Assembly (NCBI GenBank): GCA_009768925.2
Contig: VHIT02000002.1
Location: 248,001-312,000 of the forward strand
Source of the DNA: Cryptosporidium bovis
Taxonomy: Eukaryota; Apicomplexa; Conoidasida; Eucoccidiorida; Cryptosporidiidae
DNA length: 64,000 nt
Direction: 5' to 3'
Shown here piece after piece: positions 1 to 64,000 of this stretch. Positions within the stretch are counted from its first letter, which is position 1. Every line of letters begins with the position of its first letter. The translations under genes were made by a program, and so were the position numbers. A model generated the notes under the pieces. The model did not search any database and was not told the origin of the DNA. It worked only from the letters and a program-made list of their open reading frames with translations.

Positions 1-1020
1 AAACAAGTCCATTAGATACAGAAGTCTCCTGAATAAATTAAGTGAAAAAACTATGCTTTTGTTAGTAATGGAATCCAACCAATTGTTCATTGTGTCCTCT
101 AGGAACATAATCTTGGACTTAAATGATAATGGCATGCCGTTGTCTCCGGAATTTCTAGTATAGTTGCTTACAAAATTCTCCAAAACACCCCCTATCTCGC
201 TCTTGAAGTATTTTAGAGTGCTATTAACGCTAGTTAGTTTATATATAATTGAAGAGAAAGAAGGACCCTCAATAAATTCCATGAGTAAAAGATCATTTGC
301 TAACATTTTCCTTTCCGGATTTACAAAGACACTGTAAATCGAAGGATGGAGTCTAACTCTGGCAGAGCCGTAAGTATTGGAAGCAATCCTTGAATAAACT
401 ATAAGCTCATGGTTAAAGTGATATAGAAAATCGCTTGTTCTTCCATCAACTTTCATAACTAATTTAAGGGGAAATTCTCCAACTTTTTTTGATCTAAGGC
501 ATCTCACTCTCAAAGAAGACTTTGTTCCAAGTTCATATACACATCCAGAAAAAAGTTCAAAACCATCTCTAGACCGTAAATCATATACAGAACTATCATC
601 TTTTTCTATTCTTGCAAATATGGTTGACGCTTCCTTTCCTTGAGAAGATATCAGTATATCATTGGTTTCCGGATCTAGGGGGCACTTTATGATTCTGGAA
701 AACTGTCTGCAAATAGATTTTATCCTTATAATACTGCATTCTCTGTAAATTTGACTCAAATTCTTGTATCTTCTAAAGAATATTATAGGTGCGTACCAAA
801 CGTTATTCTGTAGCTGTGGAGTTAAACACTCGCTTAGGTTCCTAATCTGATCCAAAGTCGTTACCCTATTTTTCTCCGGAAAGACCAGATCACTTTTGTC
901 ACCAGAAAGTTCATTCCTATACAGCCCATAAAGTATTTTTCCATCTACATGTCCTGGATGAACACATTCATTTAGAGAAAACTTTGTTAATAGCAATATT
1001 AGGGGCCAAACAACTCTCAT
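1..1020 (-). CDS. Secreted kinase-like protein, 3' part cut by window edge
   Basis: An open frame runs from an ATG at 1018-1020 to the window edge, giving at least 340 residues with no stop. The N-terminus has a hydrophobic stretch (MRVVWPLILLLLTKFSLNEC) that looks like a signal peptide. Residues about 180-340 resemble the N-lobe of a protein kinase: a beta3-like KLVMKV with a candidate ATP lysine, a helix-C-like NHELIVYSR, and a hinge-like LLLMEFIEG. A long spacer follows, then a helix-E-like RRLLYLMDLF at the cut. The catalytic loop and DFG motif would lie outside the window, so activity cannot be judged. About 170 cysteine-containing residues precede the kinase-like part. It could be a secreted pseudokinase or rhoptry-kinase-like protein. 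The kinase assignment is inference from short motifs; the reading frame itself is clear. Confidence 0.6.
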   Translation of the reverse strand, partial: MRVVWPLILLLTKFSLNECVHPGHVDGKILYGLYRNELSGDKSDLVFPEKNRVTTLDQIRNLSECLTPQLQNNVWYAPIIFFRRYKNLSQIYRECSIIRIKSICRQFSRIIKCPLDPETNDILISSQGKEASTIFARIEKDDSSVYDLRSRDGFELFSGCVYELGTKSSLRVRCLRSKKVGEFPLKLVMKVDGRTSDFLYHFNHELIVYSRIASNTYGSARVRLHPSIYSVFVNPERKMLANDLLLMEFIEGPSFSSIIYKLTSVNSTLKYFKSEIGGVLENFVSNYTRNSGDNGMPLSFKSKIMFLEDTMNNWLDSITNKSIVFSLNLFRRLLYLMDLF

Positions 1021-2225
1021 CTTCAGTAGAAACCCAAGTTTTCACCTCCTTTCATCTCCAATATAATCCGAATATCTTGCTTTGTACTATTTAACCCACG
1101 TTTCTAATCTTCCATTACAACCTTTATTTTAATATTAAAACTGTCAATTTTTGTGATCCACAAATTTTACCGCAAAACCAAGACATTACTATTCACCGCC
1201 ACTATAATTTATCTTTTAGCTCCATCTTTAAGATTCTCGTTTTACGCTTTTTCATAGTTTTTTCCTCATATTATTATTTTACCCTAAATAACTTTTAAGC
1301 ACTCATTCCATTGTCTCAATTTCATCTGTTACTTTTCCACGCCATCATCTCGATCTTCTTGTTTCTTTTTGTCTGGATAACAAGATTTCCACATTCAGGG
1401 GACACATGCACTGTTTGCCCACACTACCTTACCGCAACACTCAAATTATTATAACAGTTACCTTGTGATCCATTTCCATCATTTCCCCGTGTCATTCAAG
1501 TTTTAGCTTTGGTTGGAAACTCAGTACCCGTTTTAAGATCAACAAAGTCCGAAAACGAGCGAATTAATGCCGGGAAAGTAGTGCAAATACCCGAATCGAA
1601 ATGCAGGTACCTTGAGTGTTTTATTCCGTCTCATATTAACTGACACATAGAATATATGAATCAAGGAAATAAGTTTGACCAAAAAGTTTTATAATCCAGT
1701 AAAATATTAATTTTTGTCACATTTTTTTAATTTTTATCCTCTCAAGGGACAAAAAGATTACGTACTGTACACATAAAATAAAAAAGAATATATATTTTAA
1801 TATCACCGGTACTTGTAATTTTAGTTAATAAATTGAAATAAAATAAAAATAAAGTTTTAATTAGAAATTTTAAGTATAGAAGGGAGATATGTTTAGATTG
1901 AGAAAGTCAAGGGAAGAGTTGATCTATAAGATCACATTTGTACTGAACATACTAATTTTTTGGGTGTTCTCAAGTTCATTTGGTAGGTTAACTTGCAAAA
2001 TTACTACTTTGCATTTGCTTTTAGAGATTATTACGCTAATTTGTTCGGAAGATTGCAATTTAAACCTTAATTTTTGTGTTTAGATTGCGACAGAGTTGAT
2101 GATCTCTATTTGCGAAGTTATTGTTTAATACATTAATTTGACTTTTTTTATGTGATAAAGCAATTTCTTTGGGACTAACGAGTTTGTTTTTAGTTATATC
2201 TTACTTTGGAAACAAACACTTTTTT
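1021..2225. other. Divergent intergenic region
   Basis: This lies between the minus-strand kinase-like gene and the plus-strand GalNAc-transferase. It is AT-rich with pyrimidine runs. A short open frame at 1889-2083 could be a first coding exon of the transferase, joined by a GTAGGT donor at 1983 and an AG acceptor at 2159-2160. No RNA gene was recognised. Confidence 0.4.
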
Positions 2226-3995
2226 ATGCTTTACAAAAGGCACAATGAAGATTTACCAGAGTCCATTAAAACAAATCCGGTTTTGAGGCTTTTATACAAA
2301 CTATTGTCGAACAAACTTGTTGTTAACTTATTAATTTGTTTGTTATACTTGGTTTTTTTCTTCTTATTTAGATATAATTTAGTAGAAGGCAATATCCAGG
2401 TAATATATAGAGGGACGTTTGATGATTTAGCTCCAATATTGGCAAAGTCGTCACGGGAATTAATAGATTCCGGCAAAGGTAGATTTGAAAACGCTAAAAG
2501 AGAGGGATTTGATGGAATCAGCCTCGTTATACCAATTAGAGACGAGGATGAATTTATAAGCAAAACTATAACATTTACCTTATCACTTCCAAACAAAGAC
2601 CTTTTAAAAGAAATAATTATTGTAGATGATTGTTCAAAGAGAGAGGTAAATCATTTATTAGAAAAAGATCTTCCAAGTTATTACTATAGGTATATTAAGG
2701 TTATCAGACTGGACAGGTGCGAAGGTTTAATTAGGAGCAGAATCTTAGGTGCGGATGCCTCATCTTCCAGTGTTATAGTATTTATGGATGGTCACTGCAG
2801 ACCAAAGGACGGTTGGATTCAGCCTTTAATAGACAAACTTAAAAGCAAGCCAAAAGCCATAGTTTGTCCTATGATAGAAGATATAGACAGATATACATGG
2901 AAAGATATAGGAACATTTGGACTTAAAATGATGTTTGACTGGAATTTTGAATTTAATTGGTACGAGGATTTTACCGAGACTGTTCCCATAGCTTCTGGAG
3001 GATTATACGCCATTACAAGGGAATGGTGGGATGAGTCAGGAAAATACGACCCTGGTATGTTAGAATGGGGTGGTGAGAACATAGAACAATCCATTAGAAT
3101 CTGGCGTTGTGGAGGGGAAATAGTTTCAGAGAAGAAAAGTCGTGTTGGACATATATTTAAAAGAGACCCAAAACCGAACCCAGAAAACAAACTTGTCCTA
3201 CAAGTTCAGAGAAACCAAAAGAGAGCGGCTCTTGTTTGGCTGGATAGGAAGAGATACAAATACTTTGAGACAATTCACGATGTAGTACAAAGATTAAATG
3301 AAACAGAAAGTGGAGTTTCTTTGAAAGAGAGAGAGGAAATTAAAGACAGGCTTAATTGCAAACCGTTTTCTTGGTATATTGAAAAGTTTAGAGCCTCTTT
3401 TGACAGAGAAGGCCTGCTTTTGGACAATTTTAGACACCTTAAACACAGATCTTCTGGACTTTGTCTAACAGCTTCTCACAACGAGGTTGTAACCGGCACG
3501 AACGACAGGGCTGTAGTATTCAAAGAGTGCGATAAGAATGATGATACTCAAAGGTGGGCCGTTATATTTGGCAGAAGACTTATTTTGAATGGCATGAAGA
3601 AGTTCGGATGTCTAACCAGAGGTCCTAGGAATGTCGTTGACACCTCTATTTTGAGAGTAGTTCCTTGTGAATTTAAGGCCACCCTTGAGGGTGGGAATGA
3701 CGGACAGTTCTGGAAAATAGATATCCACGATAATCTTCTTTTTGACGATTCGTTTTCCGACGCAACTCCAGATGAATTCTCCAAATTAAGGAATTCATTT
3801 AGAATATTCAATTCAGGAAAATATGTCCCTCCAAGTCCTGACGGAAACGATGGAGTTCCCATAGATGGAAATGAAGCCTTCAAATCATCCAGTAGATGTA
3901 TAACTAATCTCAATGACAAAGCCGTAATGAGATGGTGTCCTGAAGAGGACGACGAAACATTTAAATTTGATCCTATTAAATTTAAAAACTTTTAA
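2226..3995 (+). CDS. Polypeptide N-acetylgalactosaminyltransferase with ricin domain
   Basis: Type II Golgi enzyme predicted to transfer GalNAc from UDP-GalNAc to Ser/Thr, starting mucin-type O-glycans. The first in-frame ATG, at 2226, gives 589 residues. A membrane anchor lies at about 31-50, followed by a stem. The GT27/GT-A domain shows IIIVDDCS, a DxH-type metal motif in FMDGHCRP (near residue 185), the Gal/GalNAc-T motif WGGENIEQSIRIW (near 280) and VGHIFK. From about residue 400 a ricin-type lectin domain follows (SGLCLTA, QRWAVIF). The order and length fit the family. Family knowledge: these enzymes glycosylate Cryptosporidium surface mucins. The frame is open upstream back to a stop at 2139, so a spliced upstream exon is possible. 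Confidence 0.93.
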   Translation: MLYKRHNEDLPESIKTNPVLRLLYKLLSNKLVVNLLICLLYLVFFFLFRYNLVEGNIQVIYRGTFDDLAPILAKSSRELIDSGKGRFENAKREGFDGISLVIPIRDEDEFISKTITFTLSLPNKDLLKEIIIVDDCSKREVNHLLEKDLPSYYYRYIKVIRLDRCEGLIRSRILGADASSSSVIVFMDGHCRPKDGWIQPLIDKLKSKPKAIVCPMIEDIDRYTWKDIGTFGLKMMFDWNFEFNWYEDFTETVPIASGGLYAITREWWDESGKYDPGMLEWGGENIEQSIRIWRCGGEIVSEKKSRVGHIFKRDPKPNPENKLVLQVQRNQKRAALVWLDRKRYKYFETIHDVVQRLNETESGVSLKEREEIKDRLNCKPFSWYIEKFRASFDREGLLLDNFRHLKHRSSGLCLTASHNEVVTGTNDRAVVFKECDKNDDTQRWAVIFGRRLILNGMKKFGCLTRGPRNVVDTSILRVVPCEFKATLEGGNDGQFWKIDIHDNLLFDDSFSDATPDEFSKLRNSFRIFNSGKYVPPSPDGNDGVPIDGNEAFKSSSRCITNLNDKAVMRWCPEEDDETFKFDPIKFKNF

Positions 3996-4152
3996 TTCAA
4001 GTATAGAATAAGACATTGTAATTTATACATGAAACGCAGACATGTCAAGAACAACACTACCATGTTTAATTTGTTACAGTCAAAATAAGTCAAACAACTA
4101 GTTTATATTGAGTAATTGGTCATTGACGGTAAACATCTACCATCTAATGATT

Positions 4153-5646
4153 TCAGAAAGTAAAGAATTTGAAGAGACTACTTCCGTTCGTATAGTAGTT
4201 ATTCACGCACTTTGAACACGAAAAAATTGCTGGAAGTGGATTCAAATCGCAGTATCCCAAGAGCTCAATGTAACTTTCTCCTATACAACTTCCATATTTC
4301 TCCATCCGTCTGCTTCCTTTTTCATTTAGTTTTACGTGACTACTATGTTTTCGTGTGAAAAAAGGATGTTTCAAGGCCTCTCCCGGTTTGATCCTATACT
4401 TGTAGTCCAATGTTAGCATTCTGGATAGAAGATCAAGAGCCTCAAAGGTGATTAAATCTATGTTTTCCCGATTTACCAGAAAATAAAATGTTCTTGGATC
4501 CGTATACCAAGGCTTTGTTGTGTTGTATATTTTTCTAGTCCTCATCAAATTTTCCATTATGTCCTCGGGTATTGTTCCGCTATATTTTTTTGATATTGAT
4601 AAAATATTATCGCCTCCCAACAAGGAACCTATTTTCACAATCTGGTCTTCATTGTCCCACCCTGGGAACAATACATCCGGATGAGGAGAGTCCTCTGAAT
4701 AAACTCCCACAAAATTTTTTGGGTATATTCTAAACATCCTAGAAAAATAATTGCTCTCAAAAGTACCCAACCTAAATATCATTTGCGAAAATAAACATCC
4801 AATAGACCATGTATCTAGAGTATAGTCATAGTTTCTCAGCCCTAGCAACAATTCAGGAGCTTTATAGTACTTTGAAGCCACTCTTGGACTGTAGTCCCCT
4901 CCTTCTACATAATATTCAGCAAGACCCCAATCAATTATTTTCAACTCTTTTTTCTTTTCGTTTATAATTATATTCTGAGGTTTTATGTCTCTGTGAAATA
5001 TTCCAAGTGAATTAGCGTATTTAATTCCCTCTATAAGTTGTCTCATGTAATTCTGAACGTCTACATACTTTAATCTAGGCAAAAGAGAATAAAATTGCTC
5101 ATTTCTTATATACTCCATTACCAAAGCAAAACTTTCTTCTCCTTTGGTTTTCGATCTAATGTAAGTATTCTTATATGATATTACATCCAAAAGCTTGATT
5201 ATGGAGTTCTTACCCTCTATATCAGTGCTATTCTTACTGTTGTGATCATTTAACTGACTAAGTATAGTCACTTCTCTCGCAATTTTCCACTCATTTATGT
5301 TTTTTAATTCTTTTATTGCAACTGGTACTCCATCCAACAAAGAAATTTCCTGATCCGGTATGCCTTCTTCAGTTGGATCTATGAGAATTGTGCCTTTTTT
5401 TCCCCCAAAGTATTCAATTGGACAATAGTTAACTCTCCATGAAAGATACACATTCGAGTATTTGCCACTGCCTACACTTTCTCCCTTTATATAACAATTA
5501 TTGCTGTTGAAACTGGATATTATCTCTTGCAAAGAGGAGTAAGGATTATTGTCGTTTTCCCTGTTAATCCTTAGTTTTGCTGCAAAAATCTTATAAAGTA
5601 GAGAAGCAACACAAATTAAAATTAATAACTTAAACGTTATTTTCAT
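4153..5646 (-). CDS. Signal-peptide-bearing CK2-alpha-like protein kinase
   Basis: A Ser/Thr kinase of about 497 residues, closest in motifs to casein kinase 2 alpha. It has a glycine loop GSGKYSNVYL, the ATP lysine in VAIKELKN, a catalytic loop HRDIKPQN, the CK2-typical DWG in place of DFG, and KYYKAPELLLG. All catalytic residues are present. Unlike cytosolic CK2-alpha it begins with a hydrophobic N-terminus (ITFKLLILICVASLLYKIF) that looks like a signal peptide or anchor. The start is the ATG at 5644-5646; an upstream TTG is unlikely to be used. The C-terminal tail has several cysteines (CIGESY, CSKCVN), which suits a secretory-pathway protein. It is therefore predicted to act in the lumen or outside the cell. 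The substrate is unknown. Confidence 0.88.
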   Translation of the reverse strand: MKITFKLLILICVASLLYKIFAAKLRINRENDNNPYSSLQEIISSFNSNNCYIKGESVGSGKYSNVYLSWRVNYCPIEYFGGKKGTILIDPTEEGIPDQEISLLDGVPVAIKELKNINEWKIAREVTILSQLNDHNSKNSTDIEGKNSIIKLLDVISYKNTYIRSKTKGEESFALVMEYIRNEQFYSLLPRLKYVDVQNYMRQLIEGIKYANSLGIFHRDIKPQNIIINEKKKELKIIDWGLAEYYVEGGDYSPRVASKYYKAPELLLGLRNYDYTLDTWSIGCLFSQMIFRLGTFESNYFSRMFRIYPKNFVGVYSEDSPHPDVLFPGWDNEDQIVKIGSLLGGDNILSISKKYSGTIPEDIMENLMRTRKIYNTTKPWYTDPRTFYFLVNRENIDLITFEALDLLSRMLTLDYKYRIKPGEALKHPFFTRKHSSHVKLNEKGSRRMEKYGSCIGESYIELLGYCDLNPLPAIFSCSKCVNNYYTNGSSLFKFFTF

Positions 5647-5841
5647 GGTATCATGCTTCAATCCTCCCTTGTGTAGTCATTCATTATTATTATTACCTTC
5701 TCACTGCCACTAGAATACCGCAAAAAATGCTACTATCAACTTACTATATACTGCAAAAGCAAGTGTAATTTATTTTTTATCTCCAAGTCCCAAATGTCTG
5801 ATTGTTTCTATATCTTATAGTTTCAATTCTTTTTAACGGTA

Positions 5842-7932
5842 TCATTGTAGCACGCTCTTGTGCCGGCCACCCGTAACCGCCTTAATGCATGTGCACATAC
5901 ACAAAAATGTACGTGATGCTTTTTTTTTATTTACAGCTTGAGCAGTGTGGTATTCTTTATTTGTATAACTTTTTGTTTCATATCTAGCACATGTATTTTC
6001 CGACACGGACTTACCATTTTCACCTTTGTTTTTTGGATGTTCTCCTTTTCTTTCACCAATTGTAATCATTTGTTTTTCTCCACTATTTTTGTTTGTGATC
6101 TTTTCAAGGGAATGGAGTTTAACAGAGTTTTCGAGAAATGAAGAAGAAACAATGCATTCTTGGATGTATTTTGCGGATATTCTCCTTTCAAGGATGTGGT
6201 TTGGAGAGAAATAAGTCTGAGATCCAGAAATTCCGTTGGAAATACTGTTATTCTTAATATCTGTATTATCACTGTTATCATTATTGATGTTGTTATATGT
6301 TGAAATGACGCTTTCTTCATTATTCAAAGATGAAATACCAAATTGTATTTTGGTTTCCTTGCTCTTTTTATCGACATTAAATGATTCCTTCCCTTTATTA
6401 TTCCTATCCTCGTTGCTCTTACTGCTTTTTCTGCTGAAGTATCTGCTAAGCGAAATACTCTTTTTGTTTCTTATATTTGAAATATTACTGGACAAAATCT
6501 TATTCTTGTCTGAAAATATGTCGTTTAAGTACCCAAATATTTCCTCTATATAAGGACTTCCAACTATATTGTGGTATTGTGTTATTCTCTTTCCTGATAA
6601 GATGTTTCTGAACTCTTCCAGATTTGCTGGTTGAGCAAAATGCTTGTTTTGCAAAAAAGGATGCTTCAAAAGGCTGGTTGAATTTGCTCTTTTTAAAGGA
6701 TCTACTTGCAAACAAGAATCAACAAAATTCCAAAATTCTTGGGAAAAAAGTTTTTTTATATCTTCCCTTATATTTTTGTGTGGAGGTGGTGATTTTAATA
6801 TATGCGCTAAAAGATCATCCAGTCTGCTAAATTTTGGCCAGGGAATCCTTCCAAATGCCAGTTCCAATACAGTTATACCTAAAGACCATATATCAGCGCT
6901 ATAAGTATAGTTTAATCCCAAAATTACCTCGGGTGCCATCCAAAATGGGCTTCCAAGCATCTCCTTTCCATTGTCATTGAAATCGTACAATATACCGTTC
7001 TGTATTCTTTCTTCTCTTCCATCCAGATATACTTTTCTAGACACACCAAAATCGGCCAACTTTGCCTCGCATTTGTCTGAAATCAAAATATTCGCACTCT
7101 TTATGTCATTATGCATAATATATTCACTTTCATTTCCATAGTGAAGCCTTTTTAAGGCCTTTATCACATCAATCATCACCAATGCTATTAACTCCTCCGG
7201 AAAAGATCCATATTTGTTGTAAATCCCGTATAAAGATCCTCCTTTACAGTACTCCATAATTATAAATAAATATGAACCTGATGTAAATGTGACATAATAC
7301 CTAAGTATTTTATCACAGTCTTGCAATTCGGACATGATCTTTATTTCACTTCGGGCGAATACAATAGGGTCCTCCTCAATCAGAGAATCGTTCTCTTCCA
7401 AATCCATTATTTTAATTGCAACCAAATTATTTGGCTGTCTCTTATTTCTCTCATTTTCGCCTATTTCTATAAGCTTCCTAATGTGGAATTCAGATACCTT
7501 AGCTTTTATTGAACTTTTTTTCCTGCTATTTAATAGTTCTGTTTTTGCTTCTGCCTCTATGTTTGAATCCAAGTCATCACCACTTCTTACTACCGTTGAA
7601 TTAGCCAAAACCACTATTCCATACGATCCAACTCCAAGATGTTTAAGAATGCCAAATCTAAATATAAGATTTTTTCCTCTAGAATCAGTTATACTATGTA
7701 AGCTCTCACCTTTATCGCCGCTTTCTGTCTTTTTCCCTCCATCTGAATACCTCTCGCAGGATGAATTATTAAATATCTCAATGCTGTTGCCTATTTTAAA
7801 TGTCTCTGTAAGTTTCCGTCTTCTAGAAGCAAACAAAGCGTTTTCATCATGCTCGGACACTTTTCGTGGAGAAGCGGGTAAAATCCTTCCTGTTTTTAGT
7901 GAATCCTCTCCTTTGTTCTCTTTGTTCTCCAT
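5842..7932 (-). CDS. STE20/germinal-centre-type protein kinase
   Basis: A kinase of about 696 residues with an N-terminal extension of about 90 residues, a catalytic domain, and a C-terminal half rich in Asn, Ser and Lys. The glycine loop is GVGSYGIVVL, the ATP lysine is in VAIKIMD, and DFG is present. GSPFWMAPEV is the STE20-group signature. An insert of about 70 residues separates the glycine loop from the ATP lysine. The catalytic loop reads MHNDIKSANIL, so the Arg of HRD is replaced by Asn. The Asp is kept, so activity is likely but without RD-type control. The ATG at 7930-7932 is used; the TTG further upstream is unlikely. By family it would act in MAPK-like or polarity and cytoskeletal signalling, but no partner is evident here. 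Confidence 0.9.
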   Translation of the reverse strand: MENKENKGEDSLKTGRILPASPRKVSEHDENALFASRRRKLTETFKIGNSIEIFNNSSCERYSDGGKKTESGDKGESLHSITDSRGKNLIFRFGILKHLGVGSYGIVVLANSTVVRSGDDLDSNIEAEAKTELLNSRKKSSIKAKVSEFHIRKLIEIGENERNKRQPNNLVAIKIMDLEENDSLIEEDPIVFARSEIKIMSELQDCDKILRYYVTFTSGSYLFIIMEYCKGGSLYGIYNKYGSFPEELIALVMIDVIKALKRLHYGNESEYIMHNDIKSANILISDKCEAKLADFGVSRKVYLDGREERIQNGILYDFNDNGKEMLGSPFWMAPEVILGLNYTYSADIWSLGITVLELAFGRIPWPKFSRLDDLLAHILKSPPPHKNIREDIKKLFSQEFWNFVDSCLQVDPLKRANSTSLLKHPFLQNKHFAQPANLEEFRNILSGKRITQYHNIVGSPYIEEIFGYLNDIFSDKNKILSSNISNIRNKKSISLSRYFSRKSSKSNEDRNNKGKESFNVDKKSKETKIQFGISSLNNEESVISTYNNINNDNSDNTDIKNNSISNGISGSQTYFSPNHILERRISAKYIQECIVSSSFLENSVKLHSLEKITNKNSGEKQMITIGERKGEHPKNKGENGKSVSENTCARYETKSYTNKEYHTAQAVNKKKASRTFLCMCTCIKAVTGGRHKSVLQ

Positions 7933-8617
7933 ATTTCCACACAAATTTTATACCTTCTATTTACTTACGCATTACTCCCTAATATCACGACCAGATATTC
8001 GGTTAAACTATTATTTGTGTCAGTAACTCAAAAGCAAAATAGAACTCTAACCTTTATGCTTCACTACACGTCTTCACAAGTACATTTAGTACTTTTTTTT
8101 CCTGTTTCTAAGGTCAATTCGTAACTTTAACAGCTTTTGTGTGCTTCCCGCCAAAACACACCAACAAAACAGTCGGAAAGGAATGTAAAATTTAGGGAAG
8201 AAAAAACTATCTTTAGAATTAGTTAAATCATCCTTAAGAGAAATAGCTATGATTATTTAGTATTAGTTATCTAGTTTCTAAGTTTGCGCTTTAAAAGAAA
8301 GCTTATTCACTCTCAAATGTCATTCAACCTTAATGCGGATATATAAGTAACAATGAAAGATTCATTGTTCACCAGCTATTGATATGAATGACTTAAGAGA
8401 TTGTGGGATGGTAACTATTAATAATTATAATAGAATAGTTGGAATATTCTGTGCTATAACAATAATTTTGTCCGTAATACTCATCATAATTAAGTGTTTT
8501 CTTTAAAAGGACTTCCTCAATTTACCCTCTTGAGTTATAAGTTGATCAAATAGATCTAGTCATTTAAATTTCTCTTGTATCTAAAACTTGAAAATTGAAA
8601 GCATTTAATATCGATAA
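7933..8617. other. Intergenic region with one small frame
   Basis: Separates the STE20 kinase start from the end of the large secreted protein, both on the minus strand. It should hold the kinase promoter and the secreted gene's terminator. The only coding candidate is the small plus-strand frame at 8384-8506, listed separately. Confidence 0.4.
8384..8506 (+). CDS. Possible 40-residue tail-anchored membrane peptide
   Basis: An ATG at 8384 opens a 40-codon frame ending in TAA at 8504-8506. The predicted peptide has a polar N-terminus (MNDLRDCGMV) and a strongly hydrophobic C-terminal segment (IVGIFCAITIILSVILIII), like a tail-anchored microprotein. It is intergenic, on the opposite strand to both neighbours. 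A nine-codon frame lies just upstream. No family match is recognised. Short hydrophobic frames arise by chance in AT-rich DNA, so this is weak. Confidence 0.25.
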   Translation: MNDLRDCGMVTINNYNRIVGIFCAITIILSVILIIIKCFL

Positions 8618-11600
8618 TCATGGAGAGCCAACAACTTCAAGAGAGGCTTCTTGTGAGGGAGGTGGTGAAAGAAAGTCCGCTGGTACCTTAAAATCTTCAC
8701 AACTTAATGCAAGACAACAAGCTTCCACTGCGTCTGGGTGACTAAATTGCTTGAATCTTCCAAATACAGTCTGCATTGCAGCAGAACATTGACTTTTGTT
8801 GATTCTTGTACTAGGAACCGGTCTAATTCTTCTAATAACACTCATAATAAGCTGCCAAGTAATAGGATGAGACTTTCTTCTCGGAAGAAGATCCATTTTA
8901 TGACCATAAGCATCTGCTAACTTAAATGCGAGATATCTTTCGTGGTTTGTCTTGAGCACTCCTCCATTGAAGGCAGGATCAGATGTAATGTCCAAAATAG
9001 AACATAATTTATTTAGCATTTGGTTACTCTGAGATACCAAATATTTTGGGAAAAGGATAGTTTTAATCGCATTTCTGCAAGAAGGAGTAGCAATTCTCAT
9101 TCTGCCTTGTCTAACTTTGTTTGCATACTTAATGATGTTTACATAATTAACAACCTCACAAATGTGAGCCAAGTTAATGAATGTCGAGAAATTCGATTTC
9201 ATTGCGAGTTTTTGATGCATTTGCTTTGCTGTTGTAAGATCTATCTTTTGAGCAGACAAACAACTTTCACTTTGTAATGGATCTATGATTGAACAAATAG
9301 ATTTAGCGGACTCCATTGAATACCCCAAATCATCTATTAACTGACCAACACAACTTTCCAACACTGTGAATTGATTTAACTTATAAATCACTTTTGCAAA
9401 AGCCTCAACTGTTGTTCTTTTCTCATCTCTAGCTGGTTTGTGCGATACAATCTGATTCAATAGGTCAAGCTGAACTTTGTTAAGAGCGGCGTAGTATTTT
9501 CCACGAATGTCCTCTATTCCCGGAGAACTCGATGTTTCTATTGAATCTAATGTCTTTAACACGCCTGGGAGAGCCTCAACTTGACTTCCCTCTGTCAAAC
9601 TTGGCATAAGATCATACTTCCTTTCCTTAGATGTACTTGCAGCCTTCTCATCCAAGAACTGCTGATATGTCTTTTCAACTCCTGGAAGTTTGTATTCACC
9701 CTTGCCATCCATAAAGTCTTTAATGCTATTAAGAGCCTTCTTAATCTCATTAAGTTCTTTGCCTGATGTTTTTCTTTCAAAGAATGCTCCACAACTGTGA
9801 TGAGCGAGCTGGAAGAGAGAGTTGCTTGTATCCATCCACCTTTCAAAGAATTCTGAAATAATTACGAATTCACATTTTTCTCTTGGAGGATTCTCACCCA
9901 TTAAATCAAAGGCCTTACATATTTCATCAAATCTATACTCGAGAATTCCATATTTGTTTGATAAATCATAGAGTTTTCTAGTGAATGGATGAATAATTGG
10001 TCTTCTTGTAATCCCAAGCTTATCACAAGGCTCAGAATTCCAAAAGTCCATTCTATTACAAATTTCATCTTGTTGGGTGGATGTAAGTCCATAGCGTTGA
10101 GCAAATGTTAAATTAACATTCTTCAATACAAATTTGTTCATAGCATGAGAACATCTTCTTTGAATCGATCCTTTGTTGTTGTTTATTTTTGGTATATTAA
10201 TGGCCGCTACCAATAAACAAATGTCTTCCAATTGCATAAGTGTATTGCCTCTTAACTCCTTTAAGAAGTATGACCTCACGTCCCTTGCAATACCAATAAG
10301 AGGTGAGACTAAAAATCTTCTGCAAATTTCTATAGATTGTTTCTCAAATGCAGCACACATTCTTCTCACCTCTCCACCAGAGAATTGCTCTCTCATGGCA
10401 TTTTCGTCATTGTTCTCAAACTTTCCAATATAGGAATTCAGAATAGCCTCACAAGAGATTTGTGGTTCATTTACATTAAACTCTCTGACCATATTAACTA
10501 TTTCAATAAGAGAATATACATTGTGTCCCATTGATTTATACTCTTCATATATATTATAGGCCCACATTAATTGCGTTGGAGACAATATACCCTCTTTTAC
10601 TGATTGATTTAGTGCTGGTTCATTGTTTAGTAAAACAGCCAATTTTTGTCCGAGAGGAGATGTTTTCCACCATCTTGTTGTATATGATTGAGTTGGACTG
10701 AAGAATCCACCCGTTAAAATAACGGCTTTCTCCTCTAATTCTTTTTGTTTTCTTGAGTGTCTTTTGAAGACCTCTTGACATGCTTCCACAAATTGAGAAA
10801 TAATATCCCATCCCCAAGGACAAACAGTATCTCCCATATTGGCGGCTCTTGACCAAAGGAGTGATATCATTTCATTTCTACAGAATTCAAGTGTCTGATC
10901 TTCCTCATCCGACATAGCAGAAACAATTCTACAAGCGTCACTAACCCTGAAGTCTAACATTCTTGGAAAGACAGCTTCACCGAATGCAACTGCTAACTCC
11001 TGAGCCTTGTGAATATGTCTTGGTGGAACTTTTTTGCATTCTGGACTCATTGTAAAATCCATCATTTTACAAATTGTTTCGGCATCATCCTGTGTAATGG
11101 TTTCTACAGTAAGTGGATCACGTAATGCCAAGATATTTTGTTGGCAAATATCATAAACTGATCTGTATTTTACGTTTTTAAGTTCAGAAGGTCTCACCAA
11201 CTGTACCAATCTACAAATAGATTGTTGTTCCAGTTTACCTCTGAATTTATTTTCAATATCATCAACCAACACGAAATCCGGCCATTTAAGATCCGCACAC
11301 TCATCGTGACCCCATGGTTCTATATTTGAACACCAAATATCAGCAGTTTCTGCATGAATTCCCATATCAACCAAGACCTGCTCACATGTCTCATGGCTCC
11401 ATCCAAATGTTGAAAATCTTTGGAACATCTCCTCAAAATCTTTAATGGTGTATTTTAATACTCCAGATGAATATTTTGGATCTGTTTGGAATCTCCATGC
11501 TGCTATTTCTGCCCATTGTCTTGCTCTCTCAACCACTGCACTCTCTTTCAATCTTTGATAACGTCTTGCAATTGGAATATAACCTATTGGTAATCTATAT

Positions 11601-11803
11601 TCTCTCAAACTTTTTAACCATTTTTGATGTTCCAAAGGACTCATCCATGGACCTGACATATAAACTTCACTAATAATTCCGGGTGGTCCAGGTGGTACTT
11701 GAGGTCCTGGCTGAGGAATTGGCTGGAAGAATTGTCCAAAATTTTCAGCCACACATGAACTTATTGACAGAAAACCTGCCAAAACAAGCGATGTTAGTTT
11801 CAT
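8618..11803 (-). CDS. Large secreted cysteine-module protein, function unknown
   Basis: A 1061-residue protein with a clear signal peptide (MKLTSLVLAGFLSISSCVA) and a short proline-rich stretch at about 27-42, followed by a mostly alpha-helical ectodomain. No membrane segment or GPI-type tail is evident, so it is probably fully secreted. Cysteines recur in a pattern: one Cys, about 20-35 residues, then IC or WC, then 8-9 residues and another Cys. Instances include ADIWCSNIEPWGHDEC, AETICKMMDFTMSPEC, DEICNRMDFWNSEPC and AKSICSIIDPLQSESC. Divergent copies lie near the C-terminus, one lacking the last Cys. Between them sit shorter pairs such as MCAAFEKQSIEIC. This suggests tandem helical repeats held by disulfides. 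I recognise no named domain. A lineage-specific secretory-organelle or surface protein is an inference. Confidence 0.85.
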   Translation of the reverse strand: MKLTSLVLAGFLSISSCVAENFGQFFQPIPQPGPQVPPGPPGIISEVYMSGPWMSPLEHQKWLKSLREYRLPIGYIPIARRYQRLKESAVVERARQWAEIAAWRFQTDPKYSSGVLKYTIKDFEEMFQRFSTFGWSHETCEQVLVDMGIHAETADIWCSNIEPWGHDECADLKWPDFVLVDDIENKFRGKLEQQSICRLVQLVRPSELKNVKYRSVYDICQQNILALRDPLTVETITQDDAETICKMMDFTMSPECKKVPPRHIHKAQELAVAFGEAVFPRMLDFRVSDACRIVSAMSDEEDQTLEFCRNEMISLLWSRAANMGDTVCPWGWDIISQFVEACQEVFKRHSRKQKELEEKAVILTGGFFSPTQSYTTRWWKTSPLGQKLAVLLNNEPALNQSVKEGILSPTQLMWAYNIYEEYKSMGHNVYSLIEIVNMVREFNVNEPQISCEAILNSYIGKFENNDENAMREQFSGGEVRRMCAAFEKQSIEICRRFLVSPLIGIARDVRSYFLKELRGNTLMQLEDICLLVAAINIPKINNNKGSIQRRCSHAMNKFVLKNVNLTFAQRYGLTSTQQDEICNRMDFWNSEPCDKLGITRRPIIHPFTRKLYDLSNKYGILEYRFDEICKAFDLMGENPPREKCEFVIISEFFERWMDTSNSLFQLAHHSCGAFFERKTSGKELNEIKKALNSIKDFMDGKGEYKLPGVEKTYQQFLDEKAASTSKERKYDLMPSLTEGSQVEALPGVLKTLDSIETSSSPGIEDIRGKYYAALNKVQLDLLNQIVSHKPARDEKRTTVEAFAKVIYKLNQFTVLESCVGQLIDDLGYSMESAKSICSIIDPLQSESCLSAQKIDLTTAKQMHQKLAMKSNFSTFINLAHICEVVNYVNIIKYANKVRQGRMRIATPSCRNAIKTILFPKYLVSQSNQMLNKLCSILDITSDPAFNGGVLKTNHERYLAFKLADAYGHKMDLLPRRKSHPITWQLIMSVIRRIRPVPSTRINKSQCSAAMQTVFGRFKQFSHPDAVEACCLALSCEDFKVPADFLSPPPSQEASLEVVGSP

Positions 11804-12830
11804 TTTTCTTCTTTGTTCTCGATATATCCGTACTTGTATTTACTCGATTCACTTTATCCTTGGACTAGAATTTTCCTAAGAATCTTTCTGTTCACGCCTT
11901 TTGAATTATTTCTTATTCTTATTTCACTCTCCTCCCACGTTTGAGCTCTTCTGGTTTGCAACCTTTTACAGTCGCTCAAATTCCCTTTGAAAAGTTCCTA
12001 ACTCGATAAAATTGGAAAATTCACTGCTTTGTGCTTAAGTTTTCCCTTCTTTTAGATCAAATTGGCATCTCAATCCTAAATTAATAGGTATTAAAAAAGG
12101 CAGGATCTATTAAACGTGTTAGATCTATGGCGCCGCATCTCTCCCCGCTTGGAAATCATGCATACCCCCGTGAATAAAAAGATTCACCGTTTAAAATCAT
12201 GCAAACAAGACGGAGCCGAAATGTAAAAATCTCAAGTTGGTGCGCTAAGCTTAAAATGTTTTTTTACATCTGTACCCTCGGTTCACTTTTCTCCTAGATA
12301 AGTATTTTTAAATTAAATTTCGCCACTTGCTTTCTATTCCTTTTCTTAAGACCCGTTAGGGCTCTATAAATAATTCAACGTATTTTGCCCACACATTACT
12401 GTAAATAAAACCCGCCATAACATTTACCTTTGGTACTAACAGAGTTTAGAAAAAAGACCGCTCGCTTTGTGGATTCCCACACAAAAGTTAGAGCAGGATT
12501 AAGGGTTTTTTACTTATTTTTTTGAATTTCGTGTTTGTATATAATAAAGAGGAATAAAGTGAGATATACTCCCAGACCTTTGGTGTCATTATTTCTCTTT
12601 TTTATAATACATTGAATACACAGCTGTGATACTAACAGGATATAAATTTAAAGATAGAAACAGAGGGTAAGAAAGGGAGCATTCCTCATTGTATACTTTT
12701 GTTCATTCAAGGTTAGAGAAGACATAAACGTATATAAATAAGTTTTTATTTATTTTACGGGTTTAAGGTTATTTGAAATTAATACTAAAGTGAATTACAG
12801 GTAGAGCGTGATTTAGTTTGTAATTAGAAA
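11804..12830. other. Divergent intergenic region
   Basis: About 1 kb between the minus-strand secreted protein gene and the plus-strand membrane protein gene. It contains a GGCGCC palindrome at 12129-12134, several T-runs and GC-richer patches. No coding frame or RNA gene is convincing. It probably holds two promoters. Confidence 0.4.
12129..12134. promoter_or_regulatory. GGCGCC palindrome (E2F/DP-like)
   Basis: The self-complementary hexamer in ATGGCGCCGCAT lies about 325 bp upstream of the minus-strand secreted protein and 700 bp upstream of the plus-strand gene. The factor is inferred from the motif only. Confidence 0.35.
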
Positions 12831-13919
12831 ATGCAGCCATTAGGATCAGTAGGTATAGTTCCGCAAGTTGTGAATCCACAAGTATTGGTTATGCCGACAA
12901 AAGCTCCATCAGAAAATGTGGTCAAAAAGAAAGGATCTTGCACAAAATGCGGGCAATGTTGTGGTTCCTTGTTTGTAATGATTTTTGCGATCCTTTGTAC
13001 GATGGGTTGTTACTTTTATCCGACGTATAAATCCTTTACTGACCCAGAGTATTTCAAAAATAGAGATGATCCAATTTGGACTTGGGAAACTGCATTTTCT
13101 AAAGTTAGAGAAATAGGTCATGCAATGTCAAATATAAGCTCTTCTTTATCCGAAGAAAGTAGAGCAATATCAATGGACACGCCAACTGGTGAATCTGAGG
13201 TTAGTGTTAGTGGAAATGATACTACCTTTGGGAGAAAACTTAAGATTGGAAGAAGAGGTAAGAATAAGGGTAACAATGCAGATCCAAATCCCAGTGCTAA
13301 TGCCAATACTACAGTTATAGGCATGAATTCTACATTGATTAATGACAATCTTAATGGTACTTTAAACAATGAGACTGTGTTAGTTGAGGCTAGGGGTAGG
13401 TATTTTGAGAAGGAATACTGTGATAAAGCTGATAGTAAAGGTCCTTGGAAAGATTTCTGTGGTGTAAAATCAATAATAACAAATTTAGAATGCATTGATA
13501 TGATGAATGGTCCGGCAATTTGTGTGGGGATTAGAAATTCGAAATATGTGGTCTTTATTGCTTCTCAACAATGCAAATTGCTTGAGCCAAAGATACCAGT
13601 TGAGATTATTCCTGTAATATCTGACTATTGTTCTGGTAAGATTCATTTTCCAAGTAAATTGAAATGTCCTTGCAAAATAAGTCAAAGTATTGTGGAGCAG
13701 TCAACTCAGGTGACAACACCCGAAAATAACAATTCTACTTCTATTAATGGGAATCAAGTTAGTTTAAATAAAGTAGATAGTGAAACTTCAGATAAGCTTG
13801 GGGGACCAGACGGAGTTGTTAGCAAACTTGTAAGCGGAATTGAAGATGCTTTCAAGTTCATTGAAGAAATAGCAAATGAAGCAAACTCTAAAGCAAAAAA
13901 TGATGTTATTCACTTGTAA
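12831..13919 (+). CDS. Single-pass membrane protein with Cys-rich juxtamembrane motif
   Basis: A 362-residue protein of no recognised family. The first 35 residues are proline- and valine-rich and lack a signal peptide. A Cys-rich motif (SCTKCGQCCGS) then runs into one transmembrane segment at about 45-64 (LFVMIFAILCTMGCYF). This looks like a type II or signal-anchor topology, and the membrane-edge cysteines are plausible palmitoylation sites. The C-terminal part carries many N-x-S/T sequons (NIS, NDT, NTT, NST, NGT, NET) and about eight cysteines between residues 200 and 290, consistent with a disulfide-bonded luminal or surface domain. An Asn/Ser-rich tail follows. Confidence 0.8.
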   Translation: MQPLGSVGIVPQVVNPQVLVMPTKAPSENVVKKKGSCTKCGQCCGSLFVMIFAILCTMGCYFYPTYKSFTDPEYFKNRDDPIWTWETAFSKVREIGHAMSNISSSLSEESRAISMDTPTGESEVSVSGNDTTFGRKLKIGRRGKNKGNNADPNPSANANTTVIGMNSTLINDNLNGTLNNETVLVEARGRYFEKEYCDKADSKGPWKDFCGVKSIITNLECIDMMNGPAICVGIRNSKYVVFIASQQCKLLEPKIPVEIIPVISDYCSGKIHFPSKLKCPCKISQSIVEQSTQVTTPENNNSTSINGNQVSLNKVDSETSDKLGGPDGVVSKLVSGIEDAFKFIEEIANEANSKAKNDVIHL

Positions 13920-15113
13920 AGGGTAATAAGATAACACATGAAATGATTATATTGGTAGTAGGATTGATAAACGCTAATGATCTGTAAATGGAGAGGAAAG
14001 AACGTGATTCACGTTTTTCTAGAAATCCAATACTCTCGTATATAGTAATTTAAAACGTTTATTTGTTATTAGTACCAATACAAGGACGTATGAAAGTACC
14101 ATGCACTTCTCAGTCATTACAAGTTGCTTTTTATTTTTCCTATTTTTTTCAATTAATCTACATCAAAAGTTTTATGTTAGGTACATAATGCTTAATATAT
14201 CAAATAGCTTTTTTTCGTGTTCCTGTTTGTATAAGATGCAATTTACGTTGAGGTGATCTATATTCCGTCAAATTCACCCCTTATATTTAACAGTTCATTC
14301 ATGTAAATATGATTCAGTTAGAGCAAGTACACACTTGTATTTACGGCAAACATTTGTTTAAAACAATTAGAGTTATGTTCAGCATAAATATTTAAAAATA
14401 GCTCCGAACTTGTATTCGGAAGATGATGTTAAATAGAATTTTAATCTATACGGTAAAAGATAAATCCATAGATAGTACAAATTCAATAAAACCTTGTTTT
14501 ATTGTGCGGTGAGCCTAATAAAGCAACTAATATCTCCGTAACATAGTTTATAGAGCAGAATTATCTTGTTTTTGCTCAATTGATTTTCAGAATCCAAATA
14601 ATATACACAAAATAAGTATAGAATGTTTCCTAATGTACAATTGCATCAAAAAAATAGTATAATTTTTACTTATTCTACTATTCCTCCTTATAGTATGTTC
14701 CTGTTACAGACTAAAGTAGTAAAATAATGAACGTGGTAATTGTTCCCCTGGACTTTTTTTTAGACAGAACAAAGTAAAAATAAATGTCAATTAATTCATT
14801 CAAGATTTTGCAATAGGCAAAAATCAAATCCAGACAACAGCAATTTTATTTATATGCTACGTATTACATGTAAATTATAGTGATTTTAAATTACTGCGTA
14901 CGAGTACCGCATTAGGCGCCTAGGCGCCACACTTCACATTTGAAAACAAATTAAAAGTACTATTATAACTGAGAAGAAATTCATTATCACTGAATTTAAA
15001 GAAAATCCAAAGGTGACCTAATAACACATATAATTTTTGCAGTAGTTATTATTGTCACTACTATTTTTTAAGGTGTGGGTTTTGTATTTATCTGGAATAA
15101 TAGGTTTGGATAG
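13920..15113. other. Intergenic region, both flanking genes on plus strand
   Basis: About 1.2 kb, strongly AT-rich. The main feature is a tandem palindrome at 14915-14928, roughly 190 bp before the next start codon. No open frame or RNA gene stands out. Confidence 0.4.
14915..14928. promoter_or_regulatory. Tandem GGCGCC palindrome
   Basis: GGCGCCTAGGCGCC is a perfect 14-bp palindrome made of two GGCGCC hexamers, about 190 bp upstream of the CRAL-TRIO gene start. A binding site for an E2F/DP-like dimer is the likeliest reading. Confidence 0.5.
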
Positions 15114-18100
15114 ATGTTTTCTGGGAGATGCATACTAGGACCATTATTTAGACTAATATTTTTATTCAAGTTATTTAATATTGACTTATCACATGGCAAG
15201 AATGACAACACAATTAAATTTGGGCCTCTTTCTCCACCTCATGATAGAACAATAATAGGGGAGTTTGATAAATTTGCTATTCACTACTGTGGTTTAAGTG
15301 GGCAAGCATTTACGGTTGCTCACTGTATATTCCATGGAATAATAGACATTTACTCTGAGAAAGACTTATTGTACGATGACTATGAGAAAGTGGTGGAATT
15401 GTTATTGCAGAGGAAGAACTATAATTCCCCTTCAAAACTTTTATCTTCTCGAGGTTATTGTGATAACAACATTTTACAAAATACACCAATATCTAGAGTG
15501 AAGGGCGTGAAGTCTGTAAAGGGAGTAAAAATAGCATCAAAAGCGGAGAATTTTTGTAAATTTTCTATAAGGTGTTTCTCCAATAATCCTAAGACTCTTA
15601 TTAAGGAATCAACTTCTGTCCAGCAAAAGTACTTGGAAAAGTGGATGAATATTTGCCCTGGAACGAACAAAGCGTTGGATGCTTTATTTGCTTCAAGAAT
15701 AGATAGGCATATAGAGGAACTAAAGTTGAAATCAATAGATAAAAAGGAACTGTGTCAGATAAGTGCACGAATTTCTTCTGAAAAACCAAGTGAAAGAGTG
15801 TCAACTTGCATTAAATTGATAGGTTCAAAGGATGTTTGTGGTTCAGTATCTCCTTATGTTATTAGCTTCAAGGGTTGGTTATCAGAAGCTATTGATCCGG
15901 TGAAGAAGGTGATGTTTAAATTTGACCCAAAAACAATGATAGATGAGAGCGTAAGGAGTATAGTAGATATTCAGTTAAGTGAAGAGATACCTCCATACTG
16001 CTTTCCGGAGGAGATATTCACTTTTAAACCTACCGATAAAAGACGCATATTCTTTTATAATAAGCTTTCCAAAGATCAGAAACTACTAATTAATCAATTT
16101 TTAATGCATTTCGTTTTGAACTATGGGAAGATCCCAAGAGCCATATTTGACAGAAGAGCCAGATTTACTCTTGAAGGTTGGATGCTTCACAAGAATAAAT
16201 TTCCTATAGTTTCTGTTCACAACTCAATGTATTCGATAGGCAAGAAAATAGTTTTAAAACACAATAATGAAATTAACTACAAAGTAAATAGTAAAAGTGA
16301 ATACCCTTATAATATGCCTCAGTTTAGTATTTATGGTGATTATTTAGGCAAGCCGAAAAACTATATTATAAGTGATAAAAATCCACTGATAACACCTTGT
16401 CTTCAACAGGGTTGCGCTTATTTTATTGGAAGAAGCATAAACATGTCCCCAGTATTAATGATTAGAGTTCAAACTCTTCTATCTATAAAGAATATTAAAC
16501 AGTTATCGGCCTCATTCTTCGCAATGTTTATTATGTCCTTTGCAGAAAAATACCTGTTTTATCCCGGAAAAGCTGAAACAGTGGACTTTATTATTGACTG
16601 TAGAGGAGTATCTCTTACGGGAATTTCAACGTTTTTAAAGCTAAAACCTATAATTAAGTATTTTAGTGAAGAAGGTATAATGAACATTTATCCTTTGAGA
16701 GTGAATAATATATTTCTAATATCAAATGGTAATTCCTGGAATGTAATAAAGGATTCAATATCTAACTACTTCCTTCAAGAGACAATTGATAGTATAATTG
16801 TTATAAGTGTTTCAAATAATTCAAAACAGGATAGGGATTCTAATATATATAGGGTTCTCTGGAAATACATGTCTCCATATATTTTGGAAACTGATATAGG
16901 TGGCCTTAGACCTTGTTTAAAAAATGGAGAGTTTTATCCTTTCAAAATAATACCTGGGCCTTATTTACCCTACAATTTAAATAAGTTGAGATCCAGTGCA
17001 ATGCCTACACAAGACCACTGGCCAAAACCAAACTTGAACTCTATCAAAAATTTGTATAGGCTTGTTCCTACAGGGTTATTTTCATTTTCTGAGAAGACTA
17101 TGGATGATAATGAAAAAGTTTCTTATATAGATTGGAATGAGACAAAGCTTTTGAGTGTTCTTCCTAAAAATTTATGGCCAGATAAAAACGAGGAACTTGC
17201 TTCTTCGTCTTATGTTACAAACGAAAAATGCGAAGGTAAAGGCATTGTTACTTTAGAAAAGGATGAGAGCATTGACAGAGATGATAATGCGACTTTAGAA
17301 ACAGTAAAAGGTGATACTTTGGATGACATGGAAAGTGTTATGAAGAAGGATGAGGAAGAAAAAGATGGGAAAATGGAGAAAGACAATGTTGTTTTGGAGG
17401 TTACTGACGAAAAAATGGTGGAAACAAAAAGACAATCAAAACTGAAGGAAGTTATAGAGAAATTCAGGCTTTCCCATGGTTTACTTTTAAATTTGAGACA
17501 AATATATTTGGTCAGATTAAAAAGAAGAAGGGTGAGATATGGTTTATCAGAGCAGTGTATAAAAATAACAGTAGCTCATCTTACTTACTTTACAAAGAAA
17601 ATAACAGAAACTCTTGAGAAATTGAAGAATATAAGGGCAAGAGAGATAGAAACGGAAAAGATGATGATTTACAATAAAAGAAAATCTTTGGTGGAAGAGA
17701 GACAATCTATAATCGAAATTTATACCGAGATTATATCGACTTTGAAGTTAGAGAAGATAAAGAATATGTTAATAAATAAATTGCAAGATGGCTTTAACCT
17801 ATTTGAGCACAAGCTAGATGAAACTGAGAAAGATTTAGCAAATATTCAAAAAGAATTCGAAATAGATTCAATATTCGATGATAGTATCAACAATATAACT
17901 GAAATGGAAGAGAGGATGAATATAATTACTGAATCTGTGACCAGCGTGTTAAGTAAATTTACCGAAATTAAAAATATGTTCAATAAATTTGAAACAAAAA
18001 TAATGAACATAACCGAAAAGATGAATAAACATTGCGACGATATTTTGTTGAAGATGAACATTATTACGTCCTTTGTTAACAACCACAATAATTACGATCC

Positions 18101-18185
18101 AATCAACATGCTTGAAAGTTCACTCCTTTCAAACATTGTTGGTTCCATTGTTAAAGAACACAAGGAATTAGTCACCTTGATATAA
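15114..18185 (+). CDS. Secreted CRAL-TRIO (Sec14-like) protein with coiled coil
   Basis: A 1023-residue protein whose N-terminus looks like a signal peptide (LFRLIFLFKLFNIDLSHG). Residues about 30-480 form a Cys-containing region I cannot assign (IHYCGLSGQAFTVAHC). Residues about 485-620 match the CRAL-TRIO lipid-binding fold: a core strand TVDFIIDCRGVSLTGIS, the YPLRVNNIFLISNG turn where Sec14 proteins have YPERL, and a LETDIGGLRPC segment where they have LPxxxGG. An acidic/lysine linker at about 700-780 leads to a long predicted coiled coil to the C-terminus. By family it would bind or transfer a hydrophobic lipid. CRAL-TRIO proteins are usually cytosolic, so a secretory signal is unusual. 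The domain call is motif-based. Confidence 0.78.
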   Translation: MFSGRCILGPLFRLIFLFKLFNIDLSHGKNDNTIKFGPLSPPHDRTIIGEFDKFAIHYCGLSGQAFTVAHCIFHGIIDIYSEKDLLYDDYEKVVELLLQRKNYNSPSKLLSSRGYCDNNILQNTPISRVKGVKSVKGVKIASKAENFCKFSIRCFSNNPKTLIKESTSVQQKYLEKWMNICPGTNKALDALFASRIDRHIEELKLKSIDKKELCQISARISSEKPSERVSTCIKLIGSKDVCGSVSPYVISFKGWLSEAIDPVKKVMFKFDPKTMIDESVRSIVDIQLSEEIPPYCFPEEIFTFKPTDKRRIFFYNKLSKDQKLLINQFLMHFVLNYGKIPRAIFDRRARFTLEGWMLHKNKFPIVSVHNSMYSIGKKIVLKHNNEINYKVNSKSEYPYNMPQFSIYGDYLGKPKNYIISDKNPLITPCLQQGCAYFIGRSINMSPVLMIRVQTLLSIKNIKQLSASFFAMFIMSFAEKYLFYPGKAETVDFIIDCRGVSLTGISTFLKLKPIIKYFSEEGIMNIYPLRVNNIFLISNGNSWNVIKDSISNYFLQETIDSIIVISVSNNSKQDRDSNIYRVLWKYMSPYILETDIGGLRPCLKNGEFYPFKIIPGPYLPYNLNKLRSSAMPTQDHWPKPNLNSIKNLYRLVPTGLFSFSEKTMDDNEKVSYIDWNETKLLSVLPKNLWPDKNEELASSSYVTNEKCEGKGIVTLEKDESIDRDDNATLETVKGDTLDDMESVMKKDEEEKDGKMEKDNVVLEVTDEKMVETKRQSKLKEVIEKFRLSHGLLLNLRQIYLVRLKRRRVRYGLSEQCIKITVAHLTYFTKKITETLEKLKNIRAREIETEKMMIYNKRKSLVEERQSIIEIYTEIISTLKLEKIKNMLINKLQDGFNLFEHKLDETEKDLANIQKEFEIDSIFDDSINNITEMEERMNIITESVTSVLSKFTEIKNMFNKFETKIMNITEKMNKHCDDILLKMNIITSFVNNHNNYDPINMLESSLLSNIVGSIVKEHKELVTLI

Positions 18186-19026
18186 TTTCAAATGTGTTTA
18201 CGATGATATGATATACAAGATTTTTTTAAAGTTTAAAGCTATCAATTTCAAATATTAATACTGTTTTCTAAAAAATAGTTACAAACACGTATATATACTT
18301 CGCCATTTTTCACCTATTTAAATTTACTTAAACACTAATGTACACTTTTGACTATTCTATTTTAATTATATAGTTTTGAGCCATTTTGAGTCCCTATTTT
18401 CTTCGTTAAAATCACCTCTACTTCTTTTGCTTCTCCCTTTCTCTTTATTGATGTTGTCTGAAACAAATATGAGTGAGCGAGAAAAAGTACATTATTTGTC
18501 AATTTTTTAATTGGCAAGTTGCAATCTATTTTTGTTCAAAGAAGTGAGTTTCGAGGCTCAGTTATCGGCATGTTTAATAAGAAGTACAGGACAAAAAACA
18601 ACACGGAATAGTATTGGATATAACGTCTTCAACATTTTTGTCACGTTAAATCCTACACAATCACTTGATATCATCCTCTTACGCCTCAAACTCACTCAAA
18701 TATAACCCATAACCAACTTACAGTTACTCATCCAACTTGAAATACTAGTCTCAATATCCTCAAATATATGAGAAACATCAAACTCTAAATTATCTATAAA
18801 ATCTGCCGTCATCTTTCTCTATTTCAGGCATGCACTTTTTTTTGTTTTGACATGTGATAATTGGCGCCAACATATCTTTCTGTGACAGCAATGAACACAT
18901 TATTTATGCATATAAATAGATTAATACTGGGGTTAATTGAGTAGTTGTGAGGACATTTAACAGTTGATATATAATAATACGTGAATATTTATGTAGATAT
19001 AAATGATGGTTTCATAGATCTTGTCA
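18186..19026. other. Convergent intergenic region
   Basis: Lies between the 3' ends of the CRAL-TRIO gene and the minus-strand acidic protein gene. It holds one TTGGCGCCAA palindrome at 18861-18870, which is odd for a region with no gene start. No convincing coding frame; an unannotated transcript start here is possible. Confidence 0.35.
18861..18870. promoter_or_regulatory. TTGGCGCCAA palindrome (E2F/DP-like)
   Basis: A perfect ten-base palindrome in a gap between two converging genes, so it is not next to a known start codon. It may mark an unannotated transcript or be a chance copy. Confidence 0.3.
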
Positions 19027-19584
19027 TTATTCGTATTCACTTGCATTTTCTGATTCGTCTGTTTCAAGGGATTCTACCTCCAATGACTCAGAAGCTGATT
19101 GTTCTTCACTACTGCTCTCTTTTCTGGAGGATATAAACATTGATGTTGTATAAACCATAGCAGAACACTCGGATAAATCAGATAACTCCTTTTCGCTGTA
19201 CTCATTCACTATTTTTAGCGAAATCTGTTCAACTGCAGACAAATTCTCGATACTATCACTGCAGGCCAACACAAGGTCGGAAAGACTCTCTTCTAAGTTG
19301 CTTATTGAGCACTCTTTTGAGAAAGAATCATTTAGGGAGCTACAAGCCTCTAATATTTGTTCAGGATTTTGACTATCGGCAAATTCATCTCCACCAATGG
19401 CATTTTCAACCTCAACGACCTCTTCTGCTTCCTGGTTTTCATCTTCCACCTCATCTGGTTCAGAAACATGCGTTTTCTTGTCTTCAGAGTCAAATGCGTT
19501 TTTTTTCAGGTGCTCACCAAGAGAATGATAGAGTGAAATAGACAGGAAAAAGTAACAAAAAGCAAGATGAAACTTTATTTTCAT
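19027..19584 (-). CDS. Small secreted acidic protein, unknown
   Basis: A 185-residue protein with a signal peptide (FHLAFCYFFLSISLYHSLG). The mature part is very acidic, with Glu/Asp runs at about 38-65 (DEVEDENQEAEEVVEVEN) and a Ser/Glu-rich C-terminus. The centre has four cysteines in a helical stretch (EACSSLNDSFSKEC, LACSDSIENLS, SECSAMVYTT). No family is recognised. It resembles the many short secreted lineage-specific proteins of Cryptosporidium. A GGCGCC palindrome lies about 120 bp upstream of its ATG. Confidence 0.75.
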   Translation of the reverse strand: MKIKFHLAFCYFFLSISLYHSLGEHLKKNAFDSEDKKTHVSEPDEVEDENQEAEEVVEVENAIGGDEFADSQNPEQILEACSSLNDSFSKECSISNLEESLSDLVLACSDSIENLSAVEQISLKIVNEYSEKELSDLSECSAMVYTTSMFISSRKESSSEEQSASESLEVESLETDESENASEYE

Positions 19585-19704
19585 CTTAATATTTCTTATT
19601 ATTTATTGACTATTACGAAAATTCGTTTTTCTTCATTACATATCTGTATATGATGTGATCTCAGCTGTAAGCAGTCACGTGTGACCAAGAGGCGGTATAC
19701 ACAT

Positions 19705-19710
19705 GGCGCC
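19705..19710. promoter_or_regulatory. GGCGCC palindrome upstream of acidic secreted gene
   Basis: The hexamer lies in CATGGCGCCGACATG, itself a near-palindrome, about 120 bp before the minus-strand start codon at 19584. Confidence 0.4.
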
Positions 19711-19763
19711 GACATGTATTTAATAAGTTTGAATATAGAGTGGTGCAAAAAAAAGTTCCTCCC

Positions 19764-20797
19764 TCATGCCAATAATGGGATTTTGTGTTCATTTTCATCC
19801 TTATTTTGATTTGGTTTGTGCTTTAGCAGTGAACTTTCCAGCAAACTAATTCGCTTTGCCGCGGCAATCAGCTCCGAAATCTCATCCCAATTGAAAATGA
19901 TGCATGTGATCCCGGTTCTAACGGTATCGAAGCATCTTATAATCACGGCTCTGGAGCCGATTTATATGCTACCTTTTATAATTGACGGGACGAGAAGTAT
20001 TGTCGGCAGGAATTGGATTATTTCCCTTAGAAATCCGCTCGTTAAGTCATATTTAAAAAGGTAGAGATATATTTCTTTGTGAATAAGAGTGATATCGTCT
20101 AGAATAGAACTCATTGAGAATGTATTGAATAGGAATTCCTGATCCTCTTCGATAATGAGCTTTTTTCTAAAGGAGGCCTCCTTAATTTCTTTTTCTACTA
20201 TTTTGAAACTCAGGTCTTTAGATGTCAGATAGACTAGAAAAACGGAGACAAACAAGGAGAGTATCATGTATATAATCAGAGAGTACTTTGAGTCAGGAGG
20301 AAACAGTGGAATTCCACCAACTTCTTTACTTAAATGAATAATTACCGGGATGTGTGTAACGGCTCTGATTACAGACATAACAATCTTGAAATACAAACTC
20401 TCAACAAGTTTTACTACTCGAATCGTATCTTCCTGTACTCTTTGTGACACACCTTCGTTCTCCCTTATGTTAATCCAGTTGTTGAAGAAACTTCTAGTCT
20501 TGATTCTTCTCCAAATTAGCATGATTTTTACCAAAAAAACGAATTTGACACTCTCAAAAAAGATAACATAATCAAAAATGCCGGAAGCAAAAACATTTTT
20601 TCCTTGATTTTTCTCAGTATAGTTAAATCCCTCTCATTTGAGTTAAAAGACTTGACAAAAAGGTTATATATCTCAGCGAACCATGATGTCACCCTTAACT
20701 GCAGGCTTGAGTAAAAAACATTTAGAACGATTGTCAGAGCAATGTACCACCATGACTCCCTAATTAGTTTTAAGGAAAACAAAAGACTAAAGAACAT
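19764..20797 (-). pseudogene. Broken SbmA/BacA-type transporter copy
   Basis: Three consecutive open segments on the minus strand together cover an SbmA/BacA-like membrane protein paralogous to the neighbour at 20987-21958. The first starts with ATG at 20797 and ends in TAA at 20528. The second is in the -1 frame and carries the family signature EGVSQRVQEDTIR and the EASFRKKL motif. The frame change falls between about 20640 and 20540. The second segment ends at an in-frame TAA (19962-19964). The same frame then continues across the stop with family-like sequence (FDTVRTGITCIIF, ISELIAAAKRISLLES). Homology runs straight through both breaks with no intron-like gap, which argues for gene decay or sequence error rather than splicing. 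Confidence 0.8.
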
Positions 20798-20986
20798 TCT
20801 TTGCGAATTTCTAATACTTTACATGAGAATTATCTTCTATTACATTCATCTTTATTGTGGGGCGTGACGACTTTACATTTATACTGGCTCGTACTTTGAT
20901 CTGAAACTGTTCGAGTTACCCGTTTACGAATTTTTAGCATGGTTTAGACTTTGCATTATCTTCCTCCTATTTGGAAATTATTGATA

Positions 20987-21958
20987 ATGCTTTTTATTTT
21001 AAGGATTGATAATAGATCATGTACCTACATAATTTTGTTACTGCTGTTTATTTTAGTGATCTCTGTGTTCTTAATTTGGCTTGAGTATTCCGGAAACTCA
21101 CAAACCAAAGTTTTTGGAGACGCTTTTCAGAATGCAGTTAAAGCAAATTCGAAAGTAGGAATAGAGGATTTGTTTAGTCCCCTATTTGATCTAATATTAT
21201 TAAGAGTAACTAGTGTATTTGTTAAGTCTGTTCTAAATTACATATCTAGAAAGTGCATAATCTATTGGAGAATTGAGTTAACGGAACGCTTTTTATACAG
21301 CTGGGATTTGATACACTCTATAGAAGGCGTATCACAAAGGGTTCAGGAGGACATTATGAGATACTGTGCGATCTTAGAGCGATTACTTATATTTTTAGCT
21401 CAGGATTTTTTTATATTGATTGTATACTTCCCTTTATTATCTCGTTTAAGTTTAAATATAACGGAGACCTGGGTATTCCCAAATGTGACTGTTAATACAC
21501 TGCTTTCAATTATAATAATAAATAGTATTATTGGTACCTTGTTTGTTTTCATTCCAAGTAACTTATTGACAAAAGATATAATTGAGATAGACAAATCTGA
21601 AGCTTTATTTAGAAAGGAATTAGTACTTTGTGAGGTAAATGAAAACTACGACATGAGCCATTTTCCTGATATATATGATAACGTTGATTCGAAACATAGA
21701 CGTTATTACAACAAATACTTTGCTTTGAAGTTAGTTCAATCAATATACTCTCAACTAGCAAGAATATCATTTTGGATTTTTGCTCATCCGTCTATGGTCA
21801 CTCCCTACAGTATTGGTATTTTAAAACAAACAATGGACGCATTTGACCAGGTTTCCATTTCTTTTAACTTTTTAATTAGTAATTTTGGCGAGATAGTGGA
21901 ATTATTTGCTCTCCATAAGAGACTAAGTTCAATTGCAAAAGTGGTTTGGGGCAGTTGA
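20987..21958 (+). CDS. SbmA/BacA-family transporter, intact copy
   Basis: A 323-residue polytopic membrane protein of the bacterial SbmA/BacA peptide-transporter family. Diagnostic motifs are HSIEGVSQRVQEDIMRY (bacterial form HIEGAAQRVQEDTMRF), EALFRKELVL, and the C-terminal VELFALHKRLSSI (bacterial VELMSIYKRLRSF). About six hydrophobic segments are visible. Bacterial SbmA is about 400 residues, so this copy lacks some of the N-terminus. The first in-frame ATG is at 20987; an ATG at 20939 in the same frame meets a stop two codons later. Bacterial members import antimicrobial peptides and other substrates using the proton gradient. The family is essentially prokaryotic, so acquisition from a bacterium is inferred. 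A broken paralogue lies head to head across about 190 bp. Confidence 0.85.
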   Translation: MLFILRIDNRSCTYIILLLLFILVISVFLIWLEYSGNSQTKVFGDAFQNAVKANSKVGIEDLFSPLFDLILLRVTSVFVKSVLNYISRKCIIYWRIELTERFLYSWDLIHSIEGVSQRVQEDIMRYCAILERLLIFLAQDFFILIVYFPLLSRLSLNITETWVFPNVTVNTLLSIIIINSIIGTLFVFIPSNLLTKDIIEIDKSEALFRKELVLCEVNENYDMSHFPDIYDNVDSKHRRYYNKYFALKLVQSIYSQLARISFWIFAHPSMVTPYSIGILKQTMDAFDQVSISFNFLISNFGEIVELFALHKRLSSIAKVVWGS

Positions 21959-22410
21959 ATTTAGTTTGTAATGATTTACTCTTTTTCTGAAAATCATACA
22001 AAAAAACAAGGCAGTTGATTCGGATGCATTTACGTTTGTGATGTTAACTTGAATTTTACTATAACTCCAATCTCGCCGGGGTGATAATGGCGATAAAATC
22101 AATCTTGACTTGAAATGTAAATAGTTATACTAGAAGCAATAACAAATGTATTTGTTAAATGAATCCCTGAAATCGGGTCAGTATGGAAATATGGACAAGG
22201 TTGAAGAACTATGTAATATATCGGAGAGAACGATACCAATACAATTTGTGTCAAAAGATACAAAATACTACTATTCGTAACGGAGTAATAACAATGACTT
22301 AACATTGCAAACTACAAGGAGAAATTTAACAGAATAAATAGAGCAATAGGAATGAAAGACTAGCAATAAATTATTACTTGTATTTACTTATCTAGACTAT
22401 TTATTATTTG
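21959..22410. other. Short convergent intergenic region
   Basis: Lies between the SbmA-like gene and the 3' end of the minus-strand APC8 gene. AT-rich, with only small chance frames. Presumably holds the two transcription ends. Confidence 0.35.
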
Positions 22411-24651
22411 TTACTCTCTCGCAACCTGAATAGGCTTTGGGACATTAAGTAGTTCTCTTAAGTTTTCCAATACTACTTCATGTTTTGAAATGTATTTGTC
22501 ATCTTTGTTTAAGTCTACAAGTGAAATGGAAGATTGTATTTGCATGATTGACTCTATTGCAGAAATAACATCAACAGGAAGTTTTTGTGGAATCATTCTG
22601 ACTGACCATCTGAGTTTGTCCCACTCCAAGAAGAACATGTCATTATTTTCTTCCTGATAACTTATAAAGTTGATTGAATTTTTTTGTTTATCAGAGGATA
22701 TAGAAGGTGGAACCAACACATTTTCATGATGGGAAACGGAACTATTTCCCATTACATTTTGGTCGCAAGAGCCGAAACCAAAATCACTATTTGTACCATG
22801 GTTCTCTATTTTCTCTAAGTAGCCATATTCAATGGCTCTTTGAATGATCTTCTTTGCCCAGTATAGTGTACCTGGCTGGTTCCATTGTTCAGACTCCATT
22901 TTCAACAATTTGCCCATGTACTTAATATCAGTACCATTTGATATTTTCCCCTTTGATATCTCAAATGAAAGAGCCTTGTAAAAGTATCTAGAGGCTTCTT
23001 GGTAATCACCTAATTTCTCCGAACTAACACCCAAATTGAACCACAAGAAAGGGTCTGTAGGAGACTGTAAAAGGGCTTTTTCATAAACTTTGATGGAATA
23101 TGGATGAAGATTCATATTGGAATATATCTGTGCAATTCCAAACAAAGCAGTGATGTTAGTAGAGTCCAAATTATTTGCAGTCTTATAAGCAAATAAAGAT
23201 CCCCTAATATTTCCAAGTTCATGTAACGCATGGCCACATAATACCCAAATAAAGCTCGATTTATTGTCGAATAAAAGTGCTCTTTTGTAAAATCTAAGAG
23301 CTTTGTGCTTGTCATTAGTTAACCAATGGTACATTCCGAGTACAATGCAGGTTTCTAGTGAATACTTTGACATTTCTACGCATTTCTTTGCCAACAAACT
23401 CAGTTCCTTGACATTATTAGACTCTGAAAGTATCGTAGCTATCTCTATTACATTTCCAAGGTAATACTTGTCTTTATTTGAGATGTTTTGATGGATAATA
23501 AGCGAATTCTGTAAGTCGCCCAATTCATAGTTGCACTTTGCGATTTGAGATTCAACATATGAGCAAACATTATCAGGAAAGTACGTATTTGAAATGCTTA
23601 AATACTCGTTCAAAGCATCCTTCCACTTCCCTGTTTTCTCTAAATACAGTCCATATGATAAATGAGCAAACATGCAATTTGGAAGACCTAGCGAATGGAC
23701 ATAGTCGTTGTAACATGAATCTCTAAGTTGTTTAAATGCATCGAAATTGTTCTTTCTCCTAAAAAGTTGTAATCCAACATTGCTATTATTGCTGTTACTT
23801 TGATTTTCGTTTATTTGATCAGTTATATCAACTTTATCCCTTTGAGACATAATATATTCACGCATAACTATACCTGTATTATTGCTGTATAACAAATCCA
23901 TTCCATTTAATCCAAGTGAAGTATTGTTGTTCCCATCACTGATTACACAATTGCTATTATTCTCATTATTATTCGCATTACTGCCATTTTTGTTTGTGTT
24001 GGTGCTCCCAGTGATATTATTCGAGTTGTGTCTCGTTATGTTTTTGACCATGTCTACCCAACAGCTCCAGTTGCAAGGCTCGTTACAAACAGATCTGATC
24101 TGCAAATCCAGTGCCTCTGAGAATCTGTTTTGTTTATATACAACTACACTCAAAAGCCATTCTAAAAGTCCAACAAATTCGTTGTTAGATTTTTCCACAA
24201 TTAGTTGCCGTTTGTTCAAAAAATTTAGTATATCTCTTTCTATTCTAGAATAATTCACAGATATAACTGCATAGTCTGATGGATTAACAACCATATTCTC
24301 AAATTTTTCCATGTCTGTATTTTGTTTCTCCAACGAAATGAGTAAGGAATAGTTTTTCATAAATAATGCTAATGCTATATCATTCATTTCAGAGTCCTCA
24401 CTAAGTATACCAACAACTCTTGAATATTCTCTTGAGTTCATGTAGGATTTAGCTCTTATTAGTTTTAGCTTTTGCCTCAACGTTAAACCTTTCAACATTT
24501 CATCTGCACTAAAGTTCACTTTATTGTCACTGCTATTTTCCACATCGGAACTTATATCGTCAAAAGAATTGTCAAGCAACTCTGCCAACCACCTCTCATT
24601 TGAACTTAACCCCAAAAAAGAATACTTAAAGCAAGCATTCATAATCTCCAT
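22411..24651 (-). CDS. CDC23: Anaphase-promoting complex subunit 8 (CDC23)
   Basis: A 746-residue TPR protein of the APC/C ubiquitin ligase, which controls exit from mitosis. The N-terminal region resembles APC8 in having a helical array with LRQKLKLIRAKSYMNSREY. The C-terminal TPR superhelix starts near residue 430 and includes CIVLGMYHWLTNDKHKALRF, LFAYKTANNLDSTNITALFG and WFNLGVSSEKLGDYQEASRY. Their order matches APC8 (CxxxGNYYSLR..., then AWxLxGH). Asn-rich insertions at about 215-290 and 665-690 are typical low-complexity expansions of this lineage. A related subunit such as APC6 or APC3 is possible but the C-terminal signature favours APC8. It is head to head with the PhoD-like gene. 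Confidence 0.85.
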   Translation of the reverse strand: MEIMNACFKYSFLGLSSNERWLAELLDNSFDDISSDVENSSDNKVNFSADEMLKGLTLRQKLKLIRAKSYMNSREYSRVVGILSEDSEMNDIALALFMKNYSLLISLEKQNTDMEKFENMVVNPSDYAVISVNYSRIERDILNFLNKRQLIVEKSNNEFVGLLEWLLSVVVYKQNRFSEALDLQIRSVCNEPCNWSCWVDMVKNITRHNSNNITGSTNTNKNGSNANNNENNSNCVISDGNNNTSLGLNGMDLLYSNNTGIVMREYIMSQRDKVDITDQINENQSNSNNSNVGLQLFRRKNNFDAFKQLRDSCYNDYVHSLGLPNCMFAHLSYGLYLEKTGKWKDALNEYLSISNTYFPDNVCSYVESQIAKCNYELGDLQNSLIIHQNISNKDKYYLGNVIEIATILSESNNVKELSLLAKKCVEMSKYSLETCIVLGMYHWLTNDKHKALRFYKRALLFDNKSSFIWVLCGHALHELGNIRGSLFAYKTANNLDSTNITALFGIAQIYSNMNLHPYSIKVYEKALLQSPTDPFLWFNLGVSSEKLGDYQEASRYFYKALSFEISKGKISNGTDIKYMGKLLKMESEQWNQPGTLYWAKKIIQRAIEYGYLEKIENHGTNSDFGFGSCDQNVMGNSSVSHHENVLVPPSISSDKQKNSINFISYQEENNDMFFLEWDKLRWSVRMIPQKLPVDVISAIESIMQIQSSISLVDLNKDDKYISKHEVVLENLRELLNVPKPIQVARE

Positions 24652-25439
24652 TGTTACTCTTCCTTTTCTATTTTCTACTTTTTACTGTCTACACTCTAAC
24701 TTGCTTTACCTCTAATATACTAAATTTGCTTTTAAGGATTCTAGATATTAAAGTTATTGGTCAAATTACTTGTGTAAGGAGTATAGTTAAAATGTGCTAC
24801 GAATGCACATGTATTCTATATCTGTATACACATACATTTGCATATATTCAAATAATTACCCTTAATACTATATGTATAAACACATATACATATATTTCTC
24901 ACTAAATCTACACTTCTTACACAAAAAAAAACCAACTGAATTGCCAGTGAGAGAGGTCTTGTTTTGCTTCTAAATACTTCCTTCTTTCCTCCCTTACACT
25001 GCTACTTTTAGGTGTATATGGTTGTCTAATTCAAAATTCTTCCGTTCTATTAACAAGATGTATGCTATTATCACACTCTTTTGATCTTAATATACTGTGG
25101 GTTTATTCAAATTTTTTAATATTATGGTGTTTATCTCAAATATATATACACACCTTATATTTGTTATATCCGGTATATTTTCCAATTATTCGCGAAAGGC
25201 GGGCTCTTGTTGCCACTAACTGGAAAATTCAGTTACCCTGAGAATAATACCAGGTTGAAATGAGTAAGGGAGATTTTTTGTAGTTAAGAGGTGACTTATG
25301 TATATATACTGTATATAGTAAGTGTAAATGCCTAAAGTAGTTTGTTTAACAACAAAATTTATTGATATAAGTAAATACTCATACAAATAGTGTGAACAGT
25401 AGATAAAAAAGCACAGACAAGTGGAAACACCGTTCAAGA
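24652..25439. other. Bidirectional promoter region between APC8 and PhoD-like genes
   Basis: About 790 bp between two divergent start codons. It is AT-rich with TA-repeat stretches and a TTCGCGAA palindrome at 25189-25196 followed by AAGGCGGGC, both E2F-like. No gene is seen. Confidence 0.45.
25189..25196. promoter_or_regulatory. TTCGCGAA palindrome next to GGCGGG (E2F-like)
   Basis: The octamer TTCGCGAA runs directly into AGGCGGGC in an otherwise AT-rich stretch, about 245 bp upstream of the PhoD-like gene. Both parts resemble E2F/DP sites; the assignment is by motif only. Confidence 0.4.
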
Positions 25440-26843
25440 ATGTTTATTTATATAATTTTTATATTCAAGTTGCTGTTATTGTGTGTTTTCTGTTTGGACA
25501 GAAATGTGACTAAACCAATAGAATCCCTTGTATTTATTAGTTGCCTAGATGGCCAAAAAGTAGATCCAATTACGGGAAAATACGTGTCACAGAATTTTTG
25601 GGAAAACATAACAAGAGATAAACCAGATGCACTTTTTTGGATGGGAGATGCGATATATACTAAATGTAACAACATAAGATGCATAAAAGAGGGATATGAT
25701 GTTCAGATTAACAACAGTCACTATAAAAAAGTTGTTGATAGTGGAATATTTATAGAAGGAACTTGGGATGATCATGATTATGGCGTGAATAATGGAGATA
25801 AAACATTTCAATATAAGAATGAAAGTAAACATTTGTTTCTGGATTTTATTTCTGTTCCGAGGGATTCTGAAAGAAGGAGTAGAGAAGGTGTATACTCATC
25901 ACATATTTTTGGGCCTCCAGGAAAACAAGTGAAGGTAATATTTCTTGATACAAGATATAATAAAGACGTTCATTATTTGCATAAAAAATATGGTGTGCCT
26001 CAATTTTCTCATTTTGATACATTCATGACTAGTTTGTTCGAAGCGTCTCTTTTTACACTTGCATCTATATTTGGATGTGGTTATTCTTATGAAGGGGATA
26101 TATTGGGGAAAGAACAATGGATTTGGCTTGAAAAAGAACTAAGTGAATCTGAAGCAAACGTAAACATTATTGTATCCTCTATTCAAGTTACTACTTTATA
26201 CCCAGTAATTGAAAGTTGGGGTCAATTTCCTGAAAGCAAAAACAAACTCTTTAATTTGCTAAACAAAACAAAAGCAAAAGGAGTTTTGTTTCTTTCTGGA
26301 GATGTACATTTTGGCCAGATATTTGAACTTAATGACAATAAAAACTTCGATATTATAGAAGTTACCTCAAGTGGTATTACTCATAGCATTTATGATAATA
26401 TAATTGAAAGACTTGCCATAGGATTTTCTCTTCCTCTCTACTCAAAAAGCAAACTTAAAGATAGTTCGAAAAGCTTTTCATTAAAAAGAAACTACGGAAG
26501 AATAGACTTTAAATACAATGAAAACAACGATAAAACCAATACTATAACACTAAATGTATCTATTCGAGATATGCAAGGCAAACCACAAATAATCAAGGAA
26601 TTTGTCGTCAAAGATGATATTAATTCCAGTATAGAACGTTTAGAACATATAAAAAATCTACCTCATTTAATTAACAAGAGAACCTTTAAACAAGTGTTCG
26701 GAAGACTATGCATCTTTATAGTTATTATTCTTTGGGGAGTTCAGATTGTTCTCATGACAGTTCAGACAATTGTCATCTTAATCTCCTTCGTTATTAGGTA
26801 CACAAACCTTTTTTTTCTGAGTAGAAAGAAAAAAAAAGACTAG
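25440..26843 (+). CDS. PhoD-like metallophosphoesterase, membrane-anchored
   Basis: A 467-residue protein with an N-terminal signal peptide (MFIYIIFIFKLLLLCVFCLD). The catalytic domain resembles the PhoD/alkaline phosphatase D group: FISCLDGQ, DALFWMGDAIY, the metal-binding GTWDDHDYGVNNGD (near residue 106), VIFLDTRYN, and FLSGDVHFGQ (near 286). These supply the Asp/His ligands expected for a dinuclear metal centre. From about residue 420 there are one or two hydrophobic segments (LCIFIVIILWGVQIVLM) and a short basic tail (RKKKKD), so the enzyme is probably held with its domain in the lumen or outside. The substrate is unknown; phosphomonoesters or phosphodiesters fit the family. Confidence 0.9.
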   Translation: MFIYIIFIFKLLLLCVFCLDRNVTKPIESLVFISCLDGQKVDPITGKYVSQNFWENITRDKPDALFWMGDAIYTKCNNIRCIKEGYDVQINNSHYKKVVDSGIFIEGTWDDHDYGVNNGDKTFQYKNESKHLFLDFISVPRDSERRSREGVYSSHIFGPPGKQVKVIFLDTRYNKDVHYLHKKYGVPQFSHFDTFMTSLFEASLFTLASIFGCGYSYEGDILGKEQWIWLEKELSESEANVNIIVSSIQVTTLYPVIESWGQFPESKNKLFNLLNKTKAKGVLFLSGDVHFGQIFELNDNKNFDIIEVTSSGITHSIYDNIIERLAIGFSLPLYSKSKLKDSSKSFSLKRNYGRIDFKYNENNDKTNTITLNVSIRDMQGKPQIIKEFVVKDDINSSIERLEHIKNLPHLINKRTFKQVFGRLCIFIVIILWGVQIVLMTVQTIVILISFVIRYTNLFFLSRKKKKD

Positions 26844-27053
26844 GGGAGATTATGGCGGAACAATGGTAGTACAACTCCTTTTTGTTGCTTACGTATTTAT
26901 ACAGGCAGGCAATTTAGAAAAAAATCAAGACAACTAAAAAGCTAGTTGGGCAACTAAGTAACTATATAATGCCACCATTGTTGATCCGTTAGTTGATTTT
27001 AACTAGAATTATCCCAACAAACGAAAAATAAACTTATTGTTTTTGTAAATACG

Positions 27054-27431
27054 CTATAAATTCAAAGATTCCAATGAAATCTTTCTAAGCATTTTTCTCG
27101 CTTTCTTGTTCCAATTCCTTATTTTATCTGTTTTCGTAATAACCTGTATTCCTGATGAGACTATTTCTCTATTTTTTTTTCTCATCTCTTTCTGTCGCCT
27201 TCTTTCTTTTGCCTCCCTTCTTTCATTTGCTCTCTCTTTTATTGCCTCCTTCTCTATATTCCTCACTCTTTGCATCTCTTTTTTTTCTTTCATTTTATCA
27301 TCGTATGACTTTTTTTTGCCTGTCACATTTTTTTTCAGTCTTGTCCTCAAATTAGGGGTATCCTTCCATTTTCTTCCACTTGCTCTTTCACTATTGTTTT
27401 CATATATCAATCTAGTAGAGTTCTCCAACAT
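27054..27431 (-). CDS. CGR1: CGR1-family rRNA-processing protein
   Basis: A 125-residue, extremely basic protein matching the Cgr1 family (CCDC86 in animals), nucleolar factors needed for pre-60S rRNA processing. Diagnostic is ASGRKWKDTPNLRTRLKK near the N-terminus, which corresponds to SGRxWKD in yeast Cgr1. A Lys/Arg/Glu-rich helix follows (ERREAKERRRQKEMRKK), then the C-terminal VITKTDKIRNWNKKARKMLR, where the yeast protein has VIKNPAKIKRMKKKQLR. The size is close to the yeast protein. The start chosen is the ATG at 27429-27431; an in-frame TTG upstream is unlikely. A GGCGCC palindrome lies about 170 bp upstream. Confidence 0.87.
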   Translation of the reverse strand: MLENSTRLIYENNSERASGRKWKDTPNLRTRLKKNVTGKKKSYDDKMKEKKEMQRVRNIEKEAIKERANERREAKERRRQKEMRKKNREIVSSGIQVITKTDKIRNWNKKARKMLRKISLESLNL

Positions 27432-27597
27432 AACAAAAAAATACAACCGAGATTTTCAGACTCACTGAAACTGTAATTTAGTGTATTACTAACACAGATA
27501 AATGCATACCACTCCAAATTTTCCGAGCAGTTTATTTATTTGTCTAAAAACACAGCCCTTGATACCTAAAATCTATGTTTAAATTTTAATCCCCTGT

Positions 27598-27603
27598 GGC
27601 GCC
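27598..27603. promoter_or_regulatory. GGCGCC palindrome upstream of CGR1
   Basis: E2F/DP-like hexamer about 170 bp before the minus-strand CGR1 start codon. Confidence 0.4.
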
Positions 27604-28010
27604 GTGACATACCGCCTTATGTTAAATAGTGGCAAATATTATCAGGTATGCATTAAATGGATCTTAATCTTTACAAGCTAAAGGGAGGGGATATTGGGGA
27701 CCAACATAGGATATTTGATGCAAATTCCATCACTCACAGTGTTTGCACTATGAAAAAGGAGACATGTGTTCAAGTAGTATATGCGGAGTTAAAGAGAACC
27801 TAATGAAATGTGTTCATACAAACTCTTTTGTTATTCCAGCTATTTAAACTCCTTTTATAGTAATTGATTATGCAGCTAGCCATGAAAGATGGAAAAGTGC
27901 GAATAAAAGCATGAAAAATGTAATATACTCACTTTTAGTTAAAGTAAAAGGAAGTTGCTTCCATGTACTTTTTTTGGTCTTGGCAGTACTTCCAAGTATA
28001 AAAAATGACA

Positions 28011-28018
28011 TTGGCGCC
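28011..28018. promoter_or_regulatory. TTGGCGCC site upstream of ATAD3
   Basis: E2F/DP-like palindromic core about 90 bp before the ATAD3 start codon. Confidence 0.4.
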
Positions 28019-28107
28019 GAAAAGCATAGGAGTCTTGGGAGAATGTGTAAATAAAGTGAGAAATGGAAGTATAGCAAGGAGGAAGTAGGTGCTAGCGAAG
28101 GAATAAA

Positions 28108-29979
28108 ATGTTGTTTGGTTTATTCGGAGGTGGTTCTGGAGGCACATCCCCAAAAAAAGGTCAGGACTATGGGAAAAGTATTGAAAAAAACAAAGGAACA
28201 TCTATAAATGGGATTATAATGGGTAAAGGAAACAATGAACAGAGAATAAATGGGAACTTTGATCCGACTGCACTGGAAAGAGGGGCAAAAGCCTTGAGAG
28301 AGTTGGACTCGTCTCCGAATGCCCAGAAGGCATTTGAGATAGTGAAATTACAGGAAAAAACTCGTCAAAAGGAGTTAGAAAAAGAGATAGAAGAAAGCAA
28401 TGCATATAGAGCAAGAACCAATTTAGAAAGAGTAAAGTTGGAGGGAGAGGAAAGAAGAAAGACTTTGACTCACCAGCAAGAGGAAGAGAGGATTACAGCT
28501 CAATATAAAGCGAAATTAGAGACAGAGGCATACCAGAAAAAATTAAAGGAGCAGGAAAAACAAAACGATAAGTTATTACAGCAACAGCACAGTAAGTTTT
28601 TGGAGCAGGAGGAAATAAGAAAATCCAACGAAAGGGAAATACTTGATATGAGAAAGAAGCAATTAGATTATGAAAAGAGAATTGAACAAGATAACATAAG
28701 AGTAAGAGTGAGAGAGGAGGTATTGGGAAAAATAAGATTGGAAAGGGAAAACGCCGATATACATATGGATGAAATAAAATTGAGATCAGAGGAAAGTAGA
28801 AAAACGAGAATTGATTCAATAAAAGCTATATTTAATGGATTTGCTGAAATAGGAGGATATTTTAGCAGGGATAGGTCTAAAATAGGGCTTTTAGTTGGCG
28901 GAATCACGAGTCTGGCTTTTGGAATATATTCGGCCAAGAATGGAGTTCACTTGGCAACAAAGATAATAGAAACGAAAATAGATAAACCGTCTTTGATTAG
29001 GGAAACCAATTTGACATTGTTTTCAAGGTACAAAAGTATGATTCCGACCTTAGGTGTGTTTCAAAAATTAAGTCCATATTTAAAGAGAACTTTTGTTGAG
29101 AGGCAAAAGGTATTTGAAAATGTAGTATTATCGGAAGATTTGGAAGAAAGACTTAGGTGGACAATAAATACTCTAGTAAATAGTAGGAAATATGGTATAC
29201 CATACAGAAATATGTTATTTTGGGGAAAACCAGGAACCGGAAAGACAATGTTTGCAAAAAAATTGGCAAAAGAAAGTGGATTAGACTATGCAATCATGTC
29301 TGGAGGAGACGTTGGTCCATTGGGAAAGAATGCTGTATCTGAGTTAAATAAGGTATTTGATTGGGCAAGAAGGTCAAAGAGAAACGGTTTATTGTTGTTT
29401 ATAGACGAGGCAGAATCATTTTTGTCAAAAGGAAGAGAACACGCTTTTTCAAATATGTCACAAGACACAAAAAATATATTAAGCTCGTTTTTGCACCAAA
29501 CAGGAACTGAATCAAAGGACGTTTGTGTACTACTGGCAACAAACATTCCAAATTCGCTGGATAATGCTGTTTTAGATAGAATAGATGAGTGTTTTGAGTT
29601 CCCAAATCCCGGTTTCAGTGAAAGACTTAAAATTATAAAGATGTTCTTGAACAAACACTTTGTTAGAAACAGGAACAATCAATTCTCTAATTACAATAGA
29701 AAAGATTTATTTAGTGTATTCAAGAAAAAATACTATTTATCTAGTGGAATTGAAATTCACTCTTCCATAGATGAGAATTTTTTGAGTTATTTAGCGGAAA
29801 AAACCCGTGGTTTCTCTGGAAGACAACTTTCTAAGCTAGTTTTAAGCATGAAATCTATTGTTTTGGGGAGCGGAATTAATTCACTAACTAGAGATGTGGC
29901 AGAAACAGCATTAAAATGGAAGCTTAAGAACTTTAATGAGGAGAGCGATGACTTTGAATTCAATCCAAGTTCATTTTAG
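28108..29979 (+). CDS. ATAD3: ATAD3-family AAA+ ATPase
   Basis: A 623-residue protein with full ATAD3 architecture. The N-terminal family signature is FDPTALERGAKALRELDSS. A long charged coiled coil follows (about 85-235), then a hydrophobic stretch at about 258-278 (IGLLVGGITSLAFGIYSA) that would be the inner-membrane anchor. The AAA+ domain has Walker A GKPGTGKT (near 372), Walker B LLLFIDEAES (near 430), sensor-1 region VCVLLATNIP and the arginine-finger region VLDRIDECFEFP. All ATPase residues are present. ATAD3 sits in the mitochondrial inner membrane in other eukaryotes and has roles in membrane contacts and nucleoid organisation. In a Cryptosporidium-type parasite the expected site is the mitosome, which has no DNA, so a nucleoid-independent role is implied. 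Confidence 0.94.
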   Translation: MLFGLFGGGSGGTSPKKGQDYGKSIEKNKGTSINGIIMGKGNNEQRINGNFDPTALERGAKALRELDSSPNAQKAFEIVKLQEKTRQKELEKEIEESNAYRARTNLERVKLEGEERRKTLTHQQEEERITAQYKAKLETEAYQKKLKEQEKQNDKLLQQQHSKFLEQEEIRKSNEREILDMRKKQLDYEKRIEQDNIRVRVREEVLGKIRLERENADIHMDEIKLRSEESRKTRIDSIKAIFNGFAEIGGYFSRDRSKIGLLVGGITSLAFGIYSAKNGVHLATKIIETKIDKPSLIRETNLTLFSRYKSMIPTLGVFQKLSPYLKRTFVERQKVFENVVLSEDLEERLRWTINTLVNSRKYGIPYRNMLFWGKPGTGKTMFAKKLAKESGLDYAIMSGGDVGPLGKNAVSELNKVFDWARRSKRNGLLLFIDEAESFLSKGREHAFSNMSQDTKNILSSFLHQTGTESKDVCVLLATNIPNSLDNAVLDRIDECFEFPNPGFSERLKIIKMFLNKHFVRNRNNQFSNYNRKDLFSVFKKKYYLSSGIEIHSSIDENFLSYLAEKTRGFSGRQLSKLVLSMKSIVLGSGINSLTRDVAETALKWKLKNFNEESDDFEFNPSSF

Positions 29980-30569
29980 ACGCTTTTATCCTAGATTTTG
30001 ATAAAACAACATTCAATGTTTTACTTGTTTTTAATAATCAAAAATAACAAAGTATTTTTTCGCACTATTTTCGTGATTTGCATGCATGTATCATGAGACG
30101 CGCTATTCATGTAACTCTGTATTGGTGATTCATTGCGTACAAACCGTTACAAACAAGAATTTTTAGCAGAAATAGTATTAGTTTTTAAATTTCACTAAAA
30201 TTAATTGTCATCACTGCGAGCGTGATTGGCCAGATTGATCATTTTTTGTGAATAAAATCTAAGCGCCCTTGACTTTGTGTGGGTGATAAGAAGATACAGA
30301 CAAAATAATTTAATTATTTTTTCACTAATATTCAAAATTTAGAACACTATTTTTGTGAGTTAAATATAGGGTTGAAAATAAGATTTTTATACGTAAATTT
30401 GGTAGCTTTTAGGTCTTAAGTTGCAATTAGTTGGTGTTAATATTGTGGCATAAAAGCCTTTTTTATTCCTTCAAGTCCTCTCAAGCACTAACAGATATAA
30501 ATACTTGTGAATTAGTACTAAGGCAAAGATATAAAACAGTTGCTGTAATAATAATTGAGAGAAACGTAA
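29980..30569. other. Intergenic region upstream of secreted beta-rich protein
   Basis: About 590 bp, AT-rich. It contains a TGCATGCATG element at 30079-30088, which resembles an ApiAP2 site (TGCATGCA), and long A/T runs. No coding frame or RNA gene stands out. Confidence 0.4.
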
Positions 30570-32723
30570 ATGCGTCCTAATTACTACTATCAACTCCTTT
30601 ATTATGTTATATTAGTGATCTGTCTTCTTAGATCATGTAAATCGGTTGATTCACAAACAGTTGAAACGACTATTGGATCAGATTTAGAGATAAGTTCAGA
30701 AATTAACTCAGAAAATAGTAGTAATAGGATAGAGGAAATAACAGATTCTAATGGGGAGTCATCATTATTAAATCCCGAGATAATACCTGTTAATCAAAAC
30801 AATACGGCGGATAAATGCTTTAACAGAACTCTTCCAGTAGATTGCATTAATAATAACTCAACATTGAAGACACCAATATGTTCAAGATTCACTGCAACAA
30901 TAAGTGGAAAGGCGAGTTCTTCAATTTCAAAGTTTGTCTTTCTTTCAAAAGAAGATGAGGAAATGATATCTTTTAGTTATAACGTAAATAACAAGGAAGG
31001 AATCGCAAATATCAGATCTTTGGTTAATAATACGGTGGTCAATCAGAATATAACTACAGTTGAACTCGAAAAATATAAAAGCGACTTACCTATTGATTCA
31101 AGTGGTCAGATATCTTTCCCTATTTCATTTGTAATGGTATTAACAAACACTACGGTTTCATTTACAGTAAATAATTTGGTTTACACCATTTTGAATGTAA
31201 ATCTCGCTGAGTATCCTATTTATATATCAAAGATCCAAGTTAGGGGCATCGAAAGTCCAACAATAAACCTCCAGCCTTTCGTTACAAATAGTCAGAATTC
31301 AGAGAGCTGTACAATAGAACCTCCATATGGTGGGAGTGTGAGTAGCAATAACAATTTAGTGTTAGATGAGAGTTTAAACATACTTCCATATGCTTTAACT
31401 TGTTTAACAAAGAACTTCATCCTTCCAGAGTCAATACCTGCTGGAAGTCAGATACTCATTGGAATTCCTTGTGAAATTTCAGGCAAATCCGTAAAGATAC
31501 CACCTTTAACAGAGGTGATTTTGAGTTCAAGATCGGGTGTCGTTATATTTAATTTGTTTATAAATGATAAAGGGGTTTTCATTAAAAGCGGAAAGGGAAC
31601 TGATATAATTCAATCAAAAGGGGGTTATTTTCCATTTTTGAGTTACGGTTTCCAGAGTTATAGCATTAAAATAACTTTCACGAGCCTGTTTGTGACTGTA
31701 TCTATAAATGGATTTAGAGCCTTTAATCATATTCCAATACCCGATGGAGAGACTGCAAATAGTATATTTGTCTCTGGTTTAACCAGATACCCAACCTTTA
31801 CTTTTCTTCCAAATAGAAGTTGTACAAAGTTTTCATATAGTGGTGACTCCGAGTGTTCATTAGATGGGGTCATCCCTGATTTCAAGTCATCTGGATCTTT
31901 AGATGACAATATCCACGTTGAGGCTACAGTGGCAGTTAGAGTAACTTCTCCTGACAATTCTGAGAGGAAGACCCAAATAAACTTCAGGAACAAGGATGAT
32001 AACACGGAGCTAAATGTGCATGTTAAAGAGAACTCCACAGTAGTAATTACAAATACTACAGATCAAACAAAAACTGAATATAATAATGATAATGAGAATT
32101 TGTATACAATCAAGTACGAAAATACGGGTGGAATGAAAAGAAGCTTTTTCAATAATCAGGAGACCATAGAGACAAGCGTTGGTGATGTTGTTACTCATCT
32201 CTCCGTTAGTATAAGTGGAGACAAAATTTCAAAAATATCCTCTGATTTATCGCCTAAATGGAAAAGTTGTGTATTGGACCAACATAGGGGTTCTTATATT
32301 TCAACAGTATGTGAAAGCGACAAACTCTGTTTCGCTTCCGGTACCGATGGATCACCGGCTGGTAGTACTTTGCATTTCATTGGAGGTTTCTTAAATGATG
32401 CCTTAAAGGTATCAATACATACTAAAAAAGAGGACTTGAGATATGAAATAGAATACAACAAGCGAGGTAATATAAGTGTTAAAAGAAGTACATCAATTAA
32501 GGAAGGCAATCTTATATATTCCGGGCACTACCTGAATTCTGGAAGCGGCAACAGAAATGTAATTAGTGTTAGGGATCTCGGATTGTTCTTCCTGATATCT
32601 GTTGGTGGTGCGGAAATTACAAAGATTTCCAAAGGCGGACTGGGATCTGAGGGTAATATATCTTGTGTCCAACTTATTTCAAATCCATCTGACAACAAAT
32701 CAATTTATTTTGAAATGGAATGA
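30570..32723 (+). CDS. Secreted multi-module beta-rich protein, possibly lectin-like
   Basis: A 717-residue protein with an N-terminal signal peptide (LLYYVILVICLLRSCKS) and no other membrane segment. After an Asn/Ser/Glu-rich linker (about 25-90), the rest divides into about four modules of 140-180 residues. Each begins near a Cys and ends with a pair of beta strands and a turn: VSFTVNNLVYTILNVNL, IKITFTSLFVTVSINGFRAF, VVTHLSVSISGDKISKISS and GLFFLISVGGAEITKIS. The second module has FILPESIPAGSQILIGIPCE upstream, an order reminiscent of galectin or other concanavalin-like sandwiches. Many N-x-S/T sequons are present. A carbohydrate-binding secreted protein is a guess; the repeat structure is better supported than the fold. 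Confidence 0.75.
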   Translation: MRPNYYYQLLYYVILVICLLRSCKSVDSQTVETTIGSDLEISSEINSENSSNRIEEITDSNGESSLLNPEIIPVNQNNTADKCFNRTLPVDCINNNSTLKTPICSRFTATISGKASSSISKFVFLSKEDEEMISFSYNVNNKEGIANIRSLVNNTVVNQNITTVELEKYKSDLPIDSSGQISFPISFVMVLTNTTVSFTVNNLVYTILNVNLAEYPIYISKIQVRGIESPTINLQPFVTNSQNSESCTIEPPYGGSVSSNNNLVLDESLNILPYALTCLTKNFILPESIPAGSQILIGIPCEISGKSVKIPPLTEVILSSRSGVVIFNLFINDKGVFIKSGKGTDIIQSKGGYFPFLSYGFQSYSIKITFTSLFVTVSINGFRAFNHIPIPDGETANSIFVSGLTRYPTFTFLPNRSCTKFSYSGDSECSLDGVIPDFKSSGSLDDNIHVEATVAVRVTSPDNSERKTQINFRNKDDNTELNVHVKENSTVVITNTTDQTKTEYNNDNENLYTIKYENTGGMKRSFFNNQETIETSVGDVVTHLSVSISGDKISKISSDLSPKWKSCVLDQHRGSYISTVCESDKLCFASGTDGSPAGSTLHFIGGFLNDALKVSIHTKKEDLRYEIEYNKRGNISVKRSTSIKEGNLIYSGHYLNSGSGNRNVISVRDLGLFFLISVGGAEITKISKGGLGSEGNISCVQLISNPSDNKSIYFEME

Positions 32724-33312
32724 AATCATTTTACACAGTTGATCTGTATTACTTATTTTAGCGTTTGGACTCTCAGGTATCTGTCATATTGCGCCAACTT
32801 TAAATCATTTTTTTTAACGCAAAATAGACTTAAGATTTCTAAACTCTGTAAATAGACAAATAGTTTGATATCTAGTGAAACTGCACCAGCTCTTTCGCTT
32901 ATTTGTTAACACTTGCGCGTACATACAAACTTTATGTGAATCACAATTTTTTGTTGCTAGTTACATTAATAACCCTACCTATTCCATATTCTTCACCTTG
33001 TTCTTCCTTCACTGGAACTATTCATTCCATTTTGATTGTCTGGTACTAAAATCAAATGACTCCCACTTGAGTTCTGTGCATCTCCGGATCAAAAGCTATT
33101 GCTGCAACCTTTTCCATATTATGTGAATCTTGATTTTGTGTTAAATAGAATCTTGGCGCCAAAGCGGTTTTATTTGATGTGTATATTTTACAGGGGTAAA
33201 TGAAATAAAGATTAATAACAGAAAAGCATATATAAATGTGAATAATGTTAGTAATAGTGTAATTAAGCAAGGTGGTGGCAGAAGTATAATGAAAGGGGAG
33301 TGATTTTCACAT
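32724..33312. other. Intergenic region upstream of TFIIB-like gene
   Basis: About 590 bp with a TTGGCGCCAA palindrome at 33153-33162, some 150 bp before the start codon. A second partial copy (TTGCGCCAA) lies near 32790. No gene is seen. Confidence 0.4.
33153..33162. promoter_or_regulatory. TTGGCGCCAA palindrome upstream of TFIIB-like gene
   Basis: A perfect ten-base E2F/DP-like palindrome about 150 bp before the ATG at 33313. Confidence 0.45.
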
Positions 33313-34614
33313 ATGTACACTGTCAACAGTCCTTCTATACCTATAAAGTTTGTATCCACGGTAGAATACGGTGAATCTGGGAATCAGTTGAGCCAAAGTT
33401 CTTACACAAATCGGAGAAATGCACTTGGTTATTTGAGAAAGGAGTTCAAGGCATGGTCTCTGGAAAGTTCTGTGAATACTGGAAAAAGGATTCTCCAGAA
33501 TACACTTCCGGAATTGAGTGCATCACGGGTAGGTGAGTCTATAAGGATATTTACACTTTACTTAAAATCTCTTAAATATATACCAAGGAGTGAGGCTAAA
33601 TTGGAATTGTTTGTATTAGCTTCATCATATATATCTGTAAGAAGGGATGGTGAATACGTTTCATTATTTTACATAAGCTCAAAATTAAAACAAGGAAACT
33701 ACAAAAGATTTGCAAGTATAGTAAGAAAAATATGCATCAATATAGGAATAGACAAACTTCCTGATTGTTCACTTTTGGAACCCTTGGAAGAAATAAGTGG
33801 TCGCATAGAGAAGTACATTAGGGATGGGTGTTTAGAAGTAACTATAGTTAATGAGAATATAAATCAAGACATTATAGATGATAACCAAGAAACAGTGCAA
33901 AACACAAGAAACTATATCGAATTTGAAGATCTTGGGTCCGAAAGTAGGAATGAAGACGAAAATCTTGATGTTGAGAATAGATTCGCCATTTATAGTAAAC
34001 AGATCTTTGTTGGAACAAATTCAAACGAAAGAAATTTATTATTGGAGTCTTTACTCAATTATTCACATAAAAAAAGCGATAACATTCATTTTCAAATTGA
34101 AAATTGTGACAAACAAATAGTTGAAAGAAGATTAAAACAAAATAAGAGGAAAGAGATTAACTTTGAATCATTAAAAAAATCAAAAGAATTTGCTCATGAA
34201 ATACTTGAGATTATATTCAAATTTAATGAAAACAGTTCCGAAGAATGCATTAAAGATGATATTTTAAGTCCTTTTTGGCTGGTGAATGGGTCCTCAGTTT
34301 CTCCAATTATTTGTGGTGCCCTGATATACTCTTTTAAAATACATTGTATAGAACTTTCCATGAAAGACGTGATTACTGCAACTGGAATAAGCAAATCTAC
34401 AATAATTAACGCAAAAAAGCTGGTCTCCAAAAAACTTTTGTTTATTTCACAAAAACTCTTTCCAGGATGGATAGACTCCTATTTCCACATTGATACTAAT
34501 TTTAGAGATGTAGATAAAAAGAAAGAGAATAATTCATGTTTAGATCTGCCTCCAACTATTGTTCAGTCCTTAGTTAAACTCATTAAAACTAGTGGACCTT
34601 ATATAGACATATGA
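33313..34614 (+). CDS. TFIIB/BRF-like cyclin-fold protein
   Basis: A 433-residue protein with two regions like the cyclin folds of TFIIB-type general transcription factors. The first, at about 45-150, includes LELFVLASSYISVRRDGEYV, matching the A(L)xYIAxRxxG pattern. The second, at about 315-395, has ICGALIYSFKIHCIELSMKD followed by ITATGISKSTIINAKK, resembling the helix-turn-helix of TFIIB repeat 2 (EIAxxxGVSxxTIRxxYK). About 160 acidic and Asn-rich residues separate them. The N-terminal zinc ribbon of TFIIB and BRF is absent. It might be a divergent BRF1/Rrn7-type factor for Pol I or Pol III, or an unrelated cyclin-fold protein. The family link is moderate; the specific polymerase is unknown. 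Confidence 0.68.
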   Translation: MYTVNSPSIPIKFVSTVEYGESGNQLSQSSYTNRRNALGYLRKEFKAWSLESSVNTGKRILQNTLPELSASRVGESIRIFTLYLKSLKYIPRSEAKLELFVLASSYISVRRDGEYVSLFYISSKLKQGNYKRFASIVRKICINIGIDKLPDCSLLEPLEEISGRIEKYIRDGCLEVTIVNENINQDIIDDNQETVQNTRNYIEFEDLGSESRNEDENLDVENRFAIYSKQIFVGTNSNERNLLLESLLNYSHKKSDNIHFQIENCDKQIVERRLKQNKRKEINFESLKKSKEFAHEILEIIFKFNENSSEECIKDDILSPFWLVNGSSVSPIICGALIYSFKIHCIELSMKDVITATGISKSTIINAKKLVSKKLLFISQKLFPGWIDSYFHIDTNFRDVDKKKENNSCLDLPPTIVQSLVKLIKTSGPYIDI

Positions 34615-35082
34615 ATTTCATCCATAAAATTGTAATAAGATTCCATTTCTTTCATACACATCCATCTCTCTGCTCCTCGTTTCCTTCCCTCCCCCTCTCC
34701 CATACATTCTCCTCCCTAGCAAACACCTCGTCTTCCCCGGACCACATCCTATATAACATCTAGAAACAAAGCGCAAAAATCAACAGACTTTGAAGGAACA
34801 AATAACCGTTTTAAATTATTCCTGATTCTACAGAAAAGAATAACAACCAAAAGGTAATCAGGCTACAAATAGAAATTCTACTTTACTTATCAAGGTCAGA
34901 ATGTGTACAACTTCGGGCCATATATAAATAAAGAAATTACCTTGAAAAAGAGATTTCCTTTCTTGTTAATTTAATCTCGCCTAGAAATTGTTCCTGAGAC
35001 AAATGCAAAGGAAACAAGGAATGTGTATGCGAACTCCTCTATCCACCTCCCAAACTTGACATTGATGCACGTGCATAATGTC
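34615..35082. other. Convergent intergenic region
   Basis: Between the TFIIB-like gene and the RPS27 3' end. It has a long C/T-rich stretch near 34660-34740. No gene is seen. Confidence 0.35.
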
Positions 35083-35331
35083 CTAGTCATTCTTGCGTCT
35101 GAATGAACAACCATCAGTCAACTTGCATCTACCTCCAGTTGGTTGACATAAGGGAGCAGAGCAGCTTCCACAAAAAACAACCGTCTGGGCGTGGCTAAAA
35201 ACAGTGGTGATTTGGAGACAACCTGGGCATCTTACGTCCATAAAGAAACTATTTGGACTCTGAATAAGACGCTTTAACTTGTGCTTCTGCTCCTCGTGCT
35301 TCGGATCTGGATTCAAAAGATTAATGTCCAT
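35083..35331 (-). CDS. RPS27: 40S ribosomal protein S27 (eS27)
   Basis: An 82-residue ribosomal protein of the small subunit, nearly the same length as the human protein (84). It shows [20 protein letters not shown] and [20 protein letters not shown], the family core. A four-Cys zinc site comes from CPGC and CGSC. The end [15 protein letters not shown] is also typical. It is intact and single-exon, with the ATG at 35329-35331. Confidence 0.97.
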
Positions 35332-35720
35332 CTTGAGTTTGTTTCAAAAAAACTGTATATATAGTTATAAAAATCTCGCAAGCTCTAAAATAAATTCAGC
35401 CGAACTAACTTACGTTTATTATAACCAAAATGTTAGGGAAAGAAAGTTCCTATGCCTTAGTTTTTTTTGCCTCTTTTTCCTCAGAAGCGGGTGTCTCCCC
35501 CTCATGCTAATTAGCCCTTTTTACCCTAATGTATAATATTAACCTGTCTCAGATCTCACCGCCAATAATACATATTTTGACGCTGTGCCCGCCATTTCGG
35601 GTGTGTAAAACAAGCCCATAATATGTTCAGGGATTTAATAACTGAAATTAAGCCCATTTTTGAGCTTTCATACCAACCGGCTTTGCATGTTCGTATTCCA
35701 TTACCTGGTTTTCGTCTCCT
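35332..35720. other. Upstream region of RPS27
   Basis: About 390 bp between the RPS27 start and the ADAT3 stop, both on the minus strand. It has GC-rich patches (AGAAGCGGGTGTCTCCCCCT, GTGCCCGCCATTTCGGG) that likely belong to the RPS27 promoter. No gene is seen. Confidence 0.4.
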
Positions 35721-36707
35721 TCAAGTGACTCTGAAAACCCTGTAATGGTGATTTAGTTCCGGGACGCAATGCAATTTGTGCTTGCTTCCGAGAAATCCTC
35801 TCTCTTTGTCCCTATTTAGGTAAAAGACTTTTGAAACTCTTGAGTGAACCAGTGCCATCGAACAAGATATGCACGGTTCATGAGACAAATAAACGACACA
35901 GTTTGTACAAAGATACTGGTCTTTTAGTTCTGAACTTTGGATTGTATCACTTTTATCTATATATTCGAATCCAGGTCCTAATTCAGCAAGTTCACCCTTG
36001 GATTCTTCTTCCTCTAACTCAGTAAATGCAGACTCGACTGCCTTGTCATCGATCACATCTTTAACATTCCTACTTTTGTGTCTATACCCACAATTAACCA
36101 AGCGATTGCTAAAATTGTTCACAGCTGAAATAAATGAATGCATCCAGGGGTAGGACACATTTCTCATGTCCGCCCCCGTAGCTGCAATTTTCCCATTCAA
36201 TTCTATTACACAGCCTCTACCATTGAATTCCTTTCCTATTCTGATTGCCAAATTTATATATCTGCTCGCTCTGTACTTGATGTCGTCTTGTAGCACCTCC
36301 GGATTCCACTTTGGTTTTAAATAGTTCAAAGGCCATATCTTTGAGAGCTCAAAGTACTTCTTTTTGCAATAAGGAGGAGTTCTTGGGATGATGTGTTTGT
36401 TACTAATAAATTCTACATCATTTTTGGCCAAAAACTCCTCTTGTACCGACGATAACTCTGGTTTCTCACCTATAAGCATTTCCACCGCCTTTTTCTTTTC
36501 ATCCCCAGTATATAAAGAATCTTGTACCCTTCTCATCCTTTTTATATGCGGATATCTAGACGTGAAATCGTCGCTCGAAGACAACTTTAAAAAATCATTT
36601 GCAATATATGAAGGCAATTTAACACTGTAAAACGCTGCGAATTCCGGATCTTCCAGTAAATAGTCCGGAAGAACCTCCTCAAATTCATAGTTGTCTTCAC
36701 AACTCAT
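35721..36707 (-). CDS. ADAT3: tRNA adenosine deaminase subunit 3 (ADAT3/Tad3-like)
   Basis: A 328-residue protein predicted to pair with ADAT2 and help convert adenosine 34 to inosine in tRNA anticodons. The C-terminal part matches the Tad3 deaminase fold: YPWMHSFISAV at the position of the catalytic helix, then QYLCTNCVVYLSHEPCISCS with the zinc-binding PCxxC, then MALVHSRVSKVFY and the Tad3-specific end LNHHYRVFRV. The active-site Glu is absent (HSF where catalytic subunits have HAE), as expected for the non-catalytic ADAT3, which usually has HxV. The start is the ATG at 36705-36707. A 60-residue acidic linker splits the deaminase domain. The N-terminal 150 residues are poorly conserved, as in other ADAT3 proteins. 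Confidence 0.88.
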   Translation of the reverse strand: MSCEDNYEFEEVLPDYLLEDPEFAAFYSVKLPSYIANDFLKLSSSDDFTSRYPHIKRMRRVQDSLYTGDEKKKAVEMLIGEKPELSSVQEEFLAKNDVEFISNKHIIPRTPPYCKKKYFELSKIWPLNYLKPKWNPEVLQDDIKYRASRYINLAIRIGKEFNGRGCVIELNGKIAATGADMRNVSYPWMHSFISAVNNFSNRLVNCGYRHKSRNVKDVIDDKAVESAFTELEEEESKGELAELGPGFEYIDKSDTIQSSELKDQYLCTNCVVYLSHEPCISCSMALVHSRVSKVFYLNRDKERGFLGSKHKLHCVPELNHHYRVFRVT

Positions 36708-36839
36708 AATAATAATAATCAAATATTTATCCGTACATGTATTATTGGATGTTCATATTTATACATATATTTATGTGCAACTAGTGGGATACTTTTAGAG
36801 GTTCCCACTATTGACCATAAGTATTTTATTCACCTAGTT

Positions 36840-38993
36840 TCAGCCGCTTAATATAAATCTGCAAATATCCAAAGCTGTAAAGATAGCGGTGACTTTTGAA
36901 GTTAATTTATCTACCAATACCAAGCATTGTTCTTCAGAAAGAAGAATGTGAGTTATTGCTCCGCTTAGGCACATGTCAACCAAAGAACTGCTCATATTGC
37001 CTTTATTCACACTTGGACTAAAATCTATCTCCTCTTGATCACACTCTTTTCCCAAATTTACACCTTCCATATACTTTCTATTGTCCTCGTAACAACCTTT
37101 ACTGCAATTCGGGTTCAGATTCAACATCTGTTGAATTTCCATAGCCTTGTTTGAGTGTTTGTCCGATATCCTGTTTGGCAGTGATCCGGCTTCAACAAAC
37201 TGCAGTTTAGATTCAACTGCAGGGAAAACCTGTTCCAGAGAATCTTCCATTCTAACCTTAACCTGTCCAGTAATACATCTTGCAAAGTACGTACAGCACT
37301 TATCTATTGTTAACACCCTTCCGGTGTACTCTTCATCTTTGTCGGATACTATGGGAATATGTGTTTGACCTTCTATTAAAAACAATTCCAAGGCAGAAGA
37401 CAAAGACGAGCTGCTTTTTAAACACTTTTTGTTCTTTTTTGGGATAAAATTTAGTTGTCCCAGTATTTTCTTGTGAAAAAAGCTACCTATTATACTTTCC
37501 TTTAATTCAATATTGCAGGAATCATCTTTTATTTTATTAAAATCTTCGGAACAATCAGAATTGCTAATATAAGACGATGAATCTTCTGATTCACCAATTT
37601 CATTTTCCGTATTTTCTTCATATTTTTTCTTTTCATTATTTATTCGCCTCGCAATATTCTTCTCCAAATTACCAAAGCATATCTGAAGGTCTTGAACCAA
37701 TGAAACAAGCACTGAAAGTGGCGAAAAATAACAAATGGGATAAACTCCACTCTTCTCGGTAACTTTATCATTTGTATCCTTATTTGCTTCAATATCACCA
37801 AACTGTATCCTCCTCCCCATATTTTCAGTCCTAGAATGCATCCCCTTATCCTCTCCAACCTTGTTTATTGGAGTTATTTTTTCGCTTTTTTCCTTACTTT
37901 CTTTCCCCTCAACCTTTCCATGTTTTTCATTTATCACAACATCATTTTCACCCTCATGTATATTTTTGTTTATATGAGCTATTTTCGTTAAAGCCTCAGT
38001 ATTTCCAAATATAAGCTTATTGTCTCCTATAATATCCACATTATTATCATTGCATTCATTTATTATTAATTTGTTTTCAATATTTTTATCGTTGCAACCT
38101 TCCAAATCAATATTTGTGCCGTTATAGTAGCCTTCACACAAAGACTCATCCGTTTGTTGGTAACTACTCTCTCTTATATCCTCCCGATACTTTTCTGCAC
38201 TATCACTCACAGAACTATTATAATTTTCGTATTCAACATCAGTCTCCTGATCCTGAAGTATCCAACATCCAAGTTCCTTCCACTGAAACTCCTTCCTCCC
38301 TAAATTAAGGACCTTTTTTGAATCATCCAGTTTCAAAAAAGCGTTAATACCATCGTAAAGAGTGTCGTTGACATTTAATCTCAAGTTTTTATTATAATTT
38401 CTTATATTTAGCACCTCTGTCATCCATGATCTTAGAGTGCAATTCGAAATCTCTTCCAGAGACGAAAATGGAAGTTCTAGGTTGTCAGTACTAATACCTT
38501 CATAAAAACGTGTCTCGTGATCTTTTTTATTATTTCCCCAAGTAATCTTTCCTTGATTTTTGTCATTATCACTATCGCCAAAAACCCTTCCCTCTAGTGA
38601 AACTAGTTGATGAATTACATAAAAAATTAATAAAACATCATTGCAAGTAAAAGTTCCGATTAGTTTATCTTCCATCTCGTCATAAACTATCATAGATTTT
38701 TTCTTGTCTTCCAATAAAAAGCATACAGCAATAACAAGGGGGATGTTAGAGCTTACAGCCATTATTTTTGAGCTCTCCGGTACAATCTCATAAATGCATC
38801 TTGAAATTAAAAATCTTCTAATTTCTTCCCTGGCCAGAAAAGTTAGTTTTGAAATTTTTTCCTCACTTAATTTATCATCATCTTTTTCATTTAAATTCAA
38901 ACCTGAAAAAAAACTACTAATATTCTCCAAATATTCTTTTTTTTCCCGGAGGAAATCCTTTTCATAATTTTCGGATTTGTACTCCAGATTCAT
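36840..38993 (-). CDS. CBS-domain protein, AMPK gamma/SNF4-like
   Basis: A 717-residue protein with CBS-type nucleotide-sensing motifs. Residues about 55-130 resemble AMPK gamma CBS1: RRFLISRCIYEIVPESSKIM, then MIVYDEMEDKLIGTFTCNDV (compare PLWDSKKQSFVGMLTITDF). A second piece follows near 190-250 (LRSWMTEVLNIRNYNKNLRL). After a long low-complexity Asn/Lys/Glu insertion (about 270-500) come HIPIVSDKDEEYTGRVLTID and, at the very end, LVDKLTSKVTAIFTALDICRF. Together these suggest four CBS motifs split by inserts. By family it would be the regulatory subunit of an SNF1/AMPK-type kinase that senses adenine nucleotides. The start is the ATG at 38991-38993. It lies head to head with TrpRS across about 260 bp. 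Confidence 0.72.
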   Translation of the reverse strand: MNLEYKSENYEKDFLREKKEYLENISSFFSGLNLNEKDDDKLSEEKISKLTFLAREEIRRFLISRCIYEIVPESSKIMAVSSNIPLVIAVCFLLEDKKKSMIVYDEMEDKLIGTFTCNDVLLIFYVIHQLVSLEGRVFGDSDNDKNQGKITWGNNKKDHETRFYEGISTDNLELPFSSLEEISNCTLRSWMTEVLNIRNYNKNLRLNVNDTLYDGINAFLKLDDSKKVLNLGRKEFQWKELGCWILQDQETDVEYENYNSSVSDSAEKYREDIRESSYQQTDESLCEGYYNGTNIDLEGCNDKNIENKLIINECNDNNVDIIGDNKLIFGNTEALTKIAHINKNIHEGENDVVINEKHGKVEGKESKEKSEKITPINKVGEDKGMHSRTENMGRRIQFGDIEANKDTNDKVTEKSGVYPICYFSPLSVLVSLVQDLQICFGNLEKNIARRINNEKKKYEENTENEIGESEDSSSYISNSDCSEDFNKIKDDSCNIELKESIIGSFFHKKILGQLNFIPKKNKKCLKSSSSLSSALELFLIEGQTHIPIVSDKDEEYTGRVLTIDKCCTYFARCITGQVKVRMEDSLEQVFPAVESKLQFVEAGSLPNRISDKHSNKAMEIQQMLNLNPNCSKGCYEDNRKYMEGVNLGKECDQEEIDFSPSVNKGNMSSSLVDMCLSGAITHILLSEEQCLVLVDKLTSKVTAIFTALDICRFILSG

Positions 38994-39252
38994 GTAAGAC
39001 AAAAAAGTTCGTTAGGAAAGGTCCTCTTAAAATATCTTTAATTTGGTGCATCACAACTCAATATTCCCTCTGATCTGGAGGGAAAAAAACACCCGGTAAA
39101 TAAAGACTAGCCAATTTGTTTCTTGTCAGTACTTTCCCACTATTGAAAAAAAACATATTTATTCACTTTTAGTTATTTTAAATCGCATTCTATTAGATAA
39201 GTACCAAAGAAATCCATTGTCTTTATTTTTTTAATTTATCAAACACAAGCTA

Positions 39253-41037
39253 ATGTCGAGTAAAAACCCATTTCTTTCTTCTGCCCTTTGTATTGTCAAA
39301 GGCTCCGTTTCTACATTATTCGGAATCTCTGGTAATATCTCAAAGGTCAAATATAAGAACAACAAGGTCTCTTTTTTATATTCTCTCCATTCTGGAATTG
39401 AGATTACAGATGACACTCTTGAAGAATTAAATAATATTGCAAGCTACAAGGTTAAAGAAAATTCTGAATTTATTGTTTTTAGACTCCGAAGCAGAGAAGC
39501 CTCTTCTTTATATGGGAACGAACATCTTGAGGGAAATGAAGGCTTTGCAGAAGATCTCGAGCTTAGAATAGTTGCGCTAAAAGGCTTTTATTTGTCTGCA
39601 AATATGAATCTCATCCTCAGGAGTACAAGAGACATTGGTTCGATATTAATTAATTCCATTAACTTAGATGAGCAATCAAATTGTTTGGCTATTGATTTTT
39701 CTGTTGATAATCCACTTATTGACCAAAAGATAGATTCAGATATTATTAAGGACTTGCTTTGTAAAGAATATTCATTGGACGATATTTCTAGTGGAAGATT
39801 TATCCCACCAACTCTCGAGGACTGCATCCCTGTTTCTATTAATTTGGACATTATCGGAGATGAGTTGGTTAATCCATGGGAAGTCAAGGCTGACAATGCC
39901 TATGGTATTGACTACAACAAGTTAATAGATAAATTTGGATGCAAACTCATTACTGAAGACATGATTTCTAGAATGGAAAGAATTACTGGCAAGAAGGCTC
40001 ACCACTTTTTTAGACGAAATATCTTTCTTTCTCATAGAGACTTTGATAAAATTCTTGATGTTTGTGAAAGGGGTGAACCATTTTATCTTTACACTGGTAG
40101 AGGTCCTTCTTCTGAATCACTTCATGTTGGACATCTTGTTCCTTTTTTGTTTACCAAGTATCTCCAAGATACATTCAAAGTACCGCTTGTTATCCAACTC
40201 ACTGATGATGAAAAGTTCATTTTTAAAAACAATCTTACTCTTGAAGATACACACAACTTCGCCATTGAGAACATGAAAGATATCATTGCCTGTGGATTCG
40301 ATCCTGAGCTGACCTTCATATTTACCAACTTGGATTACATTCAAGAACTTTATCCCGATATCTTAAGGATTGAAAAAAAAATATCGTGTTCTCAAATCAA
40401 ATCCATTTTTGGTTTTAAAGACTCTTGCAATGTCGGCAAATTTGCATTCCCTGCAGTGCAAGCAGCTCCTGCTTTCTCAAGTTCATTTCCTTATATCTTC
40501 AACAAGAGAAGCGATGTTCACTGTTTGGTTCCACATGCAATTGATCAAGATCCATACTTTAGAATGGTTAGAGATGTTGCTCCCAGACTTGGATATCTTA
40601 AACCATCTTCAATTCACTCAATATTCTTGCCTTCTCTACAGGGATCCCAAACTAAAATGAGTGCTAGTGTACAAAACTCTAGTATCTTTGTTAGTGATGA
40701 TGCAGAAACAATTAAAAATAAAGTAATGAAATACGCTTTCTCTGGAGGCAAATCCACTGAAGAAGAACAAAGAAAGTACGGTGCTGATTTAGATGTTGAC
40801 GTTTCGTGGCAATATTTGAGATTCATTCTTGAAGACGATGACGAACTTAATGAAATTGGTAGGAAATACTCATCCGGAGAGATGTTATCTGGCGAAATTA
40901 AGATGATTCTCGTAAATGAGCTTGTTAAACTCACCAAAAAACATCAAGAAAATAGAAAGGCCGTTACTGAGAGTGTCATACAACAATTTACCAATAAAAA
41001 TCGTGAGCAACTTAGAAAATTGTTTTCTGAGAAATAA
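39253..41037 (+). CDS. WARS: Tryptophanyl-tRNA synthetase, cytosolic type
   Basis: A 594-residue class I synthetase that charges tRNA-Trp. The eukaryotic-type catalytic core begins near residue 225. It has GRGPSSESLHVGHLVPFLF, where HVGH is the HIGH motif (near 291), then IQLTDDEKF, CLVPHAIDQDPYFRM, and KMSAS as the KMSKS equivalent (near 467). The C-terminal helical region is complete. The first 210 residues are an extension not found in human TrpRS. They may correspond to the AlaX-like domain known on some apicomplexan TrpRS enzymes, although the zinc-binding HxxxH motif is not visible. The ATG at 39253 is the first in frame. Confidence 0.97.
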   Translation: MSSKNPFLSSALCIVKGSVSTLFGISGNISKVKYKNNKVSFLYSLHSGIEITDDTLEELNNIASYKVKENSEFIVFRLRSREASSLYGNEHLEGNEGFAEDLELRIVALKGFYLSANMNLILRSTRDIGSILINSINLDEQSNCLAIDFSVDNPLIDQKIDSDIIKDLLCKEYSLDDISSGRFIPPTLEDCIPVSINLDIIGDELVNPWEVKADNAYGIDYNKLIDKFGCKLITEDMISRMERITGKKAHHFFRRNIFLSHRDFDKILDVCERGEPFYLYTGRGPSSESLHVGHLVPFLFTKYLQDTFKVPLVIQLTDDEKFIFKNNLTLEDTHNFAIENMKDIIACGFDPELTFIFTNLDYIQELYPDILRIEKKISCSQIKSIFGFKDSCNVGKFAFPAVQAAPAFSSSFPYIFNKRSDVHCLVPHAIDQDPYFRMVRDVAPRLGYLKPSSIHSIFLPSLQGSQTKMSASVQNSSIFVSDDAETIKNKVMKYAFSGGKSTEEEQRKYGADLDVDVSWQYLRFILEDDDELNEIGRKYSSGEMLSGEIKMILVNELVKLTKKHQENRKAVTESVIQQFTNKNREQLRKLFSEK

Positions 41038-41458
41038 TGCTGTTCTTACTTGTCGGAAATCTATCTTCTTAAATATTGAATGTCAAATCTAAGTTCGAAG
41101 TTGTTTGCCTTTTAAAAAAAATTATTTTTGTTTTCTTCTGTACAATCGTCTATATTTTGTTGGTATGTGACCCCTCCTTTTTGAGAAAAGAAAAAAATAT
41201 CATTCCCACAAAGCAATTTTGTTTTCATTCTAATTTAGTAATTTTTAGTACACAAACTTAATGTGCAAGTATTTGGGTATTCTTGTGCATGCAAGAATGC
41301 ATGTACATGCATCTTGCAAGGCTGCAATGAAAAAACTTACACTTTATTTGCATGTTTGTTATCATTTATTGTTTATCTTGACAATATTTTTTTGAATTTT
41401 TATTATATTTAGTATTAATGTGAGCAACAATAGGGAAAAAATAACTAGATTTACGATA
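41038..41458. other. Intergenic region with AP2-like palindrome
   Basis: Lies between TrpRS and the PPIP5K relic. It contains the TGCATG-rich imperfect palindrome at 41291-41317. Otherwise it is AT-rich and holds no gene. Confidence 0.4.
41291..41317. promoter_or_regulatory. TGCATG-rich palindrome (ApiAP2-like)
   Basis: Centred on a perfect 16-bp palindrome ATGCATGTACATGCAT at 41297-41312, flanked by GCAAG/CTTGC arms that pair with one base offset. A further TGCATGCA lies just upstream. TGCATGC is a known ApiAP2-type core. It sits about 145 bp before the relic PPIP5K start, so it may be that gene's surviving promoter. Confidence 0.4.
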
Positions 41459-42720
41459 ATGGGAGGTGGAAAATATACGTTTGGTGTATGTGTAATGCAG
41501 AACAAAGTGGAAAATCTCCCAATGAAGAGTATATTGAATAGAATAATATCAAGTGGGGAGTTCACAATAGTAATATTTATGTAAAATATGATATTGAATG
41601 AGTACATAACAACGTGGCCAAAGGTGGATTGTTTAATTTCATTTTATTCGCTAAGATTCCCACTTGTAAAAACAGTTTCATATTCAAAGTTAAATAATCT
41701 TGAGCAGGTAAAAATGAAAAGCAGACTAGAAATATATAATATACTAGATGGATGGAAAATTCCAAGGCCGAAGTACATAATAATCAGTCATGGTGAGATA
41801 TCTGAAACGAATGTTTAAAGAGGAAAATGATCAAATTCTATTTAGTTGAGTGAAAGTGGTTAAACCTTTTTTAGAGAGACCCACTTTCTCGGAGAATCAT
41901 AACAATTGGATACACTATTCAGAGAACACCTGGAGGGGTTGTAAGAATTTATCTAGAAAATTAGTTAATATAAGTGGTGAATATGATCCAAATTTATCAA
42001 AAGTTAGAAGAGAGGAAGCGTATATGTATGAGGAATTTTTACCCACTTTTGAAACAGATGTAAAGGTAAATACAGTAGATCCGATGTTTACTCATGCAGA
42101 AGGAAAAAAAAGTAAGGTATTCAGTGATGACTTATGAAGTTGATTGTACGCAGAATAGTAAAAGCTCTTGAACAAACAGTATGCGGATTTGACATTTTAA
42201 GAACAAATGGTAAATCAGTGGTATGTGACGTTAATAGTTGGAGTTTTGCCAAAGGAAGTGGGAAATATTATAATGACTGTGCTTGCACAATAAAAACATT
42301 GTAAGGGGTGCAGAATCGTACCAAAATTAAACATTTTGAAAAAAGTCATACAAAAAATTACTTTAGAAAAATGTAAAAACAGTCAACAGATATAAACAAA
42401 AACGAAAAAAAGGTATTCAAGCTAAGGAATCGCACAAAGATGAATTAATCACAGTTATTTGTAGTAATGAGACATGTATATCAACAATACTGACAATTTG
42501 GGGGTAACATTTCACAAAATAAAAGTGATAGCTACAACCAGCCACGTGAATTTCCACTGTTCATGGAAAAAGAGGGAATTATTACCAATACAAAGAATTA
42601 ATATAGATGCGAGGATGGAAGTAAACATCTTAAAATTTGAAGGAAGAACAAACAAAATAACAACGAACTGGAAAGTGAAGGTTCAAAAAAGAGAGAATAT
42701 TCACAAATATAATAACTAAT
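41459..42720 (+). pseudogene. Decayed PPIP5K/VIP1 inositol pyrophosphate kinase gene
   Basis: Successive open segments match the N-terminal kinase half of PPIP5K/VIP1 in the right order. Segment 1 starts at ATG 41459 (YTFGVCVMQNKVENLPMK), reaches an in-frame TAA at 41582, and continues in the same frame with NEYITTWPKVDCLISFYS and LDGWKIPRPKYIIIS. A frameshift and a TGA (41847-41849) follow. Segment 2 (41850-42137) has KPFLERPTFSENHN, YMYEEFLPTFETDVKVNTV and FTHAEGKKS, equivalent to family EKPVSAEDHN and YIYEEFMPTDGTDVKVYTV. Segment 3 (42134-42304) is in another frame and has [14 protein letters not shown] and [20 protein letters not shown]. Past 42304 only traces of the phosphatase half remain, such as an RH pair near 42470. 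Four or more breaks with no intron-like gaps indicate a pseudogene. Confidence 0.85.
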
Positions 42721-42871
42721 TAAAAAGAAAAAAAACTAACTTAAACAACGAATCAATATAATTGTGTATTAATTGTATAAATTAACTAAAAATTTATTCA
42801 AATAAGTAGACAAGTTTATTCCATTCTTATTAATAACAAATGTAAAAATAAGAATGAAAAGACTTTAGATT

Positions 42872-45049
42872 TTAATTATGGGTAATCATATTGCAAAAAA
42901 ATGGACACCTTTTAGTTTTTGTCGAACCACCAGTATAATCAATTTCGTGATTGTGGTGAAAATAGTTATGGTTTAATCCATATTCTGTCTTATATTGATG
43001 ACTTGGTTGATAGCATTTAAATTGAGGATAACAGTTATTTTGCAGACAAGACATATATTTTGGGAAACAATTCATTTTGGCGATAGGACCTCCAACTTCA
43101 AGAGAGGGATAAGTATCGTTGCTTCTTCCCAGTCTATTATACTCAAGGCTTTGATTTCTAAAACTTAGAGAAGAGGAACTTTTACCATTTTGCAAATTCG
43201 TTTGGTTTTTATATGGCAATGTTGTGTTCTTTTTTGGGTTATTACTTGTTCTTTTATCGTTAGATAAAATTTGAAGACTGCTACTGGATTTTCTGGCGTT
43301 TTGCAAAACATTCACTTTATTTTCAACAACAAAGTTCCTGGAAACCCTTGTAACACCTTCATTTTGGTCCCTTATTTTGGTTCTACCTCTACTTACCTCA
43401 CCTCGGAAAGAAAAACTTTCGAAACTCGATTTTGGTTTTAGGCCAATTTTTGATTGAGGAACTTTATTATTATTGAAAATCATATAGGGGATAGAGTTTA
43501 CTGGCTTACTTTTATCTTTAAGAGTGGTATTTGGACTTTTGTTATCATAATCATAATATTCGTTATTGTCGTAGTAACTACTGTTGCTGTCAATGAATTC
43601 TTCCTCATGTATTGGAACAGAAAGAGACCTTTTAGAGTCAATACTGCTTAATGATGGATTTTTCTCAATAACTATATGTTTGTTCTCTTCTTTGTGGGAA
43701 TTTAAAGTCGGATTATTCATTTGAGTATTATTTGAACTGTTGTTAAGATGAGGAAGATTAGTATTTGGTATCTTATTGGAATTGCTTGGACTCTTGTAGT
43801 CTTTATAGTCACAATTGTTGGTGTTTGATAAATCTAAGTAATCGTCTATTAACTTTTTATTTAAAAGTAAAAAGTGGATTTTGTTGTAAAATAATTCTAA
43901 ATCGTAAAGTTGCTCAAGAATGTTTTTTGTAGTATTATCGTCAACATCAATGGAGTTCCTTCTGTCTTTGTTCAGAAAACTATCCAAAACACTGCTAGTA
44001 TTTGACAACTCGAAATTTAACTTGGAGATTGCCTTGGAAAGATCATCAAAAGAAAAGTCGCCATCGACTATTTTGGAGTCGTTACCTGAATTAGAGGTGT
44101 TTTGAATACTATTAGTTGGCGATGAAACTGGAGATTTGGATCTTCTATTGTTTGTTGGAGAGTTTTTCCAATTATTCTTGTATTGCGAGGATAACATATA
44201 ACTAAGAGGCAAAGATCGTGTTTTTGGCGATTCTGTTGTTTTATCATTTACATTTTTCGTGTCAGATAAGTATGGGAATGGAGATATTGTCAAATTCTTA
44301 AAGGTTTTGAGGATGTCTTTTTGAGCATCGCCAACCTTGGATGCGGCATCTATTTCATCTTGAATTTTTTTTGAAATTATTTCAGTTTTTACAACTTCAG
44401 CAACTTTTTGATCAGCAGTAATATATTCAGAAGAATCATGACTTCCGTTGGACTTAAACCTCTTATTGTAACCATAGCTTTTAAAATTTTTAAAAATAGA
44501 CTTGAAAAGTGGTTTTGACCTAATGTTTGAAATCATTTCCTTTCCATTATATTTTGTCCTACTGAAGGCTCCCATTCCAGAGTTTGAATTAAGCTCCCCC
44601 AAATTTCCAGAAAGAAGCCTCTCGTATTTCCTCGCTATCTCACTTTTAACGTTACTTTCATTGTTAGAGATATCGTTTTTGTTATCTTCACTGTTGGTTA
44701 TATTATTTGCAGGAACTATATCTTTAATATTTATATTCTTGTATTTATGACGGCAAGAATGGGTGGTCTCATCTAAGTCTTTCAGATGTTTTGGTGAATC
44801 GCTGCTTATTTTTTTCTTACTATCTTCAGGGTTTGTGTTTTTATTATCATTCAAATTAATTATCTCCTTTTTTTCAAGTAATACAGGTTCAGGAGATTTA
44901 GCTGAACAGTTGACCCACTGAACGACCTCATCTGACTCTACTACATCCAGTGTTGTTAAAACATTCTTATCCCCATATTTAGCGTCGTTAACTGTCATAT
45001 GTAGCGGAATTTGGGATTTTGGAGCCCGAAGAATCACTTTAACTTTCAT
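42872..45049 (-). CDS. Asn/Ser-rich low-complexity protein, unknown
   Basis: A 725-residue protein with no recognised domain. The N-terminal 50 residues (MKVKVILRAPKSQIPLHMTV) look folded and beta-rich. The middle is Asn, Ser, Lys and Asp-rich with phosphorylatable SP sites and little structure. The C-terminus is different, with several Cys and His residues (YMSCLQNNCYPQFKCYQP, HNYFHHNHEIDY, RCPFFCNM). This could form a small metal site or be a lipid-modified tail. There is no signal peptide or membrane segment. The strand is supported by one long uninterrupted frame. Confidence 0.72.
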   Translation of the reverse strand: MKVKVILRAPKSQIPLHMTVNDAKYGDKNVLTTLDVVESDEVVQWVNCSAKSPEPVLLEKKEIINLNDNKNTNPEDSKKKISSDSPKHLKDLDETTHSCRHKYKNINIKDIVPANNITNSEDNKNDISNNESNVKSEIARKYERLLSGNLGELNSNSGMGAFSRTKYNGKEMISNIRSKPLFKSIFKNFKSYGYNKRFKSNGSHDSSEYITADQKVAEVVKTEIISKKIQDEIDAASKVGDAQKDILKTFKNLTISPFPYLSDTKNVNDKTTESPKTRSLPLSYMLSSQYKNNWKNSPTNNRRSKSPVSSPTNSIQNTSNSGNDSKIVDGDFSFDDLSKAISKLNFELSNTSSVLDSFLNKDRRNSIDVDDNTTKNILEQLYDLELFYNKIHFLLLNKKLIDDYLDLSNTNNCDYKDYKSPSNSNKIPNTNLPHLNNSSNNTQMNNPTLNSHKEENKHIVIEKNPSLSSIDSKRSLSVPIHEEEFIDSNSSYYDNNEYYDYDNKSPNTTLKDKSKPVNSIPYMIFNNNKVPQSKIGLKPKSSFESFSFRGEVSRGRTKIRDQNEGVTRVSRNFVVENKVNVLQNARKSSSSLQILSNDKRTSNNPKKNTTLPYKNQTNLQNGKSSSSLSFRNQSLEYNRLGRSNDTYPSLEVGGPIAKMNCFPKYMSCLQNNCYPQFKCYQPSHQYKTEYGLNHNYFHHNHEIDYTGGSTKTKRCPFFCNMITHN

Positions 45050-45548
45050 TTTTCTCCATAAATGACTTAAAACAGAGCAAAAGTTCTGATTTAAATGATT
45101 TATCCGTAACTTTTATGCCTTTCTGTTCCCATATTATTCCTTCCTCCTAATTTTGTGTGTTAAAACTATTTTATTACTATTTTCGTAGGGCATGCTCCAA
45201 CCAGAAAAGAGCGGTTTTTTTCGGCGGTATTGATGCACACCATATCTTAAAACGCATGTTATCGGTACACATATGCATGTAGATCTTAAATCGTGAGGGA
45301 ACTAAGTCATTTTTCCCCTGATGGGATTCACTTAAGAAAAATAGAGACATGCGTAAAACTTGAATGATAATAGATGAACAGTGGAGTTTAAGTTATAACG
45401 AGAGGATAGCTCCAATATTAACATATATTGCACATACACCTTTCGATTTGATTTTTCTCTAGATAGTTGTTATAGTTATGCATACAGCTTTCATTTATTC
45501 TTGATGAGTATTTTGTGATAAGCGAACATGTTTATTGAAGTTTCTTTG
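45050..45548. other. Intergenic region
   Basis: Holds the upstream region of the low-complexity gene and the transcription end of the FKBP gene, both on the minus strand. It includes ATATGCATGTA near 45263. No gene is seen. Confidence 0.35.
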
Positions 45549-46783
45549 TTATTTCTTGTCTTTTTTCTGTTTATTTTTTCTCCTAGTCATGATAATATTG
45601 TTACACTGCAGTGAAAAGCGGCGTAATATTTGGAATTAATTCGATATGAAGGAATGTGGGATAGATTCATGTTGAAGGAGGAATGAATTAAATATATAAC
45701 TTACTTCTGAAAGCTTTTTCCTTATTTGTATATTTTGGGGTTGGATACTTGCTGCCCTATATAAATCAACCCTTGCCTCCTCTGGATCATCTAGATTCAT
45801 ATTTGAGATTGCTCTCAGATAAAGAGCCTTAATATTATCCTGGAGAAATTAATAGGTAAACTAATTGTGACATAATACTAAAAACGAACTTACTTTTTCA
45901 ATCTTTATTGCATCGGAGCAGTATTTCAGCACAGATTTGTAGTCACCCAGTTTGTTTAGACAACTATATAGAGAAGTGATAATATAAACCAGCACATTTA
46001 GGACAAACAAGAGTGAACTTACTTTGAAATATTTAAAAGAACTGAGACTCTTAGAGAATTGGCATTTTTTTGAAACTCCGAAGTCCATTCCTCTGAATCT
46101 TGCAAATATCTGAGCGAATTTTCATAATATGTTTTCGCAAGTTGGTAATTCTCCAGATAATAGTGGTGATTTCCAGTGTTTTTTGAATCAAGAGAAAGCT
46201 GGATCCTTTGGATAGGTGTGGAAAATGCTTTTTTCGTGGCTTCTACCTCGTCTGGGAGTTCCTCCTTTCTAGTTATGGAAACAAGTTCAATGTTTATCTT
46301 CAAAATCGGTTTTCACAGAAACATTTTTTTACCAAATATTGAGGTGCAGATGAACAAAGTTTAAAAGCAGATGAAAGTGAGCCAAAATACTTAAATTGGT
46401 TCGTTTGTTGCTTACCATTTGAGAAGGGTTTTCTAAGTCATCACCATCTATCACTCTAGTTTCATTTGATACTCGGTCCTGACAGGGTAGTTAGAATTAG
46501 GTGGGTAAAAAGAAATAAAAACATTAGTTTAATTTCAGGGATAATAATACAAATTAAGATATTCTCTAAAACTTACAAGTTGAATGCTTTCGCCTGGAGT
46601 CATATTTCGTATTAAATACTCCACATCTGAGGATACCATGCCTGAACCAATGATAAAATTATAGTTGATCGCATCTTGGAATAAAGAACTCGCTTCTTTC
46701 TGACACAGTGAATACTTAATGTACACAAGATCACCGTTATTTGGCCTATTTATTGCCTCTTCTGATTCGTGTGACATTTTCAT
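45549..46783 (-). CDS. FKBP-like TPR co-chaperone, six exons
   Basis: Predicted exons (minus strand): 46577-46783, 46416-46478, 46023-46297, 45894-45963, 45705-45839, 45549-45605. The five introns are 54-118 nt, each starting GTAAG (four GTAAGT, one GTAAGC) and ending AG, and the frame is kept throughout, giving about 268 residues. Exons 1-3 encode a degenerate FKBP fold (GDLVYIKYSL, YNFIIGSGMV, MTPGESIQL, INIELVSI). Exons 3-5 encode TPRs: KNTGNHHYYLENYQLAKTYY, then CLNKLGDYKSVLKYCSDAIK and NIKALYLRAISNMNLDDPEE, closely matching the TPRs of FKBP51/52 and AIP that bind the Hsp90 tail. The end is a lysine-rich tail. Key isomerase residues are mostly missing, so it may be a binding scaffold. The last exon is the least certain. 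Confidence 0.8.
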
Positions 46784-47151
46784 TTGTTTGGCGAGGCCTA
46801 TTTATTACCAGTAAACCAGGGTGTGGTTATAAGTGATACAACGAATAGCAAAGGATAACTGCATCACACAAGAGGCTTTTATACTGTTACTTCTTCGTAT
46901 TTACTTTCTCTCTTTCCAGAAAAAAAGTATTCTATTCTTTCCTTTTTCATTTCCAATAAAGGCGCGTTTTAGTTTATATGGCGTCATGGAAGTGGCGGCA
47001 ACATTGCAGGCATCAAAGTTAGACTTATAGAAGAGAAGGGAATAAATGGAGTATCGTAGTTATACTAATAGCAAAAATAAAAAGAGTAATTATTATAATG
47101 GGTAGACGAATTGAATAAAAGGATAAGAGAAAGTCAGAAGTCTTATTGAAA
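46784..47151. other. Bidirectional promoter region FKBP/NOB1
   Basis: About 370 bp between divergent starts. It contains AAAGGCGCG near 46961 and GTGGCGGCAAC near 46992, E2F-like. No gene is seen. Confidence 0.4.
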
Positions 47152-48258
47152 ATGGATGAGAACAAAATAAAAAGGCACATAATACTAGATACTGGAGGAA
47201 TATTGAGATTGGGATCTCACGAGTTTTCGGATGATGTACTATTAACCGTACCTTCAGTGCTGAAAGAGATAAAGGATAAAGCAGCTGCAGAGAAATTGTT
47301 GCATCTTCGCGATAGAATAGAGGTAGTTGAACCGGATGAAGTTGAATGTAATTTTGTCAAGAGGTTTTCCAAGGAGACCGGTGATTTTGGGTTTTTATCA
47401 GAGACAGACTTCAGTGTAATTGCATTAACCTTGATGTATCATAAGAGATTTGACGAGAAGTCAAAGCTAAATGCGAAACCGAGGCAGATATCATTGATTT
47501 CAAGGGAGCAGGATGAAGTAAGTAATTTAGAGAGTTCAAAACGAGAATTTGACACCGAAGGTGATGATCAAGAAGAAGAGGTGGATGGAAACGAAACATA
47601 CGGATGTGTTAAGGATGGAGAAGGATCTTTTGGTTGTTGGGTGACAAAAGATAATATGGATAAAGTATTGGGAAGTTTATCAACAGGAGTTAAGGATGAT
47701 AAAATAAGAGTGGCATGCATAACAACAGACTATTCAATGCAGAATGTGATTTTACAAATGGGACTGAATTTGATTGAAATCCACGGTTTTTCAATAAAGA
47801 GTGTGAAAAGATGGGGTTTGGTTTGCTGTGGATGTTACACCTATGAAAGAGATACAAGCAAGAAGTTTTGCGGTAAATGTGGTAATGCAACACTAGATAG
47901 AGTCCCGATAAAAATAAACTCAGATGGAACAATTGAAATGGCCTGTTTTAGAAAAAAAATTAACCTAAGGGGGACGATTTATTCAATACCAAAGCCAAAA
48001 AAAGGAGCTAAAAACCAAGACATTATCTTGGCTGAAGATCAGCTTATGATGGGTGGAAGGCAAAGAAAACTTAATCATGAAAGAAAGAAATGGGAAAAAG
48101 CTTGTAGAGAAAGAGATCCTTTCTCCAATGATGGAGTTGATTTTGAGAGCAGTTGGTGTAAAGAAACACGTAGCTTTAGATATCCAGAAATTAAAATAGG
48201 ACTTGGAAAGGGAAACCCAAATTCTAATAGATGGCAAAAGAGAAATAGTAAAAAGTAA
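47152..48258 (+). CDS. NOB1: NOB1 endonuclease for 18S rRNA maturation
   Basis: A 368-residue protein matching NOB1, the PIN-domain nuclease that makes the final 3' cut of 18S rRNA in pre-40S particles. The PIN domain starts at IILDTGGILRL with the catalytic Asp, followed by DDVLLTVPSVLKEIKDK and ETDFSVIALTLMY. An acidic low-complexity insert follows (about 115-165). Then come VACITTDYSMQNVILQMGLN, which completes the PIN fold, and a zinc ribbon with CCGC and CGKC near residues 224-246. The C-terminus has RGTIYSIPKPKKG and MMGGRQRKLNHER, typical of NOB1. The ATG at 47152 is chosen over an upstream in-frame TTG. Confidence 0.94.
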   Translation: MDENKIKRHIILDTGGILRLGSHEFSDDVLLTVPSVLKEIKDKAAAEKLLHLRDRIEVVEPDEVECNFVKRFSKETGDFGFLSETDFSVIALTLMYHKRFDEKSKLNAKPRQISLISREQDEVSNLESSKREFDTEGDDQEEEVDGNETYGCVKDGEGSFGCWVTKDNMDKVLGSLSTGVKDDKIRVACITTDYSMQNVILQMGLNLIEIHGFSIKSVKRWGLVCCGCYTYERDTSKKFCGKCGNATLDRVPIKINSDGTIEMACFRKKINLRGTIYSIPKPKKGAKNQDIILAEDQLMMGGRQRKLNHERKKWEKACRERDPFSNDGVDFESSWCKETRSFRYPEIKIGLGKGNPNSNRWQKRNSKK

Positions 48259-48891
48259 GGTTATGAGTCTGTAAACAACTCTGACATATTCATTTTTGCA
48301 GTTAACATTAAAAGTACTATTGATGCAATTATGAATATTTCATCTCATTCAAAAATAGGCTCTGTTGCTATTCCTTATTTATAAATTTCGAGAAATAATG
48401 GCCAAACAAATAGATATTTTTCAATTTAACGAGTATATCTTTTGTTTTATTTATTCCATTTTACTTGCAGTCCTCTAGCTTCTGTCTACTGGTAACACGT
48501 CTAACAATGACTTCTAGCTTTCTGTTCTGACCCGCCCACCACATCCTCCATATCTCGCGTTCTCTTCTCTTAACTGTAATATTTCCTACAATCTCTCATT
48601 TGATCCACAACATATTCTTAACAAGTTAGTGTACATAAAAACATTTCTTTTAAGGCTACAGTACGGTAAATATGTCTTTAGGGAGATCATTGAAGAAATA
48701 CATGCAAAATTTACACTCAAGCTTGAATATTTACAGATGAATAGGCGGGTAACAAGTTATCCGGTTTGAACAAGCTCTGGCGCGGAAATAAAATAAAGAC
48801 GGAGAAAAAGTAAGGGGTAGGGATTTAACTTGACTAGACGAAAAGGTAAACTAGAGAACGATAGATCTGTTACTTAGGCGAATTTACTGGT
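48259..48891. other. Intergenic region upstream of AspRS
   Basis: About 630 bp, with TGGCGCGGAAA at 48778-48788, resembling an E2F site, about 110 bp before AspRS. No gene is seen. Confidence 0.4.
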
Positions 48892-51202
48892 ATGTACCAA
48901 ATGGAAGGCGAAAAAACAACAAAGGCTGAGGTAGGGGTGGGGAGCGAGGAACAGACAATTTCTAAGAAGGCATTAAAAAAGCAAGAGAAACTTGCCCAGA
49001 AAAATGCTCGTAAAGCGGAAGCCAAAAGCGCTGCTCAGCAACAACAGACGGTGCACTGGAGTTCTGTTGTAGTATATACATCAGAAACGTCGAATTTTGG
49101 TGTTGTTTCACGGGATAGCAGGATGGAGGAGAGAGAGTTTTCAAAAATAAAGGATTTGAATTCTAATAATAGAGACTGTATGGTTTGGTTGAGAGGAAGA
49201 ATTTCAGAGTCAAGGTGCAAAGGATCTCTTGGATTTGTTTTACTTAGACAAGCATTTTACAGACTTCAGATAGTAGTTGATGCAAATCAAGGTAGTACAA
49301 AGGAAATGATTAAATGGCTGGGGTGCCTTCCTATTGAAAGTGTAATAGATGTATATGGAAAGATAGTAGTCCCAGAAATACCTGTTGTTTCCTCAACACA
49401 GGACGTTGAAGTTCTGGTGGAAAAAGTATTTTGTGTTTCGCCCGCAACCAGCGAACTTCCATTTCAATTAAAAGATGCAAATAGGGTAGAGCTTGAAAAA
49501 GAAGAGGAATTAGCGGGAGAGAATAATAAGGACGAGACTACTGTAATTAGGGTTTTGCAAGATGTCAGATTGGACAATAGGGTTCTTGATTTAAGAACAT
49601 ACCAGAGTCAAGCTATATTCAGAGTACAATCTGCTATTTGCATGTTATTTAGAGAGTTTCTTTTGGATAACGATTTTGTTGAAATTCATACTCCAAAGAT
49701 ACTACCAGGAGCTTCTGAAAGTGGTGCCAGCGTCTTCAAAGTTGATTATTTCTCAAATACTGCTTGTTTGGCTCAATCACCTCAACTATATAAGCAAATG
49801 TCTGTTTGTGGCGATTTAGAAAGGGTTTTTGAAATTGGTCCCGTTTTTAGGGCAGAAAATTCAAATACTCACAGACATTTGTGTGAATTTGTTGGCTTAG
49901 ATATCGAAATGACGATTAATAATTCCTACTTTGAACTTGTTGATTTATTTGACAAACTTTTTAGACACATTTTTAATGGAATAAACAAACACTGTAAACA
50001 CGAAATTGAGGTTATTTCTGAATATAATCCGGGTTTTACTCAGTTTACTATTTCTGATGTCACGCCCAGACTCACTTTTGAAGAGGGTTGTGAACTTTTA
50101 AGGGAGAGGGGTGCTGATATTGGTCAGGATCTTAGTGAATTCGATCTTTCTACAGAAAATGAGAGACTATTGGGTAGGTTTTCTCAAATTTACGCTCTGA
50201 TTCGATGTTATTTTTTAACTGTAAATTATTTTTTAGGTTCAATTATTAAAGAAAAATACAACTCGGATTTTTATATGTTGCTTAAATATCCACTCAAAGT
50301 TAGACCCTTTTATACAATGCCTGATCAAGATGAACCTGAGGTAAGCTATTATTTTTTATCAATTACAAGTGTAAAATTGATTTATTGATTACACTTTGAT
50401 TGATCTTTTTCTATATGCACATCCACCTATATTAAAAATCTGAATGGTGACATTACACCAATTGAATTCTCTGTTATGATTCAAAAACGACTTAATCAAT
50501 ACCGAATTCAAGGGATGATGATTACCTTTACATTCACCCATAGCCTGTTACTCAATCATAAGGTTTTTGAGTACATGATGACATATTGTCATGCATCACC
50601 AACTGACCTTCGTTTGGTTTTGATTAGAATGAATTTTTGATGTGTTTCGGAGAAGAGTGGATGAGAACAAGGTTTGGAATAATTTGAAGCAGTGAGTGTA
50701 AGTAATTCCGCGTCACTAAAAGCAGATTCAACATTTGTTTTCACCTGAGTAAATGCATGCATTGTGTGTAACCACATGCAAAAATGCATGTGACACACAG
50801 TTTCAAAACAAATGTTGAATCTGCTTTTAGTGACGCGGAATTACTTACACTCACTGCTTCAAATTATTCCTTACGTATCTAATAACTCTTAGAACACAAA
50901 ACTAACTTCTTTCTTTTTTTTTGCAGAAATGGTCAAACTCATTTGACTTCTTTATGAGGGGAGAGGAGATTCTAAGTGGAGCACAAAGAGTACACGAATA
51001 TGATCTTTTAATTAAAAGGTGTCAGGAGTGCGGTGTGCCTGAAGATTCGTTGAGGGACTATTTAAATTCCTTCAAACTAGGTGCACCTCCACATGGAGGA
51101 TGTGGGATAGGATTAGAAAGAGTAGTTATGCTGTTTTTCAATCTTGGAAATGTCAGGAAAGTGTCGATGTTTCCACGTGATCCAAAGAGACTAAGTCCAT
51201 AG
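48892..51202 (+). CDS. DARS: Aspartyl-tRNA synthetase, cytosolic, one intron
   Basis: A class IIb synthetase charging tRNA-Asp. Exon 1 is 48892-50340 and exon 2 is 50927-51202, joined in phase 0 (GTAAGC donor, TTTTTTTTGCAG acceptor), giving about 574 residues. The N-terminal tail is Lys/Ala-rich ([20 protein letters not shown]), as in eukaryotic AspRS. An OB-fold anticodon domain follows, then motif 1 ([17 protein letters not shown]), motif 2 ([15 protein letters not shown]) and, in exon 2, [17 protein letters not shown] and motif 3 ([14 protein letters not shown]). Without the splice the frame ends at 50388 and lacks motif 3, so the intron is required. At 586 nt it is far longer than the other introns here and contains a perfect inverted repeat. 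Confidence 0.95.
50676..50870. repeat. Perfect 66-bp inverted repeat inside the AspRS intron
   Basis: Arms at 50676-50741 and 50805-50870 are exact reverse complements over 66 bp, separated by a 63-bp loop. The arms end sharply at both sides. The loop itself holds TGCATGCA and a smaller TGTGTG/CACACA inverted pair. The intron transcript could form a 66-bp hairpin. The left arm includes a GTAAGT at 50698-50703. No target-site duplication was seen next to the arms. It might be a foldback element, a selected RNA structure, or an assembly artefact. Confidence 0.95.
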
Positions 51203-52257
51203 TTTCATTAAGTAATTAGTGAGTCAAGGAAAAGTGCGGTGTAGCTCTCCAATTAATGTGTGGAATTAATAGGCAAAAGAACGAGCAACCGTTATTGCTT
51301 TTATTACTTATCTCGAATGAACTAAATTGGCAGACTACATTGCTACCGTTAAAGTCGATAGTTTATATTATTTCACCCGCTTTAATCCTCATTTGAAAAG
51401 CTGCACGATTCCGCCTCGTTGACTTTTCATCATATGCTCATTGTGTTGTTTCTATTAGTAATTTATAGTGCTCGGACATGGTTTAAACATAGCAGACATA
51501 TACGCTCGCGCCGCAACATCCCGCCTAAAATGAGTAATAAATAGGTACCGAAATAAATAGTAAAAGTATGGGGAGAGAAAGAGAGAGAAATAAAATTAAT
51601 AATAAATTAAATAAGCAAAGTAATAAATACAATCATCAAAATGTAAACATTTAGTTGTTTCAAGTAATGAAAAATGTTAATGCTGAAAGTAACAAATAGT
51701 AGAATTGTAATTAAATTGAATAGATGGACTATTTGAAGTTGAGGCGGGAACAAAATAGTAATTAAAAAGGCAAAAAATAGTTCAGACACTAAATAGAATT
51801 AAACTAAAAATAGGGGTAAATAAAGGTTGGGTATTGACTAGACTATATTATATGATCACAACTACCTGCGGGGAATTCTTACAAAAGGTAATTGACTGTA
51901 GATGTTATAATATACTACTCTTAATGTACCAAAATAAAAGTAAAACAAGTTCTTTAAAACAAAGAGGAAATACAGATCCTGATACTCATCGATATAACAA
52001 GGATAAAAAACTTTTGCACTAGAGGAGGTCGGTGAGATAAAATAACAATTTAATAGGATTTCTTTTTTCCTTCAATATATGTAAACTTAAAGGCAATTAA
52101 TTTGTATTACTATTGAACCTTATTCCTACGATTTATCAGAAACATAGGACATATTAAATTTGCATCATTACTGCTACGATAATAAGTAAGTAAATAAATA
52201 GTAATAATAAAACAGTGAGAGGAGTAGATTGGTACTTGGTAAACGAGGAGTAATAAT
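51203..52257. other. Intergenic region, both flanking genes on plus strand
   Basis: About 1.05 kb. The middle has a GC-richer patch CTCGCGCCGCAACATCCCGC near 51506; the rest is AT-rich with AATAA repeats. Only short chance frames are present. Confidence 0.35.
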
Positions 52258-55200
52258 ATGGAGGAAGGTTATGACTGGGACAAAATACGGAGTTTCCAAA
52301 TAGTCGACGGCATTGGAATAGATACTACTTCCTTGTTAAATGATGATATTTTAGTACCACCTAGAGATACTAGCTCTAAATCAAATTTGAACCAGAAGGA
52401 GGATTTGTCAAGGAAACTGTCTTCAATTTCTCAACTTCTTATGTATCCTAATGTAACTAACAACAGTAATATTAACAATAGCACTAACATTAACAATAAC
52501 AGTCATAGTAACAGTGTCAATACACCAAGAGAAGGTTTAGAAAACGTCAATTCCAAAACGGGATTTGAAAAACAATATGTAAATAATACTGCAGGTGGAT
52601 TTGGATTTGGTATTCCATTTGTGTCTACATCTTTACCCAATTCTATGTCAAGTTCCAGATCAGGATCTGCATCTGTGTCTAGATCCGGATCAGTTTCTGA
52701 CATACAACAACATTACGTTATGCATCCCGGTTTAATAGACGCCCCTACAGCAATTAGTTTAAGGGATGCTAATGGAACGGGCGGACTGGATGGTATTGAA
52801 GCCATTAACAATAACATTAGCAGTTCGAATTTGAATAAAGAAGTAAACAATCGCAATAATATCGGTAGTATAGGTGGCAACAATAATGGTGCAGATAACA
52901 TGTCCAACAACATATACGGCTTTCATAGTGGTATTTCCGGTCATTTCCAACATAGCGACGTCCAATATCAGGAAAATGACGTGTTAAACACGGAAAAAGA
53001 TATTCAAAAACAACTTTATTCAGATAGAACGGGAGTAGTGGGAGCTGGAGTTGGAAGTATGAGAGGTGGTGATGTAAATAATAAAGTGAGTTGTAATCAA
53101 AATTCTGTAGGGGTTAAGAGTTCATCAAAAACTCGTAATAGGAGAGTGAAGGAAAATTCTGAGGATTTTTCTGCAAATAATTGTTCCAAGAATTATTCAC
53201 AAAGAGATGGAAACAGTGGCTGTCAAATAGGATCAGGATCTTTGCCGAACCTCTCTGAGGATTTGAATTCAATTAAGTACTATGAGGGCTTTAAACTTCC
53301 ATTAGGTGATTTGGGTAGGAAAATGCTTTTAAAGAAATTGAGAGAAATACACACTCAAAATCCAACTAAAATGGAAAAAGCTCTAACAGATCATGGTCTC
53401 TCATATACGAGGATTAGGTTTGCCAGCGTGCAACAATTATTTAAGATATCATATGTATGTGATGTATTCGATTATGCTCTTAGCATTCATTGTGAATTTG
53501 GAAGACCTCGCCACAGAGATTCATCAAAAGGTGCAAATGGAAATAATGCAAATGGTGGTGTTCAGATCTCCTCTAGTGTTGCGTCATCGCCATCTTCTCG
53601 AAATTCACCTGATTCTAAAAGATCAATAGATTCCTCTTCCCACAATTCGGGATTTGTAACAGGAAGCAATCTCATGTGTATTGAATCTCAAAACATTATT
53701 GACGAGAATTATATGAATACCAGTAATCAAAAGAACCTGGATCTCGAGTTAGATTCGTGCACTCCAGAAACATCTCCATGTGGTAGTCATAGATCTGGTT
53801 CGTCTACTTCTTCTGTATCAACTACAGCTTCTGCAAACTCTATTTCTGGATCTAATTGTGGTTTGATCACCCCTGATTCAAAGGACCGTTCAACCAACAA
53901 AATGGATAATGACCTGAGTTCGCCAATGTCAATTTTTTCTACGAATTGTAGTCCACCAAATTCCCAAAAAAAACGCAAAACTTCTGTAAAGTCGTCCTCT
54001 CCATCGGTCTCATCCTATAATTTTTCTCCTCCACCTATTCCAGTAACGGGATCTCGTGTTGACATTCACAATCAGTTGGTGTTGGGTGATATTAATGGGA
54101 ATCATGGGGTAAATGGGGGATCCTTATCAGTTGCAGGGTCGGGATCTGTATCTGGATCGTTGATAAATGAGACAATAGGATCTTCTGATACGAATAATGG
54201 CTATTTAATTCCAGGTCCCGAAGGAAGTTCAGGTACCAACCAAAACGGTTACATTAATTTTGATAGAAACAATAACAATATGGTTTTAGGTTATGGTGCT
54301 GTAGCAAATAGCAACAATGGTAGTTCAAATATTTCCTTTTTACAAAAACCAGGGAATTTAATGAATGGTAATTCTACTGATGGTACGAATAATACTTGTT
54401 CTCAGCCCCAATCTAAATTTAAATCAACTAAGTCATGTTATTTAAGTAATGATGAAAATGAGGGAATTGACTCTATAATACGGAATAGTGTTAATAACGG
54501 TGATAATCACACACAAAAGTCCAATAAGAGACAGAAAACAAGATCTAAAAAAAGAGGTAATAACATAGGTAGTGCAAGTGTGAATACTAAGGAATTAAAT
54601 GCCAACTTAAATAACGACATTTGTGAGAACATTTCTGTTTCTCAAACAACACCTCTTCCATCTCATTCCTCTTTAAATGGAACATTTATTGGTAATAATG
54701 GAGTAAATTCAAACATTCCAGTTATAAACGGAGGAATGGGTTTGACTGGTTTTTGTGGACTATCAGGCCATACTCAAATATATGGATCTAGTGAGAGAGA
54801 TTATGAAGAGTTGTATCCTACTAGTTCAGAAATAACACCATTTTATCAACCTGAACCAGAAATATCATTTATCAACGGCTTTACAGTATCTGAAACGGGT
54901 AACAATTTGTCTTTTTATTCATTCGAAAATGACTCTGCTCCATACGAAACTTCGTTGCTTATTAATGCAATTATTGAGTCAGAAGGTAACGGTACAAATA
55001 ACAATAATAATAGTCATCATCACAACCATAATAACAATAATAGTAATAGTCACAGTAATTCAAATGAAAGTATTAATAGCAATGATATAAATATAAACAA
55101 TACAAATATCAGCAATATTAATGACGGAAATAGTAATACAAACAATAATATCGGAAATACTACTTCTAGTACTAACAATGGATTGTTTACGGCGGAAGTT

Positions 55201-55413
55201 GTTGGAAATTCAGTTTGTGATAATCCATTTTCTACTTCCCTCTACTATTATACAGACCCGTTTAATACATCTACTTTTGATGATTATTATTTGGAATCTA
55301 CAAATTATAACGGACTTCCTTACCAAGGTGTAAATTCCATTGACTTTTATAGTTCAACTGACTTTGACATTGACAATGTTGATGTGGCAGGATGTCCCGT
55401 TATTTCTACTTAG
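52258..55413 (+). CDS. Asn/Ser/Gly-rich nuclear-type protein, unknown
   Basis: A 1051-residue protein, mostly low complexity. Asn-rich tracts appear near 60-85, 180-220 and 920-985, and Ser/Gly tracts elsewhere. One non-repetitive island at about 340-420 looks folded: YYEGFKLPLGDLGRKMLLKK, then LREIHTQNPTKMEKALTDHG and VQQLFKISYVCDVFDYALSI. I do not recognise it, and it is not an AP2 domain. A basic cluster (NKRQKTRSKKRG) near 760 could be a nuclear localisation signal. The last 180 residues contain acidic aromatic stretches (YEELYPTSSEITPFYQPEPE) like transactivation tails. A transcription regulator is an inference from composition. The long single frame and start codon are clear. Confidence 0.75.
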   Translation: MEEGYDWDKIRSFQIVDGIGIDTTSLLNDDILVPPRDTSSKSNLNQKEDLSRKLSSISQLLMYPNVTNNSNINNSTNINNNSHSNSVNTPREGLENVNSKTGFEKQYVNNTAGGFGFGIPFVSTSLPNSMSSSRSGSASVSRSGSVSDIQQHYVMHPGLIDAPTAISLRDANGTGGLDGIEAINNNISSSNLNKEVNNRNNIGSIGGNNNGADNMSNNIYGFHSGISGHFQHSDVQYQENDVLNTEKDIQKQLYSDRTGVVGAGVGSMRGGDVNNKVSCNQNSVGVKSSSKTRNRRVKENSEDFSANNCSKNYSQRDGNSGCQIGSGSLPNLSEDLNSIKYYEGFKLPLGDLGRKMLLKKLREIHTQNPTKMEKALTDHGLSYTRIRFASVQQLFKISYVCDVFDYALSIHCEFGRPRHRDSSKGANGNNANGGVQISSSVASSPSSRNSPDSKRSIDSSSHNSGFVTGSNLMCIESQNIIDENYMNTSNQKNLDLELDSCTPETSPCGSHRSGSSTSSVSTTASANSISGSNCGLITPDSKDRSTNKMDNDLSSPMSIFSTNCSPPNSQKKRKTSVKSSSPSVSSYNFSPPPIPVTGSRVDIHNQLVLGDINGNHGVNGGSLSVAGSGSVSGSLINETIGSSDTNNGYLIPGPEGSSGTNQNGYINFDRNNNNMVLGYGAVANSNNGSSNISFLQKPGNLMNGNSTDGTNNTCSQPQSKFKSTKSCYLSNDENEGIDSIIRNSVNNGDNHTQKSNKRQKTRSKKRGNNIGSASVNTKELNANLNNDICENISVSQTTPLPSHSSLNGTFIGNNGVNSNIPVINGGMGLTGFCGLSGHTQIYGSSERDYEELYPTSSEITPFYQPEPEISFINGFTVSETGNNLSFYSFENDSAPYETSLLINAIIESEGNGTNNNNNSHHHNHNNNNSNSHSNSNESINSNDININNTNISNINDGNSNTNNNIGNTTSSTNNGLFTAEVVGNSVCDNPFSTSLYYYTDPFNTSTFDDYYLESTNYNGLPYQGVNSIDFYSSTDFDIDNVDVAGCPVIST

Positions 55414-57759
55414 TTACTTTGAGATGCTTTCGTTTCGATTTCCGGTATTCCATGACATGTTTGAATTTAAAAACAAGATGGAAACAAGAGAAATGTACTT
55501 TTTACTAATCCAACTCTGCTTTTTCAACTACTACTCGAAATTTAGATAAGTTAATGATGGATAAATACAGATCTGCTTATCTAGAAATAGCTACTTATTT
55601 AATGGTTCAGTCTCATATGCAACGCTGAATTATTCGTTTTAAGCAGATGTTTAAATCATGCAGGATGAGTGCATTAGGATAGTAAGATTTGGGTGGTGGG
55701 CGTAATTGGTGTACATGAAAGTTTTAGATAGTAAAGGTTGGACTGATACCATATAATTTAGTGCATTAAAAATAGTAATACAAATGAATATTGGAATAAT
55801 TGTTGTATGTGTTGTAGTATCTTGATTGGTACGAACATTGCATGAATTTTATTAGAAATGAAAATCAGGTCATAGAGAAGTATTAATTGAATACTGAGAA
55901 CAATGCAAGAGGCGAGGGAATAGTAAGTACAATGTTATTGTTTACCGATTTAAATATGTCTTTGGTAAATTCGTAGAGATGACTAAATGAGTAAATAAGT
56001 TACTAATGACGTTTTTACAGACAATATTAACTGTAGAATTGCTACTTGATTAATAATAAAATTTGGTTGAACTTTGACATGATTAAATGAACAATAGTTA
56101 ACAGAATTATATTTCGAGGGAGACCACAAACAAAGCAATAATATATGTAATAATATGCCCATATTTCTTGATAATTATAATCAGATAAATTTTTTTCAAA
56201 TATTTCGACATCTTTCCATAGGTTTTATCATAATCATCTTGTCTTGGAAAAGTGATAGTTGATTCATAAGTGTAAATACCACAAGATGAAGATATATGAA
56301 GTAGAAAATTAATAATTTGAATTATATACTTTAAGCTTTAGGATCACAGTATTGAAATTATTTTTCTCTTTTAAAGATGTGACGTCATAGATGCATGTAA
56401 ATTAGGAAGGTGATGGTGGATATTATACCCATTACTACAGTACCTTTACATGCTTATTTAATATTACTCTTGTCTTTATTGTTTTTGAAATATGGAGATA
56501 AGTTGTTTAAATGTAATTTTTGGGCAGATAAATAGGCTATACACTAAGAGTGAACCCCATGATCCATTGTTTCCTCTTTAGTCTGAAAGAATATAAAGGG
56601 TGTATACCTGGTATTTGTAAGGCACAAAAATGCAATAAATCCGGATAATGTAATTTAGTGGTTACTTTTCATACATAATTAGCACAATTATTTGCTTTAG
56701 TGAGTTTAATCACGTCCTTTTCTTTTTCCAGAAGTAAATATACAAGTAAACCACAAACTATTGCTTTTATTTATTCACTTTTTTTTTGCTATTTGAACAA
56801 GGAAGGGGCATAAGAGAACTCAAAAAATTGAAACGGAACTCATTGTACTCGCATATGATTTATTCACGATCACCCACGATGTTGAAGGTTTTCCCAACCA
56901 CTTTTTTTCAGACGTCTACTTTTTTGTTTTCATGCCATACCATTTACTGTATCGCATGTATTTTATATGTGACATGCACTTTTTTTGTTGTGTTATTTCA
57001 CCTTTTCTGTTAAATAAAAATTCGTCTATACCGGTCCTGCTGTTTTTGTGGACCATATGCAGTTGGTAAAGTGCATGTATGCATGCCCCACACCTCTTGA
57101 CAATTTCATTACTGTTGCATTCTTTTTTTCAAGTGTTAATGCCGTCATTTCTGAGGTTGTTAGTTATTTCCTTGATTATAGCATTAATGCGGCTGTTCTT
57201 TAGGTTTGATTTAAGAAATTAATTGAGGTGGTTGTTTGAAACATGTTGGAATTATAAATAAAAATACGATTAGCGGTGAGGGTGAGGGAATGCAGTGTGG
57301 AGGAAAAAAAGCAAATAAATACATTTATGAAGATTAAGATTAGGTGGAGGATTAAAAATTACGAATAAAATCGATAATTTTATCATTATTTTTGGGTAAA
57401 ATAAAACAAGAACCGAATAAATGTAGAGAAGGGTGTTACTATATTATTCAAGGGAATGGAGATACTTATTTCATTTCCATGCATACGCACAGATATTTGA
57501 ATGAAATCGACTAAAATTACTGGTGAATGTAATAAAGGAAGTTACAAAAGTATATATTGTTTGAATAATATTATCACAGATAAGTACTATTCGTTATTTA
57601 TTTTGCGATTATATAAATTTGAAGTTAAGATTTAGGCCGTTGAAAGGAGCGATTTGGTGGGTGGATTAATGGAGAGCAAGGAAAGAGGGTCGTTAAAAAA
57701 TAATTAAGATATTTAAAGCAAAAGATTAAAATATTGGTAATATCAAGGGTGTGCTAGGA
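55414..57759. other. Largest gene-free gap, 2.3 kb
   Basis: No convincing coding frame. Contents are AT-rich sequence with several TGCATG-type elements (near 56391, 57065-57082 and 57478). The span is much longer than other gaps here, so a long 3' UTR, a non-coding RNA or an unrecognised short-exon gene is possible. I see nothing I can name. Confidence 0.35.
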
Positions 57760-58638
57760 ATGGAGGGCGACAAAAGAGAGGGAAATAAAAAATTGAAAAC
57801 TATATTTAAGTGCATTGGTTCTTTATTTTTGATAATAAGTCCATGTATTCTTTATTTTTTTACGGCCACAAGTTGGTTATGTAATAATGGTGGATCATCA
57901 TTGATTGCATTAAATGTGATATTTTTCTTATTGATGATTGTTTTTATGTTTCTAACTCATTGGAAAAATCCTGGAGTAATTTTTAATTCAAAAAACAATA
58001 AAATTATAAATACGAATATTCGTTCAAACAATAGTATTTATAAAAACATTAACAGTTCTGCGAGTTTTTTGCCGAGTTTATCAGATATCCCACCAACAAA
58101 CTCATTTGAAATAGTTGTAAATGGTCAGGTGGTTAAGGTAAAATACTGTGATACATGTGGGATAATTAGACCTCCCAGATCAGTCCATTGTAATGTGTGT
58201 GATAGTTGTATAGATAGATTTGATCATCATTGCCCATGGGTTGGAACCTGTATTGGTTCCGGAAATTACAGATATTTTATAATGTTTTTAATCCTACTGT
58301 TTATAAGTGAAATACTTTTCATTGTTGGTTCTTCTTGGATGGTAAATCATTTCTTTTTACAGGCCAGGAATGATCTTAAATTGGGAGATTCAACGAAAAT
58401 ATTCGTACACACTATGGAGAATGCAGGAGGTCCTGCAGTAGTAATAGGATTTTCATCATTTACTATACTTTTCTCAGCTTCTCTCATCATTTTACATTGC
58501 TATACTGCGATTTTTAATAAAACTACTTATGAGCAAATTAAGAGAACCTACAGCGAGATATCAAATCCATGGTCTTCTGGAATACTTCGAAATATAAGAC
58601 AGGTATTTATGAATCAGCCTCTTCCAACCTCAAATTAG
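57760..58638 (+). CDS. DHHC-type protein palmitoyltransferase
   Basis: A 292-residue membrane enzyme that attaches palmitate to protein cysteines. The Cys-rich DHHC domain is complete: KYCDTCGIIRPPRSVHCNVC, then DSCIDRFDHHCPWVGTCIG, with the catalytic DHHC near residue 154. GNYRYFIMFL follows. There are four membrane segments, two before (about 20-40 and 47-66) and two after the domain. The family TTxE motif appears as TTYEQIK. The start is the ATG at 57760; the GTG just upstream is unlikely. The target proteins and compartment are not evident; Golgi or plasma membrane are usual. Confidence 0.96.
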   Translation: MEGDKREGNKKLKTIFKCIGSLFLIISPCILYFFTATSWLCNNGGSSLIALNVIFFLLMIVFMFLTHWKNPGVIFNSKNNKIINTNIRSNNSIYKNINSSASFLPSLSDIPPTNSFEIVVNGQVVKVKYCDTCGIIRPPRSVHCNVCDSCIDRFDHHCPWVGTCIGSGNYRYFIMFLILLFISEILFIVGSSWMVNHFFLQARNDLKLGDSTKIFVHTMENAGGPAVVIGFSSFTILFSASLIILHCYTAIFNKTTYEQIKRTYSEISNPWSSGILRNIRQVFMNQPLPTSN

Positions 58639-59289
58639 AATACACAGAAGAAAACCATTATTTCATCTTAGTTAAAGAGAAGTCAAATGGCTAATTTAAA
58701 TCTACAGTCAGGTAATAAAAAAAATCAAGGACAATATGAAATTTGTGCTCATTTTTAAATGCCAATATTTCACGCAGTGTGCCTAATAACAAAATCTTAT
58801 TCCTTGTTTTAGTATGCATTATACTTTATTCTCATTATTAAATTATCAATACCCTTTTTCATTAGTAAAATAATACGAGATTGCCCGTCTCGTCTCGAAA
58901 TCTTTTATTTATCGTAGTGTATTGAAGAATAATAATAGGTTAGTTTTTTGATAGTATTGGGAAGTGGATATTGGAATAGCAGTTGGATAAGTAAGTTAAG
59001 CAAGTGGAGAAGTGGACAGAATAAGTTAAGGAGCGAGAACAATCAATTTTCGAGAACTCGGTTTATTTACGAAATAATTAACGGGGGCAGACACCTGATG
59101 GGGCTTAAATGGGTTAACTAGGGCAGAGAAGTGCTTCGTTTAGAGAACAAATTTGGCTATATTTGCACTTGCTCGGTTCAGATGCGGTGGCCTTATGAAT
59201 TTGTCTTTCTTTGATTCTCACCAAAAGTACAGGGGAAGATTTGCGTGTAACTTAGGGAGCAACCAATACAAAAAGAAAGGAAAAACAAG
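58639..59289. other. Intergenic region, both flanking genes on plus strand
   Basis: About 650 bp, AT-rich at first and somewhat more GC-rich from 59080 to 59260. A candidate tRNA-like GGTTC near 59174 does not extend into a cloverleaf. No gene is seen. Confidence 0.35.
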
Positions 59290-59700
59290 ATGGCAGATAT
59301 TTTTCAGGATCAGGAATTAAGATCTAAGAATCACAAGTTATCATTAGCACTTAAAATTAAGGATAAATTGGAATGTACTGGAAAGTGGGGGAATATTGTC
59401 TTAGACTGGTCATCGAGTTTGAATAGGTATCTCATTAGTGCTCAGGAAATACTTTTTCAAGATGACTTTTACTTGAGATTTGCGACAATAGTACCACTTT
59501 CTTATTTAGATAATATAGATTGCGAGACATTTCTAAAGATATTGAAAGAAGATGAAGAGTTAAAACAAGCAATGACTACGAATAACAGTAATTGTTTGCG
59601 CCTCTCTTCAAAAGTAAGACATGAATTCTCCATAGCTATTCTTGGATCTGATAATCAAGTTGTATTGAATTCAATTAATTTTTGTCCACCAAAACGGTGA
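59290..59700 (+). CDS. Small protein of 136 residues, unknown
   Basis: A compact, non-repetitive protein without signal peptide or membrane segment. It appears mixed alpha/beta (LSLALKIKDKLECTGKWGNI, YLRFATIVPLSYLDNIDCET). The composition is normal rather than low-complexity, which supports real coding. It ends in INFCPPKR. I recognise no family. A purine-rich leader with AACAAG precedes the ATG. Its neighbours are a DHHC enzyme and a splicing factor, which gives no functional hint. Confidence 0.65.
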   Translation: MADIFQDQELRSKNHKLSLALKIKDKLECTGKWGNIVLDWSSSLNRYLISAQEILFQDDFYLRFATIVPLSYLDNIDCETFLKILKEDEELKQAMTTNNSNCLRLSSKVRHEFSIAILGSDNQVVLNSINFCPPKR

Positions 59701-60200
59701 ATAAAGTTTTATTTCACTTCAATAATCTAATATTTTGGGATTTAAAACAAAAAACAAACCAACTTCAGTGGACCCCACCGTTTTCAGCAAGTCTTATACA
59801 AATATATATTCACTGAACTCGAGTTAAACTCATTAAGAAATTCTCATACTTTTACCTAGGTAAGAAAAGGAACAAAATTACAAAGAATAGTCAATTGTCT
59901 TGCTTTGAGCGGGAAAGAAAAGAACTAGGACCAAAAAACAATCATTTTTAGCAACAAATTTGTACGTTAAACCTACAACGAAAACTGTATAGAAAGCAAA
60001 ACAAGCCGTCTCATATAATTGAATGAGGTTTCAAATGCCGATACACAAAATTTATTTAGTCGGTACAAAAAAAGTGAAACAACTAAATCTTAAGCACAAA
60101 CAGGAAAAACGAATAATATAGCTATACTTTTGTGACTTTAGATCAACAACGGCGTTTGCCTCCTTAGACTTAATTTATTTCCCAAAGTGTGTGTTTGCCA
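59701..60200. other. Convergent intergenic region
   Basis: About 500 bp between the 3' ends of the small unknown gene and the CCDC12-like gene. AT-rich; nothing recognised. Confidence 0.35.
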
Positions 60201-60752
60201 TCAACTTGGTTTGTTCCCCTTCTTTTCCAATAGTTCAAAAATGGCTCTTTCTGTTTTAGATTCGAGCTCTTTTGTTAATAGCTCAAAATCCCTTTTTATG
60301 TCATAGTTATAGTCTCTGTCTGGTGAAATCTGAGAAGCCGAATTGCGATCAAAAAAGTTAGTTATGCATTGCTCGTCTAGTTCGGAGTAAGAAAAAAGGA
60401 GACATATCATATAGCACTATGGAGTGGGACGGGCTACATAGTCAATTCAACAAGATAGACTTGCCAAGTTCTTTCTTCCTATGATAAAGCAAAGGAGCCA
60501 ATAGGCATTGATTTTCAGACACGTCCCGTACTCCTGGTGGACTCCAAGCTAATTTATCATATTAAAAAACAAAACGACAGAAGAAGAATGATGAAAGAAA
60601 ATACTTACCACATTTGTAATTTCTGTTTCTAATATCGAGTCGTCGAGAACCTTTGACCTTATTAGTTGCAAATTTAGCAAATGCTCCTCACTTTTCGTGT
60701 AACACTGACTTCTGGGACAGTAATTCCTAAAAACTAGCTTCTTATCATCCAT
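60201..60752 (-). CDS. Cwf18/CCDC12-like splicing factor, one intron
   Basis: A small protein of about 105-120 residues matching the Cwf18/CCDC12 family, components of the activated spliceosome. The N-terminal exon (60609-60752) has KLVFRNYCPRS, like the family FRNYVP. The second exon holds DYNYDIKRDFELLTKELESK and TERAIFELLEKKG, like the family PNWDLKRDVEKKL...RTQRAIAELI. The donor is GTAAGT at 60603-60608. The acceptor is uncertain: two phase-compatible AGs begin exon 2 at 60416 or 60371. The CTAG after the best pyrimidine tract would break the frame. The 60371 start removes a hydrophobic stretch and so is slightly preferred. Confidence 0.78.
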
Positions 60753-60895
60753 TTGTTAATCAGCATCTACTTATTTCTGCCTACTTATTTCAGGTTCAGT
60801 ATTGCAACCAAGGTGAATTTTCTCACTATCTCCTCTTAAGCTGATTGCTTTTCATTTGGGGGATTTTTTACACTAATATGTGGAAAAAGGGGCCT

Positions 60896-60905
60896 TTGGC
60901 GCCAA
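60896..60905. promoter_or_regulatory. TTGGCGCCAA palindrome upstream of tRNase Z
   Basis: A perfect ten-base E2F/DP-like palindrome about 140 bp before the tRNase Z start codon and 145 bp before the divergent CCDC12-like start, so it may serve both. Confidence 0.45.
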
Positions 60906-61044
60906 GACACAAAATAAATGTGCCAAAGCAAATGCGAAAGCTGAATTTTGGGATTTAAGTTTTAATTTGATTTTTCCTCCCTCAGGACTTAGCATGGTAC
61001 ATATGAGCCACTAGGGAGGTGGCATATGGGATAAATGAGCAAAG

Positions 61045-63687
61045 ATGTTTTCCGAGCTCCACTTTAGACAGACGGGATCTGGACACCTTCTCTCTCCGCG
61101 ATCTCTGCTGTTATCGTACGATGGGAATAGATGCTTGATAAATGTAGGTGAGAATACCCAGAGGTATTGTTTTGAACACAAAGTGAAACTCTCAAAATTG
61201 AGGTTGATACTATTGACTGATATATCTATTGAAACTGTAGGGGGACTTCCCGGTCTTTTATTAACCCTGAGTGGAATTGGAGTGCAAAGATTGAGAATAA
61301 TAGGTCCGGAGCCTGTGGTAAATTACTTTTTGACTTTAGGTTACAGGGCTGGTGATGTGGCCATTAGTAGGGATAACGGTGTATCTGTAAAAAAATGCCT
61401 GCTTTCAGTCAACTCTCGCGATTTTTTGGATGTTCAAAGAGGGGGATCTCTTTCTTCTTCAGCCAAATTTGACTTAGAAATAGAAGTTGTTGAATTATCT
61501 TTGAGAGGGGATAACGAAAGCAACGAAGTCAACCGCAATGAAAGCCAAATGGTGAGGTTTGAATTAGAGGACGGGATTTTCCTTGAGTCATATTTAGTTG
61601 GTCTTAAACGCAGTGACATTTACATCGATGAGTCATTTTTGTGTAAAAGGAGATGCACTGATAAGGCTATTTCTTTCTTATCAGAATCAGAGTTCACTCA
61701 TTCATCTTTTACATCAAAAACAAAGAGACCTTTTGTTCGAGATGAATGCTCCATTTTGTATTTGTTCGAGTTTCCAAACAAAAAGGGTAAATTTGATGTT
61801 TTCAAAGCAAAGTCTTTGGGGATACCACCAGGACCATTGTACTCAAAGCTTAAGGACGGAGAGAACATAACTCTTGATTCTGGTAAGGTAGTATATTCGA
61901 GGGAAGTATGCTCACCTCCAATAAGGCTTCCATGGGTCATGGTTTCAAGCTCAATTGAAATTTTTGAATGTCAAGGTATTCAGGAAAGAATTAGGGAAAT
62001 AATTGCTCTAAAAGGTTTTGAATTTGTGGGTAATGATGAACATGTCAAAGGGGAACTGAAACTAGACTCTGTATTTTATGTATTTGGTTTCTGTAGCCAA
62101 AGTCTTTTTACTCAAGAATTCGATAAAATGAATTTGAGTTACATTACAAATAAAGATAACTCAATTGGAGGCCAATTAAATTTTGTTGGACTCATTTCAC
62201 CCATTTCCACGATTAGTACACATGAAGCAAATCCTTTCATAACAAGTTACTTTTTGCAAGGATTCCTCAGTAGCATGATTCCCTTTGTATTCCCCCATAA
62301 ACAGTTTAATATCGATCCAAATTGCTGGAATAGAACATTCAGTATTTCCCATAACGGTAGAGCTAAATATGATTATAAATCATGTATTGAAAAAGACAAT
62401 AAAGAGTGTAAATTCTCCGCCTCAATATTGAAAAAGATGTCAAAATTCTCACCGGAGTCAACATCAGTTGATGTAATTTCCGATAAAATCGGGAAAATCA
62501 AAGAATATCTCAACAAAATGCCACTCATTAAGGATGAATATCCAAAGCTTTGTGTCCTTGGAACCGGTTCAGCCATTCCCTCTCCATATAGGAACGTTTC
62601 TGGAAATCTCTTAAGAATAAACGATAACACAAGCATGTTTCTAGATTGTGGTGAAGGATCAATTTTTCAATTGTTTGTATTGTTTGGATATAACAAAGAT
62701 ACTTTTTTTGATATCATAAGTACCATTAATTTTGTTTTCATATCTCATCCCCACGAGGACCACTTCTTGGGCCTGTTCGGACTCATCAAAGCAAAGTATT
62801 TCTGTGAAATGATTACTTCTAAATCTGAACTTGACATTCACAAGTCAAAAGACAATAATAAAATGTGTGGTGATTCTAATTTCAGACCAAAGTTTGCTAA
62901 TGGCATCATTAAATTGTCCAAGAATGAATTGGAAAGAATATCAGTGAATAACCAGATAGTTATAATGGGGCCAAAAAGCATCGAAAAGTTGTTGGAACTT
63001 CATATAGACGAAATAATTCCACCAAGAAATGCGAAACTGGAACCAGAGTTTGATCTAAAATCAAAAGTGATCTTTATTCCGATTCAGAACAGCAATTCAA
63101 AAATGCAAAATGAGGTCGCATTAGACAGTGACACAGTAATAATGTTTGAACCATTTCCAGTTAAACACATTAAACATTCATTTGGGATAAAAGTATCCTT
63201 GAAGCAAAGTGATGACTATAGTTTAAAGTGCCAAGCAGATAATCAATTTACAATAGTATTCTCTGGAGACACCGTACCATGTTCGTCTCTTGAATTAGCA
63301 TCCAAAGATTGCGATGTGCTTATCCACGAAGCGACTTTTGAGGATTCTCTTGGTGAAGAGGCCAGGAAAAAGAACCACTCAACCATTTCAGAAGCCGTGA
63401 GGACAGCCGTCAAATGCTCAGCAAAGTCGCTTCTCCTCACACACTTCAGTCAAAGATATCAAAGCACTCCTGAAATCACAAAGGAGATGCATGATGGAGA
63501 ACCCCAATCAACGTCCAAAAATAGCGATTGCTTCAAAGGATATCCTGAAGAGGAGATACTTAAGGCCTATTATAACAACAATACTTTATCGCTTATGGAT
63601 TTAATGGTTATACCTTTAAAAAGTATCTGTGAGCTGGTTAAGCCTCTAAATTTATTAAATGAATTAATCAAGAATTATCTGCCATAA
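61045..63687 (+). CDS. ELAC2: tRNase Z, long form (ELAC2-like)
   Basis: An 880-residue endonuclease that removes 3' trailers from precursor tRNAs. It has the two-domain long form. The N-terminal half is a degenerate metallo-beta-lactamase domain (CLINVGENTQRYCFEHKV, IGVQRLRIIGPEPVVNYF). The C-terminal half is catalytic: LCVLGTGSAIPSPYRNVSG, the metal motif SHPHEDHFLG (HxHxDH, near 567), FSGDTVPC (near 739), LIHEATFED, NHSTISEA and LLLTHFSQRY. All metal ligands appear present. A lysine/asparagine insert occurs near 600-640. The 3' end overlaps the coding end of the convergent gene by 24 bp. The start is the ATG at 61045. Confidence 0.95.
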   Translation: MFSELHFRQTGSGHLLSPRSLLLSYDGNRCLINVGENTQRYCFEHKVKLSKLRLILLTDISIETVGGLPGLLLTLSGIGVQRLRIIGPEPVVNYFLTLGYRAGDVAISRDNGVSVKKCLLSVNSRDFLDVQRGGSLSSSAKFDLEIEVVELSLRGDNESNEVNRNESQMVRFELEDGIFLESYLVGLKRSDIYIDESFLCKRRCTDKAISFLSESEFTHSSFTSKTKRPFVRDECSILYLFEFPNKKGKFDVFKAKSLGIPPGPLYSKLKDGENITLDSGKVVYSREVCSPPIRLPWVMVSSSIEIFECQGIQERIREIIALKGFEFVGNDEHVKGELKLDSVFYVFGFCSQSLFTQEFDKMNLSYITNKDNSIGGQLNFVGLISPISTISTHEANPFITSYFLQGFLSSMIPFVFPHKQFNIDPNCWNRTFSISHNGRAKYDYKSCIEKDNKECKFSASILKKMSKFSPESTSVDVISDKIGKIKEYLNKMPLIKDEYPKLCVLGTGSAIPSPYRNVSGNLLRINDNTSMFLDCGEGSIFQLFVLFGYNKDTFFDIISTINFVFISHPHEDHFLGLFGLIKAKYFCEMITSKSELDIHKSKDNNKMCGDSNFRPKFANGIIKLSKNELERISVNNQIVIMGPKSIEKLLELHIDEIIPPRNAKLEPEFDLKSKVIFIPIQNSNSKMQNEVALDSDTVIMFEPFPVKHIKHSFGIKVSLKQSDDYSLKCQADNQFTIVFSGDTVPCSSLELASKDCDVLIHEATFEDSLGEEARKKNHSTISEAVRTAVKCSAKSLLLTHFSQRYQSTPEITKEMHDGEPQSTSKNSDCFKGYPEEEILKAYYNNNTLSLMDLMVIPLKSICELVKPLNLLNELIKNYLP

Positions 63688-64000
63688 GTTCAAGCACACT
63701 ATAGATCTTTCTTTGTTCTTCTTCAAATCATCGTTCTCAACTAGAATACAGTCCCATATATCGTCCCCATCGGTAGTTAGTCTAATTATAACTCCATGAT
63801 ACACTTTGTCTCCAATAAAGTAACTGACACGCGAACCGTTCCTAGATAGAAATCTCTCTATTGAGTCTCTGAAAAGCAAATCATTTATCAAATAAAAAGG
63901 TGTGGTTGGCTGGAAACCGTGTATTTCAAGACTCTTTTTCTGAATAGCACTTTTGGTTATAATTGATCTTCCAAAAGGACCCGGAACACCGTTTGATCTT
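63664..64000 (-). CDS. C-terminal part of an unknown protein, cut by window edge
   Basis: The minus-strand frame is open from the window edge to a TAA at 63664-63666, giving about 111 C-terminal residues. There is no start in view. The sequence is non-repetitive, with a likely beta-rich part (RVSYFIGDKVYHGVIIRLTT, DDIWDCILVENDDLKK) that faintly resembles small chromatin-type barrels, but I cannot assign it. Its coding end overlaps the tRNase Z coding end by 24 bp in the opposite direction. Confidence 0.6.
   Translation of the reverse strand, partial: RSNGVPGPFGRSIITKSAIQKKSLEIHGFQPTTPFYLINDLLFRDSIERFLSRNGSRVSYFIGDKVYHGVIIRLTTDGDDIWDCILVENDDLKKNKERSIVCLNLWQIILD

Follow-up and report, generated by a model that had tools for sequence, protein, structure and literature searches.

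An SbmA/BacA-family transporter gene and its relatives in the apicomplexan Cryptosporidium bovis

Features of the locus

The window is a stretch of 64,000 nucleotides of Cryptosporidium bovis DNA (contig VHIT02000002.1, positions 248,001 to 312,000). The features considered here are, in window coordinates:

19764 to 20797, minus strand: interrupted paralogue of the SbmA family, arranged head to head with the window gene (from its open pieces and a profile match)
19962 to 19964, minus strand: in-frame TAA inside the interrupted paralogue (from the translation)
20798 to 20986, no strand: spacer separating the start codons of the two divergent genes, 189 bases
20987 to 21958, plus strand: SbmA/BacA-family transporter gene (the window gene), 323 amino acids in a single open frame, its ATG level with the start of the bacterial short forms
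22411 to 24651, minus strand: CDC23/APC8 neighbour, 78% identical to CDC23 of C. ryanae

The ATG of the window gene at 20987 lies within a stop-to-stop frame of 20948-21958 (plus strand), from which the 323 amino acids are coded. The Pfam profile SbmA_BacA (PF05992) matches the protein with 163 bits (E 1.5e-47, cut-off 24) over profile positions 14-310 of 315, and E. coli SbmA chains from solved structures match it with E 2e-28. In NCBIfam, the protein matches SbmA (PRK11098; E 8.5e-45, 153.7 bits) and the 326-residue model PRK12369 (E 1.7e-44, 152.5 bits). As these scores are under the equivalog cut-offs of 492 and 385, respectively, it is a member of the family rather than an SbmA equivalog. 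No ABC_tran match, and thus no ATPase domain, was found with Pfam profiles. The original prediction, that an SbmA/BacA transporter is encoded in an apicomplexan, is borne out by the profile search proposed to check it, by the match to E. coli SbmA and by the predicted fold (see below). All three peptides that it cited occur in the translation of 20987-21958, and its coordinates are correct.

Ladder glutamates, N-terminus and predicted fold

SbmA is described as proton-driven through six glutamates, two of which, E203 and E287, have no equivalents in YddA (available part of PMC13316013). Residues were numbered via the conserved QRVQED motif in an alignment with 192 bacterial sequences (112 of the listed proteins plus 80 loci), which include close relatives, so that the counts are not independent. 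P0010, an SbmA-like protein of 497 residues whose middle part is present twice (an odd architecture or an assembly fault), was left out of this set. The window protein retains E193, E203, E276, E287 and E378, each of which is found in at least 190 of the 192 bacterial sequences. The remaining ladder position, E269, is glutamate in 140/192 and isoleucine in the window protein (E269I). E203 and E287 are both missing from two YddA-like sequences and from the ABCD protein of C. bovis. Thus, the window protein has two features by which SbmA-like peptide transporters (SLiPTs) are recognised: it carries no ATPase domain, and it keeps five of the six ladder glutamates, E203 and E287 among them. W373, found in all 192 bacterial sequences, is phenylalanine in the window protein.

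In the alignment, the start of the window protein is level with that of the bacterial short forms, and 95 of the 192 bacterial sequences are as short by length ("short" being a protein length below 360 or start of frame, with no criterion for TM0). Its L285 is the state in 23 of these 95, and its F368 in 78. The N-terminal TM0a/TM0b of the long-form SbmA/BacA subgroup is lacking. The protein is not placed in that subgroup because it has the start of a short form and the 189-base spacer is too small for TM0. The earlier statement that its N-terminus is shorter than in bacteria is therefore correct relative to the TM0-bearing long form (E. coli SbmA, BacA), but fails relative to the short forms; with 95/192 equally short, the N-terminus gives no sign of truncation.

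The structure model of the window protein (pLDDT 89.2) has six long helices. With this model, the top five Foldseek hits are all SbmA (E 4.8e-13 to 2.4e-11), followed by Rv1819c (2.4e-6). Overall, the window protein resembles the bacterial short forms (PRK12369-like, ~326-345 residues, Pseudomonadota) in length, start, missing TM0, ladder, F368 and L285, but differs from them in its identity of only ~30-32%, W373F, E269I, its eukaryotic host and its score of 152.5 of 385 bits. It has in common with E. coli SbmA and rhizobial BacA (long SLiPTs; 7p34, 9g3d-9g3g) the core fold, the glutamate ladder and the missing ATPase domain, but is without TM0a/TM0b, carries Y285L and Y368F, is 25% identical and scores 153.7 of 492 bits.

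Four SbmA loci on two contigs

A six-frame search of the whole assembly (9,064,136 bases in 43 contigs, the window being on contig C42) with the SbmA_BacA profile gave the following loci, in contig coordinates:

C8:6145-7098, plus strand: SbmA copy (C8 plus copy), 202.5 bits
C8:4661-5575, minus strand: SbmA copy (C8 minus copy), 170.2 bits
C42:269047-269934, plus strand: window gene, 162.5 bits
C42:267827-268564, minus strand: partner of the window gene, 132.0 bits, one TAA inside
ABCD-type ABC transporter: 33.3 bits

The four SbmA loci form two head-to-head pairs, both divergent, with start-to-start spacers of 189 bases (window pair) and 494 bases (C8 pair). Of the four, the original prediction named the window gene alone. 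Identity within the pairs is 29% between the two C8 copies and 27% between the window copy and the open piece of its partner, and comparison of the two head-to-head genes at the DNA level gave no repeats over 36 nt and 81%.

The partner of the window gene consists, in order, of a 96-residue open piece (20528-20818), a frame change, a 223-residue piece (19962-20633), the TAA and a 65-residue piece. The 223-residue piece matches SbmA_BacA with E 2.5e-29. The 96-residue piece has no SbmA match alone, and we therefore infer its membership from its place and size. By eye, the family pattern carries on in the open piece beyond the TAA, so the breaks appear to be recent, or else faults of the assembly.

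The C8 plus copy is identical to P0003, a GenBank entry named 'sensitivity to microcin B17 [Cryptosporidium bovis]'. It belongs with six other sequences to a C8-plus type, all seven members of which have all six ladder glutamates. In the C8 minus copy, two of these positions are changed (E203R and E269H); its model has a pLDDT of 90.3. This intact copy of 338 residues (L006:4610-5632) is missing from the database proteins listed (best 120 of 2817), although its neighbour P0003 is present; probably it is unannotated, or annotated otherwise. The C8 pair sits ~4.6 kb from a contig end, and no telomere-like repeat pattern was found in 201 loci.

Distribution in Cryptosporidium

The C8-plus type has relatives in C. 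canis, C. felis, C. muris and chipmunk genotype I among the best 120 of 2817 proteins, which further include two metagenomic ones. The C. bovis C8 plus copy is 48-65% identical to the SbmA-named orthologues of C. muris, C. felis, C. canis and chipmunk genotype I. The window copy is of the same family, genus and short form as the SbmA-named Cryptosporidium proteins (P0003, P0006-P0009), but is only ~20% identical to them and is without their one-residue insertion after position 152. Of 2483 candidates in a protein search with the window protein alone, only the query and one protein of bacterial type were hits.

The same best 120 of 2817 proteins include no SbmA of C. ryanae, C. hominis or C. 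ubiquitum. In a control search with CDC23, these three species, C. felis and C. canis are represented in the protein database. C. muris and chipmunk genotype I, both present in the SbmA listing, were not recovered by the control, and C. parvum has no entry among the proteins listed in either search. Losses of SbmA in some Cryptosporidium species are thus suggested, but for annotated proteins within these listings, as two species escaped the control and the listing also lacks the intact C8 minus copy.

Since Cryptosporidium relatives are already named SbmA or SbmA/BacA-like, the presence of the family in the genus is not new to databases. Beside this naming, the four-copy, two-pair layout in C. 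bovis and the partner copy with a degenerate ladder were not seen elsewhere in the material examined. Judged by titles and the starts of abstracts, no literature on SbmA in Cryptosporidium or Apicomplexa was found, a mention in the genome paper on C. bovis and C. ryanae (PMC7371110) being possible; the word SbmA does not occur in the available parts of PMC6532270, PMC11130048 and PMC5146892.

Phylogeny and origin

In a tree rooted with one ABCD and two Rhizobium YddA-like sequences, all SbmA sequences are split from these three ABC sequences with support of 100/98. The phylogeny called for by the original prediction, in which a position among eukaryotic ABC transporters would have spoken against it, therefore places the window gene outside the sampled ABC outgroup of three sequences. 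The rooted tree has the window pair branching off ahead of the bacterial sequences sampled (85/90). In a tree without the outgroup, this pair is in an unresolved set with the short forms, and the window copy groups with the open piece of its partner (91/87), while the C8 minus copy groups with the seven sequences of C8-plus type (81/95). In quick trees made with one copy at a time, the window copy is beside the short form P0030 (92), the C8 minus copy falls within a set of short forms (98), and the C8-plus group lies at the base of the short forms, where its placement is weak (60). As the Cryptosporidium branches are extremely long, placement inside SbmA is unsure.

Without the outgroup, none of the 200 bootstrap trees (0%) has all ten Cryptosporidium sequences together on one side, yet a single Cryptosporidium clade is not rejected by the AU test (p 0.24, log-likelihood 2.05 lower). 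The window pair may have come with the same transfer as the C8 copies or with a second one. The window copy has five rare residues in common with C8 plus (4.2 expected) and ten with C8 minus (5.2 expected), and C8 plus has 50 in common with C. muris (6.7 expected). However, this test is without power here, because the window copy scores 13 against 7.1 expected even with the unrelated ABCD sequence. The one-residue insertion after position 152 is common to C8 minus and the seven C8-plus-type sequences, and is found in 0/192 bacterial sequences and not in the window copy; the state of the partner is unreadable since the frame changes nearby.

In a scan of prokaryotes, the bacterial homologues among the matches listed (80 of 579 confirmed stretches) are Pseudomonadota or groups labelled so. 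A 2025 survey within the domain Bacteria reports SbmA/BacA in Pseudomonadota only, and names no eukaryotic holder in its available part (PMC12003926). A transfer from bacteria to Cryptosporidium is the plain reading, as eukaryotic members are seen only in this genus among the best 120 of 2817 proteins, others being possible. C. muris and intestinal species group together in the C8-plus type (100/99, rooted tree). The C8-plus type, being common to both sides, is thus older than their split. Judging from these sequences, a bacterium of Pseudomonadota type was most likely the source of the family, which the Cryptosporidium lineage would have acquired before the C. muris/intestinal split, although we infer both the direction and the time of the transfer.

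In IMG/VR, 244 of 394 pattern-matched stretches encode SbmA relatives (L088-L167), one of them on a contig of 375,937 bases (L111). These are either phage-borne genes or misassigned bacterial contigs.

Proposed function and alternatives

Family membership, the missing ATPase domain, five of the six ladder glutamates, the predicted fold, the four loci and the relatives in other species are observed. With these, the window gene is probably a short-form SLiPT, with six membrane helices and neither ATPase domain nor TM0. It would be an old bacterial acquisition, made before the C. muris/intestinal split, whose family was then kept, copied and diverged in C. bovis, and it would act as a proton-coupled peptide importer. 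By analogy with E. coli SbmA, the protein is assumed to be a dimer switching from an outward-open to an inward-open state and back, with protons moving along the conserved glutamates driving the cycle. The assumed cargo would be peptides or bulky peptide-like solutes, imported across a parasite membrane.

The protein may also be a real SLiPT that serves another step, such as export, transport at an organelle membrane or cobalamin uptake, and this is a credible if lesser possibility given that relatives of SbmA are promiscuous and Rv1819c carries cobalamin (available part of PMC13316013). Cobalamin is unlikely as the substrate, however, as no B12-binding domain is matched in the C. bovis genome, whereas 12 of 14 control genomes are positive. 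Of the roles suggested in the original prediction, scavenging of peptides or cofactors and an effect on sensitivity to peptide antibiotics would be conceivable, the cofactor role being less likely in its cobalamin form.

It is unlikely that the window gene is decaying and without present function, as might be supposed from its twice-interrupted partner, its very long branch, the change at W373 and the lack of an orthologue among the matches listed (best 120 of 2817). Its frame has no stop codon where ~25 would be expected in 323 codons from base composition, and the remaining two forward frames have 39 and 29. In the alignment, the bacterial majority residue is matched at 50/98 columns that are at least 95% conserved and at 12/97 columns that are less than 50% conserved, so that conserved columns are retained four times as often as variable ones, and the ladder glutamates are among the residues kept. 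Because conserved columns are retained far above variable ones and stops are absent, selection has apparently kept the gene. The column pattern speaks for purifying selection.

That the window gene derives from a eukaryotic ABCD half-transporter through divergence and loss of the ATPase domain is highly improbable. The families are related: the window fold also matches ABCD1 and ABCD4, and the ABCD and SbmA profiles each touch proteins of the other family. However, SbmA_BacA and ABC_membrane_2 score 163 and 31 bits on the window protein, against 32 and 145 bits on the C. bovis ABCD protein and 88 and 100 bits on the Rhizobium YddA-like region. The nucleotide-binding domain that ABCD and YddA carry in the same protein is absent from the window protein, while ABC_tran matches the C. 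bovis ABCD protein. YddA/BclA and ABCD/Rv1819c (type IV ABC) share the core fold, E193 and E276 with the window protein, but have the ATPase domain and, in the sequences tested, are without E203 and E287; in the window protein this is reversed. BLASTP at E 1e-3 gave no match to the C. bovis ABCD protein among 271 lines, and the 100/98 split of the rooted tree also argues against this origin.

Bacterial contamination or misassembly, which might be read from the short bacterial-type forms being the closest sequences outside Cryptosporidium and from the lack of a second Cryptosporidium orthologue of the window copy among the matches listed (best 120 of 2817), is very unlikely, as the gene is on a contig of 710,450 bases together with an adjoining CDC23 whose 78% identity to that of C. 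ryanae marks the contig as Cryptosporidium, its GC3 of 0.31 is inside the range of 0.25-0.35 of 15 window genes (host-like codon use), its top identity to bacterial sequences is just ~30-32%, and five named Cryptosporidium entries, seven with the two metagenomic proteins, have family members. Absence from independent assemblies had been named as a sign of contamination; the family is present in four further species, while no assembly other than this one was found to contain the window copy.

Beyond the preferred reading as a short-form SLiPT, the head-to-head pairs may be imagined to encode heterodimeric proton-driven importers, each of a subunit with a full or near-full ladder and a degenerate one, with the window pair being a second, separate bacterial acquisition. 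The C8 plus and window copies would be the subunits with a full or near-full ladder and C8 minus (E203R, E269H) the degenerate one, comparable to ABC exporters whose heterodimers have one dead ATP site. This combined reading is a speculation, argued by analogy, and distinctly unlikely; no heterodimeric or eukaryotic SLiPT is described in the available parts of the literature examined.

If the window gene does encode a proton-driven peptide importer, it would give a eukaryote an uptake route unlike its ABC transporters. The parasite could then take in peptide drugs, bleomycin-like compounds or aminoglycosides, which are cargoes of SbmA in bacteria. For a parasite of the cattle gut, such a route would be both unexpected and testable: the bacterial-type half-size transporters of C. 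bovis are open to assay in E. coli, and Cryptosporidium species that list the gene can naturally be compared with those without a listing.

Other genes of the genome and window

ABC_membrane_2 is matched in full by a single protein of the genome, an ABCD-type half-transporter of 722 residues with an ATPase domain (L007:4109-6277, C42, plus strand). Its nearest solved relatives are plant ABCD1 and the cobalamin transporter ABCD4, yet the genome has no B12-binding domain match. The SbmA pair in the window is adjoined by a gene for an acidic Ser/Glu-rich protein of 185 residues with a hydrophobic N-terminus and no Pfam match (19027-19584, minus strand). Near the pair are also genes for a PhoD-like phosphatase (8e-15; 25440-26843, plus strand) and an ATAD3-type AAA protein (9e-61; 28108-29979, plus strand).
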